Shown here piece after piece: positions 1 through 64,000 of a stretch of 64,000 nt of DNA (positions within the stretch are counted from its first letter, which is position 1; each line of letters opens with the position of its first letter). The DNA is taken from positions 1-64,000 of the forward strand of contig NZ_RJTN01000014.1 of NCBI RefSeq assembly GCF_005497185.1, written 5' to 3'. Position numbers and translations under genes: made by a program. This DNA comes from Pectobacterium polonicum (GTDB lineage: Bacteria > Pseudomonadota > Gammaproteobacteria > Enterobacterales > Enterobacteriaceae). The notes under the pieces are model-generated. The model was not told the DNA's origin. It saw only the letters and a program-made list of their open reading frames with translations, and ran no database searches.

Positions 1-285
1 CCTTTTCTTGTTGCTTTGGTTGGGCCATCTTTTACTAGCTGCCTGCTAACGAACAAAGTCATCGGGCAATGAATAAATCCTGTCATGCAGAGCTCTCTAT
101 TAAACGAGATAACATCGTGACATGATATTCAATCAGTCACGCGACATTCTGTGTCGCCTCATATAAACAATTTCATTTTTATATGACAGGAACGTTTTTG
201 CGTACTGTAATTGCGCGGTTTGATCGCTCTAGACCCAGTTTTGGTTATCGACTGATAGATGAGAGACTGTAATGTTTCTTCTGTA

Positions 286-896
286 TCAACGCTGGCTACA
301 CCCAAAGGTCCGCTCCTCCCGACAGTATGATTTTGTTCGCCCTTTAGCGAAGTAGCTCAACCTAAACGTTAGCTTTCCATAAACCGTTCGATAATCTTCA
401 GTGTTGATATCCAGATAATAGAGAGGGCTTTTAGGGAAGTGTACCAGCGTCCGGTAGCTTGGTTGGTTACTAAGACCTAACCCACTCAGCCATAATGCCT
501 GTATCAACGACGCTAACCCCGCCCCGCTTTCGTCATACATTCCCAGACCGCTGAAGGTATCGTTATTAACGAACAAGACTATATGATAATGCGACTTCTG
601 GTTTTCCTCTCCGACTTCGCGTACCTAGGCATGACGCAACTGACAGGGATAGGTCCGTGTCCCTTGTTTCTGCTTACTTCGATATCGCGCTTCAATCTTT
701 GCATCCAGTGATTCAACGAAACGGGACATCAAGCCCTGACGTGCATTGAATTCATCGTCTGGCAGGCGTAAATCTACCCGTATTGCCAGGGGCGCGGATG
801 CTCGGCTACTGCGTTATTTATCACGTTAATCATGTGTTGCAGATCAGTCTCGTTAAACGGAGCATGGCTCTGATCGATACGAATGTTATTTATCAT
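286..896 (-). pseudogene. YfjJ/YagK C-terminal-domain (inovirus Gp2-like) protein, decayed
   Basis: Reading the minus strand from an ATG at 896 gives a protein resembling the YfjJ/YagK family found in prophages and satellite elements. The clearest stretch is HYHIVLFVNNDTFSGLG, followed by an aspartate/tyrosine-rich block and a final FGCSQR. The reading frame is broken twice. A frameshift is needed near 782, where the N-terminal part runs into a stop after PRPWQYG while the next frame continues as VDLRLPDDEFNARQGL. There is also an in-frame TAG near 628, just before VREVGEENQ. The pieces join collinearly, so this is one disrupted gene of about 200 codons. The family assignment comes from recalled motifs. 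The role is probably replication or regulation of a mobile element. Confidence 0.72.
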
Positions 897-1277
897 GGTT
901 TTTCACTTATAAGATTGCTACAGGCAGGGCATAGCCTTACCCGTAGTGGGTTGATGAATGGGTTGAGTAATTTGCAGGGATAGTGCTGAAGTAGCAGTAA
1001 GAGGAACTATACCTGTGTTATGCGAATGAAAATCTACCCGGTTGTCAGGTAGATAATTTATTTATATCAGTTAGTTAATAACACCAATCCGTCATCGACC
1101 ACACCGGATAGTTACCTGTGGCGTATGGTGTTACCCGAGAAAATCAGGTTAATTTTTACTCCGAAGTTATCCTGCTCATACTATGGCCTGTTAACGTACC
1201 AAAATGCCTGAAGACGATTCGGTACGTGTTATGTTCGAGGAGCCTCTGTCGAGCCTGTATTTCAGTCTTTCAGGCAA
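897..1277. other. Intergenic stretch with one weak hairpin
   Basis: No convincing gene is seen. A 7-bp inverted repeat (1032-1038 with 1048-1054) is followed on the plus strand by AATTTATTT and could be a weak terminator. The left arm repeats a 10-mer also present near 770-780 inside the broken YfjJ-like gene. Confidence 0.3.
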
Positions 1278-1655
1278 TTATATTTCCCAGCTGTAAATAC
1301 CTGTCTTGCACAGTGAACACTGTTTCTTCCCTCGGTAGTGGCTACCACACATTGTGCATCGCCAGTGGGTAACCCGCTGAACGGGTGGTAGCTGCGCAAT
1401 AAGCCTTTGCAGTTGCTTCATATTGGAGGGCGTTTGATCCTTTGAGACAAGGTAAGCGCAATGTAATAGCGCTTCGGGATCACCAGTAGTAATGACATGC
1501 TCAAACCATGCAGGCGACATTACCGTTGCAGGATGAAATATCAACGGACACTGGCAGTGATGGCAGCACCACTCATCGTCAGCAGAATCGACCTGACGGG
1601 CTGCCACAATTTCACCGGTATTCCTCTGTGCGATGTGGCATTTTTCTATACGCAT
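1278..1655 (-). CDS. Putative zinc-ribbon protein
   Basis: The 125-residue protein has two cysteine clusters: Cys30/31, Cys34 and Cys36 near the N-terminus, and two CxxC pairs at Cys100/103 and Cys113/116 at the C-terminus (WRCTMCGSHYRGKKQC). This is the pattern of the enterobacterial putative zinc ribbon proteins found on plasmids and islands. An AAGGTGG ribosome site lies just upstream of the ATG. It starts about 10 bp after the end of the broken gene at 1665, so the two probably formed one operon. It is intact although its neighbours are decayed. No molecular function is known to me. Confidence 0.6.
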   Translation of the reverse strand: MRIEKCHIAQRNTGEIVAARQVDSADDEWCCHHCQCPLIFHPATVMSPAWFEHVITTGDPEALLHCAYLVSKDQTPSNMKQLQRLIAQLPPVQRVTHWRCTMCGSHYRGKKQCSLCKTGIYSWEI

Positions 1656-1664
1656 AGCCCACCT

Positions 1665-2208
1665 TCACAATGGCCGGGTAGCATCAATGTAATCCTTCGT
1701 CAGCGTTGCCAGCCCTCGGTAAGCTTTTTGTCGTGCCGATACCCACTGTTTTAACTCGTCAGCATTAGGCAAGTGTAGTGAATACCATTCATCCAAATCG
1801 CTACCCGTGGTGAGATCACACCAGCACAGTAGTATTAGGGCATGACGCATCTCCGGTTGCGTATGCAATCGGAATAGCATTTTTAATTGTTCTGCCAGCT
1901 TTCTTTTTCCCAACCGGCAACATTCACTAAATAGCACGCCAGGAAGCAAGGGGTAATCAATATGCTTAATCAGTTGGGGAATAATATTGCAATCTACTAC
2001 CTGCTCCGTGCGTATAACCTGGAGCAGACACTGTGGAATGACAATAATGGATGTGCTGCCATCTTCTTGTTGGCCCGACGTAATCGTCAGCTTGTTCCAG
2101 TGCTCTATTTTCTGCCAGACGCGCTACCGGCTTGCTCAAAGCATAAAAATTGCGAGCCGCTTTCCAGTAATACCAGGCCAAATCAATTTATCTTCTTCCC
2201 CAATGCAT
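1665..2208 (-). pseudogene. Hypothetical island protein, frameshifted
   Basis: Three overlapping minus-strand frames join into one protein. It starts MHWGRR, hits a TAA, resumes as LAWYYWKAARNFYALSKPVAR, then shifts frame near 2117 to VWQKIEHWNKLTITSG. It then runs open to the stop at 1665 (TLTKDYIDATRPL). The sequence reads naturally across both breaks, which supports one ancestral gene of about 175-180 codons. I do not recognise the family. It lies directly upstream of the zinc-ribbon gene, with which it probably formed a two-gene unit. Confidence 0.5.
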
Positions 2209-2210
2209 AA

Positions 2211-2237
2211 TGCGCCAGCCCTGACCGGCTGGCGCAT
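2211..2237. terminator. Rho-independent terminator-like hairpin
   Basis: TGCGCCAGCC pairs with GGCTGGCGCA across a short loop, followed on the plus strand by TTTGCTTTTT. It separates the minus-strand zinc-ribbon unit from the plus-strand DUF4942-like remnant. Confidence 0.6.
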
Positions 2238-2264
2238 TTGCTTTTTATGTATGGACCGCAAACT

Positions 2265-2507
2265 ATGCAAATTGAACCCGAGGTTTTAACCGAACACACC
2301 GAGTTTATTTGCTCGACCAACATTGAGCGTATCGTCACCGGACGTGATGCTGCGCTGCAACAGATAGATCAACTCCTCAACCAGCTACGGGCGATCTCAA
2401 CACTCACGGCGACTATCGGCGGCGGCACTGCCGAAGAATGGGGGCTGAAGCAAGGGCATCGTTACGATTGCTGGCTGACAGATACGCCTGATAAAGCGAT
2501 ACCCTAG
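2265..2507 (+). pseudogene. DUF4942-like protein, N-terminal fragment
   Basis: From ATG 2265 the product is an 80-residue peptide containing CSTNIERIVTGRDAALQQI and IGGGTAEEWGLKQGHRYDCW. These motifs resemble the N-terminus of DUF4942 proteins of enterobacterial prophages and islands, which are usually more than 200 residues long. Here the frame stops after DTPDKAIP, where full-length members continue into the main domain, so the gene is truncated. The assignment is from memory of the family. Confidence 0.5.
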
Positions 2508-2594
2508 GATGTTGGCGGCGAGGTAGTCACATGATGTAGCAGGGATGCTGATGTTGTGTTTGCCACAGGTAGTGACGCTAACAGAATCATGCTA

Positions 2595-2625
2595 TTTTAA
2601 TAAGTGTTATTAACTTTTATTAAAA
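2595..2625. promoter_or_regulatory. Inverted-repeat operator candidate of the ParDE-type module
   Basis: A 9-bp inverted repeat (TTTTAATAA at 2595-2603, TTATTAAAA at 2617-2625) lies immediately before the antitoxin gene and its ribosome site AAGGTGG. Ribbon-helix-helix antitoxins usually autoregulate through such upstream palindromes. Binding here is inferred. Confidence 0.45.
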
Positions 2626-2635
2626 GGTGGCATTC

Positions 2636-2884
2636 ATGGGACAACCAGCAAAACAGACGATCAGTGCTCAGATACCCGCTGAACTTGCTGCTGCGGTTGA
2701 AAGCCTGGCTATTGAACTGGATAGATCCAAAAGTTGGGTGATTAAAGAAGCGTTGACCGCAATGATTGAAGAGAGAGAACGGCGGCATCAGCGGATTTTG
2801 AAAGGCCTTGCTGATGTCGATGCGGGAAGAGTAGTAAGCCATGCAGATGTGATCGACTTCGCCAACAAACTGAAAAAGTCATAA
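2636..2884 (+). CDS. Ribbon-helix-helix antitoxin (CopG/ParD-like)
   Basis: This is an 82-residue protein. Its N-terminus (QTISAQIPAELAAAVESLA) has the beta-strand/helix pattern of ribbon-helix-helix DNA-binding proteins, followed by a second helix (SWVIKEALTAMI) and an acidic, helical C-terminus that would wrap the toxin. I chose ATG 2636 over the upstream GTG 2627 because AAGGTGG is correctly spaced for it. The gene ends 3 bp before the toxin start, so the two are translationally linked. The family role is neutralising the partner and repressing the operon. Confidence 0.82.
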   Translation: MGQPAKQTISAQIPAELAAAVESLAIELDRSKSWVIKEALTAMIEERERRHQRILKGLADVDAGRVVSHADVIDFANKLKKS

Positions 2885-2887
2885 TCA

Positions 2888-3163
2888 ATGGAAATACGTT
2901 GGACGCAAAAGGCACAGGATGATCTGGAACGTATTTATGGGTTTGCCAGTCAATACAGTCGGCAACATGCTGACGAGGTGTTAGATCGCTTGATCATTGG
3001 CACCACAGGGCTTGCCGATCATCCAAGAATCGGCGTATCTCAGACAAGATATGAACCACGCGAGGTGAGAAAGATCTTGTTTGATGATTATGAAGTTCAC
3101 TATGAAATTCAGCACGATACTATTTATATCGTCGATCTTTGGCATACACGAGAAGATCGCTAG
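2888..3163 (+). CDS. RelE/ParE-family toxin
   Basis: The 91-residue protein opens with IRWTQKAQDDLERIYGFA, the first strand and helix of ParE/RelE toxins. It continues with PRIGVSQ, a conserved arginine-rich strand (EPREVRKILFDDYEVHYEI) and a final DLWHTREDR, typical of the ParE branch. Members of that branch usually poison DNA gyrase, while RelE relatives cleave mRNA. The sequence alone favours ParE. It follows the antitoxin gene by 3 bp. The module sits inside a decayed island and appears intact. Confidence 0.82.
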   Translation: MEIRWTQKAQDDLERIYGFASQYSRQHADEVLDRLIIGTTGLADHPRIGVSQTRYEPREVRKILFDDYEVHYEIQHDTIYIVDLWHTREDR

Positions 3164-3187
3164 CTTCCGTTGTCTTTGGAGTAAAAC

Positions 3188-3583
3188 ATGACGACGAGAG
3201 ATCGTATCCAGTCCAGACTGAAGCGTTCAATGCATTATGTCTTCACTCGTGATGACTTCAAGGATATTGGCAGCTATGCCCAAGTTGGAAAAGTATTACG
3301 TATTCTGGTCAGTGAAGGCCTATTGTTGAAAGTGGGTTATGGGGTATACACCAAAGCTCGTCAAAATAGCATTACCGGCAACATTATGCCCGCCGCGCCA
3401 GGGGGATCTTCAGCCGTGATTATTGAAACGCTAGAGCGTTTAAATGTCCCTTATCGTTTCGTCGGTGCAACGGCAGCGTGTAACAGCGGAAAATCCACTC
3501 AGATCCCTGCTTTTCTGGAAATAGAAAACCCACCGAGTTTTAAGAGAGTGCTTAGCGTAGGGAACAGTAAATTGAATGCATGA
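3188..3583 (+). CDS. DUF6088 family protein (AbiEi-like antitoxin domain)
   Basis: The product is 131 residues. The N-terminal part (RIQSRLKRSMHYVFTRDDF, then QVGKVLRILVSEGLLLKVG) is a winged-helix fold, followed by GYGVYTKAR and a core containing STQIPAFLE. This matches DUF6088 proteins, which are related to AbiEi-type antitoxins. It lies 25 bp after the ParE-like toxin on the same strand and may be cotranscribed. No AbiEii-type nucleotidyltransferase toxin follows. It may be shortened at the C-terminus, because some relatives are nearer 200 residues. Confidence 0.6.
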   Translation: MTTRDRIQSRLKRSMHYVFTRDDFKDIGSYAQVGKVLRILVSEGLLLKVGYGVYTKARQNSITGNIMPAAPGGSSAVIIETLERLNVPYRFVGATAACNSGKSTQIPAFLEIENPPSFKRVLSVGNSKLNA

Positions 3584-3744
3584 TATCTGCTGCAATGATA
3601 CCGTCAGATGCCAATCTTCCCCTTCTAAAATGTCTGTGCGGCTTCGAGTCCCAAATTTAACAATTTCAAGTGTTGGTATCTGCATTGGTATAATGTCTTT
3701 ATTTTCTGTTTGAACTAAATATAAATCATGAGGTTATGTATAAT

Positions 3745-3767
3745 GCGCGAGTCCGGCCTTCGCACCA
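3745..3767 (+). repeat. tRNA-Leu 3'-end fragment, likely island attachment-site remnant
   Basis: The segment contains CGAGTCCGGCCTTCG followed by CACCA. That matches the T-arm and acceptor end of the leuX-type tRNA-Leu(CAA) as I remember it, apart from one missing G. No tRNA body precedes it. Islands that integrate at tRNA genes leave such a 3' copy at the distal end. The decayed mobile genes all lie to its left, and a terminator follows directly, which supports an att remnant here. Confidence 0.55.
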
Positions 3768-3780
3768 TTGTATGTAAATA

Positions 3781-3803
3781 GACCTCAACTGAGGTCTTTT
3801 TTT
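3781..3803 (+). terminator. Rho-independent terminator
   Basis: GACCTC pairs with GAGGTC around an AACT loop, followed by seven T residues. Its position just after the tRNA 3' fragment suggests it is the ancestral terminator of the tRNA gene. The 3584-3744 stretch before it shows no gene. Confidence 0.8.
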
Positions 3804-4075
3804 ATGTCTGAAATTCAGATTCTTATGTAGTTTCCCGACCTAATCTCCTAAAAATACTCCAAAATGGCCCCTAAACAGCCAACCTTTCTTTAACCACATA
3901 AAGAAGCATAATCGCCATGAAAAAGAATCATATACCGAAAGGTGGATTGTGATTATGCTGAAGCAGCCTCGTGTGGGAGGTGCTTGAAAACCAGGACGTT
4001 TCTGAAACCAGATTTCGGCTGCGTGTTATCTATATAGGTCATGCATTTTTAATAAACGGGAACCGAGGAGAACGA

Positions 4076-4504
4076 GTGGAATTAATCGTGACGCACGACA
4101 TTACCGATGACGATCGGGAAGCGCTTTTTGCGGGTCTTCGGAGCTATAACTACCGATTTATTAATCCAACCTCCTTTGGGCAAATCGGTATTTTTCACCG
4201 AAATAGCGCTGGGACTATGCTGGGTGGGTTGATCGCAACGCGGAAAGGATTATGGTTGTGTATTGATTATTTGTGGGTGAGCGAAGAATCCAGAGGTCTG
4301 AAGCTTGGCAGCGCGTTGATGAAGGAAGCTGAGCAGGAGGCGATACGCCTTGGGTGCCGTCATGCGCTTGTGGATACGTTTAGTTTTCAGGCGCTTCCCT
4401 TCTATGAAAAGCAAGGTTATCAGTTACAAATGTCCTTACCTGATTTTCCTGAAGAAGGCATGTTAAGGCATTATCTCATCAAGAAAAATATGCAGGCTGC
4501 ATGA
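4076..4504 (+). CDS. GNAT-family N-acetyltransferase
   Basis: From the GTG at 4076, with AGGAG upstream, the protein is 142 residues. It shows the GNAT order: an N-terminal substrate-binding part, a strand ([16 protein letters not shown]), the acetyl-CoA pyrophosphate loop ([17 protein letters not shown]), and a C-terminal FYEKQGYQ motif. The substrate cannot be told from sequence. A longer reading starting at 3971 lacks a good ribosome site, and its extra 35 residues do not look like family sequence. The gene is alone between the island end and roxA. Confidence 0.75.
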
Positions 4505-4594
4505 TAGTTATCACCCCATTGACCAATGACAAAGTAGTGCTGGCACCACCCTCTTTATAATCATGCCCGTTTCTCTTCTCACTGGTGTGAACGC

Positions 4595-5716
4595 ATGGCT
4601 TACCAACTTAATCTTAACTGGCCCGAATTCTTAGAAAAATACTGGCAAAAACAACCTGTTGTATTGAAGAACGCTTTCCCGAATTTTGTCGACCCCATTA
4701 CGCCGGATGAGCTGGCGGGTCTGGCGATGGAGGCGGAGGTTGATAGCCGTCTGGTCAGCTATAAAAAGGGTCAATGGCAGGCCAGCAACGGGCCGTTTGA
4801 ACATTTTGATAATCTGGGGGAGACTGGCTGGTCGCTGCTGGCTCAGGCGGTGAACCACTGGCATGCGCCGTCTGCTGAACTTGTGCGTCCGTTCCGCGTA
4901 TTGCCGGACTGGCGTTTAGACGACCTGATGATCTCCTTTTCTGTCCCAGGCGGTGGTGTTGGCCCGCATATCGATCAGTACGATGTTTTCATCATTCAGG
5001 GGATGGGCAGCCGTCGTTGGCGCGTGGGCGATAAATTGCCGATGCGTCAGTTCTGCCCGCATCCTGCGCTGCTGCATGTCGATCCTTTCCCGCCGATCAT
5101 TGATGAAGATCTTGAACCGGGCGACATTCTCTATATTCCACCTGGTTTTCCGCATGATGGCTTCACCCACGAAACGGCTCTTAACTATTCCGTGGGGTTC
5201 CGTGGGCCGAATGGTAGAGATTTAATCAGTAGTTTTGCTGACTACGTGCTGGAGAACGATCTCGGTGGTGAGCACTATAGCGACCCTGATTTGACCTGTC
5301 GGGAGCATCCGGGACGGGTTGAGGCTTATGAGTTTGACCGTCTTCGCGAGATGATGATCGACGTGATTAATCAGCCGGAAGCACTTAAAGCATGGTTCGG
5401 CCGCTTTGTAACGACGCCGCGCCACGAGTTGGATATCGCTCCGGCGGAGCCACCTTACGAGCAAGATGAGATTGTGGGGGCACTGATGGACGGTGACGTG
5501 CTGACGCGCCTGAGCGGGCTGCGCGTTCTGGAAGTGGGCGGTGACTACTTCATTAACAGTGAACGGCTGGATACCGTTGATCCGAAAGCGGCTGATGCGC
5601 TGTGTCGTTACACCGTTCTCGGTAAAAAAGAACTGGGCAAGGCACTAGAGAATCCAGCTTTTGTGGCTGAACTAACCGCGCTGGTTAATCAGGGCTACTG
5701 GTTCTTCGACGAATAA
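4595..5716 (+). CDS. roxA: 50S ribosomal protein L16 arginine 3-hydroxylase (ribosomal oxygenase)
   Basis: The 373-residue product equals the length of E. coli RoxA (YcfD). It carries the JmjC-type Fe(II)/2-oxoglutarate centre in GPHIDQYDVFIIQG (the His and Asp ligands), then GDILYIPPGFPHDG with the distal His. RoxA hydroxylates an arginine of ribosomal protein L16. The C-terminal part is the winged-helix dimer region of the family. The gene is monocistronic here, with a hairpin downstream. Confidence 0.93.
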   Translation: MAYQLNLNWPEFLEKYWQKQPVVLKNAFPNFVDPITPDELAGLAMEAEVDSRLVSYKKGQWQASNGPFEHFDNLGETGWSLLAQAVNHWHAPSAELVRPFRVLPDWRLDDLMISFSVPGGGVGPHIDQYDVFIIQGMGSRRWRVGDKLPMRQFCPHPALLHVDPFPPIIDEDLEPGDILYIPPGFPHDGFTHETALNYSVGFRGPNGRDLISSFADYVLENDLGGEHYSDPDLTCREHPGRVEAYEFDRLREMMIDVINQPEALKAWFGRFVTTPRHELDIAPAEPPYEQDEIVGALMDGDVLTRLSGLRVLEVGGDYFINSERLDTVDPKAADALCRYTVLGKKELGKALENPAFVAELTALVNQGYWFFDE

Positions 5717-5733
5717 ATTTCCTTCTCTTTGGT

Positions 5734-5771
5734 GGCTTCTGCGCACGTCTTGTATGACGTGTTCAGAAGCC
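5734..5771 (+). terminator. Hairpin after roxA
   Basis: GGCTTCTG pairs with CAGAAGCC, with an inner pairing of ACGTC with GACGT. There is no long T run, so termination activity is uncertain. The rest of the 5772-6011 gap is AT-rich and probably holds the promoter of the next gene. Confidence 0.45.
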
Positions 5772-6011
5772 GCATATTACGATTCGCATGGTTCACGGTA
5801 CAGCACGCGTATAGGCTAGCCCTGTGAATACTCGGCAGTCGACCTGACGTCGGTAACGCTAATGTGAAGATTGCTATGACGTTAACTTTTCTTGACTAAA
5901 AATTAGCTAGCTATTGAATTTATTGATAAAAAACTCTTCCTTCACGCAATTTAATCCATAACTGAACTATCTTTAGAGTGATATCCACTTAAATAACTCT
6001 GGAGAAATGCC

Positions 6012-7139
6012 ATGTTTCATGTACCTACATTCAAGCAAAAACCCTTAGCGCTACTTCTCGCCATTTCTATAGGGATGATGGCTCCGTTTACTTTCGCTGA
6101 GACGAAAACGCCGGGCACCCTGGTAGAAAAGACAACGTTGGATACGAAACATGGCCTTATGGAGGCGGGGGAACAGTATCGAATCAAGTATTCTTCGAAG
6201 AGTGGCGTCGATGGTGAAAGCCTGCGGGAAGACACCGGCGCGGTTTTCATCCCTAAAGGTGAGGCACCAAAAGAGGGCTGGCCGGTTGTGGTATGGACAC
6301 ATGGGACGATTGGCGTGGGAACCTCCTGCGCGCCATCCCTCAATCCGCGTTCCGCTCGGGACTCGCAGTACCTGAATACCTGGCTGTCGCTGGGGTTTGC
6401 GATTGTGGCACCGGATTATGCGGGGCTAGGGTCTGCTGGCTTGCATCACTACCTCAATTCACGTGGTGAGGCATGGAGCGTGTTGGATAGCGTCAAAGCG
6501 TCACTGACCACATTCCCGCTGCAAAATAAGTTGACGATCGTCGGCCAGTCGCAGGGGGCACACGCGGCCTTTGCGAGTACGGGCTATCAACCAGGTTATG
6601 CGCCGAATCTGAATATCGCCTCGACCGTATTGACCGGCACGCCCTATTTTGATGATAAAACCTCGGCGAAAAAGATTTTTGACGTGGACGTAAAGGGCGG
6701 CGATCCTAAAATCCCTTATGTGATGTATATCTATCTGTCAGCAACCGATATGAAACCAGGGTTTAAGGTCGAGGATTATTTCGAGCCGGAAGCCGCTAAG
6801 CTCGTAGAGGATGCACGTAAGATGTGCATCGGTGAGTTGACGCAAAAAGTGATGGAAGAAGGGCTGAATGCGAAGAATAGCCTGAAGTCTGACATCTATA
6901 AATTATTGGATGACCAAATGGTGCATTTTCGCTACAACACACTACATGTTACCCCTCCCGTCTTTATCGGGATTGGAACCAATGACATCAACGTGCCTAC
7001 CAAGATGCAGGTTCACTTTGCGGAAGATGTCGTGAGTGCGGGGACGTCAGCCGATGTGCACGAATATAAAGGCATGGACCACAGCGAAACGGTTAACGTT
7101 TCACTGCGCAATTCTGTTCCTTTCGTGCTGGGAAAATAG
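6012..7139 (+). CDS. Secreted lipase-like alpha/beta hydrolase
   Basis: The protein has 375 residues with an N-terminal signal peptide (basic start, hydrophobic core to about residue 27, cleavage near TFAE). The mature part has a WTHGT oxyanion region, the nucleophile elbow GQSQGAHA, an acid candidate in GTNDINVP and the catalytic His in GMDHSE. The order Ser-Asp-His and the size match the secretory lipase (LIP) family. The cell is expected to export it at least to the periplasm. GGAGAAATGCC precedes the ATG. The substrate is unknown; an esterase or lipase acting outside the cell would suit a plant-associated host. Confidence 0.8.
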   Translation: MFHVPTFKQKPLALLLAISIGMMAPFTFAETKTPGTLVEKTTLDTKHGLMEAGEQYRIKYSSKSGVDGESLREDTGAVFIPKGEAPKEGWPVVVWTHGTIGVGTSCAPSLNPRSARDSQYLNTWLSLGFAIVAPDYAGLGSAGLHHYLNSRGEAWSVLDSVKASLTTFPLQNKLTIVGQSQGAHAAFASTGYQPGYAPNLNIASTVLTGTPYFDDKTSAKKIFDVDVKGGDPKIPYVMYIYLSATDMKPGFKVEDYFEPEAAKLVEDARKMCIGELTQKVMEEGLNAKNSLKSDIYKLLDDQMVHFRYNTLHVTPPVFIGIGTNDINVPTKMQVHFAEDVVSAGTSADVHEYKGMDHSETVNVSLRNSVPFVLGK

Positions 7140-7205
7140 TGTAGACATACAGCAAAACCGTAAATCTCTTGTCCCGGCGTGTCTGCTGGGACAAGATTCC
7201 CGTTA

Positions 7206-8381
7206 TTAACGTGCGGCCTGATTTTTCCGGCGGAATTGCCGTTGCCGATACCCTAGCATCCCCCACGCCAGCAGGCCGTAAAGCACGGAAAGCATCCACA
7301 AATGCCACCAAAATTCGCCGATCTGGTCAAAATCAGCCCCCATCTGATTAAGGCGCAATATTCCCTGAATTGTGAAGACGGCTGGTATCCACTGAGCCAG
7401 CCAGTTCAGTGGTGCGGGGATCATTTCCACGGGCCAGATGAAGCCAGCAAGAAAGACAATCGGAATGGAAGACAGCAGCACTGCCTGACTGGGGAGATCT
7501 TTGCGCATAAAGGCAGCACCGATCACCACACCAAGCCATAGCGTCGAGAGCAGAAAGGGCAGCGCAAACAGCAGCAGTTGGCTCATGCTGGCCTCGCGTG
7601 CGATGCCGTAAGCATCAAGACAAAAGCCGAGCATATAGAGCAGCGAAAGCAGGTAGGCACTGCCAACGACCAGCGTACGCGCCAGCAGTAAACGCCACGG
7701 CGCGGCATAGTGCCAGTAGCGCATGTCGCCAGCGCGCGTGCACTGATTTTGTCCAGCACCGAGCAGGCCACATCCCATCAGTAAAATCTGGTGCAGTATC
7801 AACATGAAGACACCAGGAACCACATAATCGACATAGCCCATGGTGGGATTAAAGACCGGAACAACATTCAGAGAAGTGGCCTGCCACTGCGAGCTGGCGG
7901 CGGGCATGCCTTCCCCCTGAGCAAGCAGCCGTGCGATTTTTACCTGTGCACCCGCGGTGCCGCCTGCTGTCGCCAGAGACTGCGCGATCGCGCCGTAGAT
8001 CAGGAAGTAGCTGGCATCTGCCGAGTAGCTTACCGTGACGCTTTTTCCCTGCATGATATCGCGATAGAAGTGGCGCGGAATGTAGAGAATCCCTTTTGCT
8101 TCGCCATGCAGAAGTAGCGCTTTGGCCTCATCCAGCGAATTACGTTGTGCCACCAGCCTTACTTCCGGCGTGGCGTCAGCCATAAACGCCAGACGGCGCG
8201 AGAGCTGGGTGCCGTCTTCATCAACCAGCACCACCGGCAATTCACGCGGCGTCTGGGCGAGGTAAGGGCGCGGATAGAGAAAGGAATAGAGCAGAATCCC
8301 ACCGAACAGGGTGAGCAAGATGGTCGGATCGCGCAGTAAACTGCGCAACTCAAACCGGATGAGTTTGGCGAAGGTCAGCAT
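7206..8381 (-). CDS. ABC-2 type transporter permease
   Basis: The 391-residue protein has one N-terminal membrane segment (residues about 20-37), a long periplasmic loop and five C-terminal hydrophobic segments. This is the ABC-2 architecture shared by YhhJ/YbhR-type permeases. A conserved stretch near FLAGFIWPVEMIPAPLNW is typical. It is the last gene of a four-gene unit and overlaps the upstream permease by 7 bp. With its neighbours it should export a small toxic compound or lipid-like substrate through a TolC-type channel. No ATPase is encoded in it or beside it. Confidence 0.85.
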   Translation of the reverse strand: MLTFAKLIRFELRSLLRDPTILLTLFGGILLYSFLYPRPYLAQTPRELPVVLVDEDGTQLSRRLAFMADATPEVRLVAQRNSLDEAKALLLHGEAKGILYIPRHFYRDIMQGKSVTVSYSADASYFLIYGAIAQSLATAGGTAGAQVKIARLLAQGEGMPAASSQWQATSLNVVPVFNPTMGYVDYVVPGVFMLILHQILLMGCGLLGAGQNQCTRAGDMRYWHYAAPWRLLLARTLVVGSAYLLSLLYMLGFCLDAYGIAREASMSQLLLFALPFLLSTLWLGVVIGAAFMRKDLPSQAVLLSSIPIVFLAGFIWPVEMIPAPLNWLAQWIPAVFTIQGILRLNQMGADFDQIGEFWWHLWMLSVLYGLLAWGMLGYRQRQFRRKNQAAR

Positions 8382-9496
8382 ACTGCCTCCTTGTCACCGG
8401 AGCGGTAGCGCCACAGCGTGAGCGGTAGCAGCAGCCAGAATAGAGCGAGCGCTACCAGTGCGGGCGCGATCTGAATGATTCCGGCACCGTAGCTGGTGAT
8501 AGCAATCGCGATATCACCGTAGTGGGCGACGGGCAGCAGCTGTCGCCAGAACGTGGCGAAGGTCTCCATCGCGGCGGCGGGAAAGGTGATACCCATGAAC
8601 GCCAGTCCGGGAGCCATTAACGCCCCGACAATGGAAACGGCGCGTGCTGGGTCGCGAATCAGCGCATAGAAGGCCATGCCCAGTGCGATGCAGGCGCCAG
8701 CGGTTACGCCGATCGAGACAAATAGCAGCATTGCTGAACCGTTGAGCGGGTAATCAAGTAGGCTGTACAGCGCATAGCTCCAGACGCCGCCCCACGCCCA
8801 GCCAATCAGCCAGTGTGTCAGGAATTTAGAACCGATAGCGATAGTCGGATTCTCTGGCACCCAACGTGCCCCGTGCCGATCCTCCCGAGCCAGCGTATTC
8901 AGGCCGTATAGCGCGAGTAAAATCGACCAAATCGAGGGAATAATCGCGTTTAGCAAAAACTGAGCATAGTTAGCGTTCTGGTTAAACAATGCGGTAATCT
9001 GCCCGCCAATTGGCACCGCCAGGCCTTTGGCTTCGGGAACGGCTGCCCCCTGAGATAGCGCCTGCACCACGGCAATCTGTCCGTTGAATGTCCCCGCTAC
9101 CAGCGCCAATGAACTGTTGATGACTTTGGCAATCAGGACAAATTGCCCATTATTCCAGGCAGTAATCGTCGGTAATGTTTTCAGGCGAATATCACGCTCA
9201 AAGTGGCGGGGGATGACCACCAGCGCATAGATCTCGCCGCCGCGCAACGAGGTCGAGCCTTCTTCTATTGATGAGAACTGATGATTCAGGTCGAAGGATG
9301 ATGAGGCATGTAGCTCTCTGGCAAACTGGCGCGACATCGTGCTGTTGTCTAGATCAATTAAACCGATGGGGAGCTCGCGAACAATCGCGCCAGATAGTGT
9401 CCACCAGACAATCAGCATCGTGACCAGCGGCAGCCAGAGCGCTAATGCCATCCCCCAGCGGTCGCGCCACAGCGCCCTCCATTCGCGCACCATCAC
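8375..9496 (-). CDS. ABC-2 type transporter permease
   Basis: This 373-residue permease has the same architecture as the next gene: a first membrane segment at about residues 15-35, a large periplasmic domain, and further segments from about residue 180. The motif MGITFPAAAMETFATFWRQL is where ABC-2 permeases carry their conserved P-x-x-x-M region. It overlaps HlyD by 4 bp and the second permease by 7 bp, so translation is coupled. The two paralogous permeases probably form a heterodimer. Confidence 0.85.
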   Translation of the reverse strand: MMVREWRALWRDRWGMALALWLPLVTMLIVWWTLSGAIVRELPIGLIDLDNSTMSRQFARELHASSSFDLNHQFSSIEEGSTSLRGGEIYALVVIPRHFERDIRLKTLPTITAWNNGQFVLIAKVINSSLALVAGTFNGQIAVVQALSQGAAVPEAKGLAVPIGGQITALFNQNANYAQFLLNAIIPSIWSILLALYGLNTLAREDRHGARWVPENPTIAIGSKFLTHWLIGWAWGGVWSYALYSLLDYPLNGSAMLLFVSIGVTAGACIALGMAFYALIRDPARAVSIVGALMAPGLAFMGITFPAAAMETFATFWRQLLPVAHYGDIAIAITSYGAGIIQIAPALVALALFWLLLPLTLWRYRSGDKEAVC

Positions 9497-10491
9497 ATTT
9501 CTACCAGTGCGCTCATGCCAACGCGCAGCCCGTCAATCGGTTGAACTGGCCGCGCTTCTACCTCGAACGTCCGCATATCAAATCCTTGGCGGGTGTCCGT
9601 TGCCCGCCACGTCGCGAAATCCCCCATGACGGAAACGTAAGATACCTTAAACCGGAATGTCTGGTTATTGAGCGCCGGAATGCGCGCCTCAAACTCGGTG
9701 TCCATCGCAAAGCGCTCCAGCAGATCTTCGCGTACCGCGAGTTGAATCCAGATGTCACTCATGTCCAGTAGCGTGACCACAGGAAAGCCCTGTGGCGCAA
9801 TTTCACCGCTGCGCAACAGCACGTTGCTGACCTCGCCAGTGTGCGGGCTAACGACGCGCGCCTCTGCCAGATAGGCTTCCACCTCGGCAACGGAGCCGGC
9901 GGCCATACGCGCTTTTTCCTCTGCGGCGACCTGAGTTTCTTTCCGCGTGCCTTCCTGCGCCATTTGATATTCCTGCCATGCCATCCCTTCGGTATAGCGT
10001 GCGGCATCCCATGAGGCTTTGGCTTCATCCCGTTTTTGCAGCGGCAACACGCCTTCCTGATAGAGATTTTGCACGCGCAGGTAGGTTTTATGACTTAGCT
10101 CGGAGCCCGCTTTGGCTTTTTGCCACTGATCTTTGGCGGCAGCAATTTGCTGCTCACGTGCGCCTTTTTTAGCCTCTAATGCCACTGCGCCAGCTGCGGC
10201 TTCACCCGCTTTCGCCTGTTCCAGCTTAGCATCGAGTTCCGGCGTCAGAAGCGTGAAGACGAGATCGCCAACATCGAGCTGTTGGCCTTTTTCTACCCGC
10301 ACATCAGCAATACGGCCCGGTACTTTTGAAGAGACGGAATACTGCTGCGCTTCGATTTGCCCCTGTAGCCGTATCGGTTCGGGCTGGTAGGCAAGCCAGA
10401 AGCGATAGGCTATCCAGACCACCACAATCAGCAGAACGGCCTGAAGGAGCCATTTGCGCGTCGAACGCGAAGAAGAGGGGGGTTGTGTCAT
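9493..10491 (-). CDS. HlyD-family periplasmic adaptor
   Basis: The 332-residue protein has one N-terminal membrane anchor (about residues 13-29) and a biotinyl-lipoyl half near IEAQQYSVSSKVPGRI. A long coiled-coil hairpin (about residues 80-195, rich in Ala, Glu, Lys and Gln) follows, then the second lipoyl half (ARVVSPHTGEVSNVLLRSGE) and beta-barrel domains. This is the order of membrane-fusion proteins of tripartite exporters. It overlaps the TolC-like gene and the first permease by 4 bp each. Confidence 0.88.
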   Translation of the reverse strand: MTQPPSSSRSTRKWLLQAVLLIVVVWIAYRFWLAYQPEPIRLQGQIEAQQYSVSSKVPGRIADVRVEKGQQLDVGDLVFTLLTPELDAKLEQAKAGEAAAGAVALEAKKGAREQQIAAAKDQWQKAKAGSELSHKTYLRVQNLYQEGVLPLQKRDEAKASWDAARYTEGMAWQEYQMAQEGTRKETQVAAEEKARMAAGSVAEVEAYLAEARVVSPHTGEVSNVLLRSGEIAPQGFPVVTLLDMSDIWIQLAVREDLLERFAMDTEFEARIPALNNQTFRFKVSYVSVMGDFATWRATDTRQGFDMRTFEVEARPVQPIDGLRVGMSALVEM

Positions 10492-11924
10492 GGTGTCACC
10501 TGTATGGCGTGCTGAGTTTGGTAGTCAGAGAAGCGGTTTATCTGGCTGGAAATAGCCATCAATCTGGCGATGGAAACCACGTAACGATAGGCCGCAGAAG
10601 CGCGCTGTGTGTTGGCTCCGGCTAACTGATTCAGCGCATCGACGACGTCCAACGAGGTAGACATTCCCTGCATAAAGGCTTTGTTGCGTAACCGGACGTT
10701 CTCTTCCGCCAGTTTTTGCGTGGATGACAGCGAGTTGAATTCTTCCTGTGCCTGTCGAGCCTCTCGCCATGTAGTTTCGACCAAGACCTCAAGGTTTTGC
10801 CGCATATCGGCTTCCAGATAGTTAACCTGCATTTCTGCACTTTTGGCGGCGGCAATGTTGTCGGAACGGCCTTCACGGCTGATGAGCGGGACGGAAACGC
10901 CGACGCCGACCATCCAGTCTGGCGTCGTTCTGGCTGCCAGCGTGTCCTGTTCATAAAGCTGATAGTTGCCGAACAGAAATACGTCGGGGGCATATTTGGC
11001 GCGCTCAATGCGGATGAGATCCTTGGCCTGATCGCGCTTGGCTGAGAGCACTTTTAAGCCGGGATGTGTATTGAGCGTTTGTTTCACCAACGCAGGCAGT
11101 TCGGGAAGGGTTTTGTTGATGAATAACGAAGAAGAGGGCGTTGCGCCTTCCGTCTTGATCAGCTTCGCGAAGATAATTTCAGTCGTCTCTAGGCTGCGAC
11201 GCGCCTTTTGTGTTTCGATTCGCGCCATGTCATAAGCGGACTGTGCGGACAGCACGTCGACTTTGGCAATTTGCCCCTGTGCTTCTAACTTGCGGGCGTG
11301 GTCATAATGCTGCGCCATGCCTTTTTCAGTATCCTGACGCGTCTTTATCACCTGATGTGCCATCACCACGCCGTAATAAGCCTGCGCGAGCGCCTCAAAC
11401 TGCGCCAGCGTGCGGACGATCAGCATTTGTTCTGCCTCATTCACCTGTGCTGCCCGAATCGACTGAGCTGCATCAATCCGACCTCCGGTGAATAGCGGCC
11501 AGACAACCTGAACGGAACTGGTTACCACGTTTTGTTCTGTGAAACGGGTGACAAAGGGATTGCCGCTGATGTTAACAAGCTGGTTCAACGCGGCGAAGAT
11601 ATCTCGATGATTTGCCAGCGGATTGAGGTCCCGGGCATCGAGTTCGACAGGTTTGTCGAGACGCGTATAGCTTGCGCCTATGTTGACCTGTGGCCAATAG
11701 AGGCCTTTAGCGGATTCTCGCAGGGACTGCGCGCGATCGACCCCGGCGTGTTCGGCAGCAATACTGTCATCGCTTTGCAGCAGGCGAACCCAGGCCTGAT
11801 TAAACGAGATGGTTTGCCCAAATGCCGTGGACGACCAGCACTGCAACAGCAGCAGTGCGACGGAGAAATAAGTCAGAAGCCAGATGTTGCCGTATGTTAA
11901 TCGAGGCATGCCAGGTGAAATCAT
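10488..11924 (-). CDS. TolC-family outer-membrane efflux protein
   Basis: About 478 residues from ATG 11924, with a signal peptide ending near STAFGQ. Two internally related halves carry the long helices of TolC proteins (for example FEALAQAYYGVVMAHQVI in the first half and LEVLVETTWREARQAQEE in the second). Starts at TTG 11936 and ATG 11909 are also possible; the last gives the most compact signal peptide. It is the first gene of the export operon and overlaps the HlyD gene. Confidence 0.85.
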   Translation of the reverse strand: MISPGMPRLTYGNIWLLTYFSVALLLLQCWSSTAFGQTISFNQAWVRLLQSDDSIAAEHAGVDRAQSLRESAKGLYWPQVNIGASYTRLDKPVELDARDLNPLANHRDIFAALNQLVNISGNPFVTRFTEQNVVTSSVQVVWPLFTGGRIDAAQSIRAAQVNEAEQMLIVRTLAQFEALAQAYYGVVMAHQVIKTRQDTEKGMAQHYDHARKLEAQGQIAKVDVLSAQSAYDMARIETQKARRSLETTEIIFAKLIKTEGATPSSSLFINKTLPELPALVKQTLNTHPGLKVLSAKRDQAKDLIRIERAKYAPDVFLFGNYQLYEQDTLAARTTPDWMVGVGVSVPLISREGRSDNIAAAKSAEMQVNYLEADMRQNLEVLVETTWREARQAQEEFNSLSSTQKLAEENVRLRNKAFMQGMSTSLDVVDALNQLAGANTQRASAAYRYVVSIARLMAISSQINRFSDYQTQHAIQVTP

Positions 11925-12241
11925 CCTTTTACCCAAATATCGCCAACGTGGTAGGAATAAGCCCGCTGGAAAAGCGAGACCTGTATAGGATAAAGAAACA
12001 GGGCTAACGCTGAGGTAAACAAACCGCGTTATGTCCTATTATTTTCGGAGATGATTTAGTTTTGGTCTAAATCCCCAATTATTCAAATAATATAAGGGGT
12101 TAAATTGGAAAAATTATTGGAAGGGAAATAACGCCTGTGATGCCGGACGTTATGATGTAAATAACGATGATTATTTTCTAATAAATAATGAGTCGGCAAA
12201 GGCCCGGATTGTCCCCGGGCCAGCGTGACAGAAAACGAAAA
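11925..12241. other. Divergent-free gap between export operon and aspA, with terminator-like hairpin
   Basis: The gap carries the promoter side of the TolC operon (minus strand) and the 3' end of aspA. GGCCCGG (12201-12207) pairs with CCGGGCC (12215-12221). Read on the minus strand it lies just after the aspA stop and is followed by a T-containing stretch, so it probably terminates aspA. The remainder is AT-rich without a gene. Confidence 0.5.
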
Positions 12242-13681
12242 TTAAACGGCTTCGTTTTCGTCGGTGTAGCGTTTGGCTTTGTAGGCCGGGTGCATCAGGT
12301 TCTGGATGGAGAAAATGTCGTCCAGCTGTTCTTCGGTCAGCAGGCCGCGTTCCAGTACGACTTCACGCACACTCTTACCCGTTTCGGCACAAATTTTCCC
12401 AACGATATCACCGTTGTGGTGGCCGATGAACGGGTTCAGGTAGGTCACGATACCGATAGAGTTGAAGACATAAGCTTCACACACGTCTTTGTTGGCGGTG
12501 ATACCGTCGACGCATTTTTCCAGCAGGTTGTAGCAAGCGCTAGACAGAATCTGGATAGACTCGAACATCGCCTGCCCGATAACGGGTTCCATCACGTTCA
12601 ACTGTAGCTGACCGGCTTCTGCCGCCATCGTGACGCAGGTATCGTTGCCGATCACTTTGAAGCACACCTGATTCACCACTTCTGGTACAACTGGGTTAAC
12701 TTTGGCTGGCATGATGGATGAGCCCGCCTGCAATTCCGGCAGGTTGATTTCGTTCAGGCCAGTACGCGGACCGGAAGACAGCAGGCGCAGGTCGTTACAG
12801 ATCTTCGACATTTTAACCGCAACGCGTTTCAGGGCGCTGTGCATCATCACGTAGGCACCGCAGTCGGAGGTGGCTTCGATCAGGTCTTCAGCCGGTACGC
12901 AAGGCAGGCCGCTGACTTTTGCCAGATGTTGAACAGCCAGTTTCTGGTACTCATCCGGCGTGTTCAGGCGTGTGCCGATGGCGGTGGCGCCAAGGTTCAC
13001 TTCCAGCAGCAACTCGGCGGTACGCAGCAGGTTACGGTTTTCTTCTTTCAGCAGCACGTTGAACGCGTGGAATTCCTGACCGAGCGTCATCGGTACGGCG
13101 TCCTGTAACTGAGTACGACCCATTTTCAGGATGTTTTCGAACTCTTTCGCTTTGCGCTCAAAGCCATCGCTCAGTTGGGTAATCGCTTCAACCAATTTCA
13201 GGATTGAAGTGTACACCGCGATACGGAAGCCAGTCGGGTAGGCATCGTTGGTGGACTGGCATTTGTTCAGATGGTCGTTCGGGTTCAGGTATTGGTATTC
13301 GCCTTTCTGATGCCCCATCAGTTCCAGACCGATATTTGCCAGCACTTCGTTGGTATTCATGTTGACTGATGTACCCGCACCACCCTGATACACATCGACA
13401 GGGAATTGGTCCAGGCATTTACCGTTATTCAGCACTTCATCACAGGCTTGCAGAATAGTGTCGGCAATTTTACGTGGAATGGTTTGCAGTTCTTTATTTG
13501 CCAATGCAGCGGCTTTTTTTACCATCACCATGGCGCGAACAAATTCTGGAATATCGCTGATGGTGCTATTGCTGATATAAAAGTTCTCAATCGCACGCAG
13601 CGTATGGATACCATAATAGGCATCAGCAGGGACTTCACGAGTGCCTAACAGGTCTTCTTCAATACGGATATTCGTTGACAT
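12242..13681 (-). CDS. aspA: Aspartate ammonia-lyase
   Basis: From ATG 13681, with GGAAGAAG upstream, the product has 479 residues, the length of enterobacterial AspA. The superfamily signature [11 protein letters not shown], the TSSDMP-like region [12 protein letters not shown], and [16 protein letters not shown] are present. AspA converts aspartate to fumarate and ammonia and feeds anaerobic fumarate respiration. A longer reading from 13846 adds 55 residues that do not resemble the family. The gene stands alone; the neighbouring LysR gene is on the same strand upstream. Confidence 0.95.
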
Positions 13682-13932
13682 GGGCTTCTTCCTTTTTTCT
13701 TGTTCGATGTACATAGCATCGTTTTCAATATTAAGACTATGATTTTTTAGGGTTTGCCTTTCCTGTTTTTTGATTTTCAGGTAACACGAACCCATCACGA
13801 TTTTTATAAAATCATGACTAAAAAGCGTTCTCGGGGAGACGAACATTGAATTAGCATCGTTAAATGACTAGTGGCGGATATATTCCTCCATTTTTGTTTT
13901 GTCTCCCAATCGTAAATAGTTATACCTAACCG

Positions 13933-14928
13933 TTATTCCGTATTATCCGGGTTGATCTCAACCAGCTTTTCTATTCCACGGTTCAGCGTTTTCAATTTCG
14001 GAATAAATACAGTTTTGATAATGTCATGCGTGACGTCGCACGCTTCTTCAAAGAACGCGCTGTATTCATCGCGGTGCCCAACAATATAAAGCGAACGCTT
14101 GATATTCAGCTGTTCCGGCATATGCGTCAGCACCTCGCGGGAGTGTGCAACGGATTGCAGGAAACTGAGCGGGGTGGTCACCGCCCAACCGATACCTGCC
14201 GCCACCATCGACGTTAAGGTATCCGCATTATCAAATTCGAGCATGTTCGGCACGCGGACATCGATGCGGCGCAGGTAGCGCTCAATCTGCATCCCAATCT
14301 GCGAGTTCCGGTTAAAGCGCACCAGCGGCAGCGCTGAGGAAAGCTCACGGATGTCCTCAACCGTTTTGATGCGTTTGCGGTAATCCGGCGGTGTGATAAT
14401 GAAATAGCCTTCGGAAAACAGCTGATGACGCACCACGCTATCGCTGTCGATCAACGGGTCACTGGTGACGATCAGATCCAGTTCGCGGCGCATTAACGCT
14501 TCACCCTGCTGCGGGCTGAGCCCGGTACGAATCAGCAACTGCGATGAACTCTTCATCAAACTCTTGGTAAACACCGAACCGCAGGTGATGGCAAACGAAT
14601 CTACCAGGCCGATACGCAAGTCGGGTTTGATTCCTTTTCCCGCTTCCAGCACCTGTGCCTTCAGGTTCGCGATCTCCTCCGTCAGGATCTCTCCGCGGTT
14701 TTTCAACGCAATGCCGTAGGGCGTCAGGACAAAGGGGCGACGAGCCCGGTTAACCAATTTGACGCCGAAATCTTCTTCCAATAACCGGATAGTTTGCGAA
14801 ATGGCAGAGGGCGTCAGGCCTAACCGCGCGGCGGCTGCCGTCATGCTTCCTGCTTCCGCCATCGTCACAAAAACATAGACGGCGTACATATCGATCGATT
14901 TATTGGCGGACACTGTGCGTTTAACCAT
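13933..14928 (-). CDS. LysR-family transcriptional regulator
   Basis: The 331-residue product has an N-terminal winged helix-turn-helix (AEAGSMTAAAARLGLTPSAI then QTIRLLEEDFGVKLVNR), a linker helix (residues about 70-95) and a periplasmic-binding-like effector domain starting near PDLRIGLVDSF. ATG 14928 is preferred to the TTG at 14949. It lies upstream of aspA in the same direction but 250 bp away. It could regulate aspA or genes elsewhere; its ligand is unknown. Confidence 0.85.
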   Translation of the reverse strand: MVKRTVSANKSIDMYAVYVFVTMAEAGSMTAAAARLGLTPSAISQTIRLLEEDFGVKLVNRARRPFVLTPYGIALKNRGEILTEEIANLKAQVLEAGKGIKPDLRIGLVDSFAITCGSVFTKSLMKSSSQLLIRTGLSPQQGEALMRRELDLIVTSDPLIDSDSVVRHQLFSEGYFIITPPDYRKRIKTVEDIRELSSALPLVRFNRNSQIGMQIERYLRRIDVRVPNMLEFDNADTLTSMVAAGIGWAVTTPLSFLQSVAHSREVLTHMPEQLNIKRSLYIVGHRDEYSAFFEEACDVTHDIIKTVFIPKLKTLNRGIEKLVEINPDNTE

Positions 14929-15159
14929 GTGAGTTTGCCTACGCTGCAAGGTGAATGTCGTCGAAATATGAAGCGTTAGTCTATCTCATCTCGCTGACTA
15001 CGACCTCGCTAACTGATGTCAGAATAGTCGGGTAACTTCAGAAAAAATACAGGTCGCGTCACTGATTAATTTTTTCTTATTTCTAGCTTTAGCGGATCTG
15101 AAGATGAAATGGATTACATGGTGTTACTACTCGTGCATCGGTTGTATTCCCTTGCTAGG

Positions 15160-15570
15160 GCTGTTTCTTATCCACATTTTTATGCCGCTGTTGAGGCAGT
15201 TTCGTGCGCGATAATACCGTCATTTTCATGCTACCCCGTAGCACGCGCCCGACACGAGGCGGCTCACACGCCGCTCGCCCCGTGACCCCGAGGCTTTTGG
15301 CGGAAATTATGCCGCTGGCGCGGTTCCTTCGTCGGTATCAGGCTTAACGGACCGCTTGCGACACGTTTACTCGCCCCATAAATGGGACTCGCCCTTCGGG
15401 CCAGCACTAGTGCTGTTCAAAAACGTCTCTGACGTTTTTGTCCGACGTGGCGCAAGCTTTCGCCGCATCCATGCGGCTCATCCGAAGCCTGCTATCTCCT
15501 CAGCATAATTTTTTACGCCGGATAACGGAAAAATCCGCGATGAACCCCTGTATTTGTGGATAAACGACAG
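15160..15570. other. ORF-free, hairpin-rich GC segment bounded by inverted TTATCCACA 9-mers
   Basis: No reading frame of useful length is present. The segment holds several local inverted repeats: a GC stem around 15253-15275, the 12-bp palindrome AGCACTAGTGCT (15403-15414), and a perfect 10-bp stem with a 3-nt loop at 15418-15440 (CAAAAACGTC and GACGTTTTTG). TTATCCACA occurs at 15168-15176 and its reverse complement at 15555-15563, with a few more matching flanking bases. Composition is more GC-rich than the flanks. It could be a small mobile or RNA-encoding element; I do not recognise it. Confidence 0.4.
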
Positions 15571-15625
15571 TTGAGAAGTAGAGGGTGAGGGGAACCATCC
15601 TCCTGTTAGGCATAACGTATTGTTT

Positions 15626-15967
15626 TTACTGCGCAGTAAAATGTGGGTCGCCCACTGGCGTTATCGTTCGTACATGACGTTCTGCCTGTTCGCACATTTC
15701 CAGCAGCGCCGGAATCAGGTGTGCGGTGGCATTGAGGCACGCGCCGAGTTGACTGAGGCTTTCTTGCGGCAGTTCAACGTCATTTTGCAGCGTGTCGCCG
15801 AGGTAATGCAGGCCGTGGCACAGGCCTTCGATCGATTCGGCGGCAATTGCGCCGAGGTCGCAGAGCTGAACGTCATCCAACTGCGCGAAAGGCAGACTGG
15901 CTATCAGATCGCGGAAAATAGTAATGGTGCTGTCAGCGGGTGTGGCGTGAGTGTCCGTCATGGTCAT
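15626..15967 (-). CDS. Hypothetical protein
   Basis: About 113 residues from ATG 15967 (AAGGA upstream); ATG 15961 is an alternative. The protein is acidic and helical, with IFRDLIASLPFAQLDDVQL, then LGAIAAESIEGLCHGL, and a Cys-containing helix LIPALLEMCEQAERHV. I do not recognise a named domain. Its 5' side carries long interleaved inverted repeats (16020-16163), which suggests control by RNA structure. A 41-bp piece of its coding sequence (15753-15793) recurs at 23561-23601 with one mismatch, so a second copy once existed there. Context suggests a prophage- or satellite-derived gene. Confidence 0.6.
   Translation of the reverse strand: MTMTDTHATPADSTITIFRDLIASLPFAQLDDVQLCDLGAIAAESIEGLCHGLHYLGDTLQNDVELPQESLSQLGACLNATAHLIPALLEMCEQAERHVRTITPVGDPHFTAQ
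15753..15793. repeat. Left copy of 41-bp direct repeat
   Basis: It is identical to 23561-23601 except for one base. It lies inside the hypothetical gene. Left and right copies bracket the encapsulin operon in the same orientation. A second, looser match follows: 16249-16300 resembles 23592-23645 (both contain TTTTGGAATG and TCGCAGAAAT). Confidence 0.75.
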
Positions 15968-16019
15968 TTTTTCCTTGAGATAATTAAGTCCGCCACCACA
16001 CAAGGTTCCAAATTCGGGT

Positions 16020-16163
16020 GGTGACGCAGACAGGATTGGAACCCCGGCTCTCAAGAAGACCGGTCAACCTTGCGGTTGCCCTGCCTGCGTCACCGTAAAG
16101 AGTGTGCACGCAGCCCCTGAAAAAACAAAGTGTTTTTCAGTCTTGAGAGGTTCGGGGTTCCAA
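16020..16163 (-). promoter_or_regulatory. Structured leader with interleaved inverted repeats
   Basis: Three pairings are visible. GGTGACGCAG (16020-16029) pairs with CTGCGTCACC (16085-16094). A 21-23-nt arm at 16036-16056 pairs with 16141-16163 (shared TTGGAACCCCG and CTCTCAAGA). CTGAAAAA (16117-16124) pairs with TTTTTCAG (16133-16140). The first two pairings cross each other, so they are mutually exclusive or form a pseudoknot. On the minus strand the region is the leader of the hypothetical gene, which suggests attenuation or an immunity-type RNA. Function is inferred. Confidence 0.5.
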
Positions 16164-16458
16164 GCCCGGCTGCGGATGTTGCCGCAGCACAGAGACTCTA
16201 TTCCAACGGCGAAAAACGTGAAATAGGGTGGATGGATTTACAGTAGAATTACACTGTGTTTTGGAATGAAACTCGCAGAAATGAGATGGGTTCTGGGAAA
16301 GACGTTGTTGATGAGGTGACAGGTATTCTTGAACAACAGGCAAGGCTTACGCACTTGTTTATGTCGTGTTTTTGGAAAACACCAGTGCGTCCTGTGGCAA
16401 CGACATCGATACGCCATAATGAGGTGCTGAGAGGCGTTATTCAGTGGGACTTCATTTA

Positions 16459-16516
16459 TTCAAAAGTTGGCTATTTAAAGATTATAAAATCATTTGCTTT
16501 GCCGATCGGCAAAGCA
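16459..16516 (+). promoter_or_regulatory. Candidate promoter with 22-bp palindromic operator before the encapsulin operon
   Basis: TTCAAA (16459-16464) and TATAAA (16483-16488) are spaced 18 bp apart. They are followed at 16495-16516 by a perfect 22-bp palindrome centred on GCCGATCGGC with arms TGCTTT and AAAGCA. A palindrome at the expected start site is the usual place for a repressor. The regulator is not identifiable here. The surrounding 16164-16614 holds no gene. Confidence 0.5.
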
Positions 16517-16614
16517 CACTATCAGATTCATATTCTAATTAATTCGGTTAAGACCATAGTTTACGAACTTTTTATTATATCTATTGTAATGCTGTTTTTA
16601 AGAGGTAGAACATC

Positions 16615-17580
16615 ATGCCGCAATTAAGTGAAATTTTTTACACTTCACAGGAAAATATCAACTGGCATTTAGACAGCATTGTTGATGGATTAAAAGACGT
16701 TCGTCAGCAATGGCGTGATAAATACCTACAGAGTGATTATCATAATAAGCGCCTTTTCCCCTCGAAAGAGAATGTCAGTAGTATTGTCGATACGTTATCA
16801 AAAATTTTGTACCCCATGCGTTTAGGTGCCACCGATCTTAAAAAAGAAAGTGAAGACTATTACGTAGGGTATCTACTGGGTAACGTGCTCGATCGTCTGG
16901 CTGAAGAAGCCCTATTGGAGCAGCGTTATAACGCTGGCGAATCATCCCATCTGGATAATACGCAGACTGGCGATCAACGTGTTATCAGTCGCATCAAGCG
17001 GTTCGCCGCGCAGTTGCCTGAAATACGCAAACTACTCGACAGTGATATTCTGGCTGCCTATCAGGGTGACCCCTCTGCGCGCAGTATTGATGAAGTGCTG
17101 TTGTGCTACCCAGGTATTCACGCCGTGATTCATTACCGTTTAGCTCATGTGCTTTACCAACTGGATTTCCCGCTACTGGCGCGAATAATCACAGAGAAAG
17201 CGCACAGCCAGACGGGTATCGATATTCATCCCGGTGCGCAGATTGATGAAGGATTTTTTATCGATCACGGCACAGGCGTGGTAATTGGTGAAACGGCGAT
17301 TATTGGAAAGCGAGTGCGTATCTATCAGGCCGTCACGCTGGGGGCGAAGAACTTCATTACTGATAGCAATGGGAATTTGAAAAAACGCTATCCTCGCCAT
17401 CCGATTATCGAAAATGATGTGGTGATCTACGCGGGCGCGACATTGCTGGGGCGTATTACTATCGGTGCACGTTCGAGTATTGGCGGTAACGTGTGGTTAA
17501 CTCGCGACACGCCGCCGGACAGCAATATTCGACAAGCTAATCTATTACAAAGCCAATATAAAGATGGTGATGGGATTTGA
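16615..17580 (+). CDS. epsC: Serine O-acetyltransferase (EpsC/SrpH type)
   Basis: The 321-residue protein ends in a left-handed beta-helix hexapeptide domain (IHPGAQIDEGFFIDHGTGVV, IGETAIIGKRVRIYQAVTLG, then TIGARSSIGGNVWL), with the catalytic His in the DHGTG motif. An N-terminal helical domain of about 170 residues precedes it, longer than in housekeeping CysE and typical of the EpsC/SrpH branch. It makes O-acetylserine from serine and acetyl-CoA, the substrate of the next gene. This branch is a known neighbour of family 2A encapsulins. The coding sequence is more AT-rich than the genes after it. Confidence 0.9.
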   Translation: MPQLSEIFYTSQENINWHLDSIVDGLKDVRQQWRDKYLQSDYHNKRLFPSKENVSSIVDTLSKILYPMRLGATDLKKESEDYYVGYLLGNVLDRLAEEALLEQRYNAGESSHLDNTQTGDQRVISRIKRFAAQLPEIRKLLDSDILAAYQGDPSARSIDEVLLCYPGIHAVIHYRLAHVLYQLDFPLLARIITEKAHSQTGIDIHPGAQIDEGFFIDHGTGVVIGETAIIGKRVRIYQAVTLGAKNFITDSNGNLKKRYPRHPIIENDVVIYAGATLLGRITIGARSSIGGNVWLTRDTPPDSNIRQANLLQSQYKDGDGI

Positions 17581-17759
17581 TTTTCTCATTATTTACTCTC
17601 TGGTTTTATTTTAAATAATAAGTTATCGATATTTATATTTTCTATGGCGGAGCTAAATAATAAGTTTTTATTATGATTATCTCTGTTTTTTAAATAGAGG
17701 CTCCATTTTTTTCTTTAATTAAAAATAAAGAATAAATAGCCCTGCTTACGGAAATAAGT

Positions 17760-18659
17760 ATGAGTATTCTTGATCTTGTCGGAAATACGCCATTGTTAGC
17801 ACTGCCGCATTTTTCTGAAAAAACGCCGGGTGTTTCTCTGTTGGCAAAAGCGGAGTTTATGAATCCCAGCGGTTCGGTAAAAGATCGGGCTGCAAAAGCT
17901 ATGGTGCTTGACGGTATTGCTCAGGGGAAGCTCGTGCGTGGAAAGACGATCATTGACGCCACCAGCGGCAATACGGGTATTGCCTACGCGATGATCGGTG
18001 CGGCGCTGGGGTATGACGTGGTGCTCTATATGCCGCAGAACACCAGCAATGAGCGTAAACAGATTATTCGCCATTACGGTGCGACGATCGTAGAAACCGA
18101 TCCGCTAGAAGGTTCCGATGGGGCTTATCTGGCGGTAAGAACGCAGGTGGAACAAGACCCCGAACGCTATTTTTATCCCGATCAATACAACAACCCCGTT
18201 AATGCCCATACACATTTTTCCACAACTGGTTGGGAAATTTGGCAGCAAACGCACAAGCGTATTACGCATTTTATCACCAGCATGGGCACCTCTGGCAGCT
18301 TTGTCGGCAGTGCGCGGCGACTAAAGCAGGAAAATCCTCGTATTCAAACATTAGCGGTACAGCCTGCGTCTCCTCTGCATGGTATTGAGGGCACCAAGCA
18401 CATGGCTAGCAGCATCAAACCTGGCATTTTGGATGAAACTTTGCAGGACGGCGTGGTGACGGTAACGACGGAAGAAGCCTATGCCACCACTCGTCATCTG
18501 GCGAATTGCGAAGGTATTTTTACCGGCATCTCTTCGGGTGCCAATGTGGCGGCAGCCTTGAAGCTAGCTCAGACGCTGCCGAGCGGGTCTGTGGTTGTGA
18601 CACTGCTTTGCGATACCGGTTCGCGCTATCTGGCAGATCCTTTTTGGAATGAAAGCTGA
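17760..18659 (+). CDS. Cysteine synthase family protein (O-acetylserine sulfhydrylase, CysM-like)
   Basis: This is a 299-residue PLP enzyme with the lysine motif NPSGSVKDRAA (Lys41), the substrate loop DATSGNTGIAYA and the phosphate-binding stretch GTSGSFVGSARR. It would replace the acetyl group of O-acetylserine with sulfide or with a protein-bound thiocarboxylate. The next three genes encode a JAMM peptidase, a ThiS-like carrier and its activating enzyme, as in the actinobacterial CysM/CysO/Mec+ route. The carrier is therefore the likely sulfur donor. It follows the acetyltransferase by 179 AT-rich bases and shares one base with the peptidase gene. Confidence 0.88.
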   Translation: MSILDLVGNTPLLALPHFSEKTPGVSLLAKAEFMNPSGSVKDRAAKAMVLDGIAQGKLVRGKTIIDATSGNTGIAYAMIGAALGYDVVLYMPQNTSNERKQIIRHYGATIVETDPLEGSDGAYLAVRTQVEQDPERYFYPDQYNNPVNAHTHFSTTGWEIWQQTHKRITHFITSMGTSGSFVGSARRLKQENPRIQTLAVQPASPLHGIEGTKHMASSIKPGILDETLQDGVVTVTTEEAYATTRHLANCEGIFTGISSGANVAAALKLAQTLPSGSVVVTLLCDTGSRYLADPFWNES

Positions 18660-19087
18660 TGATTCGATTAACAACGGAAACGGAGCGCCTGATTCGAGTA
18701 GAGGGCGAAAAAACGTACCCCAATGAGTGTTGCGGTGCGCTATTGGGGAGTTTTGACAAGAACGGTGATGCACAAGTGACGGCGCTACTGCCCATCGTCA
18801 ACGCGCGCGAGGCGCAGGAGCAATATCACCGTTTTATCATCACGGCGGACGACTACCTATTGGCAGAACGCACGGCGCGAGCGCAGGACATTGACGTGGT
18901 GGGTTTCTACCATTCGCATCCGGATCATCCGGCCATCCCGTCCGAGTATGACCGTGAGCATGCCCTGCCGTTTTATGCCTACATCATCGTTGCCGTTGCC
19001 AAGGGGCAATCTACCGATCTCACCAGTTGGCGGTTGACGCAGGATCGGCAGCGTTTTGAACAGGAAGTGGTCGACATTGCGCAGTGA
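18659..19087 (+). CDS. M67-family JAMM metallopeptidase (Mec+-like)
   Basis: The 142-residue protein carries a full JAMM zinc site: Glu23 in PNECCGALLG, His85 and His87 in FYHSHPDHP, and Asp98 after Ser95 in PSEYD. Such peptidases release cysteine from the C-terminus of a sulfur-carrier protein (Mec+ acting on CysO-Cys) or trim carriers to expose Gly-Gly. The start codon overlaps the end of the cysteine synthase gene, and a ThiS-like carrier follows, so this carrier is the expected substrate. The carrier's extra C-terminal residues make a trimming role plausible as well. Confidence 0.87.
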   Translation: MIRLTTETERLIRVEGEKTYPNECCGALLGSFDKNGDAQVTALLPIVNAREAQEQYHRFIITADDYLLAERTARAQDIDVVGFYHSHPDHPAIPSEYDREHALPFYAYIIVAVAKGQSTDLTSWRLTQDRQRFEQEVVDIAQ

Positions 19088-19162
19088 TCAGCAGCGATAA
19101 GCAGTAACAAAGTGATGGGGACGATGTGCCCTGATGTTGAACATGGCAGAGAGAGCATAACG

Positions 19163-19453
19163 ATGGCAGTGACATTATTGATTCCGACCGCATTACGCGC
19201 TTTTACCGACGGTCAGGGGAAAGTGAGCCTGGAAGGTGAAACGGTTGGGCAACTGGTGGCGGCATTAGCCGCTGGCTACCCCGATATTCATCAGCATCTC
19301 TATGAAGAGAATGGTTCGCTGCGCGCTTTTATCAATTTATACGTAGGTGAAACCAATATAAAAACCACTGGTGGTTTAGATACACCGGTTAAAAGTGGCG
19401 ACGAGGTCCTTCTGGTGCCTGCCATTGCGGGTGGTGCCGGAGTGCTGGCATGA
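19163..19453 (+). CDS. ThiS/MoaD-family sulfur-carrier protein (CysO-like) with C-terminal extension
   Basis: Ninety-six residues from ATG 19163. The beta-grasp features are visible: LLIPTALRAFTDG, a GETVGQLVAALAAGYP helix, LRAFINLYVGE and KSGDEVLLVPAIAGG. In active carriers Gly-Gly is terminal and becomes a thiocarboxylate. Here it is followed by AGVLA before the stop. These five codons include the GGAG ribosome site of the next gene, whose ATG overlaps the stop (ATGA). Either the tail is cut off by the adjacent JAMM peptidase or the carrier is inactive. A start at 19112 is less likely. Confidence 0.87.
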   Translation: MAVTLLIPTALRAFTDGQGKVSLEGETVGQLVAALAAGYPDIHQHLYEENGSLRAFINLYVGETNIKTTGGLDTPVKSGDEVLLVPAIAGGAGVLA

Positions 19454-20625
19454 GTATTCCAAGCATTATCCCCGACGACCGTCTAACGGAACTGTCACAC
19501 GCGGAGATCGCACGTTACAGCCGCCATCTGCTGCTGGCGGAAGTCGGGCTGGAAGGGCAACAACGCCTGAAAAGTGCACGCGTATTGCTGATTGGTACGG
19601 GGGGGCTGGGTGCACCGGTCGCACTGTATTTGGCTGCCGCAGGCGTAGGAACCATTGGCATCGTGGACTTCGATTTTGTCGAAGTATCCAACCTGCAACG
19701 GCAGATAATCCACAGCACCAAGGATATCGATCGCCCCAAGGTGGCGTCCGCCAAAGATAAAATCCGGGCCATCAATCCGGATATTGAGGTCGTGACCTAC
19801 AACACGCAGCTCAGTAGTAAAAATGCGTTGGATATCATCCGCGATTACGACCTCGTTGTTGATGGCACCGATAACTATCCTACCCGCTATCTCATCAACG
19901 ATGCCTGCGTACTGCTCGGTAAACCTAATGTGTACGGCTCTATTTTTCAGTTTGAAGGTCAGGCGAGTGTGTTCTATGCCAAAGCGGGCCCGTGCTATCG
20001 CTGCCTCTACCCGACGCCACCGCCTCCAGGGCTGGTACCTTCCTGTGCCGAAGGCGGTGTAGTGGGCGTGCTGCCGGGGATTATTGGCACCATTCAGGCT
20101 GCAGAGGCCATCAAGCTGATCGTCGGCGGTAGTGAGAGTCTGATCGGGCGTCTGCTGTTATTCGACGTATGGGAGATGAAACAGCGCGAGCTGAAGCTGG
20201 AAAAGGACGCCAACTGTCCGGTTTGTGGCGAGCACCCGACAATTCATGCGCTGATCGACTATGAGGAGTTCTGTGGCTTAAAACCTAACGAAGAAGAGGT
20301 GCCGATCGAAAGCGTCACGGCTCGCGAGTTGAAAGCGTGGCTGGATGCGGAGAAGCCGCTACAACTGATCGATATTCGTGAGCCACACGAGCGGGCGATC
20401 GTGAAGTTCCCCGATGCCAAGGTGATTCCGCTTGGGCAGATCGTGCGTCGTATTGATGAATTCGATCCTGCTGTGGATGCCGTGTTCCTCTGCAAAATCG
20501 GGCAGCGCAGTCTGTTTGCGATACGCGCCTTGCAGCGGGCTGGCTATACCGGCCGGGTATTAAATTTAAAAGATGGCATTAACGCGTGGGCGCAGGATGT
20601 GGATACCCGCCTGCCGCAGTACTGA
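19450..20625 (+). CDS. moeB: MoeB/ThiF-family carrier-activating enzyme with C-terminal rhodanese (MoeZ-like)
   Basis: The 391-residue fusion starts with an E1-like adenylating domain: nucleotide loop GTGGLGAPVALYLAAAG (about 49-65), DFDFVEVSNLQRQ (73-85), and structural zinc pairs Cys182/185 and Cys256/259. A rhodanese domain occupies about 288-391 with active Cys348 in CKIGQR. Such proteins adenylate the carrier's C-terminal glycine and transfer sulfur to it from a persulfide. The desulfurase encoded two genes later can supply that persulfide. It overlaps the carrier gene by 4 bp. Confidence 0.9.
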   Translation: MSIPSIIPDDRLTELSHAEIARYSRHLLLAEVGLEGQQRLKSARVLLIGTGGLGAPVALYLAAAGVGTIGIVDFDFVEVSNLQRQIIHSTKDIDRPKVASAKDKIRAINPDIEVVTYNTQLSSKNALDIIRDYDLVVDGTDNYPTRYLINDACVLLGKPNVYGSIFQFEGQASVFYAKAGPCYRCLYPTPPPPGLVPSCAEGGVVGVLPGIIGTIQAAEAIKLIVGGSESLIGRLLLFDVWEMKQRELKLEKDANCPVCGEHPTIHALIDYEEFCGLKPNEEEVPIESVTARELKAWLDAEKPLQLIDIREPHERAIVKFPDAKVIPLGQIVRRIDEFDPAVDAVFLCKIGQRSLFAIRALQRAGYTGRVLNLKDGINAWAQDVDTRLPQY

Positions 20626-20681
20626 AAACGCAGGGCAGTGTAAACATCACTTATTGAAAGTAAAACCTAAGGGAAAACATC

Positions 20682-21626
20682 ATGACAGATAAAAACGTTC
20701 TGAACGCTCTGGGACGCGACGCCGCGTATCAACTCGCCAACGTAACTAAAACAGCACCACAGTTTGGGGCAATTACCCCGCGCTGGGTCAGTTATTTTCT
20801 GGATTACAAGGGATTAGAAGCTGGGATCTATCGCGTTAACAAAGTTGTGGAAGGCGATACGCCGCTGGATGCGCTGTGCAGCCAGGACCCGACCCAGACC
20901 GAAATCCCTAAAGGGTATATCGAATACCAAACGCAGCCGCGTGAATATCAGTTGGATTCTCTCGCGACGATTATTAATGTCGATACCAAAATCGCGGATA
21001 TTTACAGCTCACCGTTCGATCAGGCTTCCGAACAAATTGCGTTGGCGATTGAAAGCTTGCGCGAGCGTCAGGAAAGCCAGCTAATCAATAACGATGATTA
21101 TGGCCTGCTCAAGAATATCGCTGATTCTCAGCGGATCCAGACGCGCAATGGACGACCGACGCCGGATGATTTGGATGAGCTGATTTCTAAAGTATGGAAA
21201 GAGCCGTCGTTTTTCCTTGCTCACCCGCGTGCTATCGCCGCGTTTACCCGTGAAGCGACTCGGCGCGGTGTTCCGCCCGTCACGGCTAACCTGCACGGCG
21301 GGACTTTTATTCTGTGGCGCGGTATCCCTGTGATCCCTTCTGACAAGCTGTTCGTTGACGGTTTGAAGAACCCGAAAGGTAAGGGCGGTAAAACCAACAT
21401 TCTGCTGATTCGCTCTGGTGAAGCCAAGCGCGGCGTGCTGGGCCTGTATCAGTCAGGGTTGCCAAATGAACAATCTCGCGGCTTATCTGTACGTTTCCGT
21501 GGCATTGATGACAATGGCGTTGCTTCTTACCTGCTTTCACTCTATTGCTCCGCTGCCATTCTGGCCGATGATGCTATCGCCGTATTGGAAGATGTTGAAG
21601 TAGGTGAATATTATGACTACGAATAA
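20682..21626 (+). CDS. Family 2A encapsulin nanocompartment shell protein (SrpI-like)
   Basis: The 314-residue protein matches SrpI-type encapsulins from memory of that family. Marks include QLANVTKTAPQFGAITPRWV near the N-terminus, DIYSSPFDQASEQI, the block ERQESQLINNDDYGLL, ADSQRIQTRNGRPTPDDLDE, KVWKEPSFFLAHP, ATRRGVPP, and the closing SLYCSAAILADDAIAVLEDV. The HK97-fold shell self-assembles into a protein cage. In family 2A the cargo is the adjacent cysteine desulfurase, and the compartment is linked to sulfur metabolism. It sits 56 bp after moeB, and its last 14 bp overlap the desulfurase gene. Confidence 0.93.
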   Translation: MTDKNVLNALGRDAAYQLANVTKTAPQFGAITPRWVSYFLDYKGLEAGIYRVNKVVEGDTPLDALCSQDPTQTEIPKGYIEYQTQPREYQLDSLATIINVDTKIADIYSSPFDQASEQIALAIESLRERQESQLINNDDYGLLKNIADSQRIQTRNGRPTPDDLDELISKVWKEPSFFLAHPRAIAAFTREATRRGVPPVTANLHGGTFILWRGIPVIPSDKLFVDGLKNPKGKGGKTNILLIRSGEAKRGVLGLYQSGLPNEQSRGLSVRFRGIDDNGVASYLLSLYCSAAILADDAIAVLEDVEVGEYYDYE

Positions 21627-23097
21627 TCTTTCGCTGCCGGGGATTCCCGGCCCGTGGCCAGGCAGTGGTGAGCGTCCGCTGTCAGCCCGAGATTACGGCC
21701 TGCCGGACGAGCGCGATTTGCTCGCGTTATTTGCGAGCAGAAGCCATCCACAGGGCGCGCCGGACCCAGCCTATGTGCCGAAAGTAGTGCCCTACGGTCA
21801 GGATATCGCCGTGCCCTCGGGGGCAACGGTACAACGATTGGGGGCAGCGTCTTCATCCGTGCCTGCACCGCTGGCGCGTGTTGGACATGTTCCCGTAGAA
21901 CAGATCCGCGCCGATTTCCCAATCCTGTCTGAACAGGTTGACGGCAAGCCGCTGGTCTGGCTGGACAATGCGGCGACGACTCAACGGCCAAGACAGGTTA
22001 TTGATCGCATCAGCCATTTTTACCTGCACGAAAACTCAAATATTCATCGTGCGGCGCATACGCTTGCCGCGCGCTCGACCGATGCTTACGAGGCTGCGCG
22101 AGATAAGGTGGCACGTTTTATCGGTGCGGGCAGTTCTGACAATATTGTGTTCGTACGCGGCACGACAGAAGGGCTGAACCTGATAGCTCAAAGCTATGTC
22201 AAACCGCTGTTACGTCCAGGAGATGAGATCATCCTGACGTTGCTGGAGCACCACGCCAATATTGTGCCGTGGCAATTGGTGGCTCAGGAGACTGGTGCGG
22301 TGATCCGTGTGGCGCCGGTGGATGAACACGGACAGTTGATTATTGAAGAGTATGTTCGCCTGTTCAATGACAAAACGCGTTTTGTTTCAGCCACCCACGT
22401 TTCCAATGCGTTGGGAACAGTGACGCCAATACAGGAGTTGGTAGCAATCGCCCACCGCTTTGGTGTACGTATTGCTATTGATGGTGCCCAGTCAATTTCG
22501 CATATCCCTGTGAATGTGACGACGCTGGATGCTGACTTCTTTGTCTTTTCCGGCCATAAAGTATTCGGGCCCACCGGTATCGGCGTGGTGTATGGCAAAA
22601 AGGATGTGCTGGAGGAGGCTCGCCCGTATCAGGGGGGCGGCAATATGATCGCCGATGTGACCTTTGAGCTGACACGTTACCAGCCTGCACCGAACAAGTT
22701 TGAGGCCGGAACGGGTAATATTGCTGACGCCGTCGGGCTTGGCGCGGCTATCGACTACGTCACTGCGCTGGGGATTGAGAATATCGCCCAGTATGAGCAT
22801 GCGCTATTGGAGTACGGGATTGAGAAATTGTCACGGATTCCCGGGCTTAAACTGATCGGCACCGCTGCCCAGAAGACCAGCGTATTGTCGTTTGTGCTGC
22901 AAGGCCATGAAAACGAAGCGATAGGGCGTTACCTCAGTCAGGCGGGTATTGCCGTACGCTCTGGGCACCACTGTGCTCAGCCTATTTTGCGTCACTTTGG
23001 CTATGAAAGTACGGTGAGACCTTCTCTCGCCTTCTATAACACCCCGCAGGAAATTGATTTTCTGGCAGAAAAGATCTCACAGCTGGCAGCACGCTAA
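21613..23097 (+). CDS. Cysteine desulfurase, encapsulin cargo (SufS-like with N-terminal extension)
   Basis: 494 residues from ATG 21613. Residues about 95-494 are a SufS-type class V aminotransferase: start EQIRADFPIL, PLP lysine Lys316 in FSGHKVFGP, and active cysteine Cys454 in RSGHHCAQP. Residues 1-93 are an extra region rich in Pro, Gly, Ala and Ser (LPGIPGPWPGSGERPL, then LPDERDLLALF). This is the kind of disordered cargo-loading segment seen in family 2A cargo. The enzyme takes sulfur from cysteine as a persulfide. AGGTGA lies upstream and the start is inside the shell gene, so expression is coupled. A strong terminator follows. Confidence 0.93.
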   Translation: MTTNNLSLPGIPGPWPGSGERPLSARDYGLPDERDLLALFASRSHPQGAPDPAYVPKVVPYGQDIAVPSGATVQRLGAASSSVPAPLARVGHVPVEQIRADFPILSEQVDGKPLVWLDNAATTQRPRQVIDRISHFYLHENSNIHRAAHTLAARSTDAYEAARDKVARFIGAGSSDNIVFVRGTTEGLNLIAQSYVKPLLRPGDEIILTLLEHHANIVPWQLVAQETGAVIRVAPVDEHGQLIIEEYVRLFNDKTRFVSATHVSNALGTVTPIQELVAIAHRFGVRIAIDGAQSISHIPVNVTTLDADFFVFSGHKVFGPTGIGVVYGKKDVLEEARPYQGGGNMIADVTFELTRYQPAPNKFEAGTGNIADAVGLGAAIDYVTALGIENIAQYEHALLEYGIEKLSRIPGLKLIGTAAQKTSVLSFVLQGHENEAIGRYLSQAGIAVRSGHHCAQPILRHFGYESTVRPSLAFYNTPQEIDFLAEKISQLAAR

Positions 23098-23107
23098 TGC
23101 CTTCCCG

Positions 23108-23146
23108 TACCGCCCTGGCTTTTGGCAGGGGCGGTATCTTTTTTTC
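23108..23146 (+). terminator. Rho-independent terminator of the encapsulin operon
   Basis: TACCGCCCTG (23108-23117) pairs with CAGGGGCGGTA (23126-23136) around a short loop, followed by a run of T. It lies 11 bp after the desulfurase stop. Confidence 0.88.
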
Positions 23147-23204
23147 GTCGAGATGCGCTATCGGTTGTTGGATGAAAGGCAAACCGTAGCGAAGATGATT
23201 CAGT

Positions 23205-23551
23205 TTATTCCTCTCCCCGTTTCAACCCTTCCCAACTCAGTCCAAAACGTGCCAGATATTTGCGCAGTCGGTCAGCGTCGTTGGGCTTTTGTTTTTGCTG
23301 ACGTGAGACGGCGAACAGGCGACGGCCAGCGTTGGAGAGCGAATGGGAGGTGCGGCAGACATCAAGCACGGTTTCGAGCTGGCGCTGCTCGAAGAGGTCG
23401 ATGTTGGCGAGTTCGGGCGGTAGCGCGGTTGCTGGCGCATCACTTCGCCAACTGGCTTGCAGATGAGCAATTTCCTCCTCTACCTGTGCCACGGTGATAC
23501 GGCCTTGTTCGGCTAGCGTCGCCATGCGGGCGAGTTCGCGGAAGTTGCCGC
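23205..23551 (-). pseudogene. Partial duplicate of the rtcR 3' end
   Basis: The frame ending at 23205 reads ELANIDLFEQRQLETVLDVC and DADRLRKYLARFGLSWEG, almost identical to the last 105 residues of the intact RtcR at 24473-26062. There are a few substitutions and a different tail. Compared with rtcR, a 12-bp piece is missing near 23531. Homology stops at about 23551, where it joins a fragment of the gene at 15626. It has no start region and lacks the ATPase domain, so it cannot make a working regulator. Confidence 0.85.
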
Positions 23552-23560
23552 GTCACGCGG

Positions 23561-23601
23561 CTGAGGCTTTCTTGCGGCAGTTCAACGTCATTTTACAGCG
23601 T
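23561..23601. repeat. Right copy of 41-bp direct repeat
   Basis: It matches 15753-15793 with one mismatch and is followed by sequence related to 16249-16300. The roughly 460 bases separating these two parts on the left are absent here, so this copy is a deletion derivative. Together the copies flank the encapsulin operon and the rtcR fragment. Confidence 0.75.
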
Positions 23602-23722
23602 ATTTTGGAATGGTGTTCGCAGAAATGGGTTCAACTCTGGAAATAAGCGGGCTTCTTCTTTTTTAATTGGCCGTGGTAAAGGATATTGCGGTGTTTGCGA
23701 AAAATGACGACAGGGAGTGGTT

Positions 23723-24076
23723 TTGAAGAAATTCGCATTTGTTAACGATGCCGCTGAAAGTGAATACAGAGCGCTTCCTGCGGATATACAGGATGAGTTT
23801 GGAAAAGACTTACGCCTCATTCAGTATGGGCAAGATCCTAAATTGCCAATTGATTTTCTTGATGGGGTTGGTATCGGTGTTATCGAACTAAAGATAAACG
23901 GTAGTCCTGTATATCGATGTGTCTATGTCGCTAAATATCTTGATACCGTGGTGGTTTTGCATTCCTTTAAGAAAACGACCAATAGCGTTGATCGTAAAGC
24001 TAAAGAGGTGGCTGAACAGCGGCTCAAAGCGCTTATGGCCGATGTCAGAGAGGCTGAGCGTTGTAAAAAACGTTAA
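23723..24076 (+). CDS. Gp49-like RelE/HigB-family toxin
   Basis: The 117-residue protein has the pattern of phage-derived Gp49-like/HigB toxins. Its features are an N-terminal LPADIQDEFGKDLRLIQ helix, a central ELKINGSPVYRCVYVAKY strand pair, VVVLHSFKKTTN, and a lysine-rich C-terminal helix (KAKEVAEQRLKAL). AGGGAG at 23712-23717 is correctly spaced for the TTG at 23723; a GTG at 23717 would overlap the ribosome site. The family cleaves mRNA on ribosomes. Its gene faces the antitoxin-like gene tail to tail with a 4-bp overlap, which is unusual for such pairs. Confidence 0.75.
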   Translation: MKKFAFVNDAAESEYRALPADIQDEFGKDLRLIQYGQDPKLPIDFLDGVGIGVIELKINGSPVYRCVYVAKYLDTVVVLHSFKKTTNSVDRKAKEVAEQRLKALMADVREAERCKKR

Positions 24077-24390
24077 GTTGCCGATTCGGCTTCAGTGATT
24101 GTGATTGACGCCTGATGTGGGCTTGGCATCGACATTTTCGCTCGGAAACCGAGAGCGTCTAACATGTCGAACATGGCATCAATAGTGAAAAGCTCTATCT
24201 TGGCATTTTTCAGTTCTGAAACGCGCGACTGGTTGATGCCGAGTTTTTCCGCTGCCTCTTTTTGTGTCCAACCTTTCTCTTTGATTAAATTAGTGATCAT
24301 GATCGATAAATCCATTTTCATTGCCATCTTGCTGGCAACTTCAGCGTCATGCGTCACATGAAACGGACTTTCGTAGAATTTTAACGCCAT
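24073..24390 (-). CDS. XRE-family helix-turn-helix protein (HigA-like antitoxin)
   Basis: The product is 105 residues. A helix-turn-helix occupies about residues 38-62 (KGWTQKEAAEKLGINQSRVS), followed by ELKNAKIELFTIDAMFDMLD, typical of the XRE proteins paired with Gp49-like toxins. The N-terminal HVTHDAEVASKMAMKMDL is also characteristic. It is encoded opposite to, and overlapping, the toxin gene, so the two are separately transcribed. The upstream 24391-24472 contains ATTTAGATAA-like AT-rich repeats that may be its operator. Confidence 0.75.
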   Translation of the reverse strand: MALKFYESPFHVTHDAEVASKMAMKMDLSIMITNLIKEKGWTQKEAAEKLGINQSRVSELKNAKIELFTIDAMFDMLDALGFRAKMSMPSPHQASITITEAESAT

Positions 24391-24472
24391 AATATGTATC
24401 TCCTCATCTCAGTAAATTAAATATCTAATATTTTAGATAATTCGTCAAGTTTACTGGACAGAAGTTTCCTGT

Positions 24473-26062
24473 TTACTTTCTGTTGCCAGCCTCCCTCACC
24501 CCCTCCCAGCTCAGTCCAAAACGTGCCAGATACTTCCGCAGTCGGTCGGCGTCGTTGGGCTTTTGTTTTTGCTGGCGTGAGACGGCGAACAGGTGGCGGC
24601 CGGCGTCGGAGAGCGAATGGGAAGTGCGGCAGACATCGAGCACGGTTTCAAGCTGGCGCTGCTCGAAGAGGTCGATGTTGGCGAGTTCGGGCGGTAGCAC
24701 GGTTGCTGGGGCATCGCTCTGCCAACTGGCTCGCAGGCGAGTGATTTCTTCCTCTACCTGTGCCACGGTGATGCGCCCTTGTTCGGCCAGCGTCGCCATG
24801 CGGGCGATGGATGAACCGAGTTCGCGGAAGTTGCCGCGCCATACGGCCTGCGGTGAGCAGGCAAAGGCGAGGTAGCGTTGTCGCGCGTCTTTATCGAAGC
24901 GGATCTGCGTTTGGTGATCGCGTGTGAAGCGTTGGAGTTCGTAGTCAATATTCGGTTCGATATCTTCCCGACGTTCCGCTAACCCCGGTAGAGGGAAGGT
25001 CCACATGTTGATACGCGCATAAAGATCTTCACGAAACTTGCCCTGTGCAATCCACTCGCGCAGGTTGCGGTGCGTGCCCGCAATTAACTGGAAATCGCTG
25101 CTGACTTCTTTATCCGAGCCAAACGGCAAAAAGCGTTTTTCTTCAATGGCCTTGAGCAGCATCGCCTGTTCGTCCAGCCCCAGTTCGGCAATTTCATCCA
25201 GAAACAGCATCCCGCCGTTCGCTTCACGCAGCAGCCCGCTTCTCGCCTGTAACGCACCGGTAAACGCGCCTTTTACGTGGCCGAATAGCGTCGACATCGC
25301 GTTGTCACCGCGCAGCGTGGCACAGTTAACCGCAACAAAACGGCCGCTGACCAGATGGCGTGATTGACGTAACTGATAGATGCGTTGAGCCAGAAAGGAT
25401 TTCCCCGCACCGGTCGGGCCAGTTAAGAGCATTGGTGCGGTGGAGCGCAGTGCGACGCGCTCAATCTGATCGATCAGCGCATTAAACGTGGTATTGCGCG
25501 TCTCGATGCCCGATTTCAGGAACGAGACGGAACGCTCCTGCTCGTGTTGGAAACGGCTGGTGAGGGTAGCGTAGCGGCTAAGATCCAGATCGATGACGGC
25601 GTAGATGCCCTGCGGTGCGGGGCGATCCGCTTTCTCCCCAGGCGCGGTTTGCAGCAGCTTGGCAGGCAGATAGCGGGCCTCGGTCAGCAGGAACCAGCAA
25701 ATCTGCACGACGTGGGTGCCGGTGGTGATGTGGACAAAATACTCTTCGTTCTCGGTATCGAACGGGTAGCGGCTCGCAAAGTCCAGAAAGGCGCTGTAGA
25801 CCTCTTCCAGATTCCACGGGTCGCGCAGTTCAACGGCCTGAAGCGTGACCTGTGTAGCGGGTGACACCACGGCGATATCCTCCGCCACCTGCTGTGCCAT
25901 TCCCTCGTTGCGTGATTGGTGCAGCAGTTCCAGGCGATCGACCGGAAAATCCGGCTGCTGACACAGGCCGACGGTAGGCCGCCATTTCGTCCAGCGATTC
26001 TCCCGTTTACCCCGTCTGTCCAGCGTAGTGCCCAGCACACCAATAACGACGCGACGCTTCAT
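24473..26062 (-). CDS. rtcR: RNA repair operon regulator RtcR (sigma-54 activator)
   Basis: 529 residues. The first 180 or so form the RtcR-specific sensory domain (related to CARF domains). A sigma-54 AAA+ domain follows, with Walker A GPTGAGKSFLAQ, the sigma-54 contact loop GAFTGA and Walker B GMLFLDEIAEL. A C-terminal helix-turn-helix region completes it. RtcR activates the rtc genes when RNA damage signals are sensed. It is divergent from rtcB with a sigma-54 promoter between them. Its 3' 340 bp are duplicated at 23205-23551. Confidence 0.93.
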   Translation of the reverse strand: MKRRVVIGVLGTTLDRRGKRENRWTKWRPTVGLCQQPDFPVDRLELLHQSRNEGMAQQVAEDIAVVSPATQVTLQAVELRDPWNLEEVYSAFLDFASRYPFDTENEEYFVHITTGTHVVQICWFLLTEARYLPAKLLQTAPGEKADRPAPQGIYAVIDLDLSRYATLTSRFQHEQERSVSFLKSGIETRNTTFNALIDQIERVALRSTAPMLLTGPTGAGKSFLAQRIYQLRQSRHLVSGRFVAVNCATLRGDNAMSTLFGHVKGAFTGALQARSGLLREANGGMLFLDEIAELGLDEQAMLLKAIEEKRFLPFGSDKEVSSDFQLIAGTHRNLREWIAQGKFREDLYARINMWTFPLPGLAERREDIEPNIDYELQRFTRDHQTQIRFDKDARQRYLAFACSPQAVWRGNFRELGSSIARMATLAEQGRITVAQVEEEITRLRASWQSDAPATVLPPELANIDLFEQRQLETVLDVCRTSHSLSDAGRHLFAVSRQQKQKPNDADRLRKYLARFGLSWEGVREAGNRK

Positions 26063-26198
26063 GCTATACCTTTATATAAAATATTATCCTGTAGGATAAA
26101 TTTACCTGCTCTTTTATTTCATTGCTAGTTCGTGCGATGTATTTTTTATTTATTAATTATCAATTAATTATGTTTTTATTTTGCCTTTTTCAGAAATC

Positions 26199-26214
26199 TG
26201 GCACGTCTTTCGCT
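26199..26214 (+). promoter_or_regulatory. Sigma-54 promoter of rtcB
   Basis: TGGCACG (26199-26205), four bases, then TCGCT (26210-26214) matches the -24/-12 consensus with one deviation in the -12 box (TTGCT expected). It lies 40 bp before rtcB and downstream of divergent rtcR, as expected for RtcR control. Confidence 0.8.
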
Positions 26215-26253
26215 ATATCTCAGGTGAACAATGACAAACAAAGAGAAGAAAAA

Positions 26254-27489
26254 ATGGAAGAGATGAAAACACAGGATTACGACATGATGTCTCCAGTGAA
26301 TAGCGCACCGGTAAAAATGTGGACACAGGGGGTGCCTGTGGAACCGGAAGCCCGTGACCAACTGCTGAACACGGCCAAAATGCCGTTTATTTTTAAACAT
26401 CTGGCGGTGATGCCGGATGTGCATCTGGGAAAAGGATCGACGATTGGTAGCGTGATCCCCACGCGTGGCGCGATTATTCCCGCTGCGGTGGGCGTGGATA
26501 TCGGCTGTGGGATGATTGCGGTGCGTACGTCACTGGTTGCCAGCGATCTGCCGGATAACCTGATGGGGCTGCGTAGCGCGATTGAACAGGCGGTGCCGCA
26601 CGGACGTAGCGTCACGCGTTCCAAACGCGATGTCGGTTCCTGGCAGAACCCGCCGCAGACGGTGGATGCGCACTGGTCACTGCTGGAACCGCGTTTTAAA
26701 CGTTTGACGGATAAATACCCGCAGTTGCTGAAAACCAACAACTACCAGCATTTGGGAACCTTAGGAACGGGTAACCACTTTATTGAAATCTGTCTGGATG
26801 AAGTGGATCGCGTGTGGGTGATGCTGCACAGCGGGTCGCGTGGTGTAGGGAATGCGATTGGGTCACTGTTCATCAAGCTGGCGCAGGAAGATATGCAGCA
26901 GCACATTGCGAATCTGCCGGATCGTAATCTGGCGTACTTCGAGGAAGGAAGCCTGCACTTTGACGATTACATTGAAGCGGTTGAGTGGGCGCAGGATTTT
27001 GCCCGTCATAACCGCGAAGTGATGATGTCGCATACGCTGGCGGCGCTGTCCCGTATTGTGACGAAGCCGTTTACCACCCAGCAGGAAGGCGTGAACTGCC
27101 ACCATAACTATGTACAGCGCGAAACGCACTTTGGTGAATCAGTGCTGATTACCCGTAAAGGGGCGGTGTCGGCGCAGAAAGGCCAGATGGGCATTATTCC
27201 GGGGTCGATGGGCGCGAAGAGCTTTATCGTGCGTGGGTTGGGGAACGAAGAGAGCTTCTGTTCCTGTAGCCACGGCGCGGGAAGAACCATGAGTCGTACT
27301 GCGGCGAAAAAACGCTTCACCGTGGAAGACCAAATCCGCGCGACCGCACACGTCGAGTGCAGAAAAGACAGCGACGTTATCGATGAAATCCCGATGGCGT
27401 ACAAAGATATCGATAAGGTGATGGCGGCGCAGTCATCGCTGGTGGAAATTGTGCATACGCTGCGTCAGGTAGTGTGTGTGAAAGGATGA
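26254..27489 (+). CDS. rtcB: RNA-splicing ligase RtcB
   Basis: 411 residues from ATG 26254; ATG 26263 would give 408, the E. coli length, but its ribosome site is too close. Metal and active-site motifs are all present: VGVDIGCGM with the cysteine ligand, GTGNHFIEI, LHSGSRGVGN, CHHNYVQ, GSMGAKSFIVRG and the guanylylated histidine in CSHGAGR. RtcB joins 2',3'-cyclic phosphate and 5'-OH RNA ends using GTP. It is first in a three-gene operon driven by the sigma-54 promoter. Confidence 0.96.
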   Translation: MEEMKTQDYDMMSPVNSAPVKMWTQGVPVEPEARDQLLNTAKMPFIFKHLAVMPDVHLGKGSTIGSVIPTRGAIIPAAVGVDIGCGMIAVRTSLVASDLPDNLMGLRSAIEQAVPHGRSVTRSKRDVGSWQNPPQTVDAHWSLLEPRFKRLTDKYPQLLKTNNYQHLGTLGTGNHFIEICLDEVDRVWVMLHSGSRGVGNAIGSLFIKLAQEDMQQHIANLPDRNLAYFEEGSLHFDDYIEAVEWAQDFARHNREVMMSHTLAALSRIVTKPFTTQQEGVNCHHNYVQRETHFGESVLITRKGAVSAQKGQMGIIPGSMGAKSFIVRGLGNEESFCSCSHGAGRTMSRTAAKKRFTVEDQIRATAHVECRKDSDVIDEIPMAYKDIDKVMAAQSSLVEIVHTLRQVVCVKG

Positions 27490-27493
27490 GATC

Positions 27494-28285
27494 ATGATGG
27501 AAAAGGATTATCGCGTCGATGCTGCCATGCGGACGCGGATAAAATTAGTCTTACAGGACGTGGAAGAACGTTATCAGGTAAAGGTGCTTTATGCATGCGA
27601 GTCGGGAAGCCGTGGCTGGGGATTTGCCTCCCCAGATAGCGACTACGACGTGCGTTTTCTCTATGTGCATCGGCCGGAGTGGTATTTACGCGTCGAAGCA
27701 CAACGCGACGTGATAGAACTGCCGATCGACGATGAGCTGGACGTCTGCGGTTGGGAATGGCGCAAAGCGCTCGGCCTGCTTAAACGGGCTAACCCGACGC
27801 TGATCGAATGGCTGGATTCACCTGTGGTCTATCAAGAAGATCGGGATGCTACATCCGCACTGCGGGCGGCGGTGCCGACGTGGTTCTCACCGTCCAAGGC
27901 TCGCTGGCACTATCTGTCGATGGCACGTAAAAACTTTCGCGGCTATCTGCAAGAGGAAACGGTACGCCTCAAAAAGTATTTCTACGTCCTACGCCCGCTA
28001 CTGGCTGTGCGCTGGATAGAGGCAGGCAAAGGTATGCCGCCGATGCGCTTTTCGCAGTTGCTTGCAGGAACGGTAGACGATCCGCGCCTGTTGGCTGAAG
28101 TTCATCAACTGTTGGAGATAAAGCAGCGTTCGGGAGAGGCAGAATATGGCCCGCGTCGGGAGGTTATCCACGCGTTTATCACGCAGATGCTGAACGACGC
28201 CGATAGCCCAGCAGTATTGCCAGACAGTAAGGCCGACGACGACACGATGCTGGATGCGCTGCTGTACCGGACGGTGATGGTATAA
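27494..28285 (+). CDS. RlaP-type nucleotidyltransferase (RNA repair associated)
   Basis: The 263-residue protein has a DNA polymerase beta-type nucleotidyltransferase core: GSRGWGFASPDSDYDVRF holds the GS motif and the two metal-binding aspartates. This matches the RNA-repair-pathway polymerase beta family (PF10127, RlaP) as I recall it. It starts 4 bp after rtcB, so it is co-expressed with the ligase. A role in adding or checking nucleotides at damaged RNA ends is inferred from context; the substrate is unproven. ATG 27497 is an alternative start. Confidence 0.82.
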   Translation: MMEKDYRVDAAMRTRIKLVLQDVEERYQVKVLYACESGSRGWGFASPDSDYDVRFLYVHRPEWYLRVEAQRDVIELPIDDELDVCGWEWRKALGLLKRANPTLIEWLDSPVVYQEDRDATSALRAAVPTWFSPSKARWHYLSMARKNFRGYLQEETVRLKKYFYVLRPLLAVRWIEAGKGMPPMRFSQLLAGTVDDPRLLAEVHQLLEIKQRSGEAEYGPRREVIHAFITQMLNDADSPAVLPDSKADDDTMLDALLYRTVMV

Positions 28286-28322
28286 GCATTGATATGGAAG
28301 CGAAAAAGAGAAGGTAAGGAAT

Positions 28323-29666
28323 ATGGCATCGTACAATTTACTCCTGCAACAGTTGGAAAAGCTGGTGGCTTTACCAGATAACTATTATCGGCCCGCGCAG
28401 GCTGATGTATTGGGTTCGGCGTCATACCTGATAACGCTCACGCGTCACTATAACGGGCATATTCGGCAGCGTGCGGTGCTGTGTTTGGGCTTCATGGATG
28501 AGGTCTCGGCATTACCCGCGCTGATTGAACGGGTGAACGATTGGGCTGAACCGGTGCGCTGCGCGGCCAAGCAGAGTGTGCGGCTGCTGTTAACGCCGAA
28601 TAACACCGCGTCTTTTGTCGCCAATTTGCCTGCTATTTTCTGGCTGTTGCAGTGCCAGCGGGAAGATCATCAGCGGCTGGTGGATGAGATCGTCAGCTTT
28701 CTGTCCGAGGAGGCGCACGCGCCGTCGTTACTGACGGGATTGTGTTCGGAAGACAAAACCGTTGCCCGATTATCACTGGATATTCTGGTTGAGTGTGAGC
28801 GCTTCCCGTTGAAGCAGATCTTTGGTCAGGCAATGTTGCATCGCGATCCGTTAGTCAGGGCGAACGCGGTGCGGTATCTGCTCAGTGCGGACAAGGATGT
28901 CGATCACGACGCGTTGACCATTCTGTTGAAAGACTCGTTCGCACCCATCAAGCAGTTGGCGTTGCAGTACGTGATAGACAATGCGTTCCCCGTGTCTGAA
29001 CCTCAACTGATTGCCTTACTGTTTGATAAGAATGCATTGGTGCGCCAGCGCGCCTCAGCGCTACTGCGCGAACGAAACGACGATCCGGTTGCGCATTATC
29101 TTGCGGCACTGGATCGGGCGAGTACCGTCACAGTGCGCAAAATCACGCTTTGGGGGCTGGATGAGCATCGCTACGACGGTATTGTGGCGCTGGCGGAGCG
29201 CAATCTGGACGAGCGCTATCCTAGCCTTTATTACAGCGCTCTGCGCATTCTCATTCTGCGTACTGGTGACGACGCGCGTGAGCAGTTGTTAGCCTCTCTG
29301 CGTCACCCCTCGCTGGCTATTGCGAAGGTTGCGCGGGCGCTGTTTTACCAGCAGAAAATTTATCTGTCGCTGCCTGAGCTTCAACGTTGTCTGGACAGTG
29401 CGTCTTCCAGAGAACACGTTGAGGTGTACTACTTTTTAGCGCATAAACTGAACAAGTGGGATTGGCTGATTTTCCTGCTGGATAACGCTAAGCCAGAGAA
29501 TACGGCACTAACGCAGACTGGCGTGGCGAGCTGGGTACAGCGGTTCAACCGTTCTGGCATATTACCGAATACGCGACAGCAGGCGCGTTTGCGGATGCTG
29601 CTTGATGAACATCCGCACGTTATCTCGCGCGGCAGCCCGTATATCACCCTGTTTTTGTATCGCTGA
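28323..29666 (+). CDS. HEAT-repeat-like protein of the rtc operon
   Basis: The 447-residue protein is built of short paired helices with repeated hydrophobic/Arg patterns (HIRQRAVLCLGFMDEVSALP, DPLVRANAVRYLL, NALVRQRASALLRERNDDP). This is the signature of HEAT/Armadillo-type solenoids. No catalytic motif is seen. It follows the nucleotidyltransferase by 37 bp and is the last gene of the sigma-54-driven unit. A scaffold or RNA/ribosome-binding role in repair would fit but is inference. No rtcA follows. Confidence 0.7.
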   Translation: MASYNLLLQQLEKLVALPDNYYRPAQADVLGSASYLITLTRHYNGHIRQRAVLCLGFMDEVSALPALIERVNDWAEPVRCAAKQSVRLLLTPNNTASFVANLPAIFWLLQCQREDHQRLVDEIVSFLSEEAHAPSLLTGLCSEDKTVARLSLDILVECERFPLKQIFGQAMLHRDPLVRANAVRYLLSADKDVDHDALTILLKDSFAPIKQLALQYVIDNAFPVSEPQLIALLFDKNALVRQRASALLRERNDDPVAHYLAALDRASTVTVRKITLWGLDEHRYDGIVALAERNLDERYPSLYYSALRILILRTGDDAREQLLASLRHPSLAIAKVARALFYQQKIYLSLPELQRCLDSASSREHVEVYYFLAHKLNKWDWLIFLLDNAKPENTALTQTGVASWVQRFNRSGILPNTRQQARLRMLLDEHPHVISRGSPYITLFLYR

Positions 29667-29677
29667 TTTGTCGCTTT

Positions 29678-30469
29678 TTACCCCCGCCCCAAAAAAATAT
29701 GCTCACGATGGTACGCCATCTGTGACAGGTCGGGTGGGTAGGCATTTGGCAGATGGATTTGCTTACCCTCGTACTGGGAAAAATTGACGTCACTGACGGC
29801 GCTTTTCAGCTTTTTGATGCGTGGCGAAAGCAGCATTTCCAGCGAATCATTGAAGCTAATCAGCCCCATATCAAAGGCTTTGTCATGCAGGTTGGACAAG
29901 CAAAGGCCGTTGCTGGGGTTGAGGCGGTGTTCTGCGGCCGTTTTCCACGGACGAATGTGGCTGGCGACCAGCAGAGCGGGTTCTTCTAATCCAGTCACGC
30001 AGCAGCGTTCGCCGTAGTTGCTGAGTACGCGTTTGCGGAATAGCTGCTGACCAATACGCGTTTTTACCTGTGTAAGGCGTTCTCCGCCGTGATAATCAGG
30101 GATTTCGCCCTCGTTGGCCTGAAACGGCGATGGCACCGACGTCGCTTCTGCCGCCCGTTCTTCGAGCGATACCATCGCCTGCTGGCACTGCTGTTCGAAT
30201 AGCTCGGGGTTGCTGTCCATTTCCTGCCACAGCGCGCGGTCGGCGTTGGACGCGCCGCGCAAGCCAGTGCGACCGGAGTCGATAATAAACGGGTCGAGGC
30301 TGGCGAGATTAACCAGCTTCATCGCCAGTGCGGAAGGCGTGCGGTTAATCAACTCGGCGTAACGAATAATATCGGGGTTACGCGAATGCAGCCTGCCAAA
30401 CGGTAGCTGACTGTACAGGGTGAAGGCGATCAGCAACTGATCCCGTGTCCAATGATTGGTGGCAGCCAT
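29678..30469 (-). CDS. HNH endonuclease
   Basis: The 263-residue protein ends in an HNH domain: CCVTGLEEPALLVASHIRPW supplies the first cysteine-containing strand and the catalytic His, and NPSNGLCLSNLHDKAFD the Asn and last His. The N-terminal half (WTRDQLLIAFTLYSQLPFG, then NPDIIRYAELINRTPSALAMK) is a helical module found in HNH restriction-like nucleases. It converges with the rtc operon, 11 bp apart. It may be a type IV-like or stand-alone restriction nuclease; no methylase is adjacent. Confidence 0.85.
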   Translation of the reverse strand: MAATNHWTRDQLLIAFTLYSQLPFGRLHSRNPDIIRYAELINRTPSALAMKLVNLASLDPFIIDSGRTGLRGASNADRALWQEMDSNPELFEQQCQQAMVSLEERAAEATSVPSPFQANEGEIPDYHGGERLTQVKTRIGQQLFRKRVLSNYGERCCVTGLEEPALLVASHIRPWKTAAEHRLNPSNGLCLSNLHDKAFDMGLISFNDSLEMLLSPRIKKLKSAVSDVNFSQYEGKQIHLPNAYPPDLSQMAYHREHIFLGRG

Positions 30470-30622
30470 GCGTATTTCGTCCGTTCATTAGCGCATTCGG
30501 TTAGTGATAACGCTAACTATGCCAGGTCAGTGCGTAAAATGCATGTGCTTGCCTGCGGCTGGATAATTGGTGCAGGCTGCGCTAACGTTCTGACAGCCTT
30601 CCTATTACGATGCCGAGAGACT

Positions 30623-31720
30623 ATGCCCCGTTCTTCTATTTCCTTGTTTCGTCCCCTGTGCGCGCTGGCTTTGTTGGTGCTGGCGGGCTGCGCCAGCAAG
30701 ACCGCGACGACGCCGGCATCGCGGCCTGCGGATATTCGTGCGCAGCTACTCAAGCTGCTGCCGGACAATGTGAAAGATCGTCAAGGCTGGGCGACCGATA
30801 TTGCCACGGCATTTACCACGCAGGGGCTCGATCCCAGTAATGAAAATCTGTGCTCGGTGCTCGCGGTGACCGAGCAAGAATCGACGTTTAATGCCGATCC
30901 GCAGGTGCCGAATTTGTCGAAAATCGCCTGGCAGGAGATCGACCGTCGTGCGGAGAAAGTTCATGTTCCTGCATTTCTGGTGCGCACCGCGCTACTCATC
31001 AAATCCCCTAACGGCAAAAGTTACAGCGAGCGGCTCGATAAGGTGCGCACGGAAAAGGAACTCAGTGCGATCTTTGATGATTTCATCGACATGGTGCCGA
31101 TGGGCCAGCAACTGTTTGGTCGGTTGAATCCGGTACATACTGGCGGGCCGATGCAGGTGAGCATCGCGTTTGCTGAAGCTAACGCAAAGGGCTATCCGTA
31201 TACCGTAGATGGCACCCTTCGGCAGGAAGTGTTCAGCCGTCGCGGCGGGATGTATTTTGGCATCAAACACCTGCTGGACTATCCAACGAGCTATCCGCAG
31301 TCCATTTATCGGTTTGCAGATTTCAACGCAGGACGGTATGCCAGCCGAAATGCGGCGTTCCAACGTGCCGTGAGTCGTCTGACAGGGATCAAACTGGCGC
31401 TGGACGGTGATTTAATTAACTACAGTTCGGATAAAGCCAGCGCTACGGAGCTAGCGGTGCGTGCGCTGGGGAAACGGTTAGATATGAGCGAAAGTGCGAT
31501 CCGTCGTGCGTTGGAGAAAGGCAATAGCCTGAATTTTGAAGACACCAGCCTGTATGAGCGTGTCTTTGCGCTGGCGGACAAAGTGGGGACGAAAGCGCCG
31601 CGTGCCATTCTGCCGGGGATCGCGCTGGAAAGTCCGAAAATCACCCGCAAACTCACTACGGCATGGTTTGCCCAACGTGTCGATGATCGCCGTCAGCGGT
31701 GCTTAGTGAGAGCCAAATAG
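30623..31720 (+). CDS. DUF1615 lipoprotein
   Basis: From ATG 30623 the 365-residue product starts with a lipoprotein signal peptide ending in the lipobox LAGC, so it is lipid-anchored and periplasm-facing. The body matches DUF1615 (for example TEQESTFNADPQVPNLSKIA, then NPVHTGGPMQVSIAFAEA and RRGGMYFGIKHLLDYP). The Glu-Ser region and overall layout recall lysozyme-like folds, but activity is unproven. A longer frame from 30452 overlaps the HNH gene and lacks a signal. A short stem (31724-31742) follows the stop without a clear T run. Confidence 0.8.
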   Translation: MPRSSISLFRPLCALALLVLAGCASKTATTPASRPADIRAQLLKLLPDNVKDRQGWATDIATAFTTQGLDPSNENLCSVLAVTEQESTFNADPQVPNLSKIAWQEIDRRAEKVHVPAFLVRTALLIKSPNGKSYSERLDKVRTEKELSAIFDDFIDMVPMGQQLFGRLNPVHTGGPMQVSIAFAEANAKGYPYTVDGTLRQEVFSRRGGMYFGIKHLLDYPTSYPQSIYRFADFNAGRYASRNAAFQRAVSRLTGIKLALDGDLINYSSDKASATELAVRALGKRLDMSESAIRRALEKGNSLNFEDTSLYERVFALADKVGTKAPRAILPGIALESPKITRKLTTAWFAQRVDDRRQRCLVRAK

Positions 31721-31817
31721 GCAACGCCCTCAATGAGGGCGTGAGTATCACAATGCTGAAAAGGCAAACCGACCATTAGGCAATATTGTCTGCACTTCTT
31801 GAACGGTATTGTCTCCG

Positions 31818-33767
31818 CTACCTTGATAACAGCGCGTGCGCTAAAGGCTGCTGTGGTGCGCTATCGTCAACCTTGAAGCGGCTGACCAGCGATTCCATTT
31901 CAATTGCCTGTTCATCCAGTAATTGGCTGGCAACGGAAGCCTGCGAAACCAGAGTCGCATTTTGCTGCGTGACCATCTCCAATTGGCTGAGCGCTTCGTT
32001 AATTTGCGCGATGCCCAACGACTGCTCATCGGCAGCAACCGCAATCTCATTCACCAGATCGCGCACTTTACGTGTGCCGGTAACGATGTCGTTGATCCCC
32101 CGGTTCGATTGGTTGACCAGCTTCGTCCCTTCACTGACGCTGGCAATGCTATCGGCGATGAGCGCACGGATTTTGCCCGCTTCGTCTGCACTACGCTGCG
32201 AGAGTTGACGCACTTCCGCCGCAACAACGGAGAACCCTCGGCCATGCTGTCCTGCCCGTGCCGCTTCAACCGCGGCGTTTAGTGCCAGCAGGTTGGTTTG
32301 AAAGGCAATAGCATCAATGGCAGCCACTACAGCGTTCACGCGCTGGCTGGCATCCTGAATTCTTTCCATCGCACCGCTGGCCGATTCGGTAATGCTTCCG
32401 ACGCGATGAGCCTGATCGTCTACCTCTGTCGTCAACTGACGTGCCTGCCCGGCAAAGTCTGCGGTTTGTTTTACCGTGACGGTGATTTCTTCCATGCTGC
32501 TGGCGGTTTGCACCAGCGAAGCGGATTGCTCTTCGGTACGCTGCGCCAGATCCTGATTGCCGTTGGCGATCTCGCTACTTGCACGCCCGATGGTTTGTGA
32601 ACTGCGCTTAATATTCACTACCATATCGGCGATGTTTTCCAGTGAGGCGTTATACGCCTGATTCAACTGCGAAAGTTCATCGGTTCCTGGTACGCGTAGG
32701 CGGCGCGTAAGATCCCCGCCCATCTCGCGAATGGTCGTCAGCGTTTGCTGAAGCTGTTCGTTGATGCTGCGCATAATCATTAAGGCCAGGCCGATCGCCA
32801 TCAGCAGAGAAACCAGCGCCCCTGCTAAATAGCTAATCCAGGACTGACGGGCATCGGCAGCCAAGGTGTTAACCTGTGTAGCCAGATCCTGAGCGGCGAG
32901 CTGTTCAACCTTTTTCAGCTCATCTATTTTTGCTGTTTGTTGGTTAAACCACTGGCTGGCATCAATCGCAAAATTACCGCCAGGGGACGCGATGGCCTTA
33001 TTGCGCATTTGCAGCGCGCTCTGGGCTGAAGGATGGTTAAGCGCCTGTTCGAAAGCCTTGCGCAGCTCGGTATTGGCGAACATGTTATAGGCAGTGATAT
33101 ACGCCTCTCCCTTACCCACCATCTGGTTCAGACGCTCGAACATCCCGGTCGCAAAACTATTGGCAGAGAAGGTGTTGGAGAGTACGGCGCGCTCAAGCCC
33201 GGCTTGTTCTTTGACGTTCAACAGGTTGTAGTAGGCCGCCAGCCGCTGGGCAATGCCGCCGTCACTGACCAGATGGGTCATATCCCCGACAATATTCAGC
33301 AGATAGGTGACTGAATCGGAATAGTAACCGAGCGCCTGAGTGACAGAGATCGAGATATTATCGACATTACGGCGATGTTCGCCGATTTGTTGTACTTTCT
33401 GCGCGATCTTACCAAGCTCTTCGCTAACGGCAGAACCCAGTTCGTCCTGACTTAGGTTTGCGGTGGTGTGCTCCAGCACCTGTTGTGCCCGATCGGTCGC
33501 TTGCCGCTGCGTAGTGAGCTCTGCACCAAAATTTTTCCCCTGACTGCCAAAATAGCCTGCACTCAAACCGCGCTCACGTTGGAGCTGATGGGCGAACTCG
33601 CCTGCATCGCGCGCCAGAGTAATCAGTTTCGCCATGCGGGCCATTTCATTTTCCGTGTTGCGTCGCTCCACCACGCCGGAAAAACTGAACCACAGTAGGG
33701 CAAGGATTGGCGGTAGAAGAGCCAAAATGAATTTACTACGGATCGATATGTGGTGTAGGGATTTCAT
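31818..33767 (-). CDS. Methyl-accepting chemotaxis protein with NIT sensor
   Basis: 649 residues. A first membrane segment at about 13-30 is followed by a large helical periplasmic domain of the nitrate/nitrite-sensing (NIT) type ([17 protein letters not shown] is its characteristic start). A second membrane segment lies near 313-332, then HAMP and a cytoplasmic signalling domain with the hairpin tip [20 protein letters not shown]. No NWETF-type receptor tail is present. The ligand is inferred to be nitrate or nitrite. The gene is monocistronic. Confidence 0.9.
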
Positions 33768-34097
33768 AGATATGCTCCATTGCCTGTAATCCGTCCGTTT
33801 CTGACATGTGCGGTGTGCAAAAGTAGACAGGGGTTTATTTTAGTTTCGGCGTAATGGGACAATGGTTTAGCATTGATTTCATCGTTCCCTTAAAAAAATC
33901 ACGCCTATTCCGAGTACCACCATATTGATGAAAATATATTTATTATTATTTAATTAGTTATGTGATTTTTTGCAATAAGATCTTTAACTTATCGTACATC
34001 TAAGGTGGTATCTGTTTTTTTGCCTCGATATTGGTATTTTTACCCTCTGGATTACGGCGGGTAATAGCGCGCCCGCCGTGAAGAGGTGACGAAAGGA
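33768..34097. other. Intergenic region between mgtA 3' end and chemotaxis gene
   Basis: The gap holds the promoter side of the chemotaxis gene and the 3' end of mgtA. ACGGCGGG and CCCGCCGT form a hairpin at about 34054-34080, which on the minus strand lies just after mgtA, though without a clean T run. AT-rich sequence occupies 33880-34010. No gene is seen. Confidence 0.4.
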
Positions 34098-36809
34098 TTA
34101 GAACCATTGGCCGAAGCGGCGGATGTAGGCGCGCTTGACCAGTTGTGCGACGGTGCAGTAGCCAATCAGCGTAGCGGCCAACCAAGGGAAATATTCCCAC
34201 GGTAGCGGCTGCAAGCCCACTAGTGGCCCCAGCGGGGAGAACGGGAGATAGACACCCAGCGCCATTACCAGTCCGGTCATCAACATCACTGGCAGCGCCG
34301 CCGTACTCTGAATGAACGGAATCTTCTGGGTGCGTAGCATGTGCACCACCAGCGTTTGTGACAGCAACCCCTCAATGAACCAACCTGACTGGAACAGCGC
34401 CTGATGTTCGACGCTGTTGGCGGCAAACACGAACCACATCAGCGCGTAGGTGGTGATGTCAAAAATCGATGACGTCGGTCCGATACACAGCATGAAGCGA
34501 CCAATATTTTTAGCATCCCATTTGCGGGGTTTGCGCAGGAACTCCTTATCCATTTTGTCCCATGGCAGCGACAACTGAGAGATGTCGTACATCAGGTTCT
34601 GAATCAGCAGATGAATCGCCAGCATCGGCAGAAAAGGAATAAAGGCGCTGGCGACCAGCACGGAAAACACGTTGCCGAAGTTGGAACTGGCGGTCATGTT
34701 CAGGTATTTGATGATATTACCGAATGTCTCGCGCCCTTTGATCACGCCCTCTTCCAACACCATCAGGTTCTTTTCCAGCAGAATGATATCAGCCGATTCT
34801 TTGGCGATATCCGTAGCGGTATCGACGGATATTCCGATATCGGCATCGCGCAGGGCGGGCGCATCGTTGATGCCGTCGCCCAAAAAACCAACCGTATGAT
34901 TATTGCCTTGTAGCGCTTTCAGCACGCGGGATTTTTGTAGCGGGGTCAGTCTGGCAAAAATAGTACGCTGCTCTACCACTACACCGAGCTGCTCGTCGCT
35001 GAGTGCGTCGATCTCATTCCCTTCTAGTACCTCACCCGGCTCCAATCCAACATCGCGACAGATCTTGCGGGTAATAATCGCGTTATCGCCCGTCAGGACT
35101 TTCACCGTCACACCGTTTTCATGCAGGGCGCGAATCGCAGCAGAGGCGCTTTCTTTCGGCGGATCGAGGAACGTCAGCAGGCCGCAGAGGGTTAGATCGC
35201 GTTCATCCTCGGCGCTGAGCGGCAGCGTGCTGCCCACAGGGCTCAGTTCGCGCGTGCCGATCATCAGTACGCGGAACCCCTGCTGGTTATAGCTTTCCGC
35301 CAGTTCTTTCAGCGTGCGGCGGCGTGCGTCGTCCAGTTCGTGCCGCTGCCCGTTTTCACTGATATGCGTCGCGACAGCCAGCATCTCTTCTACGGCGCCT
35401 TTGCAAATCAGGCGCTGCTGGTTGTGTTCATCGGCCACGATGATGGACAGACGGCGACGGATAAAATCAAACGGTAGCTCATCGATTTTGCGGTAGCGAC
35501 CCAGTGCGGCAATGGCAGGATTATGGCGACCAAACTGCATGATGGCCTGATCCATCAGGTTTTTCATGCCGCTCTGGTGCGCGCTGTTGAGCCAGGCGAG
35601 TTGCAGCACGCTCTCATCGACCTGACCCTGCGTATTGAGGTGATGCTCAAGGATGATACGATCCTGCGTTAGCGTGCCGGTTTTATCGGTGCACAGCACA
35701 TCCATTGCGCCAAAGTTCTGAATCGCGTTCAGTCGTTTGACCACCACTTTGCGTCGCGCCATGGCAATCGCGCCTTTTGCCAGATTGGAAGAGACAATCA
35801 TCGGCAGCATTTCCGGTGTCAGGCCGACAGCAACGGCCAGCGCAAACAGGCTGGCCTCCATCCAGTCACCTTTAGTGAAGCCGTTAATCAGTAGTACGAC
35901 AGGCACCATCACGATCATAAAACGGATCAGCAGCCAGCTTACGCTGTTGACGCCGCGATCGAAGGCGGTTTGGGAACGGGTGCCAACGATGGATTTCGCC
36001 AGCGAACCGAAATAAGTATGGCTACCGGTTGCCACCACGATTGCCGTCGCCGTGCCGCTAGAGATGTTGGTTCCCATTAGGCAAATGTTGGATAACGCCA
36101 GCAGATCGCTTTCTCCGCTGCCGCCAGTGGGCTGACAGCCTTTGGCGCTGATATCGCTGAAGACATCGTATTTTTCTATCGGCAGCGATTCACCAGTCAG
36201 CACGGCCTGGCTGACGAACAGATCGCGTGATTCCACCAGCCGGATATCCGCAGGCACCATGTCGCCGGCTGAGAGGGTCAGGATATCGCCGGGAACCAGC
36301 TGTTGAAGTGGGATTTCCTGCATGACGGCAGTGGCGCTGGCGTGGGGGCGTCGTAGTACGGTAGCCGTTGTTCGCACCATGGATTTCAGCGCTTCTGCGG
36401 CTTTGTTGGTGCGAAACTCCTGCCAGAAGCGCAGCAGACCGCTCAGGCTCACCATCATCAGAATGATGATCACACCCGTGAGCGATGTCTCTTCGTTATG
36501 GCGCAGCGGTAGCCAGTAGTCGGTGAAAAAGCTGATAGCGGCCAGCGCCATCAGCACGTAAATAAACGGGTTATTAAATGCGGCGGCTAGCTGCACCAGC
36601 GCATGGGGTGCTTTCTCATGGGCGACGCGGTTTTCGCCATAGGTTTGCTGGCGCTCAAGGATGTCATCATGGCTTAAGCCGTGCAGGTGGGTGTTCAGGT
36701 TAGCCAGCGTTTGGTCGAGGCTGTTTTGCGCCTCACGGGCAATTGCAAAGGTGGCTGTGGGGGTCTTACGGGCGTGATGATGCCCCGTTTGCGTGATCAT
36801 ATCGGTCAT
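34098..36809 (-). CDS. mgtA: Magnesium-importing P-type ATPase
   Basis: The 903-residue protein is a P3B-type ATPase: TGES at 205-208, phosphorylation motif DKTGTLT with Asp375, GDGINDAPALRDADIGIS hinge, and about ten membrane segments. It imports Mg2+ into the cytoplasm. The length and N-terminus fit MgtA/MgtB. Upstream on the same strand is a proline-rich leader peptide (36955-37002) like MgtL, so translation through Pro codons probably tunes expression by Mg2+ or proline supply. No MgtC is adjacent, which favours mgtA over mgtB. Confidence 0.93.
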   Translation of the reverse strand: MTDMITQTGHHHARKTPTATFAIAREAQNSLDQTLANLNTHLHGLSHDDILERQQTYGENRVAHEKAPHALVQLAAAFNNPFIYVLMALAAISFFTDYWLPLRHNEETSLTGVIIILMMVSLSGLLRFWQEFRTNKAAEALKSMVRTTATVLRRPHASATAVMQEIPLQQLVPGDILTLSAGDMVPADIRLVESRDLFVSQAVLTGESLPIEKYDVFSDISAKGCQPTGGSGESDLLALSNICLMGTNISSGTATAIVVATGSHTYFGSLAKSIVGTRSQTAFDRGVNSVSWLLIRFMIVMVPVVLLINGFTKGDWMEASLFALAVAVGLTPEMLPMIVSSNLAKGAIAMARRKVVVKRLNAIQNFGAMDVLCTDKTGTLTQDRIILEHHLNTQGQVDESVLQLAWLNSAHQSGMKNLMDQAIMQFGRHNPAIAALGRYRKIDELPFDFIRRRLSIIVADEHNQQRLICKGAVEEMLAVATHISENGQRHELDDARRRTLKELAESYNQQGFRVLMIGTRELSPVGSTLPLSAEDERDLTLCGLLTFLDPPKESASAAIRALHENGVTVKVLTGDNAIITRKICRDVGLEPGEVLEGNEIDALSDEQLGVVVEQRTIFARLTPLQKSRVLKALQGNNHTVGFLGDGINDAPALRDADIGISVDTATDIAKESADIILLEKNLMVLEEGVIKGRETFGNIIKYLNMTASSNFGNVFSVLVASAFIPFLPMLAIHLLIQNLMYDISQLSLPWDKMDKEFLRKPRKWDAKNIGRFMLCIGPTSSIFDITTYALMWFVFAANSVEHQALFQSGWFIEGLLSQTLVVHMLRTQKIPFIQSTAALPVMLMTGLVMALGVYLPFSPLGPLVGLQPLPWEYFPWLAATLIGYCTVAQLVKRAYIRRFGQWF

Positions 36810-36954
36810 GATGCTGTTCTCTTAATGTTGCCTGTCCGCCGCGCACGGGCGCGCATCCCGGATAAAGGGACGTAAAGCGGAAAAAAATGAAGGTATTAAG
36901 GGCGGTAAACGGTGCAGACGGAGAGAACAGAGAGGTCGGGGAAGAAGACGGTTC

Positions 36955-37002
36955 TTATTCTAACGGATGCGGTTTACCGGGCCATCTAGGGTGTTCGTCC
37001 AT
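36955..37002 (-). CDS. mgtL: MgtL-like proline-rich leader peptide
   Basis: ATG 37002, preceded by AAGGAG, opens a 15-codon frame MDEHPRWPGKPHPLE ending at 36955. Four of 15 residues are proline. It lies 145 bp upstream of mgtA on the same strand, in the position of mgtL in Salmonella, whose stalled translation at proline codons opens the mgtA leader. The sequence differs from mgtL and the match is by position and composition. A GC-rich hairpin follows at about 36838-36865. Confidence 0.65.
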   Translation of the reverse strand: MDEHPRWPGKPHPLE

Positions 37003-37053
37003 GTGGTCTCCTTATCGCCATATGGCGAAATAGCAAAGTAGTTGTCGGCTGAC

Positions 37054-37113
37054 GAAACAAAGTACGTAGAAACAAAGTACGTAGAAACAGAGTATGTAGA
37101 AACAAAGTACATA
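37054..37113. repeat. Four tandem 15-bp repeats upstream of mgtA
   Basis: Four head-to-tail copies of GAAACAAAGTACGTA occupy 37054-37068, 37069-37083, 37084-37098 and 37099-37113. The first two are identical; the third and fourth carry three changes in all. They lie about 50 bp upstream of the leader peptide start, in the promoter zone. Spacing of 15 bp is not a full helical turn multiple, so phased binding is uncertain. Confidence 0.85.
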
Positions 37114-37304
37114 GTTTAGTGGTGCAACCATAACTCAGTTTGCCTAAACCGCACGTCAACGTTTACTCATGAGTGATATCAGGTGGGCTTGTTGCCAATC
37201 TGCGGGTATTACGGTGGCGTACTGCACGGCGGAGAGCGGTTGGAAAAGAAATGAATTAGAAACAAATGGTCGCCCCGCCGGGTAGCCAGCGGGGCTGCTG
37301 CGAA

Positions 37305-38882
37305 TTAATGAATTCTCAGCATGTGGTCCTGATTAACTTTGAAGAAACGAACGGCATCGCGCAGCTGTTCGCCCTGTTCTGTCATGGCGTGTGCTGCCGT
37401 GGCGGATTCTTCCACCAGCGCAGCGTTCTGCTGGGTGACCCGATCCATTTGTTCTACCGCGACGCTGATCTCTTTGATGCCAATATGCTGCTCGTTGGAT
37501 GCCTGAGAAATTTCCGCCACGATATCCGTCACTTTTTTCACCGACTGCACAATCTCCGACATCGCCTGACTGGCTTTATCTGCCCGTGCGGAACCGTCGG
37601 TGATCTTCTCAACGGTGCCTTCAATCAGCGTTTTGATCTCTTTGGCGGCGTTGGCGCTCTTCTGTGCCAGCGTCCGTACTTCGCCCGCCACAACGGCAAA
37701 ACCTTTCCCTTCGCTTCCTGCTCTGGCTGCTTCTACTGCGGCGTTCAGTGCCAGGATATTCGTCTGGAAGGCAATACCTTCGATCACGGCGATAATATCG
37801 ACGATTTTCTGTGAACTGTCGGAGATCTCGTGCATGCGTTTAAGCATATCATCCACGATGAGCCCGCCTTGAGAGGCAGTTTCTGACGTTTGCTGCGCCA
37901 ACTGGCTGGCTTCTTTCGCGTTATCCGCATTCTGCCGCACGGTGTGCGTCAACTGTTGCATGTTGGCCGATGCCTGAATCAGTGAGGCAGCCTGCTCTTC
38001 GGTACGCTGTGACAAGTCACTGTTACCTTGAGCAATTTCGCTGGATGCCAGCGAGATGGATTCGCTGCCGTTCATGATGGTATGCACGATGCTCATCAAC
38101 TGTTGGTTCATGTGGTTGATTGACGCGAGCAGACTCGAGTTGTCGCCCTGACGCAGCTGGATTTTTGCTGTCAGGTTACCGGATGCGATCTCGGTCATGA
38201 TTTCTTGTGCGTAGTGAGGATCGCCGCCGAGCTGACGAGAAATATTACGTGAAATAATCGTAGCGATAGCAACGGTTGCCAGCAGAGCCAACACCAGTAG
38301 CCCCCACACGTAGTATTGTGAGGTGCGGTATGTCGTTTCGGCGCTGTCTACGATGTCTTTTGTGGTCGCGATTTCCATCTCGACGAGTTTCGCCAGGTCT
38401 TTCATGAGCTGGCCGCGATATTTGCCAGAGCTTGCGCCGCTGATCTTGCTGGCTTCTTCCAAATCGCCCCGATTCACGATGTCAATCAGCGTGGCGTTGA
38501 CTGAGTTGAAAGCAGAGAAGTTTTCGCCAATCACCTTGATCAGCGCTTTTTTATCCTCAGTGCTGGCAACCGCTTGATAGTTCTTAAACGCAGTAAGGAA
38601 GGCATCGGCGTTTTGCAGTAATTCCTTACGGTGACCTTCACGCTCCTCAGGCGTTTTTGAGTCAATATACTGTACTTGCTGTAAACGTGTTTCAGACAGC
38701 ACACCGCGCATTTCCAGGCTATATCGTACGCCGGGTAGGCTGCTGCTGCTTAATTCATCAATACGACTATTATTAACGCTAAGCTGGAGTAGTGAAACCA
38801 CACCTAATAGCAACATCATTGCTATCAGCACGGAAAAGCCGAGTAACAACTTGGAAAGTACTGTGAGTTGAGAAAATTTCAT
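37305..38882 (-). CDS. Methyl-accepting chemotaxis protein (four-helix-bundle sensor)
   Basis: 525 residues: membrane segments at about 10-32 and 192-212, a periplasmic four-helix-bundle sensor of the Tar/Tsr class, HAMP, and a signalling domain with tip [20 protein letters not shown]. The C-terminus ends FKVNQDHMLRIH without the NWETF tail, so it depends on other receptors for adaptation enzyme docking. The ligand is unknown. Confidence 0.9.
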   Translation of the reverse strand: MKFSQLTVLSKLLLGFSVLIAMMLLLGVVSLLQLSVNNSRIDELSSSSLPGVRYSLEMRGVLSETRLQQVQYIDSKTPEEREGHRKELLQNADAFLTAFKNYQAVASTEDKKALIKVIGENFSAFNSVNATLIDIVNRGDLEEASKISGASSGKYRGQLMKDLAKLVEMEIATTKDIVDSAETTYRTSQYYVWGLLVLALLATVAIATIISRNISRQLGGDPHYAQEIMTEIASGNLTAKIQLRQGDNSSLLASINHMNQQLMSIVHTIMNGSESISLASSEIAQGNSDLSQRTEEQAASLIQASANMQQLTHTVRQNADNAKEASQLAQQTSETASQGGLIVDDMLKRMHEISDSSQKIVDIIAVIEGIAFQTNILALNAAVEAARAGSEGKGFAVVAGEVRTLAQKSANAAKEIKTLIEGTVEKITDGSARADKASQAMSEIVQSVKKVTDIVAEISQASNEQHIGIKEISVAVEQMDRVTQQNAALVEESATAAHAMTEQGEQLRDAVRFFKVNQDHMLRIH

Positions 38883-39319
38883 CGCTATTCTTATTGATTA
38901 TATAGAGAAGGTAGTAGTGATAACGGCAAAGAAAATAAGATCTTTATAATGCGGAATTCGATAAATTGGCCTTAATGAATAAACGGAGTTTAATACTGAA
39001 ATTAATTAATATATCAATACTAAATCCTGATAAATAAAAATCTATAATATATTTAGCCTGATAATGGAGGGTTAAAAATTATTTTAATAAATGTTTTTAT
39101 TATTGATGTGAAGGGGGCTATTCACAAATAGGATAAATAAAATGTGATTGTCATCAACAATCTCTAGTTATTTATCTCTTTAAAAATAACAATTATCTGT
39201 AACAGAATTTATTCATTAAATGACAAATAATTTCTTTTCATTTCTTTATTCATCAAATTATGGAGGTAATATATTTTTTATATTACCTCCGCAGGATTAT
39301 TCTTAGTTCAAAGCATTAC
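38883..39319. other. AT-rich intergenic region with a terminator-like palindrome
   Basis: No gene is seen. GGAGGTAATAT (39262-39272) pairs perfectly with ATATTACCTCC (39280-39290). On the minus strand it lies 30 bp after the rhaM stop and may end the rha operon, though it is not followed by a strong T run. The rest is AT-rich promoter sequence for the chemotaxis gene. Confidence 0.5.
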
Positions 39320-39634
39320 TCAGTCCAGATAAAACACAGGTTTCAGCGCCGCGCTGACCGGGCTGTTATCGGGGTTGGAGGGCATCACGTCGCCCATGTG
39401 TTTCCACCAGCGTTGGCAGACTTCCGTTTGCGCAATCGCCTCCCAGCGCGCTTCGGATTCGACTTCTACATAACCGAAGAGCAGATTGCGTTGCTCGTCT
39501 AGAAAAATGCTGTAGTGGTGCGCCCCGTGGTTTTTCAGCACCTCGGCCAGTTCTGGCCAGATCGGGTTATGACGACGCTGATATTCGTCGTGGCAGTCAG
39601 GAAAAACCGACATCACAAAAGCTTTACGCAACAT
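39320..39634 (-). CDS. rhaM: L-rhamnose mutarotase
   Basis: From ATG 39634 the protein has 104 residues, the length of E. coli RhaM. It includes [20 protein letters not shown] and [20 protein letters not shown], with the conserved His and Tyr of the family, and [17 protein letters not shown] near the end. It interconverts the alpha and beta forms of rhamnose for the isomerase. It is the last gene of rhaBADM. Confidence 0.93.
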
Positions 39635-39764
39635 GGCTGCGTCCTCATCATCGTTAGCAGAACAGAACGCCACGATGGTATGCCGTGGCGTTTTGAGATT
39701 GAAGGCAATGTTGTATGCGCTGCACGAACGCTATGCATTATCTGAACTATACGTATTATCTCAA

Positions 39765-40589
39765 TTACACGCGCAGCGCGGCTTCCAGCGGAGTGACGCC
39801 AAAACGTTCACCCAGTGCGATCAGCTCTTCGGTAGAGATTGTCTGTTTCTTACCGCCCATCGAGATGACTTTCACCATGACTTCGGCGGATTTCTCGGCA
39901 GTATCGATCAGGCCGAAGGCGTCATCCAGCGTTGGGCCAGTACCGAAAATGCCGTGAAATGGCCACAGGACCAACGAATGACGCTTCATTTGCTCGGAGG
40001 TGGCATCGCCAATGGCATCGGTGCCCGGCACCATCCACGGCACAATGCCTACGCCGTCTGGGAAGACGACCAGACACTCTGTGCTACCTTCCCATAGCTC
40101 ACGGGTGAATTTCGCGGTATCCAGTTCCAGCACATAGCTCAGGGCAATCAGATTGGTCGCGTGGCAGTGCATGATGACGCGATCGTGTCCGTGGGTCACA
40201 CCCATGCGCACAATGTGCGACTGGAAATGCGAGGCCAGTTCAGAGGTTGGCAGGCCGCCGTTGGTCAGCCCCCAGAAGATGCGGTAGCCTTTACCGTCAC
40301 TGTCTATCTGCAACACCACCAGTGAATCCGCCGGGTCCAGTTGAACGTTGCGGAAGAACTTGCCGGAGCCCGTAACGATAAACCAGCAGTCCGCCAGTTC
40401 TGGCATTGGCTGTGATAGCGCTTCATGACGCGGCTGCGGATAGAAATCGCTTTCATAAGGCGTCACATCCTCAGCCGTCAGGCGCAGGCTGACGTTACCG
40501 CCGTTACGTTCGTCCCAGCCTTTGAGCCACATGTCGCTGGTGGCTTTAACCATTCCCTGTACAAACCAGGAAGAGAGAATTGCTTGCAT
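39765..40589 (-). CDS. rhaD: Rhamnulose-1-phosphate aldolase
   Basis: 274 residues from ATG 40589, the same as E. coli RhaD. Class II aldolase zinc ligands are visible in MHCHATN, and the conserved NGGNVSLR and GTDAIGDAT motifs are present. It splits rhamnulose 1-phosphate to dihydroxyacetone phosphate and lactaldehyde. It begins 4 bp after rhaA ends. A longer frame from 40796 overlaps rhaA and is not family sequence. Confidence 0.95.
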
Positions 40590-40593
40590 AGTC

Positions 40594-41856
40594 TTACCCT
40601 TGACGTTGAGTGAGGATGGTTTCTTCATACTGACGTACCTGTTGCAGCCAGTCGCTGCCTGGGATGACGTCATGACGCTGGCAGTAGTGCTCCCACACGG
40701 CCTGCCACGGCAGCGATTTTTGCTCTTCCAGCAGCGCCAGACGTGCGGTGTAATCGCCGTTTTGCTCCAATGTGCGCAGCGTTTCCGTGGGTTCAAGCAG
40801 CGCGCGCAGCAGGGCTTTCTTCATATTGCGCGTGCCGATGACCCAGGCCGCGATGCGATTGATTGAGGCATCAAAGAAATCGAGCCCGATATGGACGCGA
40901 TTAAGCAATTTATGGCGCACGATCTCGTGAGCGATAGCCTGCGTTTCGTCATCCAGCAGCACGACATGATCGCTGTCCCAGCGCACCGGGCGGCTGACGT
41001 GCAGCAGCAGGCGCGGTACGTAGAGAATCGCGCTGGAAATCTTGTCGGAAATCACTTCAGTCGGATGGAAGTGTCCGGCATCCAGACAGAGTGCGGTGCC
41101 GCGGCTGGCTGCGTAGCCAAGGTAGAATTCGTTGGAACCGACGGTGAAACTTTCTGCGCCTATGCCAAACAGCTTACTTTCCACCGCATCGATATGGTGT
41201 GACGGATCGAGCGGTTCGGCGATGACTTCATCCAGTGCGCTGAGCAGCCGCTGGCGGAATGCCAGACGATCGATGGTTAAATCTTTCATGCCGTCCGGCA
41301 CCCAGATGTTCATGACTGACGGCGTACCGAGTTCGCGACCGAAGTAGGCGGAAATCCGGCGGCTTGCCTGACAGTGCTCAATCCAGAAGCGGCGCACTTT
41401 TTCGTCCGGGTGTGACAGCGTAAAGCCGTCTGCACTCAGCGGATGAGAAAAGCAGGTTGGGTTAAAGTCCAGCCCAAGCTGGTGACGTTTGGCCCACGCA
41501 ACCCAAGAGCTGAAATGTTCAGGGGCAATCTCGTTACGGGCGACAGGCTGTGCGGATTCAAGATAGATAGCGTGCAGGTTCAGCCGCTTGGGACCGGGGA
41601 TCAATGCAAATGCCTGTTCCAGATCGGCACGCAGTTCATCCGGCGTACTTGCCTTACCGGGGTAGTTGCCAGTGGCCTGAATACCGCCCGTTAATGGCCC
41701 GCCGGTGTTTTCGAATCCGGCCACATCATCACCCTGCCAGCAATGCATTGACACCGGAATCTGGTCGAGCTGTTCCAGCGCAGCCTCTACGTCAATATCC
41801 AGGCTGGCATAACGCGCTTTTGCCAACTGCCATGCGGTTTCAATTGGTGTGCTCAT
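40594..41856 (-). CDS. rhaA: L-rhamnose isomerase
   Basis: 420 residues, one more than E. coli RhaA. Conserved runs include [34 protein letters not shown], and the metal-site region [11 protein letters not shown]. It converts rhamnose to rhamnulose. The start overlaps the end of rhaB by 4 bp. Confidence 0.96.
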
Positions 41857-43343
41857 TGCGTAGTCTCCTTTTTGCCCTGTGGGGCGGTTTCTGGCTGGCT
41901 GAGCGCCTGAAAGCGACGCCAGTGCCCGGCAAAATCACTCTCCGCACGCGGGGTATAGCGATGCAGAGGGAAGTTATGAGTCAGCATGTGACGGAATGCA
42001 GTAAGGTCGGTGACAGCACCTAGCGCCATCAATTGGCAGCCGATATTGCCGAGCGTAGAGGCTTCGACCGGCCCGGCGAGAACCGGGATCTGGCATACAT
42101 CAGCACACAGTTGGTTCAGAAACGCGTTCTGGCTGCCGCCGCCGACAATATGCAACTGGCGGATCGGGGCGTGACGCAATTCACCCAACTCCAGCACGAC
42201 CTGCCGGTAAAGCAAGGCGAGGCTGTCGAAAATGCAGCGTGCCAGTTCGGCATCGCTGTGGGGAATGGGTTGACCGTGCTCACGGCAATAGTCACGGATT
42301 GCCTGATGCATGGACGGCGGATTGATAAAGCGTTCGTCATTAGGGTTAACGAGGCTAACAAAAGCGGGCAGGGCAGCGGCGGACTGAATCAATGCGCCTA
42401 AATCCTTGATGCCACGCTCCTGACAAACGCGCTGTAGCAGCCACAGACCCATGATATTTTTCAGCACCCGATAGGTGCCGTTTACGCCACCTTCATTGGT
42501 GATATTGGCGGCCAGCGCCTGCGGGCAGTTAAACGGGGTGTCGCTCTCGATGCCCATCAGCGACCACGTGCCGGAACTGAGGTAAGCGCTGTCGCGGCTC
42601 TGTAACGGTGCACCGACTACCGCGCTGGCGGTATCGTGCGTCGCGACGGCAGTAACGGGGATCTGCCGCCCGCTCGGTGCGGCCCAATTCCCGACGGCGT
42701 GCCCCGGCTGCACTGGATCGCTCAACCAGCGGCGCGGTACATCCAGATAGTCCAGCAGTTCGCCGTCCCAGGTTTTCTGTTCCAGATTGAGCAGTTGAGT
42801 CGTGCTGGCGTTGGTGTATTCGCAGACCCGTTGACCCGTGAGGCGATAGTGAAAATAGTCGGGGATCATCAGCAAATGTTCTACCCGATCCCGATCGTCG
42901 GGAGGCATGTCGCCCAACGCTTTGAGCTGGTACAGCGTATTGAACGGCAGAAACTGAATGCCGGTACGCCGATAGATAGCCTCACGGCCCAGGTCAGCGG
43001 TGACGGCAGCCATCACGCCGTCGGTACGGTGGTCGCGATAAGAATACGGTAGGCCGACGCGCTGTCCGTTTTTATCGAGTAGCACATAGTCCACGCCCCA
43101 ACTGTCAATCCCAATGCTATCGGGGGCGAGACCCGTAGCATCAATTTGGTGTAATCCGGTAAGAATGTCGTGTTCCAGTGTGGCTAGATCCCACTGGTGA
43201 TGACCGTCCTGAAAAATCAGCGTGTTGCTGAAACGGTGAATTTCTTTCAGCGTCAGATGCTGCGTTGCGGTATGGAACGTCGCCAGCATCACCCGACCGC
43301 TGGATGCGCCCAAATCCACCGCCACGATATTCTTCACCGCCAT
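41853..43343 (-). CDS. rhaB: Rhamnulokinase
   Basis: 496 residues from ATG 43343, for which AAGGAG is well placed; a GTG at 43352 is less suitable. FGGY kinase features are [15 protein letters not shown] (phosphate 1), [19 protein letters not shown] and the adenosine motif [16 protein letters not shown]. It phosphorylates rhamnulose. It is the first gene of rhaBADM, divergent from rhaSR. Confidence 0.95.
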
Positions 43344-43711
43344 AGCCGCCACTCCTTATCGTTGAATGTGTTGCAGTGTAAGGATCGGTAACAGAAGCCA
43401 CCTTCCGGTGAGTGCCACCTGTAACAGGCGATTGGCAAAATGACAAAGCTGACCGTGAAAGGGCTCACAATCTGGGAAATTATTTAGATAATAACCATGG
43501 AAAAAACAGGGAAAACGCCGTGTGATCCTTGCCACACTTCAATCAATTGAGCGGGACGATCTTAAAAAAAGTGCAGTCAGACGGCGCGTGGGTGACGGTA
43601 TTTGAAGGCTGGTTTTGTGGCTTATGACTACTCTTTTTCAAAGACTGCCTTTTTCAACGGCTGTATTTTTCAAAGGTCGCATTTTTGCCAAAGGCTGAAT
43701 GGAGAGCTGAA
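43344..43711. promoter_or_regulatory. Divergent rhaB-rhaS control region with CRP site
   Basis: The region between rhaB and rhaS holds a near-consensus CRP site at 43454-43469: CGTGA, six bases, TCACA. Rhamnose operons are activated by RhaS/RhaR together with CRP, so both divergent promoters should lie here. RhaS half sites are expected between the CRP site and rhaB but I could not fix them with confidence. Two short direct repeats (CTTTTTCAA and similar, about 43630-43675) lie near rhaS. Confidence 0.7.
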
Positions 43712-44551
43712 ATGACGTTACTTCGTGGTGATGATTTTTTTACTTCGCGTGCCGTGACGGTCGCGGTAGAGCCGCGTACCCCACAGACGGCCTTTCCTGA
43801 GCATTATCATGATTTCTGGGAAATTGTGCTGGTGGAGCAGGGCGCAGGCGTCCATGTATTTAACGACCAGCCCTACGCCCTGTGTAGCGGGACGGTGTTC
43901 TTTGTTCGCGATAACGATCGACATCTGTTCGAAGATGTAGAAGGACTGTGCCTGACCAACATGTTGTACCGTTCGCCGCGCGGGTTTCGCTTCCTGTCTG
44001 ATATCGCCGCCTTTTTGCCGTATGGTCTAAATGGCGAGTGGCAAGGGCAATGGCAGGTGAATGCGATGGGAATGCAACAGTTAAAACAGTCGCTGAACAG
44101 TCTGGCGGAACTGGCGCAGAGCGATGCGCCGGAAGCGATTGCCGCCAGCGAGAGCCTGTTTTTGCACATTCTGGTACAACTGCGTCAGCACTGTTTCCAA
44201 ACACAGGGTAACGGCTCCGAGCGTCAGGGGGTGCAGGCGCTGCTGGGCTGGCTGCAAAATAATTACAGCGAAGAGGTTAACTGGGGGGGGCTGGCCGATC
44301 AGTTCTCGCTGCCGCTGCGTACACTGCACCGTCAGCTAAAACAACACACGGGTATGACACCACAACGCTATCTGAATCGGTTAAGATTGCTGGAGGCACG
44401 TCGGCGGTTGCAGCAAAGTGATGACTCGATCACCACCATTGCGCACGCCTGTGGATTCAGCGACAGCAATCATTTCTCGACGCAATTCCGCAAGGCATTC
44501 TCGCAGGCGCCCAAATCACTACGCCATCAGGCGTTTTCTCGTGAAGAGTAG
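43712..44551 (+). CDS. rhaS: Rhamnose operon activator RhaS
   Basis: 279 residues from ATG 43712 (GGAGAG upstream). An N-terminal cupin sensor (FPEHYHDFWEIVLVEQG) and a C-terminal AraC double helix-turn-helix (LADQFSLPLRTLHRQLKQHT, then ACGFSDSNHFSTQFRKAF) are present. Position directly divergent from rhaBAD and first of the rhaSR pair identifies it as RhaS, the direct activator of rhaBAD. Confidence 0.93.
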   Translation: MTLLRGDDFFTSRAVTVAVEPRTPQTAFPEHYHDFWEIVLVEQGAGVHVFNDQPYALCSGTVFFVRDNDRHLFEDVEGLCLTNMLYRSPRGFRFLSDIAAFLPYGLNGEWQGQWQVNAMGMQQLKQSLNSLAELAQSDAPEAIAASESLFLHILVQLRQHCFQTQGNGSERQGVQALLGWLQNNYSEEVNWGGLADQFSLPLRTLHRQLKQHTGMTPQRYLNRLRLLEARRRLQQSDDSITTIAHACGFSDSNHFSTQFRKAFSQAPKSLRHQAFSREE

Positions 44552-44575
44552 GTAACGGCAACTGCGGGTGAGGGA

Positions 44576-45430
44576 ATGGCGACAGCAATACGGGGTTTGA
44601 AATTACAGACTGAAGACTATTTCCTCACTGACAAGAATGCCGTGATGGTTGCCGAACGGCACCCGCAGCCGGTGTTCCCGCTGCATCACCATGACTTTGA
44701 CGAACTGGTCATTGTCTGGCGTGGCAATGGACTGCATCTCTGGAATGATGTGCCTTACCGTATTACCCGCGGCGATATGTTCTATGTTTCCGCGCACGAT
44801 CGCCACAGCTATGAATCCGTCCACGCGCTTGAATTGGACAATATTCTCTATATCCGCAATCGCCTGACGCTATCCGCCGACTGGCAAACGTTACTGCCGG
44901 GCGGAGAGCATCCGCAAAGCCAGCGCCACTGGTGTTTAGGCTCGGAAGGCATGGATACCATTCGTGAGAAGGTGGACGCGCTGACGCAGGAGTGTATGAA
45001 ATCGGATGCATTGTCGCTGCAACTGAGCGAGGCGCTGCTGTTGCAGATCGCGTTGCTGGCGGCGCGCTATCGCCACACGCCGGATAATCCGCAATTGGCG
45101 GATGCCCACCAGCTAGATATGTTAATGAATGCCCTGCGCGCCAGTATTGCCGCACCATTCCGTTTTGAAGCCTTCTGCGAACAGCACCACTTTAGCGCCC
45201 GCAGTTTGCGTTCGCGCTTTAAAGAACAAACGGGCATGAGCGTGCCGCATTACCTGCGTCAGCTACGGCTCTGCAAAGCGATGGAACTGCTGCGTTATGA
45301 TTTGCAAACGATTGGTGAAGTTGCCGCACTGTGCGGTTTTGAAGACAGCAATTACTTTTCTGTGGTGTTCCATCAGGCGTTCGGCGTCTCGCCCAGCGCC
45401 TACCGCCAGCGTTTCCTGGATGCGGAGTGA
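44576..45430 (+). CDS. rhaR: Rhamnose regulator RhaR
   Basis: 284 residues, AraC family: cupin half with FPLHHHDFDELVIVWRGNG, and C-terminal DNA-binding half with FCEQHHFSARSLRSRFKEQT and CGFEDSNYFSVVFHQAFG. It lies 24 bp after rhaS, as RhaR does in E. coli, where it activates rhaSR itself with rhamnose. No rhamnose transporter gene (rhaT) follows here; transport must be encoded elsewhere. Confidence 0.93.
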   Translation: MATAIRGLKLQTEDYFLTDKNAVMVAERHPQPVFPLHHHDFDELVIVWRGNGLHLWNDVPYRITRGDMFYVSAHDRHSYESVHALELDNILYIRNRLTLSADWQTLLPGGEHPQSQRHWCLGSEGMDTIREKVDALTQECMKSDALSLQLSEALLLQIALLAARYRHTPDNPQLADAHQLDMLMNALRASIAAPFRFEAFCEQHHFSARSLRSRFKEQTGMSVPHYLRQLRLCKAMELLRYDLQTIGEVAALCGFEDSNYFSVVFHQAFGVSPSAYRQRFLDAE

Positions 45431-45472
45431 CTGTGCTTTTTTAGCGATTAAGTGTGATGAATCAATGAAGGG

Positions 45473-45727
45473 TTAATAGTGGTAGCGGCAGGCAGCGATC
45501 ATCATGGAGTCATCGGTGATGGCATAAACCAGACGGTGTTCTTCGGTGATGCGGCGCGACCAGAAACCAGCAAGGTTATGTTTAAGTGGCTCTGGTTTTC
45601 CTTTTCCTTCAAAAGATGTTCTGCGCGTTTCTTTTATTAATTCATTGATCTTTTTGACCATCCGCTTATCGATGTTCTGCCAGTATAAGTAGTCTTCCCA
45701 TGCTTCTTCTGACCAGATTAGCTTCAC
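45473..45727 (-). CDS. yoeB: YoeB-family toxin
   Basis: 84 residues with the Txe/YoeB pattern [20 protein letters not shown], a [20 protein letters not shown] strand and the C-terminal catalytic ACRYHY. YoeB is a ribosome-dependent mRNA endonuclease. Its start overlaps the antitoxin's end by 4 bp. Confidence 0.95.
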
Positions 45728-45975
45728 TCAATGATATCTCTTTCTTCGCCATTGCCAGCCTTAAGGCTCTCGATTGAATTCATCAGCCTTTTTGCATTGG
45801 CTGGTGAACGCAGCAGATACGCAGTTTCCTCTAGAGAATTATATTCTTCCAGAGACATAAGCACGCAGGCTTCACCATTCTGTCGAGTGATAAGAATAGG
45901 AGCACGGTCTTCGACCGTTTTCATCATGGTCGCCGATAGATTTTGTCGGGCTTCACTGTAGCTAATTGTACGCAT
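45724..45975 (-). CDS. yefM: YefM-family antitoxin
   Basis: 83 residues from ATG 45975, chosen because AGGAGG lies 5 bp upstream. The N-terminus [20 protein letters not shown] is the Phd/YefM DNA-binding fold, and the C-terminal half ([17 protein letters not shown]) is the toxin-wrapping tail. It neutralises YoeB and represses the operon. Confidence 0.95.
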
Positions 45976-45990
45976 CTGTACCTCCTGATA

Positions 45991-46010
45991 TGTACTTATC
46001 ATTGTACAAT
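45991..46010. promoter_or_regulatory. YefM operator (long and short repeats)
   Basis: A 10-bp palindrome ATTGTACAAT (46001-46010) and a TGTACT half-like repeat (45991-45996) lie 12 bp apart, centre to centre, just upstream of yefM. Known YefM-YoeB operators have paired long and short repeats with a TGTACA core at this spacing. Confidence 0.8.
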
Positions 46011-46050
46011 GCCGCTGTGTTTTTAACCACTCAATCTTTCTTCAACATCA

Positions 46051-47748
46051 CTATTCCGCCACCGTCGAGAGCAATAAACGCGTGTAAGGATGCTGTGGCT
46101 GGTTGAAGATCTGCTCGACCGGCCCTGTTTCTACGATATCCCCGTCTTTCATCACTGCGATACGGTGGCTCATGTGCTGCACGACGCCCAGATCGTGGGA
46201 GATGAACAGCATTGTCAGCCCTAACTGGCGCTGCAACGCGACCAGCAAATCCAGCACCTGCGCCTGTGTGGTGACATCTAACGCCGATACTGGCTCATCG
46301 CAGATCAGAATTTCTGGCTCTGAAGCCAACGCTTGTGCGATGGATACACGCTGGCGCTGCCCGCCGGACAACGCCGTCGGACGTCGGGTGAGTAGGTCGG
46401 GTGTGAGTCCGACATATTCCAGCAGTGTCAGAATACGACGCTGTTTCTCATCCTCGCTCAGATCGCGGCGCAAGCGCAGCGGCTGGCGCAAAATCTGGGC
46501 GACGGTAAATTGCGGATCGAAAGAACTGAGTGGGTCCTGCGTGATTGTCTGAATACGGGCGCGCAGCGGTCGGCGCTCGCGTTCTGTCAGCGTACTCCAG
46601 GCGCTGTCTGCTAACCGGACATCGCCGCTATCTGGCTTTTGTAGCGCCAGAATGACTTTCCCCAGCGTTGTTTTACCTGAACCGGATTCCCCGACGATAC
46701 CCAGTGTTTCACCGCGTTTGATTTGGAGTGAAACCTGATTTACCGCTTGCATCCGACTACCGTCCGGGCGCTTGAATGATACGGCAATCCGATCCGCCGT
46801 CAGCGCTACCGTATCGCTACTGACGTGATCTGCTGCCAGAGAAGTCTGTGATGGCGTAATCCCGCCCTGTAACGGATCGGCACCGGCTAGCCACTTCCCA
46901 CGTGTAGAAGCGGTCGGGATCGCCGCCAGCAGTTTGCGGGTGTAGGGATGCGTCGGCGCTGACAGAATCTGCCGTGCTTCTCCGCTTTCTACCAGCGCGC
47001 CTTGCTGCATGACGATCACGCGATCCGCCACGTCAGCGACGACAGCAAGATCGTGGGTGATCAGTAGAACACCGTGACCCGCCTGCGCCAATGCGGTGAA
47101 GACTTTTAGCACCTGCTTCTGCACCGTAGCATCCAGCGCGGTGGTCGGTTCATCGGCAATCAGTAACTGTGGACCCGCTGCCAACGCGGAAGCAATCAAC
47201 GCGCGTTGACGCAGGCCGCCGGAAAGCTCATGTGGGTACTGTGCAGCTCGATTCTCTGGGTCGGGGATGCCCGCCTGTGCCAGGAGTTCGGTAACGCGTG
47301 CGGGAACCTGCTGGCGAGGCAATAAGCGATGGGTCAGAATCGGTTCGGCGACTTCTTGCCCGATCTTGCGCAGCGGGTCGAGAGACACCAGCGCATCCTG
47401 CAACACAAAACCAATTTCGCGGCCGCGAATCGCACGCCAGTCGCGATCGGTCAGATAGCGTAAATCGCATAGGCTGCCATCATGGCGCGTGAGTTCAATC
47501 GCATTTGCCTGAACATCGACGCCTTCGCCGGATAGCCCCACCAGCGTACGGGCAGTGACGGATTTCCCTGAACCCGATTCGCCAACCAACGCCAGAATTT
47601 CTCCCGCATTGACCTGAAAAGAGAGATTTTTAACCGAACGAATCGGACCGAAGGGACTGGGAAACGTAACGCTCAAGCCGTCTACGCGCAGCAGCGGCGT
47701 TTTCGCGGGCGCATCTGAAGAGGGGTGAGGCAGTGTGTTCAGGCTCAT
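46051..47748 (-). CDS. Fused dipeptide/nickel-type ABC transporter ATPase (two nucleotide-binding domains)
   Basis: 565 residues with two complete ATPase halves. The first has Walker A GESGSGKSVTA, signature LSGGLRQRA and Walker B LLIADEPT. The second has GESGSGKTTLGK, LSGGQRQRVS and ILICDEPVSALD. Such fused DppD-DppF proteins serve peptide-, nickel- or glutathione-type importers (GsiA layout). It is the last gene of a four-gene unit encoding binding protein, two permeases and ATPase. Confidence 0.92.
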   Translation of the reverse strand: MSLNTLPHPSSDAPAKTPLLRVDGLSVTFPSPFGPIRSVKNLSFQVNAGEILALVGESGSGKSVTARTLVGLSGEGVDVQANAIELTRHDGSLCDLRYLTDRDWRAIRGREIGFVLQDALVSLDPLRKIGQEVAEPILTHRLLPRQQVPARVTELLAQAGIPDPENRAAQYPHELSGGLRQRALIASALAAGPQLLIADEPTTALDATVQKQVLKVFTALAQAGHGVLLITHDLAVVADVADRVIVMQQGALVESGEARQILSAPTHPYTRKLLAAIPTASTRGKWLAGADPLQGGITPSQTSLAADHVSSDTVALTADRIAVSFKRPDGSRMQAVNQVSLQIKRGETLGIVGESGSGKTTLGKVILALQKPDSGDVRLADSAWSTLTERERRPLRARIQTITQDPLSSFDPQFTVAQILRQPLRLRRDLSEDEKQRRILTLLEYVGLTPDLLTRRPTALSGGQRQRVSIAQALASEPEILICDEPVSALDVTTQAQVLDLLVALQRQLGLTMLFISHDLGVVQHMSHRIAVMKDGDIVETGPVEQIFNQPQHPYTRLLLSTVAE

Positions 47749-48611
47749 CTAGCCTCTCCTTTTGCCAAAATAGCCTGTAAACGGCGACCGAGCACGGTAA
47801 TGGAAATCACCGACAGCGCGACGACGCTGGCGGGCAGCAAGCTGACCCACGGTGCGATATCAAGGAAATTACGCCCGTCTGCGAGTAATGCGCCCCATTC
47901 TGCGGTCGGCGGAACGACGCCCAGCCCCAGAAAGCTAAGCGCCGAGGCGGACAGCACCGCGTGACCGACGCCAATGGTGGCGACAATTAACAGCGGGCGC
48001 AGCGTATTGGGAATGATGTGGCGAAAGACGATATACAACGGGTGTTCGCCCAGCGCGATAGCATGTTCGACATAGCCGGATAATCTGACTTGCAGCACCT
48101 GAGAACGAATCAGGCGAGCATAACCAGCAATGCCTGCCAGACCGACGGCCAGCATGGTGTTTTCTGGCCCGCGCCCCAGCACGGCGATCACCAATAGCGC
48201 CAGCAGCAGATCGGGAAATGCCAGCATGATGTCCAGCAGGCGTACCAGAACCTGACGAATACGCAGCGGAGCGAGCACCGACAGCGTACCAAACAGTACG
48301 CCACCGAAGCAGGCGATGAGCATCGCTCCGACACCAATCCCTAGCGACAGTGACGTGCCGTGCACGATGCGAGCAAAAATGTCGCGTCCCAGCTGATCGG
48401 TGCCGAACCAATAGGTGGCATTCGGTGACTGAAATACCGCGCCCATGTCCATTTCATCTGCGGCGCGACTGGTAAACAGTGACGGAAAAAAGACTGCCAG
48501 CGCTAGCAGGAACACAAGTGCGGCGGGCAACAGCGTTGCTGTGGTCAGCCACGGGCTGCGATAGTGTTTTCTTGATGAAGTCTGCGTGTAGGGCATCGGT
48601 TCACTACTCAT
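47745..48611 (-). CDS. ABC transporter permease (DppC/GsiD type)
   Basis: About 288 residues from ATG 48611, which overlaps the stop of the upstream permease (ATGAGTAG). Six membrane segments are predicted. The BPD_transp_1 EAA-like loop is ALGEHPLYIVFRHIIPN. The N-terminal cytoplasmic extension and FGTDQLGRDIFARIVHG are typical of DppC-type permeases. A longer frame from 48662 is unlikely. Confidence 0.9.
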   Translation of the reverse strand: MSSEPMPYTQTSSRKHYRSPWLTTATLLPAALVFLLALAVFFPSLFTSRAADEMDMGAVFQSPNATYWFGTDQLGRDIFARIVHGTSLSLGIGVGAMLIACFGGVLFGTLSVLAPLRIRQVLVRLLDIMLAFPDLLLALLVIAVLGRGPENTMLAVGLAGIAGYARLIRSQVLQVRLSGYVEHAIALGEHPLYIVFRHIIPNTLRPLLIVATIGVGHAVLSASALSFLGLGVVPPTAEWGALLADGRNFLDIAPWVSLLPASVVALSVISITVLGRRLQAILAKGEAR

Positions 48612-49563
48612 GGGCGCTCGCCTTCTTGCGTAAGCGGGGGTCGATGATGAGGTACAGCGCATCCACCAGCAAATTTATGACGACAAACAGGAACGCGGAC
48701 AGCATAACGACACCCAGCACCAGCGGCATGTCGCGGTTTTCAATCGCGCTTAGCGTGACCTGTCCGATACCGGCGCGACCAAACACGGTTTCAGTCAGCA
48801 CGGAACCACCGAGCACGCTTGCCAGTAACGTACCGGTCAGCGTTGAGGCTGCCAGTGACGCATGGCGTAAACCGTGGCGGAAGCGCAGTCGAATTTCGCT
48901 GACACCGCGAGTACGCACGGTTAACGAAAACGGTTGGGATAATGCATCTTCCAGACCGTCGCGCAGTACCTGGCTCAGAATAGCGGCAATCGGCAGGCTC
49001 AGCGTGATCACTGGTAAGACTAACGACATAAAACCGTCGTTGCCGGTGACAGGGAACCATTGCAGACGAAAACTGAACAGGCTGAGTAGCACGATACCGA
49101 TCCAATAGACCGGTGTGCTAAGCAGCGTCAGTTCCAGCCACGATACGGCGTTGCGTAGCACGCCATAGCGACCGGCGGTGAGTAGAGCACTGACGATAGC
49201 GAGGAACAGTGCCAATACCAAACCACCGAATGCCAGTGGCAGGGTTTGATGCATGGCATCTGCGATGACGGAACCGACAGGTTGGCGATAGAGATAGCTG
49301 ACGCCAAAATCACCCTGTAGCGCCTGCCCGCAGTAGCGCAGATATTGCACCCACAGCGGTTGATCCAAGCCAAACTGTTTGATGAGCACGGCGCGATAGG
49401 CTGCATCCACCACGTTCTCGCCGCCGCTGAGAATGGCAACGGGATCGCCGGGGATCAGTTTGACGGCAATAAACGTCAATGTGGCTGCGCCCCAGAGCAC
49501 AGCCAGAATGGTGAAGAGACGTTTGCCTAACGCGAGCAGGTTAACGTTTAATCCAGACATCAT
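48604..49563 (-). CDS. ABC transporter permease (DppB/GsiC type)
   Basis: 319 residues. The N-terminal membrane segment is followed by LIPGDPVAILSGGENVV, the usual DppB-type motif, then YLRYCGQALQGDFGVSYLYR and an EAA loop TRGVSEIRLRFRHGLRHASL. The start lies inside the last codons of the binding-protein gene (20-bp overlap), so translation is coupled. It pairs with the DppC-type permease. Confidence 0.9.
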   Translation of the reverse strand: MMSGLNVNLLALGKRLFTILAVLWGAATLTFIAVKLIPGDPVAILSGGENVVDAAYRAVLIKQFGLDQPLWVQYLRYCGQALQGDFGVSYLYRQPVGSVIADAMHQTLPLAFGGLVLALFLAIVSALLTAGRYGVLRNAVSWLELTLLSTPVYWIGIVLLSLFSFRLQWFPVTGNDGFMSLVLPVITLSLPIAAILSQVLRDGLEDALSQPFSLTVRTRGVSEIRLRFRHGLRHASLAASTLTGTLLASVLGGSVLTETVFGRAGIGQVTLSAIENRDMPLVLGVVMLSAFLFVVINLLVDALYLIIDPRLRKKASAHE

Positions 49564-51154
49564 AGAAGTTCGGTTTTGCGTTGGTGGCCCAGCTTACGCC
49601 CTGTACCTGTTTGGACAACCCGAGTTGATAGGCAGGAACGTACAGAGGAACGACATACGCCTGATCGATCACTTCATGCTGTATCTCAGTGTAGAGCTGT
49701 TTACGTTCCGCTTCGCCTGCGCCGATGGCTTTTCTCAGCTTGTCATCCAGCACGCTGATGCGGGTAAAGTTATTGCCGTTCGGTGGCGCATAGGCTGAAT
49801 CAAAGACGGTACGCAGAATATCTGGCTCTGCACGCACGAAGAAGTTAGACGCGATGTCGTATTCGTTAGCGTTGGTGCGGGTAGTAAATTCACCTGCGTC
49901 GACTGGCGTTAATTGGACGTCAAAGCCTGCTTGTTTCACCTGGAATTGCACGGCCTGGAACAGCGCGACATCTGCTGCTTCAACGTTGGTTGATGCATAG
50001 ACAAAGCTGACGCTCAGGCGCTTGCCGTCTTTGGTACGGAACCCTGCGCTGTCTTTCTGTTTCCAGCCTGCGTTATCCAGCAGGTCGTTGGCTTTTTTCA
50101 CATCAAAGCCCCAGCGTGACGCGACGCTCGGATCGTAGTACAGCGTGGCTGGACCGAGCACGTTATCGGCCGCTTTTAGCGTACCGAAGAAGGCGACTTT
50201 TACCGCTGCGTTGCTGTCTACTGCGCTCTGGAATGCTTTACGCACCGCGACGTCCTGGAAAGGACCTTTGGTGGTGTTGAGGTAGAGTACGCGGTTAACG
50301 CCTGGGTTTTCGTAAGTGATGACTTCCAGTTTCGGATTACGTTTCACCGCTGGGAAATTGGCAGGCGGTACGGCATCAATTGCCTGAATCTGTCCACTGC
50401 TCAGTGCGCCAAGGCGAACTGACGCTTCCGGCAGATATTTGAACACCAGACCATCCAGATAAGCAGGGCCTGTATGTTTTGCATAGCCCGGTCCCCAGTT
50501 GTAATCAGGGCGTTTCGTCAGTTTGCTGCCGCTGCCTTTTACAAAGGAATCAAGAACAAATGGCCCTGAGCCCACCACGGTATTACTGGTGTTTGGCGTA
50601 TTTTTCAGGTAAGTCGGCGATTGAATGCCCAGATACGGTAGACTCAACCCCTGTAACAGCGCCGCAAACGGTGAGCTGTAGTGGAGCACAATGGTATAGT
50701 CATCCGGCGTTGATATTTTGTCGATCGGGCCTAACAGCGATTTGGCGTAGCTGGAGGTGGTTTTTGGATCGAGAATGCGTTCGATATTATATTTCACTGC
50801 TTCTGCATCGAGCTTGGTGCCGTCGCTAAACGTGACATCTTTGCGCAGATGGAAGGTGTATTCGGTGTTGTTATCGTTGATCTTCCAGCTTTCTGCCAAC
50901 CAAGGCGTAAAGCGGTTGTCCTCTGCTTGCCCAACCAGTGAATCAACGACGTTGCGGGAAATCAGTGCGGCCACGCCGTAGGCGGTAATGTGCGGATCGA
51001 TAACGGGAGTATCGCTGCCCAGACCGACATTCAGAATGCCGCCGGAGACGGGTTTTTCAGCACTTTGCGCCGCGTAAGCGCCGGGGTTGAGTGCGAAGAG
51101 TAATGAGAGTAATCCTGCGGCGAGAGTCGTAACCTGCGGATGATTTTTTTCCAT
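49541..51154 (-). CDS. Periplasmic peptide/nickel-type substrate-binding protein
   Basis: 537 residues, SBP family 5. A signal peptide ends near PGAYAAQ. The family signature region is LAESWKINDNNTEYTFHLRK, followed by DVTFSDGTKLDAEAVKYNIE. The ligand could be an oligopeptide, glutathione-like peptide or metal chelate; sequence does not decide. It is the first gene of the import operon. Confidence 0.9.
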   Translation of the reverse strand: MEKNHPQVTTLAAGLLSLLFALNPGAYAAQSAEKPVSGGILNVGLGSDTPVIDPHITAYGVAALISRNVVDSLVGQAEDNRFTPWLAESWKINDNNTEYTFHLRKDVTFSDGTKLDAEAVKYNIERILDPKTTSSYAKSLLGPIDKISTPDDYTIVLHYSSPFAALLQGLSLPYLGIQSPTYLKNTPNTSNTVVGSGPFVLDSFVKGSGSKLTKRPDYNWGPGYAKHTGPAYLDGLVFKYLPEASVRLGALSSGQIQAIDAVPPANFPAVKRNPKLEVITYENPGVNRVLYLNTTKGPFQDVAVRKAFQSAVDSNAAVKVAFFGTLKAADNVLGPATLYYDPSVASRWGFDVKKANDLLDNAGWKQKDSAGFRTKDGKRLSVSFVYASTNVEAADVALFQAVQFQVKQAGFDVQLTPVDAGEFTTRTNANEYDIASNFFVRAEPDILRTVFDSAYAPPNGNNFTRISVLDDKLRKAIGAGEAERKQLYTEIQHEVIDQAYVVPLYVPAYQLGLSKQVQGVSWATNAKPNFYDVWIKR

Positions 51155-51825
<671 letters not shown>

Positions 51826-52440
51826 ATGAACTTTTTTGAACAAACATCTCCATCTCGGAGACGCTATGGATTAGCTGCTTTTATTGGTTTGATTGCAGGT
51901 ATTGTTTCATCTTTCGTAAAATGGGGGGCAGAAAATCCGCTTCCACCGCGTAGCCCTACTGATATGTTTAGTGGTGCTTGCGCCCCCGAATCACTGATTA
52001 GAGCTGCTGAGCAAATTGATTGTTCTCGTAACTTTCTTAACCCTCCCTACATTTTTTTACGCGATTGGCTTGGCGTCGTTGATCCTAATGCGGCTGTTTA
52101 TACCTTTGCCGGCCACGTATTCAATTGGGTTGGTGTAACGCATATTATTTTCTCTATTGTTTTTGCCGTAGGTTACTGCGTTGTTGCCGAAGTATTTCCT
52201 AAAATAAAATTATGGCAAGGTTTGTTGGCTGGTGCGCTGGCTCAATTATTTGTCCATATGATTTCATTCCCATTGATGGGTCTGACACCTTCTCTATTTG
52301 TTCTTCCTTGGTATGAACATGTATCAGAAATCGTGGGCCATTTAATTTGGTTCTGGTCTATTGAAATTATTCGTCGTGATTTGCGTAATCGTATGACTCA
52401 CGAACCTGACCCGGAAATTCCTTTGGGCGCTTCACGATAA
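51826..52440 (+). CDS. yagU: YagU-family inner-membrane protein (DUF1440)
   Basis: 204 residues with about four membrane segments: 17-33, near 100-120, 132-150 and 165-180. Conserved runs are [16 protein letters not shown] and [16 protein letters not shown], then [21 protein letters not shown]. YagU-type proteins lie in the inner membrane and have been linked to acid resistance. It is monocistronic, with a strong terminator after it. Confidence 0.87.
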
Positions 52441-52537
52441 ATCGTGATTTTATTTTAGCGATATAAAATATTGCGATACTTATTCTTTCTGTTTCACAGT
52501 GAAAACAAGCTTGCAATAAAAATGAACGCTATTCCAG

Positions 52538-52567
52538 AACGCCTTGAGACTCTCTCAGGGCGTTTTT
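52538..52567 (+). terminator. Rho-independent terminator of yagU
   Basis: AACGCCTTGAGA pairs with TCTCAGGGCGTT over a CTC loop, followed by TTTTT. Confidence 0.85.
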
Positions 52568-52730
52568 ACTTTCTTGGTTATCAAAGCGATTGCTACTCGG
52601 ACTGCCAGGTTTACATCACGGGAGGGACGAGCGAACGAGCATAAAACCAAGGCGCATGTAAGTTTGTGAGCACTTACATCTATGCTGGTTTTGCTAGGAG
52701 CAAGGGAACCAAACAGTAAACGCATACCTG

Positions 52731-53075
52731 CTATGCTTCATCTTGCCAAACGTCCTCATATCCGGCCCGATCGATGATGAATTTTGTTCCTTCGGGTAAA
52801 AATAGATACGGTATGACTTCAGGCAACATTTCCTCCAGGTGACTCGTGTGCAGTGCCTGATAAAAACCACTCTCAGCGGAATAGTCGCCACAATGAATAA
52901 ACCAGCTTATCGTGCCATTTTCCGGTAATACGATCCGGGTTCCGTAAATGGGGGCGTGTTGTAAGGTATCTAAGGCAATGGCGACCATTTCCTCTGGGGG
53001 ATGCAGCGGTAATTGATACTTATTGCAGGTCTGTTTTTGTTGCGCGCTGGGGAGTGCTCGATCCGCTTTTTGCAT
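52731..53075 (-). CDS. Imm33-like immunity protein
   Basis: 114 residues. Core motifs GTISWFIHCGDYSAESGFYQ, LHTSHLEEMLPEVIPYLFLP and the closing DRAGYEDVWQDE resemble Imm33-type immunity proteins as I recall them. The opening TCNKYQLPLHPPEEMVAIAL carries the cysteine common in that group. Such proteins neutralise a cognate polymorphic toxin, but no toxin gene is in this window. It is the first of a set of small genes between yagU and yqhA. Identification is moderate. Confidence 0.6.
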   Translation of the reverse strand: MQKADRALPSAQQKQTCNKYQLPLHPPEEMVAIALDTLQHAPIYGTRIVLPENGTISWFIHCGDYSAESGFYQALHTSHLEEMLPEVIPYLFLPEGTKFIIDRAGYEDVWQDEA

Positions 53076-53155
53076 GGTTAATTTCGCTGTGGTTTTTATG
53101 CCTTCCGAGATTGAGAAACTCAGTATTTTAATTGAGTGCTCAGCCTGTGGTGACC

Positions 53156-53620
53156 TCAGCTATCCAGCCACCAATTTAAAAGCGTTTCGTCTTCATCGTC
53201 GTCAATATTCTTATAAATATTGGAAAAGTACCATTCGAGGCCTGTTTTTTCGCGAAAGGCGTCGAAAACATCGGCAATCTTATCCATCCCATTCCTGGCA
53301 GGAACGGCCAATGTCAAATTTCCCTTAAATATGCCGTCTAGGGTTCCATTCAGTTGGCTGAGCACCTCATTCTCTAAATGGGTGATATCTTCAGAAGGAA
53401 GTTCATTGGCGTAAATATGAATGCAAAAATTACCGCCCCTGTGCAGCACTTCTGGATGGGCATGTGTGTCGTTAATTCGGAAGGTATCTCCGCGTGCTAA
53501 ATTTAACGCAAGGCCGGGAGAAGACAGTAATTCGTAAGTGTCTTTCTCGATTTCTCGAACAGGGAGTTGTTCAAACACCGGCCTGTCATCATTATCTGCT
53601 ACATATACACGAACTAACAT
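53156..53620 (-). CDS. DUF4265-like protein
   Basis: 154 residues, with PVREIEKDTYELLSSPGLAL and ARGDTFRIND followed by a C-terminal acidic tail (DDDEDETLLNWWLDS). The pattern resembles DUF4265 proteins, which are often immunity-like and found near polymorphic toxins. The function is unknown. The gene is separated from its neighbours by about 80-110 bp and is probably transcribed separately. Confidence 0.55.
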   Translation of the reverse strand: MLVRVYVADNDDRPVFEQLPVREIEKDTYELLSSPGLALNLARGDTFRINDTHAHPEVLHRGGNFCIHIYANELPSEDITHLENEVLSQLNGTLDGIFKGNLTLAVPARNGMDKIADVFDAFREKTGLEWYFSNIYKNIDDDEDETLLNWWLDS

Positions 53621-53734
53621 AGGTGGATATTACCAATATTTGAGTCAGTGACGTAAAATTATGTCCCGATGTTAGCCCAAAAATACACTTTCGTATCTTG
53701 TTTTCCATGGAACTGTTTTTTATACGGCGAATTG

Positions 53735-54124
53735 CTACGATGATCGAGAGACGTTGGTGGGCGTATCGGTAAATATCTGCCGAAGTGAGGCTTCAATGTC
53801 GTCAATAGTTCCCAACTTAGGTGTGAGTCCTATCTCAATCATTTTTATCGTTTTGCACCAGTTTGTTGCGCTTGAGCACGTAAAAATGATTTTGTCTGTC
53901 GTGACCAAAACATCATCAATTCCGCCATACCCAGCCATGTCCGGATTACCGATCTCAACATAATAAGTATCTTGACCCAGCTCTTTATCCTGCTCGTCAG
54001 GCTCTTCCGCCCGCTGCAAAATCAGAAAATGCTGTGGACTATCTGCATTGTCAGCAAACCCAACCGTTAAAACCGCTTCTTCAGCCGACGAATCATAGTA
54101 GGCTGCCGAAAATTTAACGCTCAT
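53735..54124 (-). CDS. Imm10-like immunity protein
   Basis: 129 residues from ATG 54124 (GGAGAA upstream; a TTG at 54136 is possible). Marks of the Imm10 family are HFLILQRAEEPDEQDKELGQ, DTYYVEIGN and GYGGIDDVLVTTDKIIFT. Such proteins protect against a toxin delivered by a neighbouring cell. No toxin is encoded nearby. Confidence 0.65.
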   Translation of the reverse strand: MSVKFSAAYYDSSAEEAVLTVGFADNADSPQHFLILQRAEEPDEQDKELGQDTYYVEIGNPDMAGYGGIDDVLVTTDKIIFTCSSATNWCKTIKMIEIGLTPKLGTIDDIEASLRQIFTDTPTNVSRSS

Positions 54125-54294
54125 GACTTTCTCCAAGACTGATCTATCTATAACAGCGGCAACAGGAACTTATCACGCAAGGCGGTATGTTTACAGCAGC
54201 CGACGTGATGAAAACCTCTTTTTGCAAAATCTGTGGCAATATCGGCGTCAGAACGGAAAATGCTTGATAGAAAAAAGGGTGAATAAGGTTGCTG

Positions 54295-54969
54295 ATGACA
54301 GAGACTACAATGTTGCTCGATATGCCAATGGTGAAGTCGATGCTTGACGATCTCAGAAAACAATTTCAGGTATTTGATACGACCCATTCATATTTTGATT
54401 ACCTGGCGTGTTGTGATTTGGTCGATGAATGGAAATTTTCTGACGGCGATTATTTTGGACACTTACCGTACAGCGATGAGCGTATGGGATTTTCGTCCCC
54501 CCGACTGATGAAAAGGAAATATGCCAATGTAGATGAAGCGCGTTGGCTGGGGAAATATGGTGCCGGTTTCTCTGGTGGCCGTCATGCTATTACCGTTTCT
54601 CCTGGGCAGAAGGGCATTCAAGCCATTCAGGCAACCCAATATAACCGTACGGGCGATGTTTTAGAGATTGCTACTCTCGGTTTTAAGGGAATAGATCGTC
54701 CAGAACGTGTTGAATCAAAATTGCTTGGCTTGGGAAGAATGTTGCCAGTAGAGGATCACGCGGTGGTTTATGCGGGCGTTGGTATTAGAGAGGCTTTTTC
54801 CGTATTTCTTTACCAGTATTCCTCTGCCGGTCAGGTGTTGTCTGGCCGAGCGTTTTCCAAAGGGTGGCCCAGTGAAGATGAATGGTTCTGTCACTACGAT
54901 AATGACGGGCAACTTGCTGAGATAACGTCAGGCAATACATCCGTTTGGCGTAAGAAATCAGCCAGTTAA
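54295..54969 (+). CDS. Hypothetical protein
   Basis: About 224 residues from ATG 54295, preceded by AAGG. The protein has an acidic helical start (SMLDDLRKQFQVFDTTHSYF), a glycine-rich middle (LGKYGAGFSGGRHAITVSPG) and a tryptophan-rich C-terminus (SKGWPSEDEWFCHYDNDGQ). I do not recognise the family. It is the only plus-strand gene in the immunity-like cluster and has its own promoter region in 54125-54294. Confidence 0.5.
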   Translation: MTETTMLLDMPMVKSMLDDLRKQFQVFDTTHSYFDYLACCDLVDEWKFSDGDYFGHLPYSDERMGFSSPRLMKRKYANVDEARWLGKYGAGFSGGRHAITVSPGQKGIQAIQATQYNRTGDVLEIATLGFKGIDRPERVESKLLGLGRMLPVEDHAVVYAGVGIREAFSVFLYQYSSAGQVLSGRAFSKGWPSEDEWFCHYDNDGQLAEITSGNTSVWRKKSAS

Positions 54970-54987
54970 CCGGTTTGCCGCTATCGA

Positions 54988-55203
54988 TCATTGATACGAG
55001 AAATACCTAGGTACGATGAACTGAAGCCGTTCACTGACCGTATTTAGCTCCAGTTCATACAAATTCGCCGATTTTACATTGACCTGAAGCCACAGCGAGT
55101 TTTCATTCCCAGAGATCAAACGGGCGTCATTGTTCTTAATCACATTCATAACACGTTGGGTAATCGAGGTGTCATCAAAGATGAGTTTGTACTCATAGCT
55201 CAT
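54988..55203 (-). CDS. Small hypothetical protein
   Basis: 71 residues: SYEYKLIFDDTSITQRVMNV, then NENSLWLQVNVKSANLYELE. An alternating charged/hydrophobic pattern suggests a small alpha/beta protein of immunity-gene size. The ribosome site is weak. No family is recognised. It converges with the plus-strand gene at 54295. Confidence 0.4.
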   Translation of the reverse strand: MSYEYKLIFDDTSITQRVMNVIKNNDARLISGNENSLWLQVNVKSANLYELELNTVSERLQFIVPRYFSYQ

Positions 55204-55251
55204 ATTGTAGGGGGCTTATTTATGCTGAACGCTGCTCAACGTCATTAATCA

Positions 55252-55671
55252 TTATTTCGATCGCCATATTAGAGGCAAGTCGATATTGCATTTGGATAGA
55301 ATTAAGGGGATTTTTACGGCAAGCTCAACCGGAAGCGTCGTCGGTGCGCCATACATATCGACTATTCCGACTTCAACAACACCATCAACAAGAGCAGAGA
55401 ATGCTTCACGATCTTGCGGTGCAATTGATAGGGCGAGATCTCGCGGTATATCATCTCCGCGACCATTTAGCGGCAGCAATGCACCTTTTCTTTCCCACTC
55501 AACCAGGCTGCCACTTTCAGGATAATCGTTAAGATGAGCTATCAGCGCCTCGATCGAGGGATGCCGAATCAATTTTGCGTCGCAATAAGCCTGTAAACAG
55601 GCAGAGGCATAGCGTTGTAAATCTCTTGGGGAAAGCGCGGTTATTTCACTAAATGTCACTGAGACCTTCAT
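55252..55671 (-). CDS. Hypothetical protein
   Basis: 139 residues, mostly helical in the first half (LSPRDLQRYASACLQAYCDA) with an acidic middle (LALSIAPQDREAFSALVDGV). No named family is recognised. Size, orientation and setting fit the small immunity-like genes beside it. Confidence 0.5.
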   Translation of the reverse strand: MKVSVTFSEITALSPRDLQRYASACLQAYCDAKLIRHPSIEALIAHLNDYPESGSLVEWERKGALLPLNGRGDDIPRDLALSIAPQDREAFSALVDGVVEVGIVDMYGAPTTLPVELAVKIPLILSKCNIDLPLIWRSK

Positions 55672-55843
55672 TTCGTTGTTTCCACAAAATTAAAATTTGC
55701 GAATGTTGGATATTTATCCAACAAGTTCATTGCCGTGAATGACATCGTCGAGTGGCTTATTCTTTTTTCCTATAGCAATGGCATTCGATTAATCCAATCA
55801 CGACAAATTCATCATTATGTGTTTTATCATTTGAGCCGTACCC

Positions 55844-56359
55844 TCATCGGAATATTGCTACTTTGTTCCACAGAATCATAGTCTCAGCGAAAGCCCTGTC
55901 TGCTTGCAGAGCTATAAGCTCTCCTGCATACAGTGGATCGCTTTTTATTGTTCTCTCCTCATCATCACTCAAGACTGCCGCTTTTCCTTCCTTCTCGTTG
56001 AGTAAAAAGCGCTGAGCCGCTAGGTAGTCATGAGCGTCAATAAGAGAAGACTCTGCTGCCTCTAAGCTCACCTTACCTTCAGAGAAAAACATCAGGAAGT
56101 CTGAAAATGCGTAGAGATACAGATTTTTTAAAATCTCTTCGTTATTAGCATCTTGTTCATCCGCTATGGCTGCATCTATCGCCTCAAGTGCCCGATCGAC
56201 ATTGAGGTATTGCGTCTCTGATGCAAGGTAGTCCCAAAGATCGTCCGTAAGTGAGGTAATCTCCTGCGGTAACTTAATACTCATCGAATGAAGTAAATCA
56301 CTGAACCGATCAAATGCTTTTAATAGCACGAAGAAAGCGATTTTTTCTGGGTTACCCAT
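55844..56359 (-). CDS. Hypothetical helical protein
   Basis: 171 residues, predicted all-helical and acidic (GNPEKIAFFVLLKAFDRFSD, then DDLWDYLASETQYLNVDRAL). It may be distantly related to DUF416-type proteins, which I cannot confirm. About 80 bp covering its start codon and upstream sequence (56317-56398) recur at 57923-58002 next to decayed genes, which suggests a duplicated ancestor in this cluster. Confidence 0.5.
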   Translation of the reverse strand: MGNPEKIAFFVLLKAFDRFSDLLHSMSIKLPQEITSLTDDLWDYLASETQYLNVDRALEAIDAAIADEQDANNEEILKNLYLYAFSDFLMFFSEGKVSLEAAESSLIDAHDYLAAQRFLLNEKEGKAAVLSDDEERTIKSDPLYAGELIALQADRAFAETMILWNKVAIFR

Positions 56360-56398
56360 TACTCATCCTTCTGATGTTGGGTGTTTAATCGATGAGGC
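56317..56398. repeat. Copy 1 of an approximately 80-bp direct repeat
   Basis: It covers the 5' end of the 55844-56359 gene and its ribosome-site region. It matches 57923-58002 with a few changes and small gaps (shared GATTTTTTCTGGGTT and ATTACTCATCCTTCTGAT). Confidence 0.8.
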
Positions 56399-56407
56399 AG
56401 CATATAG

Positions 56408-56737
56408 GGAGGGAAGCAGCAATATCAATGCGTTAACGTACTTTTCTTCTGTGTTGATGTTATTGCCATCGCGTTCGACGATTGTCTGGTGGCACCGAAC
56501 GCGATGATGAAACGCTTACACGGCCATGCCTAATCCAACAATATTGCCGCCCCCCAGCTAGAAACTGATGGGGTCCCGATTGATGAGGGGTTTGTTGTAA
56601 GTGCTCCAGTTGGTGATCCTGAAATTCTGCTTTACCACGAAACGACCAGTATTGTTGGAATGATGTGTTATCTGAGACGGTTATTCGGCAAAAATTCGAT
56701 TTATTCAACAGATCGCTACAAAAACGAGGCTTGGTAA
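56408..56737 (+). pseudogene. Decayed unknown gene fragment
   Basis: One plus-strand frame is open from 56408 to a TAA at 56534-56536 (QYQCVNVLFFCVDVIAIAFD, ending KRLHGHA). It continues after that stop in the same frame to 56735-56737 with coding-like sequence (ETDGVPIDEGFVVSAPVGDP, then LLYHETTSIVGMMCYLRRLF). The lack of an ATG, the internal stop and the setting indicate a broken gene. The family is unknown. Confidence 0.45.
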
Positions 56738-57057
56738 TAAAAGCACACTTATAAGAATTTGGCTTATAGATGTTTTGCTATTCATTAAAAATGAAATGGT
56801 TTTCATATAATGCATATCATTTCAATTTTAATTATATCTATTTAAATTGTAAAAGTGATTTTTTATAGGGTTAAATCTACAGATTTTAATTTTTTTTAAA
56901 TTTTTATTTTTAATAAAAAAACGATCTAAATCATTACGATACCGAAGTTTTACATAGGATTGTTAGTTTTATATTTTAATCTAACTGTATGATATTTATT
57001 AGATTAATTAATTCTTGTGATTCCTCTTATAGGTAAAAAACTATTTGATTAATTTTG

Positions 57058-57687
57058 ATGAAATAGAGTAAGTTTATCTTCGCTGTAGCACTGCTGCGTT
57101 GTGGCAATTTTGAATCAAATAAATTAGCTAATATTTCAGCGATTTCTTCAAAATCTGCGACAATTACAGAGAGTAGCTTTGATGGTAATTATGAATGTAC
57201 CGTTACGTTGAGGGCGAATGGTACTTGGTTGATTGAACCCGGAAATAAAAATGCTGTTTCGTTAGGTAGTGATTTACATAATATCAATGAGTTAATCAAG
57301 GCTCATTTGAAAATTGCAACCGCTCATTCTTCTCTCGTGGCGTTGTATAGTACTCAGTTCCCAACCGAATCGTTAGCATCGTTGCCTTCTTATGGCAGTG
57401 ATGAATATGCTGCTAAGTCAACGGGCATTACTATTAGCGGAGTATCCCAGCAGAATGAGGGGGATACTGAAAAAAACAATTTTATCACTGGCACGGTTAC
57501 AGTAGGTACAGTTATTATCGCCGGTTTTACTTTTATGATTGCATCTAATATCAAGTTGAAAATTTTAAAACCTGCTTCAGGTGGCACATCATTCGATTTT
57601 ACATATAATGGTGAGGCTACGGTTGATAAAATACTAGCGGCCTTTGGGAAAAATCAGACCATCGATTTTTCAAATGATGGTAATTGA
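57058..57687 (+). pseudogene. Putative lipoprotein gene with in-frame stop at codon 3
   Basis: Reading from ATG 57058 gives Met-Lys, then TAG, then SKFIFAVALLRCGNFESN, which looks like a lipoprotein signal peptide with its cysteine. The frame stays open to 57687 through NGNYECTVTLRANGTWLI-like sequence, a serine/glycine region and a hydrophobic segment (TGTVTVGTVIIAGFTFMIAS). No ATG or GTG follows before a TTG at 57208. The gene is probably inactivated by the TAG, unless that stop is read through or is a sequencing error. The product family is unknown. Confidence 0.5.
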
Positions 57688-58189
57688 ATTAATCTATTTT
57701 TAAAATAATATAAGATAGGTAATTTCCAATTAAATGAACACCGTGGCTATATTGGTGCGGTGTTCAACGCTTTATATTGGAGTAAAGATCTAGACCCTAT
57801 CAATCGTTGTATTTTTTTGAAAAAACACTGTCAATGTATAAATAAAAATGCAATGAGATATCGACAGTGGGAGTTCTCTTGACGTTCCTCTTTACCCACG
57901 TAGCCTCCTTTTCGAACGAGCACTTTTAAGAGTACGAAGAAAGTGATTTTTTCTGGGTTGCCATTACTCATCCTTCTGATATTGGGGTTTAATCGATGAG
58001 GCTGGATTCACATCATGATGAATAATGACGTATTCAGAAAGGCAGAATCACAAAACGCGGAAATCATCGTTGAAGGCGCGATAGGGCAGAACATTCCGCA
58101 AATGGCGTATTCTGTTCAAGAATTGATTACCACCGCAGCAGAATTTTTCGCTATTATTTCCCTCTTTTTTCACCTGCATATAGTGAGTT
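57688..58189. other. Gene-poor stretch with hairpin and copied leader
   Basis: GAACACCG (57736-57743) pairs with CGGTGTTC (57758-57765). The copied 80-bp segment lies at 57923-58002. A short frame at 58015-58206 runs into yqhA and is not supported as a gene. Confidence 0.4.
57923..58002. repeat. Copy 2 of the approximately 80-bp direct repeat
   Basis: It matches 56317-56398 but has no complete gene behind it, so it is a fragment left by duplication or deletion. Confidence 0.78.
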
Positions 58190-58696
58190 ATGGAACGTTT
58201 TATTGAGAATCTGATGTACTCATCGCGCTGGCTACTTGCCCCTGTTTATCTTGGGCTATCGTTGGGGCTGCTGGCGTTGGCGATCAAGTTTTTCCAGGAG
58301 GTGTTCCACGTCCTGCCCAATATCTTAGATATTGCGGAAGCGGATCTGGTATTGGTTCTGCTGTCGCTGATCGACATGACGCTGGTCGGCGGATTGCTGG
58401 TGATGGTGATGTTGTCCGGTTACGAAAATTTTGTGTCGGCATTGGATATCACTGAAGGCCGAGAAAAGCTGAGCTGGCTGGGTAAAATGGACTCTGGCTC
58501 GCTGAAAAACAAAGTGGCCGCCTCGATTGTTGCTATCTCGTCTATCCATCTGCTGCGAGTGTTCATGGACGCGCGTAATATCCCAGACAACAAGCTGATG
58601 TGGTACGTGATTATCCATTTGACGTTTGTGCTGTCTGCGCTCGTCATGGGGTATCTGGATCGCATGTCGCGTTACGAAAAAAGCAAAACGGCATAA
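58190..58696 (+). CDS. yqhA: YqhA-family membrane protein (UPF0114)
   Basis: 168 residues with about four membrane segments: near 15-35, 55-78, 108-125 and 135-155. The conserved opening is [20 protein letters not shown], followed by [20 protein letters not shown]. It has the length of E. coli YqhA. Function unknown. Confidence 0.92.
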
Positions 58697-58790
58697 TCAG
58701 CGCCGCACGGTTTGCGTAGCCAGAAGAAAGAACAGATCCTATTGTTAACGAAGTGATTTTATCAACGCGCTTTGTCTAATGGAGGATATT

Positions 58791-59828
58791 ATGCCGCAAA
58801 CCGATCGCATTAACCGTCGTGTGGTTCTGGCCCAGCGCCCGCACGGCGCGCCGACACAAGATAATTTTCGTCTGGAACAGCAGGCTGTCCCGTCAGTAGA
58901 AATGGGGCAGGTGCTGTTGCGCACCGTATTTCTTTCCCTCGACCCTTACATGCGTGGCCGCATGAGCGACGCGCCCTCTTATGCTAAACCCGTCGAACTG
59001 AATGACGTGATGGTCGGTGGGACCATCAGTCGCGTGGCTGAGTCAAAGCACCCGGATTATCAGGCGGGCGACTGGGTACTCTCCTACAGCGGTTGGCAGG
59101 ATTATGTGCTTTCCGATGGTAAAGGGTTAACCAATTTGGGGCAGTCACCCACCAATCCTTCCTATGCGCTGGGTGTGCTCGGTATGCCGGGCTTTACGGC
59201 GTATATGGGGCTGACGGATATCGGTCAGCCGAAAGCCGGTGAAACGCTGGTGGTGGCCGCTGCGACCGGGCCAGTAGGCGCGACGGTCGGCCAGATCGGC
59301 AAACTGAAAGGCTGCCGGGTCGTTGGTGTAGCGGGAGGGGCGGAGAAGTGTCGCTACGCGGTTGAGGTGCTGGGGTTTGATGTGTGTCTCGATCATCGGG
59401 CGGATGATTTTGCTGAACAGCTGAAACAAGCCTGCCCACAGGGCATCGATATCTATTTTGAAAACGTCGGCGGGAAAGTTTTTGATGCGGTGCTGCCACT
59501 GCTGAACACCTCGGCGCGTATTCCGGTGTGTGGATTAGTCTCTGGTTACAATGCTACAGGGCTGCCTGATGGGCCCGATCGCTTATCGCTGCTGGCAGGG
59601 ACTATCTTGAAAAAACGCATCCGCATGCAGGGATTCATTATCTTTGATGATTATGGACATCGCTTTGACGAATTCTGGAAAGAGGTGTCGCCGTGGGTCG
59701 CGCAAGGCAAGATCAAATATCGGGAAGAAATCGTCGATGGTCTGGAAAACGCCCCAGAGGCCTTTATCGGCCTGCTACACGGCCGCAACTTTGGCAAATT
59801 AGTGGTCAGAGTAGGGCCGGATGCCTAG
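58791..59828 (+). CDS. curA: NADPH-dependent curcumin/enone reductase CurA-like
   Basis: 345 residues from ATG 58791 (GGAGG upstream), the same as E. coli CurA. It is an MDR-superfamily reductase with SLDPYMRGRMSD, the nucleotide loop AATGPVGATVGQIG and YFENVGGKVFDAVL. It reduces alpha,beta-unsaturated ketones using NADPH. A leading MEDI extension from 58779 is not supported. Confidence 0.9.
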   Translation: MPQTDRINRRVVLAQRPHGAPTQDNFRLEQQAVPSVEMGQVLLRTVFLSLDPYMRGRMSDAPSYAKPVELNDVMVGGTISRVAESKHPDYQAGDWVLSYSGWQDYVLSDGKGLTNLGQSPTNPSYALGVLGMPGFTAYMGLTDIGQPKAGETLVVAAATGPVGATVGQIGKLKGCRVVGVAGGAEKCRYAVEVLGFDVCLDHRADDFAEQLKQACPQGIDIYFENVGGKVFDAVLPLLNTSARIPVCGLVSGYNATGLPDGPDRLSLLAGTILKKRIRMQGFIIFDDYGHRFDEFWKEVSPWVAQGKIKYREEIVDGLENAPEAFIGLLHGRNFGKLVVRVGPDA

Positions 59829-59915
59829 CAACAAATGCGCACTGGCGTTGACGAAAAACGAGTTGGCGTAAAAATTGCCTGATCCCCTGCGTCATCGTTG
59901 CGGGGGAGAAGGCCA

Positions 59916-60740
59916 ATGCATCCTGATTCTACGTCGTTTCGCGTGCGGCCGTTGCAGCCGTGGTTTGTCATCAACGCGGCGGAAGATTACCTGAAGAAAA
60001 ATGTCAGTCAGTCACCCATTGCCCATTTTTACAGTTTCACGGTCGATCGCGCCGAGTCGATGACGCTGGCGGTGCCGGACGGCAGCGTCGATCTGTTGCT
60101 GCACTGCTGTCCTGATGCACCAAGTGGACGCGTTTGTGGCAGTACCGCATCGGCACAGATTACCCGATTGATGCCGGGAGAGCGCTATTTTGGCGTGCGC
60201 TTTATGCCGGGGATCATGCCCGCTTTTCTTGACCTGTCGCCGGGGGAACTGGCGGGGCAGGAGATCCCTTTTGATGAGGTTGCACCTGACACTTCACGTT
60301 TGCTGAGGCGGCTGGTAAACAGCCATGACTTTAACGACCAGGTCAGCTTGTTTCTACACTATTTTTCCTACTGGACAAACCGCTCGGCACCGCCGCTATT
60401 GCTGCAAATCATCGATCTGATTATGGCTCACGACGGCAAGATCAGGGTAGATGAACTGGAGCGGAAAACGCTCTATTCAGCCCGCTATATTCACCGTTTG
60501 TTTCATGATAACTGCGGTATGTCGCCTAAAACGTTCTGCCGTACGATTCGTTTTCAGCGGGCGCTTGCGTTGCTCAATCAGGGCAATATCGACAACCTAA
60601 CCACGCTGGCGCAGCGCCTTGAATACGCCGACCAGTCACATTTCTTCCGTGAATTCAAAGCATTTACCTCCTGTTCGCCACAGCACTATCTGGCACGGCT
60701 ACAGGCTGTGCGCTACCAGTGCCGTATCCGCCAGTGCTGA
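59916..60740 (+). CDS. AraC-family regulator
   Basis: 274 residues from ATG 59916 (GGAGAAGG upstream). The N-terminal half (LAVPDGSVDLLLHCCPDAP, then PGERYFGVRFMPGIMPAFLD) is the DUF6597-like sensory domain. The C-terminal half has two helix-turn-helices (ELERKTLYSARYIHRLFHDN, then EYADQSHFFREFKAFT). It lies just upstream of the aminotransferase operon on the same strand and is its likely regulator. Confidence 0.83.
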   Translation: MHPDSTSFRVRPLQPWFVINAAEDYLKKNVSQSPIAHFYSFTVDRAESMTLAVPDGSVDLLLHCCPDAPSGRVCGSTASAQITRLMPGERYFGVRFMPGIMPAFLDLSPGELAGQEIPFDEVAPDTSRLLRRLVNSHDFNDQVSLFLHYFSYWTNRSAPPLLLQIIDLIMAHDGKIRVDELERKTLYSARYIHRLFHDNCGMSPKTFCRTIRFQRALALLNQGNIDNLTTLAQRLEYADQSHFFREFKAFTSCSPQHYLARLQAVRYQCRIRQC

Positions 60741-60937
60741 ATCCGCCATGATGACGCCAGTGCGAAGTCACCTCTCATCGTATGCCGCTTTTTTTGGGGC
60801 AATCTGCACCAAAAAGAGGCTATTACTGCACCGTGGCGTGTGCCGATTTATTCTATTTTCCTCGCCTTACCCCTTGCTATAAACGTTTCACACCGTGCGC
60901 TATCGCACATTTCTCTTGTGAACGTTGTGAGGTTTTT

Positions 60938-62308
60938 ATGGCACAGGCAAAAGACATCGTACCGGGTTTTTACACCATTGATGACGCGATCGCACTGGAT
61001 GGCGAGACCACCCGCGCGCTGCAATTAACCCACCTGAACCGTATGCGCTCTCTGGATGGCCATGCCAAATACTTTGTTCGAGCGGAAGGTAGCACCTTCA
61101 TTGATGACCAAGGTGAAAAGCATCTGGACATGATTGGTGCGGTCGGGGTGGTGACGGTTGGTAACAACAATGAGTTCGTGTGGTCCTGTTTGCAGAAGTG
61201 TTTCGATAACCGTCTCTTCATGATGGGCGCGATTTCCTATCACAACGTGGCGGCAGCGCTGGCGCACAACATGGCGTTGCTCTCGCCACAGGGAAAACTG
61301 ACCAAAATGGGTACGGCGACCGGAGGCGCAGAAGCGATTGAGGGAATGATCAAACTGGTCAAGCTCGGCACTCGACATAAAGCACACAAGACTCACCTGC
61401 TGGCGACGCTGGGCGCGTTTCACGGTAAGACGTCTGGTGCGGTATCGCTCGGCGGCAAGGATAAATGGCGTGCAGGGCAGCAGCCGACGTTGGGCAATAT
61501 CGATCATGTTACTTACGGATCGATTCCAGAGCTGGAAGGTGCGTTAGCGACAGGAAAATACAAGGCGTTCGTGGTGGAACCGATCCAGGGCGAAGGCGGC
61601 ATTATCGTGCCTCCGGCGGGCTACCTGAAAGCCGCACGCGAGCTGTGCGATCGCTATGACACCCTGCTGGTGCTGGATGAGATTCAGTGCGGAGCCGCGC
61701 GTACTGGCAAATTCTGGTGCTGTGAACACGATGATGTGGTGCCGGACTGTATCGTGTTCGCCAAAGGTTTGTCCGGTGGGCTGGTGCCGTTTGGCGGCTA
61801 TCTCTGTACGGAAAACTTGTATGAAGCCGCTTATGGCACTATCGAAACCTGCTATCACCACACTGCTACCTATCAGGAAAATACCCTGAGTGCGGCGGCC
61901 GCATTGGGTTCCTTACAGTTCATCATCGAACACGATCTTTGCGGCATGGCGGAACGTAAAGGCGCGTTAATGATGCAGCGGTTATATGACATTCAGGCTC
62001 GCCACCCGCAGGTGATCAAAGAAGTACGTGGTAAAGGGCTGATGATTGGTATTGAGTTTGGTCGTTTGCCGGAGGCGCTGCAAGCCAGTATGGGCGAATA
62101 CTATTCTATGGCGATAGCGGGGCTGCTGGTAGAAAAATGGCGTATTCAGGTGAATTTCACCATCAATAATCTGGCGGTGTTCCGCTTCCTACCGGCGCTG
62201 ACGATTAGCGAAGAAGAACTCGACTATGCGCTGAACGCGTTTGAATCTGCATTAATCAGTGTGGTTGAACAGGCTGAGCAGGCCAACACCTCTGTAATGA
62301 CGGCGTGA
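60938..62308 (+). CDS. Class III PLP aminotransferase
   Basis: 456 residues from ATG 60938 (GAGG upstream). Motifs are GTATGGAEAIEGMIKLVKLG, the FHGKTSGAVSLGGK loop, EPIQGEGGIIVPPAGYL, LLVLDEIQCGAARTG (with the PLP-contacting Asp) and the lysine in FAKGLSGGLVPFGGY. It transfers an amino group from an omega-amine or amino acid to a keto acid. The substrate is not determined. The next gene is an alcohol dehydrogenase that could reduce the resulting aldehyde. Confidence 0.87.
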   Translation: MAQAKDIVPGFYTIDDAIALDGETTRALQLTHLNRMRSLDGHAKYFVRAEGSTFIDDQGEKHLDMIGAVGVVTVGNNNEFVWSCLQKCFDNRLFMMGAISYHNVAAALAHNMALLSPQGKLTKMGTATGGAEAIEGMIKLVKLGTRHKAHKTHLLATLGAFHGKTSGAVSLGGKDKWRAGQQPTLGNIDHVTYGSIPELEGALATGKYKAFVVEPIQGEGGIIVPPAGYLKAARELCDRYDTLLVLDEIQCGAARTGKFWCCEHDDVVPDCIVFAKGLSGGLVPFGGYLCTENLYEAAYGTIETCYHHTATYQENTLSAAAALGSLQFIIEHDLCGMAERKGALMMQRLYDIQARHPQVIKEVRGKGLMIGIEFGRLPEALQASMGEYYSMAIAGLLVEKWRIQVNFTINNLAVFRFLPALTISEEELDYALNAFESALISVVEQAEQANTSVMTA

Positions 62309-62318
62309 GGTGGCTGCG

Positions 62319-63473
62319 ATGACATTTACTTATTCACAGCCGGTGAAACTGTGTATCGGCAGAGGTGAAGTTGACCGAGTAGGCGAAGAGGTGGCGCTGT
62401 TGGGGAGCCGCGTACTGCTGGTGACGGGGAAAACCAGCTGTCGCCAAACCGGGCTGCTGACGCGTCTGACCGACCGATTAACGCAGAGCGGTGTGCGCTG
62501 GGTGTTATTCGACAGCATTGAAGCCAATCCGCTCACCACGACGGTGGATGATGGTGCAGCGCTGGCGCGTGAGCAGCAGTGTGATGTGGTGCTTGGCGTG
62601 GGAGGCGGCAGCGTGATGGATGCCGCTAAGGGCATCGCGTTCATGGCATGCCATTCGGGGAAACTGCTGGATTATCTGTCTCAACCACCGACGCCAGCCA
62701 CGACGCTGCCGCTGGTGTTGGTGACCACGACGGCGGGAACGGGGAGCGAGGGCAACTGTGTCGCCGTTTTCACCAATCCAGAAACCCACGATAAACCGGC
62801 ATTTTTCTCACCGGCGCTGTATGCACGGACAGCCATTGTCGATCCGACGCTGATGGTCACGCAGTCACCACGTATGGTGGCGGCAACGGGGTTTGATGCA
62901 CTCAGCCATAACATTGAGGCGCGGGTGGGTAAGTTCTGCAATCCGATGACGGAAATCATGACCGAGCGCGCCATTCGGCTGCTGACCACATTTTTGCCAC
63001 GCGTTTGCCGAGATGTGACCGATCTGGATGCCTGGGATCGGGTGTGCTGGGCGAATACGCTTGGCGGCATGGCTATCGGGATGTCGGCCTGCGGTCTGCC
63101 GCATGCGATGGAGCACCCGCTGAGCGGGCTGTACAACATCACGCACGGCGAAGGGCTTGCGGCGCTGTATCCCGAACTGATGCGTTTTTCCTGTGCTGAA
63201 AATGTCGCGGGTTTTGCTGCTGTTACCTGTGCGATGAGCGATAGCGTAACGCATCTAAATGACCCGGAGCGGGCGAGACACAGCGTCTATCTGGTGCAGC
63301 GTTTTCTGGAAAACATTGGACTGACGTTTACGCTGCGCGATCTGGGTGTGCGTGAGCAGGATATTCCCTGGCTGGCGGATAATTGCGTGCAGACGATGGG
63401 GGTGAGCCTGGAACAAAATCCACGCTGGGCCTCACGTCAGGAAATTGAAACGCTGTATCGCACCTGCCTGTAA
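62319..63473 (+). CDS. Iron-containing alcohol dehydrogenase
   Basis: 384 residues from ATG 62319 (GAGG upstream; a GTG at 62310 is less likely). The Fe-ADH fold shows GVGGGSVMDAAKGIAFMA for nucleotide binding, the GTGSEGNCVAVFTN motif, and iron ligands in ATGFDALSHNIEARVG and GLPHAMEHPLSGLYNITHGE. It follows the aminotransferase by 10 bp. Together they may reduce a semialdehyde formed by transamination. Confidence 0.88.
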   Translation: MTFTYSQPVKLCIGRGEVDRVGEEVALLGSRVLLVTGKTSCRQTGLLTRLTDRLTQSGVRWVLFDSIEANPLTTTVDDGAALAREQQCDVVLGVGGGSVMDAAKGIAFMACHSGKLLDYLSQPPTPATTLPLVLVTTTAGTGSEGNCVAVFTNPETHDKPAFFSPALYARTAIVDPTLMVTQSPRMVAATGFDALSHNIEARVGKFCNPMTEIMTERAIRLLTTFLPRVCRDVTDLDAWDRVCWANTLGGMAIGMSACGLPHAMEHPLSGLYNITHGEGLAALYPELMRFSCAENVAGFAAVTCAMSDSVTHLNDPERARHSVYLVQRFLENIGLTFTLRDLGVREQDIPWLADNCVQTMGVSLEQNPRWASRQEIETLYRTCL

Positions 63474-63558
63474 GGTGGCGCGGCGGCAAGGGATTTACCA
63501 TCGACCCGATTGCGCGACATCACGTTATCTGGTTCGTTTTGTGTATCCGGGGGCAAAG

Positions 63559-64000
63559 ATGAATACTCATCAATTGAAAAAGAACAGCTTGGGGCTGTGG
63601 TCGTTGGTCTTCTTTGTTGTGGCTGCCGCCTCGCCGTTGACCGGCGTGGTTGGCGGACTGCCCGTTGCGATCTCCGCTGGCAACGGGGCGGGTATTCCTG
63701 CGGTGTACTTGATGGCGGGCGGCATACTGTTGATTTTCTCTTTTGGTTATATCGCCATGAGCCGCTATGTGACCAATGCTGGCGCATTTTACAGCTATAT
63801 CACTTTAGGTATGGGGCGTCGCGCGGGGTTTAGTGCCTTATCCGTCGCGCTATTGGCCTATTTCGCTATTCAGATCGCGGTGGTCGCGATGTTTGGTTTT
63901 TTCAGCAGCATGTATCTACAGGAACACCTTGGTATTGATCTGCCGTGGTGGCTCTATAGCGTAGCGATGCTGTTGCTGATGTGCCTGTTAGGTATTGAAA
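63559..64000 (+). CDS. APC-family amino acid/amine permease, partial
   Basis: The gene starts at ATG 63559 and is cut by the window end after about 147 residues. Membrane segments are clear: SLVFFVVAAASPLTGVVGG, MAGGILLIFSFGYIAMSRYV, and VALLAYFAIQIAVVAMFGFF. The opening and NAGAFYSYITLGMGRRAG match APC permeases. It probably imports the substrate of the upstream aminotransferase. Confidence 0.83.
   Translation, partial: MNTHQLKKNSLGLWSLVFFVVAAASPLTGVVGGLPVAISAGNGAGIPAVYLMAGGILLIFSFGYIAMSRYVTNAGAFYSYITLGMGRRAGFSALSVALLAYFAIQIAVVAMFGFFSSMYLQEHLGIDLPWWLYSVAMLLLMCLLGIE

What the first reader, a model, noticed from the sequence alone, without database searches (positions are those of the whole stretch)
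19163..19453. Sulfur carrier with five residues beyond Gly-Gly, next to a JAMM peptidase
The ThiS-like protein ends AIAGGAGVLA. Carriers need a terminal Gly-Gly to be adenylated. The neighbour is a JAMM peptidase with all zinc ligands. In QbsD/QbsE-type systems a JAMM enzyme trims the carrier tail. The extra codons also contain the next gene's ribosome site, so the tail could be kept by translation coupling. Inference: the peptidase may mature the carrier and later release cysteine.
Basis: partly seen in the sequence, partly recalled or inferred. Interest (0 to 1): 0.72.

Follow-up and report, generated by a model that had tools for sequence, protein, structure and literature searches.

The report
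Self-trimming sulfur carrier beside encapsulin shell
A small bacterial sulfur-carrying protein is made with five extra end residues that a neighbouring zinc peptidase probably cuts off, and the pair sits in a gene cluster with a protein shell thought to handle sulfur, which suggests a built-in way of turning that sulfur back into cysteine.

Summary
In detail: window 19163-19453 encodes a 96-aa ThiS/CysO-type carrier ending Gly90-Gly91-AGVLA, next to a JAMM peptidase with an intact active site. A tail is common in this carrier family. In a sample fetched with a query lacking the C-terminus, 67 of 95 stand-alone relatives run past Gly-Gly and 7 more are fused to an E1. Tails of two or more residues, or fusions, have a JAMM gene beside them in 27 of 31 cases, against 19 of 71 with shorter or no tail; this contrast is not independent of ancestry. 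Translational coupling is not the general reason for the tail.

Shells with this module group together on one branch yet come from several phyla. In shell-first sampling of Spirochaetota, 7 of 7 such shells have the JAMM-carrier-E1 core, and all 7 carriers run past Gly-Gly. I propose that the module rebuilds cysteine from shell-handled sulfur. The parts are known kinds; the searches I ran found no paper describing the combination.

The parts
16615..17580 (+). EpsC/CysE-type serine O-acetyltransferase, 321 aa
   Evidence: NCBIfam EpsC 167.8 bits, cut-off 150; cysE model 168.6 bits, under its cut-off of 210.65
17760..18659 (+). CysM/CysK-type cysteine synthase, 299 aa
   Evidence: PALP 249.5 bits; NCBIfam cysM 343.2 bits, under its cut-off of 394.2; closest solved relatives 2jc3/2bhs, cysteine synthase B
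18659..19087 (+). JAMM (Prok-JAB) peptidase, 142 aa, start overlaps the CysM stop
   Evidence: PF14464 82.2 bits; E23, H85, H87, S95, D98 invariant in 18 sequences
19163..19453 (+). ThiS/CysO-type sulfur carrier precursor, 96 aa
   Evidence: PF02597; best solved relative CysO 3dwg, which ends at Gly-Gly; beta-grasp-like model pLDDT 87.9
19436..19450 (+). five tail codons (AGVLA) after Gly90-Gly91
   Evidence: pLDDT under 50 for residues 89-96
19450..20625 (+). E1-like adenylyltransferase with C-terminal rhodanese domain, 391 aa
   Evidence: ThiF 280.4 bits and Rhodanese 45.9 bits
20682..21626 (+). family 2A encapsulin shell protein, 314 aa
   Evidence: NF041162 484.3 bits, cut-off 380
21604..23097 (+). 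cysteine desulfurase, probable encapsulin cargo, 497 aa
   Evidence: NF041166 797 bits, just under its cut-off of 800; SufS family 533.7 bits, cut-off 475.1

Best explanation
The carrier is made as a precursor. The JAMM peptidase encoded just upstream cuts after Gly91 and removes AGVLA (inferred). The exposed Gly-Gly is adenylated by the E1 domain and given sulfur by its rhodanese domain as a thiocarboxylate (inferred from family). CysM adds it to O-acetylserine supplied by the operon's serine acetyltransferase, giving a carrier-cysteine adduct (inferred). The JAMM peptidase then also releases cysteine (inferred from Mec+). The same operon encodes a family-2A encapsulin and a cysteine desulfurase of its cargo type (shown by sequence), so the module probably turns shell-handled sulfane sulfur back into cysteine (inferred).
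For: Intact JAMM motif. Unbiased sample: 67 of 95 stand-alone carriers have a tail; 7 of 7 E1 fusions and 20 of 24 tails of two or more residues have JAMM in the locus; 27 of 31 against 19 of 71, Fisher p 1.4e-8, not corrected for ancestry. A natural JAMM-carrier fusion (L033) models as two confident domains (pLDDT 88.4, pTM 0.69) that match JAMM folds (2kks Z 18.6; PfJAMM1 with SAMP2, 5lda, Z 18.1; CsRpn11-ubiquitin, 6fnn, Z 16.9) and carriers (1v8c Z 15.5; CysO 3dwg Z 15.0). The tail is predicted disordered. JAMM cleavage of a Ub precursor after Gly-Gly is published (PMC6043591, passages). The CysO thiocarboxylate / CysM / Mec+ cycle is published (PMC3227635, passages). Encapsulin linkage: 34 of 34 linked carriers have residues past Gly-Gly and 33 of 34 have JAMM (29 of the 34 from a search whose patterns included the Gly-Gly-Ala stretch); shell-first Spirochaetota 7 of 7; module shells on one side of one branch, 100/100.
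Against: No cleavage, thiocarboxylate or cysteine release was measured. The tail-JAMM contrast is not independent of ancestry: only 5 supported independent pairs, and they show no signal. Any tail against no tail, stand-alone only, gives no contrast (30 of 67 against 9 of 28, p 0.36). 33 of 43 one-residue tails have no adjacent JAMM; 27 of the 29 genomes behind the loci hold a Prok-JAB match elsewhere, but 8 of 14 control genomes do too. 9 of 28 tail-less carriers also sit beside a JAMM gene, so there it must do something else. Residues after Gly-Gly are not conserved. CsRpn11 did not process SAMP precursors, so JAMM enzymes are choosy and a neighbour need not be the trimmer. 11 other Pseudomonadota genomes with related shells show no module, so the shell type as a whole does not need it. 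CysM is missing from 2 of 7 Spirochaetota stretches.
Confidence: 0.66

Rival explanations
1. The tail is a by-product of translational coupling: the carrier frame runs on to overlap the E1 start, and the tail is trimmed incidentally by a general protease.
For: 8 of 8 enterobacterial loci have the ATGA overlap and exactly five tail codons; many other encapsulin-linked loci overlap the E1 start too. Tail sequence is variable.
Against: Tails persist without overlap (L015, L028, L029), and carrier-E1 fusions exist; Shine-Dalgarno strength is no better than in synonymous recodings. It does not explain how Gly-Gly is freed.
Confidence: 0.17
2. The JAMM enzyme acts only as a Mec+-type or desampylase-type enzyme, releasing cysteine or removing carrier-protein conjugates, and the tail is removed by another protease; or the carrier is a protein modifier.
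For: 9 of 28 tail-less carriers have an adjacent JAMM; the CysO/Mec+ pair works with a carrier that ends at Gly-Gly; the JAMM matches the desampylase model, below its cut-off (66.5 bits against 130).
Against: 7 of 7 fused carriers, whose internal Gly-Gly needs a cut to be freed, have JAMM in the locus. CysM and serine acetyltransferase in the operon point to cysteine rather than protein modification.
Confidence: 0.14
3. The tail is never removed and the carrier is inactive or acts without thiocarboxylate, for example as a structural subunit.
For: One-residue tails often lack an adjacent JAMM (33 of 43).
Against: 102 of 103 carriers fetched with a query lacking the C-terminus keep Gly-Gly, and all 34 encapsulin-bearing carrier loci up to L089 (one a copy of the window) have an E1 hit.
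Confidence: 0.03

Closest known systems
CysO / CysM / Mec+ / MoeZ cysteine pathway of Mycobacterium tuberculosis
   Same: Carrier, cysteine synthase, JAMM and E1-rhodanese parts; the carrier's closest solved relative by sequence is CysO
   Different: CysO ends at Gly-Gly; here a five-residue tail, serine acetyltransferase and an encapsulin are present; the closest solved relatives of this CysM are 2jc3/2bhs, and no chain of the CysO complex entry was among the 60 of 105 rows shown
ThiS/MoaD + JAB + E1-rhodanese + cysteine synthase operons (Iyer 2006, Table 1 row 4c, PMC1779556)
   Same: Same four-gene core
   Different: No serine acetyltransferase, encapsulin or cysteine desulfurase in the row as read
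QbsE/QbsD and PdtH/PdtG siderophore sulfur transfer
   Same: Carrier with JAMM and E1-rhodanese (Iyer 2006); a short tail trimmed by QbsD is recalled (Godert 2007, not held)
   Different: No AMP ligase or CoA transferase in this operon; product is probably cysteine
CsUb/CsRpn11 and CsSAMP/CsJAMM precursor processing (PMC6043591)
   Same: JAMM enzyme frees Gly-Gly of a beta-grasp precursor (passages)
   Different: Archaeal modifiers, not a cysteine operon
Family 2A encapsulin with cysteine desulfurase (SrpI/CyD)
   Same: Shell over the family cut-off, desulfurase and serine acetyltransferase (S. elongatus locus)
   Different: S. elongatus has a stand-alone cysteine synthase and rhodanese, other members read here have fewer partners; the window has a carrier module instead

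Membership tests
Family 2A encapsulin system | Shell protein over NF041162 cut-off | tested here: met
   484.3 bits against 380
Family 2A encapsulin system | Adjacent cysteine desulfurase cargo with N-terminal targeting domain | tested here: inconclusive
   Desulfurase present; 797 bits against cut-off 800 and its N-terminus is outside the profile match. About 100 residues precede the catalytic domain in P. betavasculorum and P. fontis; I see no clear LARLANEFFS motif (named in PMC8049743, passages) there, by eye only
CysO/Mec+ carrier-dependent cysteine pathway | Carrier related to CysO | tested here: met
   E 2.4e-18 to 3dwg chain C
CysO/Mec+ carrier-dependent cysteine pathway | Carrier encoded with C-terminal Gly-Gly | tested here: not met
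   AGVLA follows Gly-Gly
CysO/Mec+ carrier-dependent cysteine pathway | Cysteine synthase using carrier thiocarboxylate | not testable with these tools
   CysM gene present; substrate not tested
JAMM/MPN+ metallopeptidase | E + HxHx7SxxD motif | tested here: met
   E23, H85, H87, S95, D98 invariant in 18; fold of a related fusion matches PfJAMM1 Z 18.1
QbsE/QbsD-type tailed carrier with trimming JAMM | Tail beyond Gly-Gly and adjacent JAMM | tested here: met
QbsE/QbsD-type tailed carrier with trimming JAMM | Siderophore genes (AMP ligase, CaiB-like CoA transferase) in the operon | tested here: not met
   Seven successive genes 16615-23097, none of these
QbsE/QbsD-type tailed carrier with trimming JAMM | Tail removed by the JAMM enzyme | not testable with these tools
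   needs mass spectrometry

The most novel reading that the evidence does not exclude
One horizontally spread group of family-2A encapsulins carries its own carrier-protein pathway that draws sulfane sulfur from the shell-enclosed desulfurase store and rebuilds cysteine. The carrier is made as an inactive precursor, so that the JAMM enzyme both switches the pathway on and releases its product.
Probability: 0.38. Interest if true: 0.76.

Novelty: new variant of a known kind. Interest (0 to 1): 0.55.

Why it matters
How sulfur in family-2A encapsulins is taken out again is, as far as I know, open. An operon that pairs the shell with a carrier-based cysteine module gives a defined, testable withdrawal route. 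The tailed carriers and the carrier-E1 fusions also give a simple test of whether one JAMM enzyme does both precursor maturation and product release.

Tried and rejected
Alanine after Gly-Gly looked nearly universal at first (77 of 87 carrier frames). I rejected this as a bias: one search had picked loci partly with the peptide pattern VPAIAGGA. With a query cut before Gly-Gly the next residue varies (67 stand-alone tails: C 17, K 12, R 11, A 10, L 6, others 11).

Selection for a ribosome site in the tail codons: not seen. Independent-pairs test of tail against JAMM: too few supported pairs. The first mixed JAMM/carrier alignment mis-registered; I tested subsets and in the end used A4. The distance from Gly-Gly to the JAMM zinc site in the L033 fusion model could not be measured, because no coordinates are laid in the box; so the model says nothing about docking. 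A blastn of the JAMM-carrier-E1 region found no match in the E. coli collection. The paper on QbsD/QbsE (Godert 2007) is not held; the sulfur-storage encapsulin paper (Benisch 2024) is recalled and was not found. HcyS/HcyD of Wolinella is recalled; none of the 8 of 19 papers listed holds HcyD.

Searches for an encapsulin linked to ThiS/MoaD/JAMM genes in print: (the listings of 60 and 100 are capped, 10 of 221 and 15 of 65) and term look-ups inside two papers. None found; the held library lacks most subscription papers, and supplements were not open.

Rows dropped before counts: L132 (no Gly-Gly) from the 103; L003, L004, L093, L204 as copies of the window; L209-L212 from the shell tree, as second stretches of the shells in L205-L208; L040 from the second shell tree, as a copy of L241. 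The searches gave loci only for the best 29-30 matches each, so weaker matches there were not examined. One of the 11 Pseudomonadota comparison genomes (G669) has only about 1.3 kb of contig upstream of its shell, so the module's usual place cannot be judged there; four others (L205-L208) have longer shell frames of 471-520 residues with an insertion, probably family 2B rather than 2A, and were read over 3.7 kb only.

Full report
What is there. Window 19163-19453 (+) encodes a 96-residue ThiS-family carrier ending VPAIAGG-AGVLA. Its closest solved relative by sequence is CysO of M. tuberculosis, which stops at Gly-Gly. The model of the window protein is confident (pLDDT 87.9) except for residues 89-96, Gly-Gly included, which fall under pLDDT 50. 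The stop codon overlaps the start of an E1-rhodanese gene. The gene upstream is a JAMM peptidase with E23, H85, H87, S95 and D98, invariant among 18 aligned sequences. The same genome holds two other PF02597 carriers, and both end at Gly-Gly.

The operon. From 16615 to 23097 seven genes follow on one strand: serine acetyltransferase, CysM, JAMM, carrier, E1-rhodanese, family-2A encapsulin shell and cysteine desulfurase. The nearest named relatives are Pectobacterium betavasculorum and P. fontis (98% carrier identity). In a family-wide sample only 4 of 198 genomes, the window's own included, have this carrier at E <= 1e-6, so its distribution is patchy.

Is the tail unusual? First pass: 80 loci, where 77 of 87 carrier frames read GG-A. 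That set was biased, because one search pattern was VPAIAGGA. I therefore searched again with residues 1-86 only and examined the 103 loci returned beyond the window's own. One lacks Gly-Gly. Of the other 102, 7 are fused to E1 and 95 stand alone: 28 end at Gly-Gly, 43 have one extra residue and 24 have two or more. So a tail is common, and the residue after Gly-Gly is not conserved. In three fusions E1-rhodanese follows the carrier directly; in the other four about 120 residues, rhodanese-like by eye, lie between carrier and E1.

Tail and JAMM. JAMM lies in the same locus in 7 of 7 fusions, 20 of 24 long tails, 10 of 43 one-residue tails and 9 of 28 tail-less carriers. In the biased set 22 of 23 fusions have it; the exception is L054. 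Grouped: 27 of 31 against 19 of 71 (Fisher p 1.4e-8), or 27 of 31 against 19 of 43 without the Pseudomonadota-phylum sample (p 2e-4). Any tail against none, stand-alone only, gives no contrast: 30 of 67 against 9 of 28 (p 0.36). The rows share ancestry, and on a tree only 5 supported independent pairs exist and they carry no signal. Among 28 loci I chose for lacking an adjacent JAMM hit or having only a weak or distant one, 27 genomes hold a Prok-JAB match, as do 27 of the 29 genomes behind the loci; the control genomes give 8 of 14, so this is weak evidence. The fusions are the best argument: their Gly-Gly is internal and must be freed.

Translational coupling. In 8 of 8 enterobacterial loci the tail is five residues with an ATGA overlap. 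Elsewhere in encapsulin-linked loci tails run from 1 to 69 residues, and in L015, L028 and L029 the nearest possible E1 start lies 19 to 122 bases past the stop while the tail remains. Pairing with anti-Shine-Dalgarno is strong, but no stronger than in synonymous recodings, probably because glycine codons provide it. Coupling may set the tail length in enterobacteria; it does not explain tails in general.

Structure and precedent. A Treponema MAG locus (L033) has JAMM and carrier in one open frame. Its model (pLDDT 88.4, pTM 0.69) matches 2kks (Z 18.6), PfJAMM1 alone and with SAMP2 (Z 18.1), CsRpn11-ubiquitin (Z 16.9), 1v8c (Z 15.5) and CysO (Z 15.0). In print, CsRpn11 cuts the CsUb precursor precisely after Gly-Gly, does not cut SAMP precursors, and is blocked by bulky residues after the cut; CsJAMM-mediated CsSAMP processing is mentioned (PMC6043591, passages). 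Ala-Gly in the window would suit such an enzyme, but the wider family is not limited to small residues (16 of 30 JAMM-adjacent stand-alone tails). CysO thiocarboxylate, CysM and release by Mec+ are described in PMC3227635 (passages). The four-gene core is row 4c of Iyer 2006 (PMC1779556, passages and section 12). Trimming of QbsE by QbsD and of HcyS by HcyD is recalled, not seen.

The encapsulin link. Among 34 encapsulin-linked carriers, 34 run past Gly-Gly and 33 have JAMM in the locus; the exception, L028, has only 237 bases before the carrier. Of these 34, 29 come from the biased search. The shell-first check has no such bias: of 373 Spirochaetota genomes, 8 pass the shell cut-off. Seven shells, 76-79% identical to the window's (one is the genome of L040, the anchor), all have JAMM, carrier and E1 beside them; 5 of 7 have a CysM hit in the operon; all 7 carriers continue past Gly-Gly, two as E1 fusions. 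The eighth genome, with two tandem longer shells (55%), lacks the module. Of 11 other Pseudomonadota genomes over the shell cut-off none shows it (7 read over 9-15 kb, one of them with little upstream contig; 4 with longer, probably 2B shells, read only over 3.7 kb), nor do 5 plasmid-collection loci. An Aliarcobacter plasmid does. In a tree, 29 module shells and 16 others lie on two sides of one branch, support 100/100; with the new shells, 35 and 17 do, SH-aLRT 98. This is a clade if the root lies outside, as the longer shells suggest. The 45-row tree holds the Pectobacterium shells L010 and L011 rather than the window's own. The module side mixes Pseudomonadota, Campylobacterota, Bacillota, Thermodesulfobacteriota, Spirochaetota, Synergistota, Planctomycetota and Myxococcota, which points to transfer of the whole unit.

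Most likely mechanism. JAMM frees Gly91; E1-rhodanese makes the thiocarboxylate; CysM with O-acetylserine makes the cysteine adduct; JAMM releases cysteine; the sulfane sulfur comes from the shell's desulfurase. Shown: gene content, conservation, predicted folds. Inferred: every chemical step and the sulfur source. Storage of sulfur in the shell is proposed as one model in PMC8049743 (passages); its demonstration elsewhere (Benisch 2024) is recalled.

Novelty. The parts and the trimming logic are known. I found no description of the union of a tailed-carrier module with one encapsulin group (some listings capped, most subscription papers not held). PMC8346489 names serine O-acetyltransferases and rhodaneses as the most enriched partners. 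I file it as a new variant of a known kind.

Noticed in passing
window 23205-23525 (-) and 24473-26062 (-): A 106-aa partial second copy of the C-terminus of an RtcR-like regulator (312 bases at 91% identity; the name is recalled), with a toxin-antitoxin-like pair (23717-24076 + and 24073-24390 -) between the copies.
   Followed up: partly
L033 7575-8276: Treponema MAG locus where JAMM and carrier share one open frame with no stop between them.
   Followed up: yes
L090 (Aliarcobacter cibarius plasmid): Encapsulin plus carrier module on a plasmid typed as mobilizable; an IS110 transposase lies between JAMM and carrier and an IS5 transposase between the E1 and rhodanese parts.
   Followed up: no
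L064, L082, L087: Carriers with 80-94 residues after Gly-Gly, perhaps an extra C-terminal domain; no JAMM hit was seen in these loci.
   Followed up: no
L092 (Rhizobium plasmid): A carrier that appears to end at Gly-Gly with an E1 and no annotated JAMM, inside a cluster with YcaO, TfuA and LanM genes; possible sulfur donor for a modified peptide.
   Followed up: no
L205-L208 and L244: Longer shell frames (471-520 residues) with an insertion, single in L205-L208 and two in tandem in L244, next to a desulfurase; probably family 2B.
   Followed up: no
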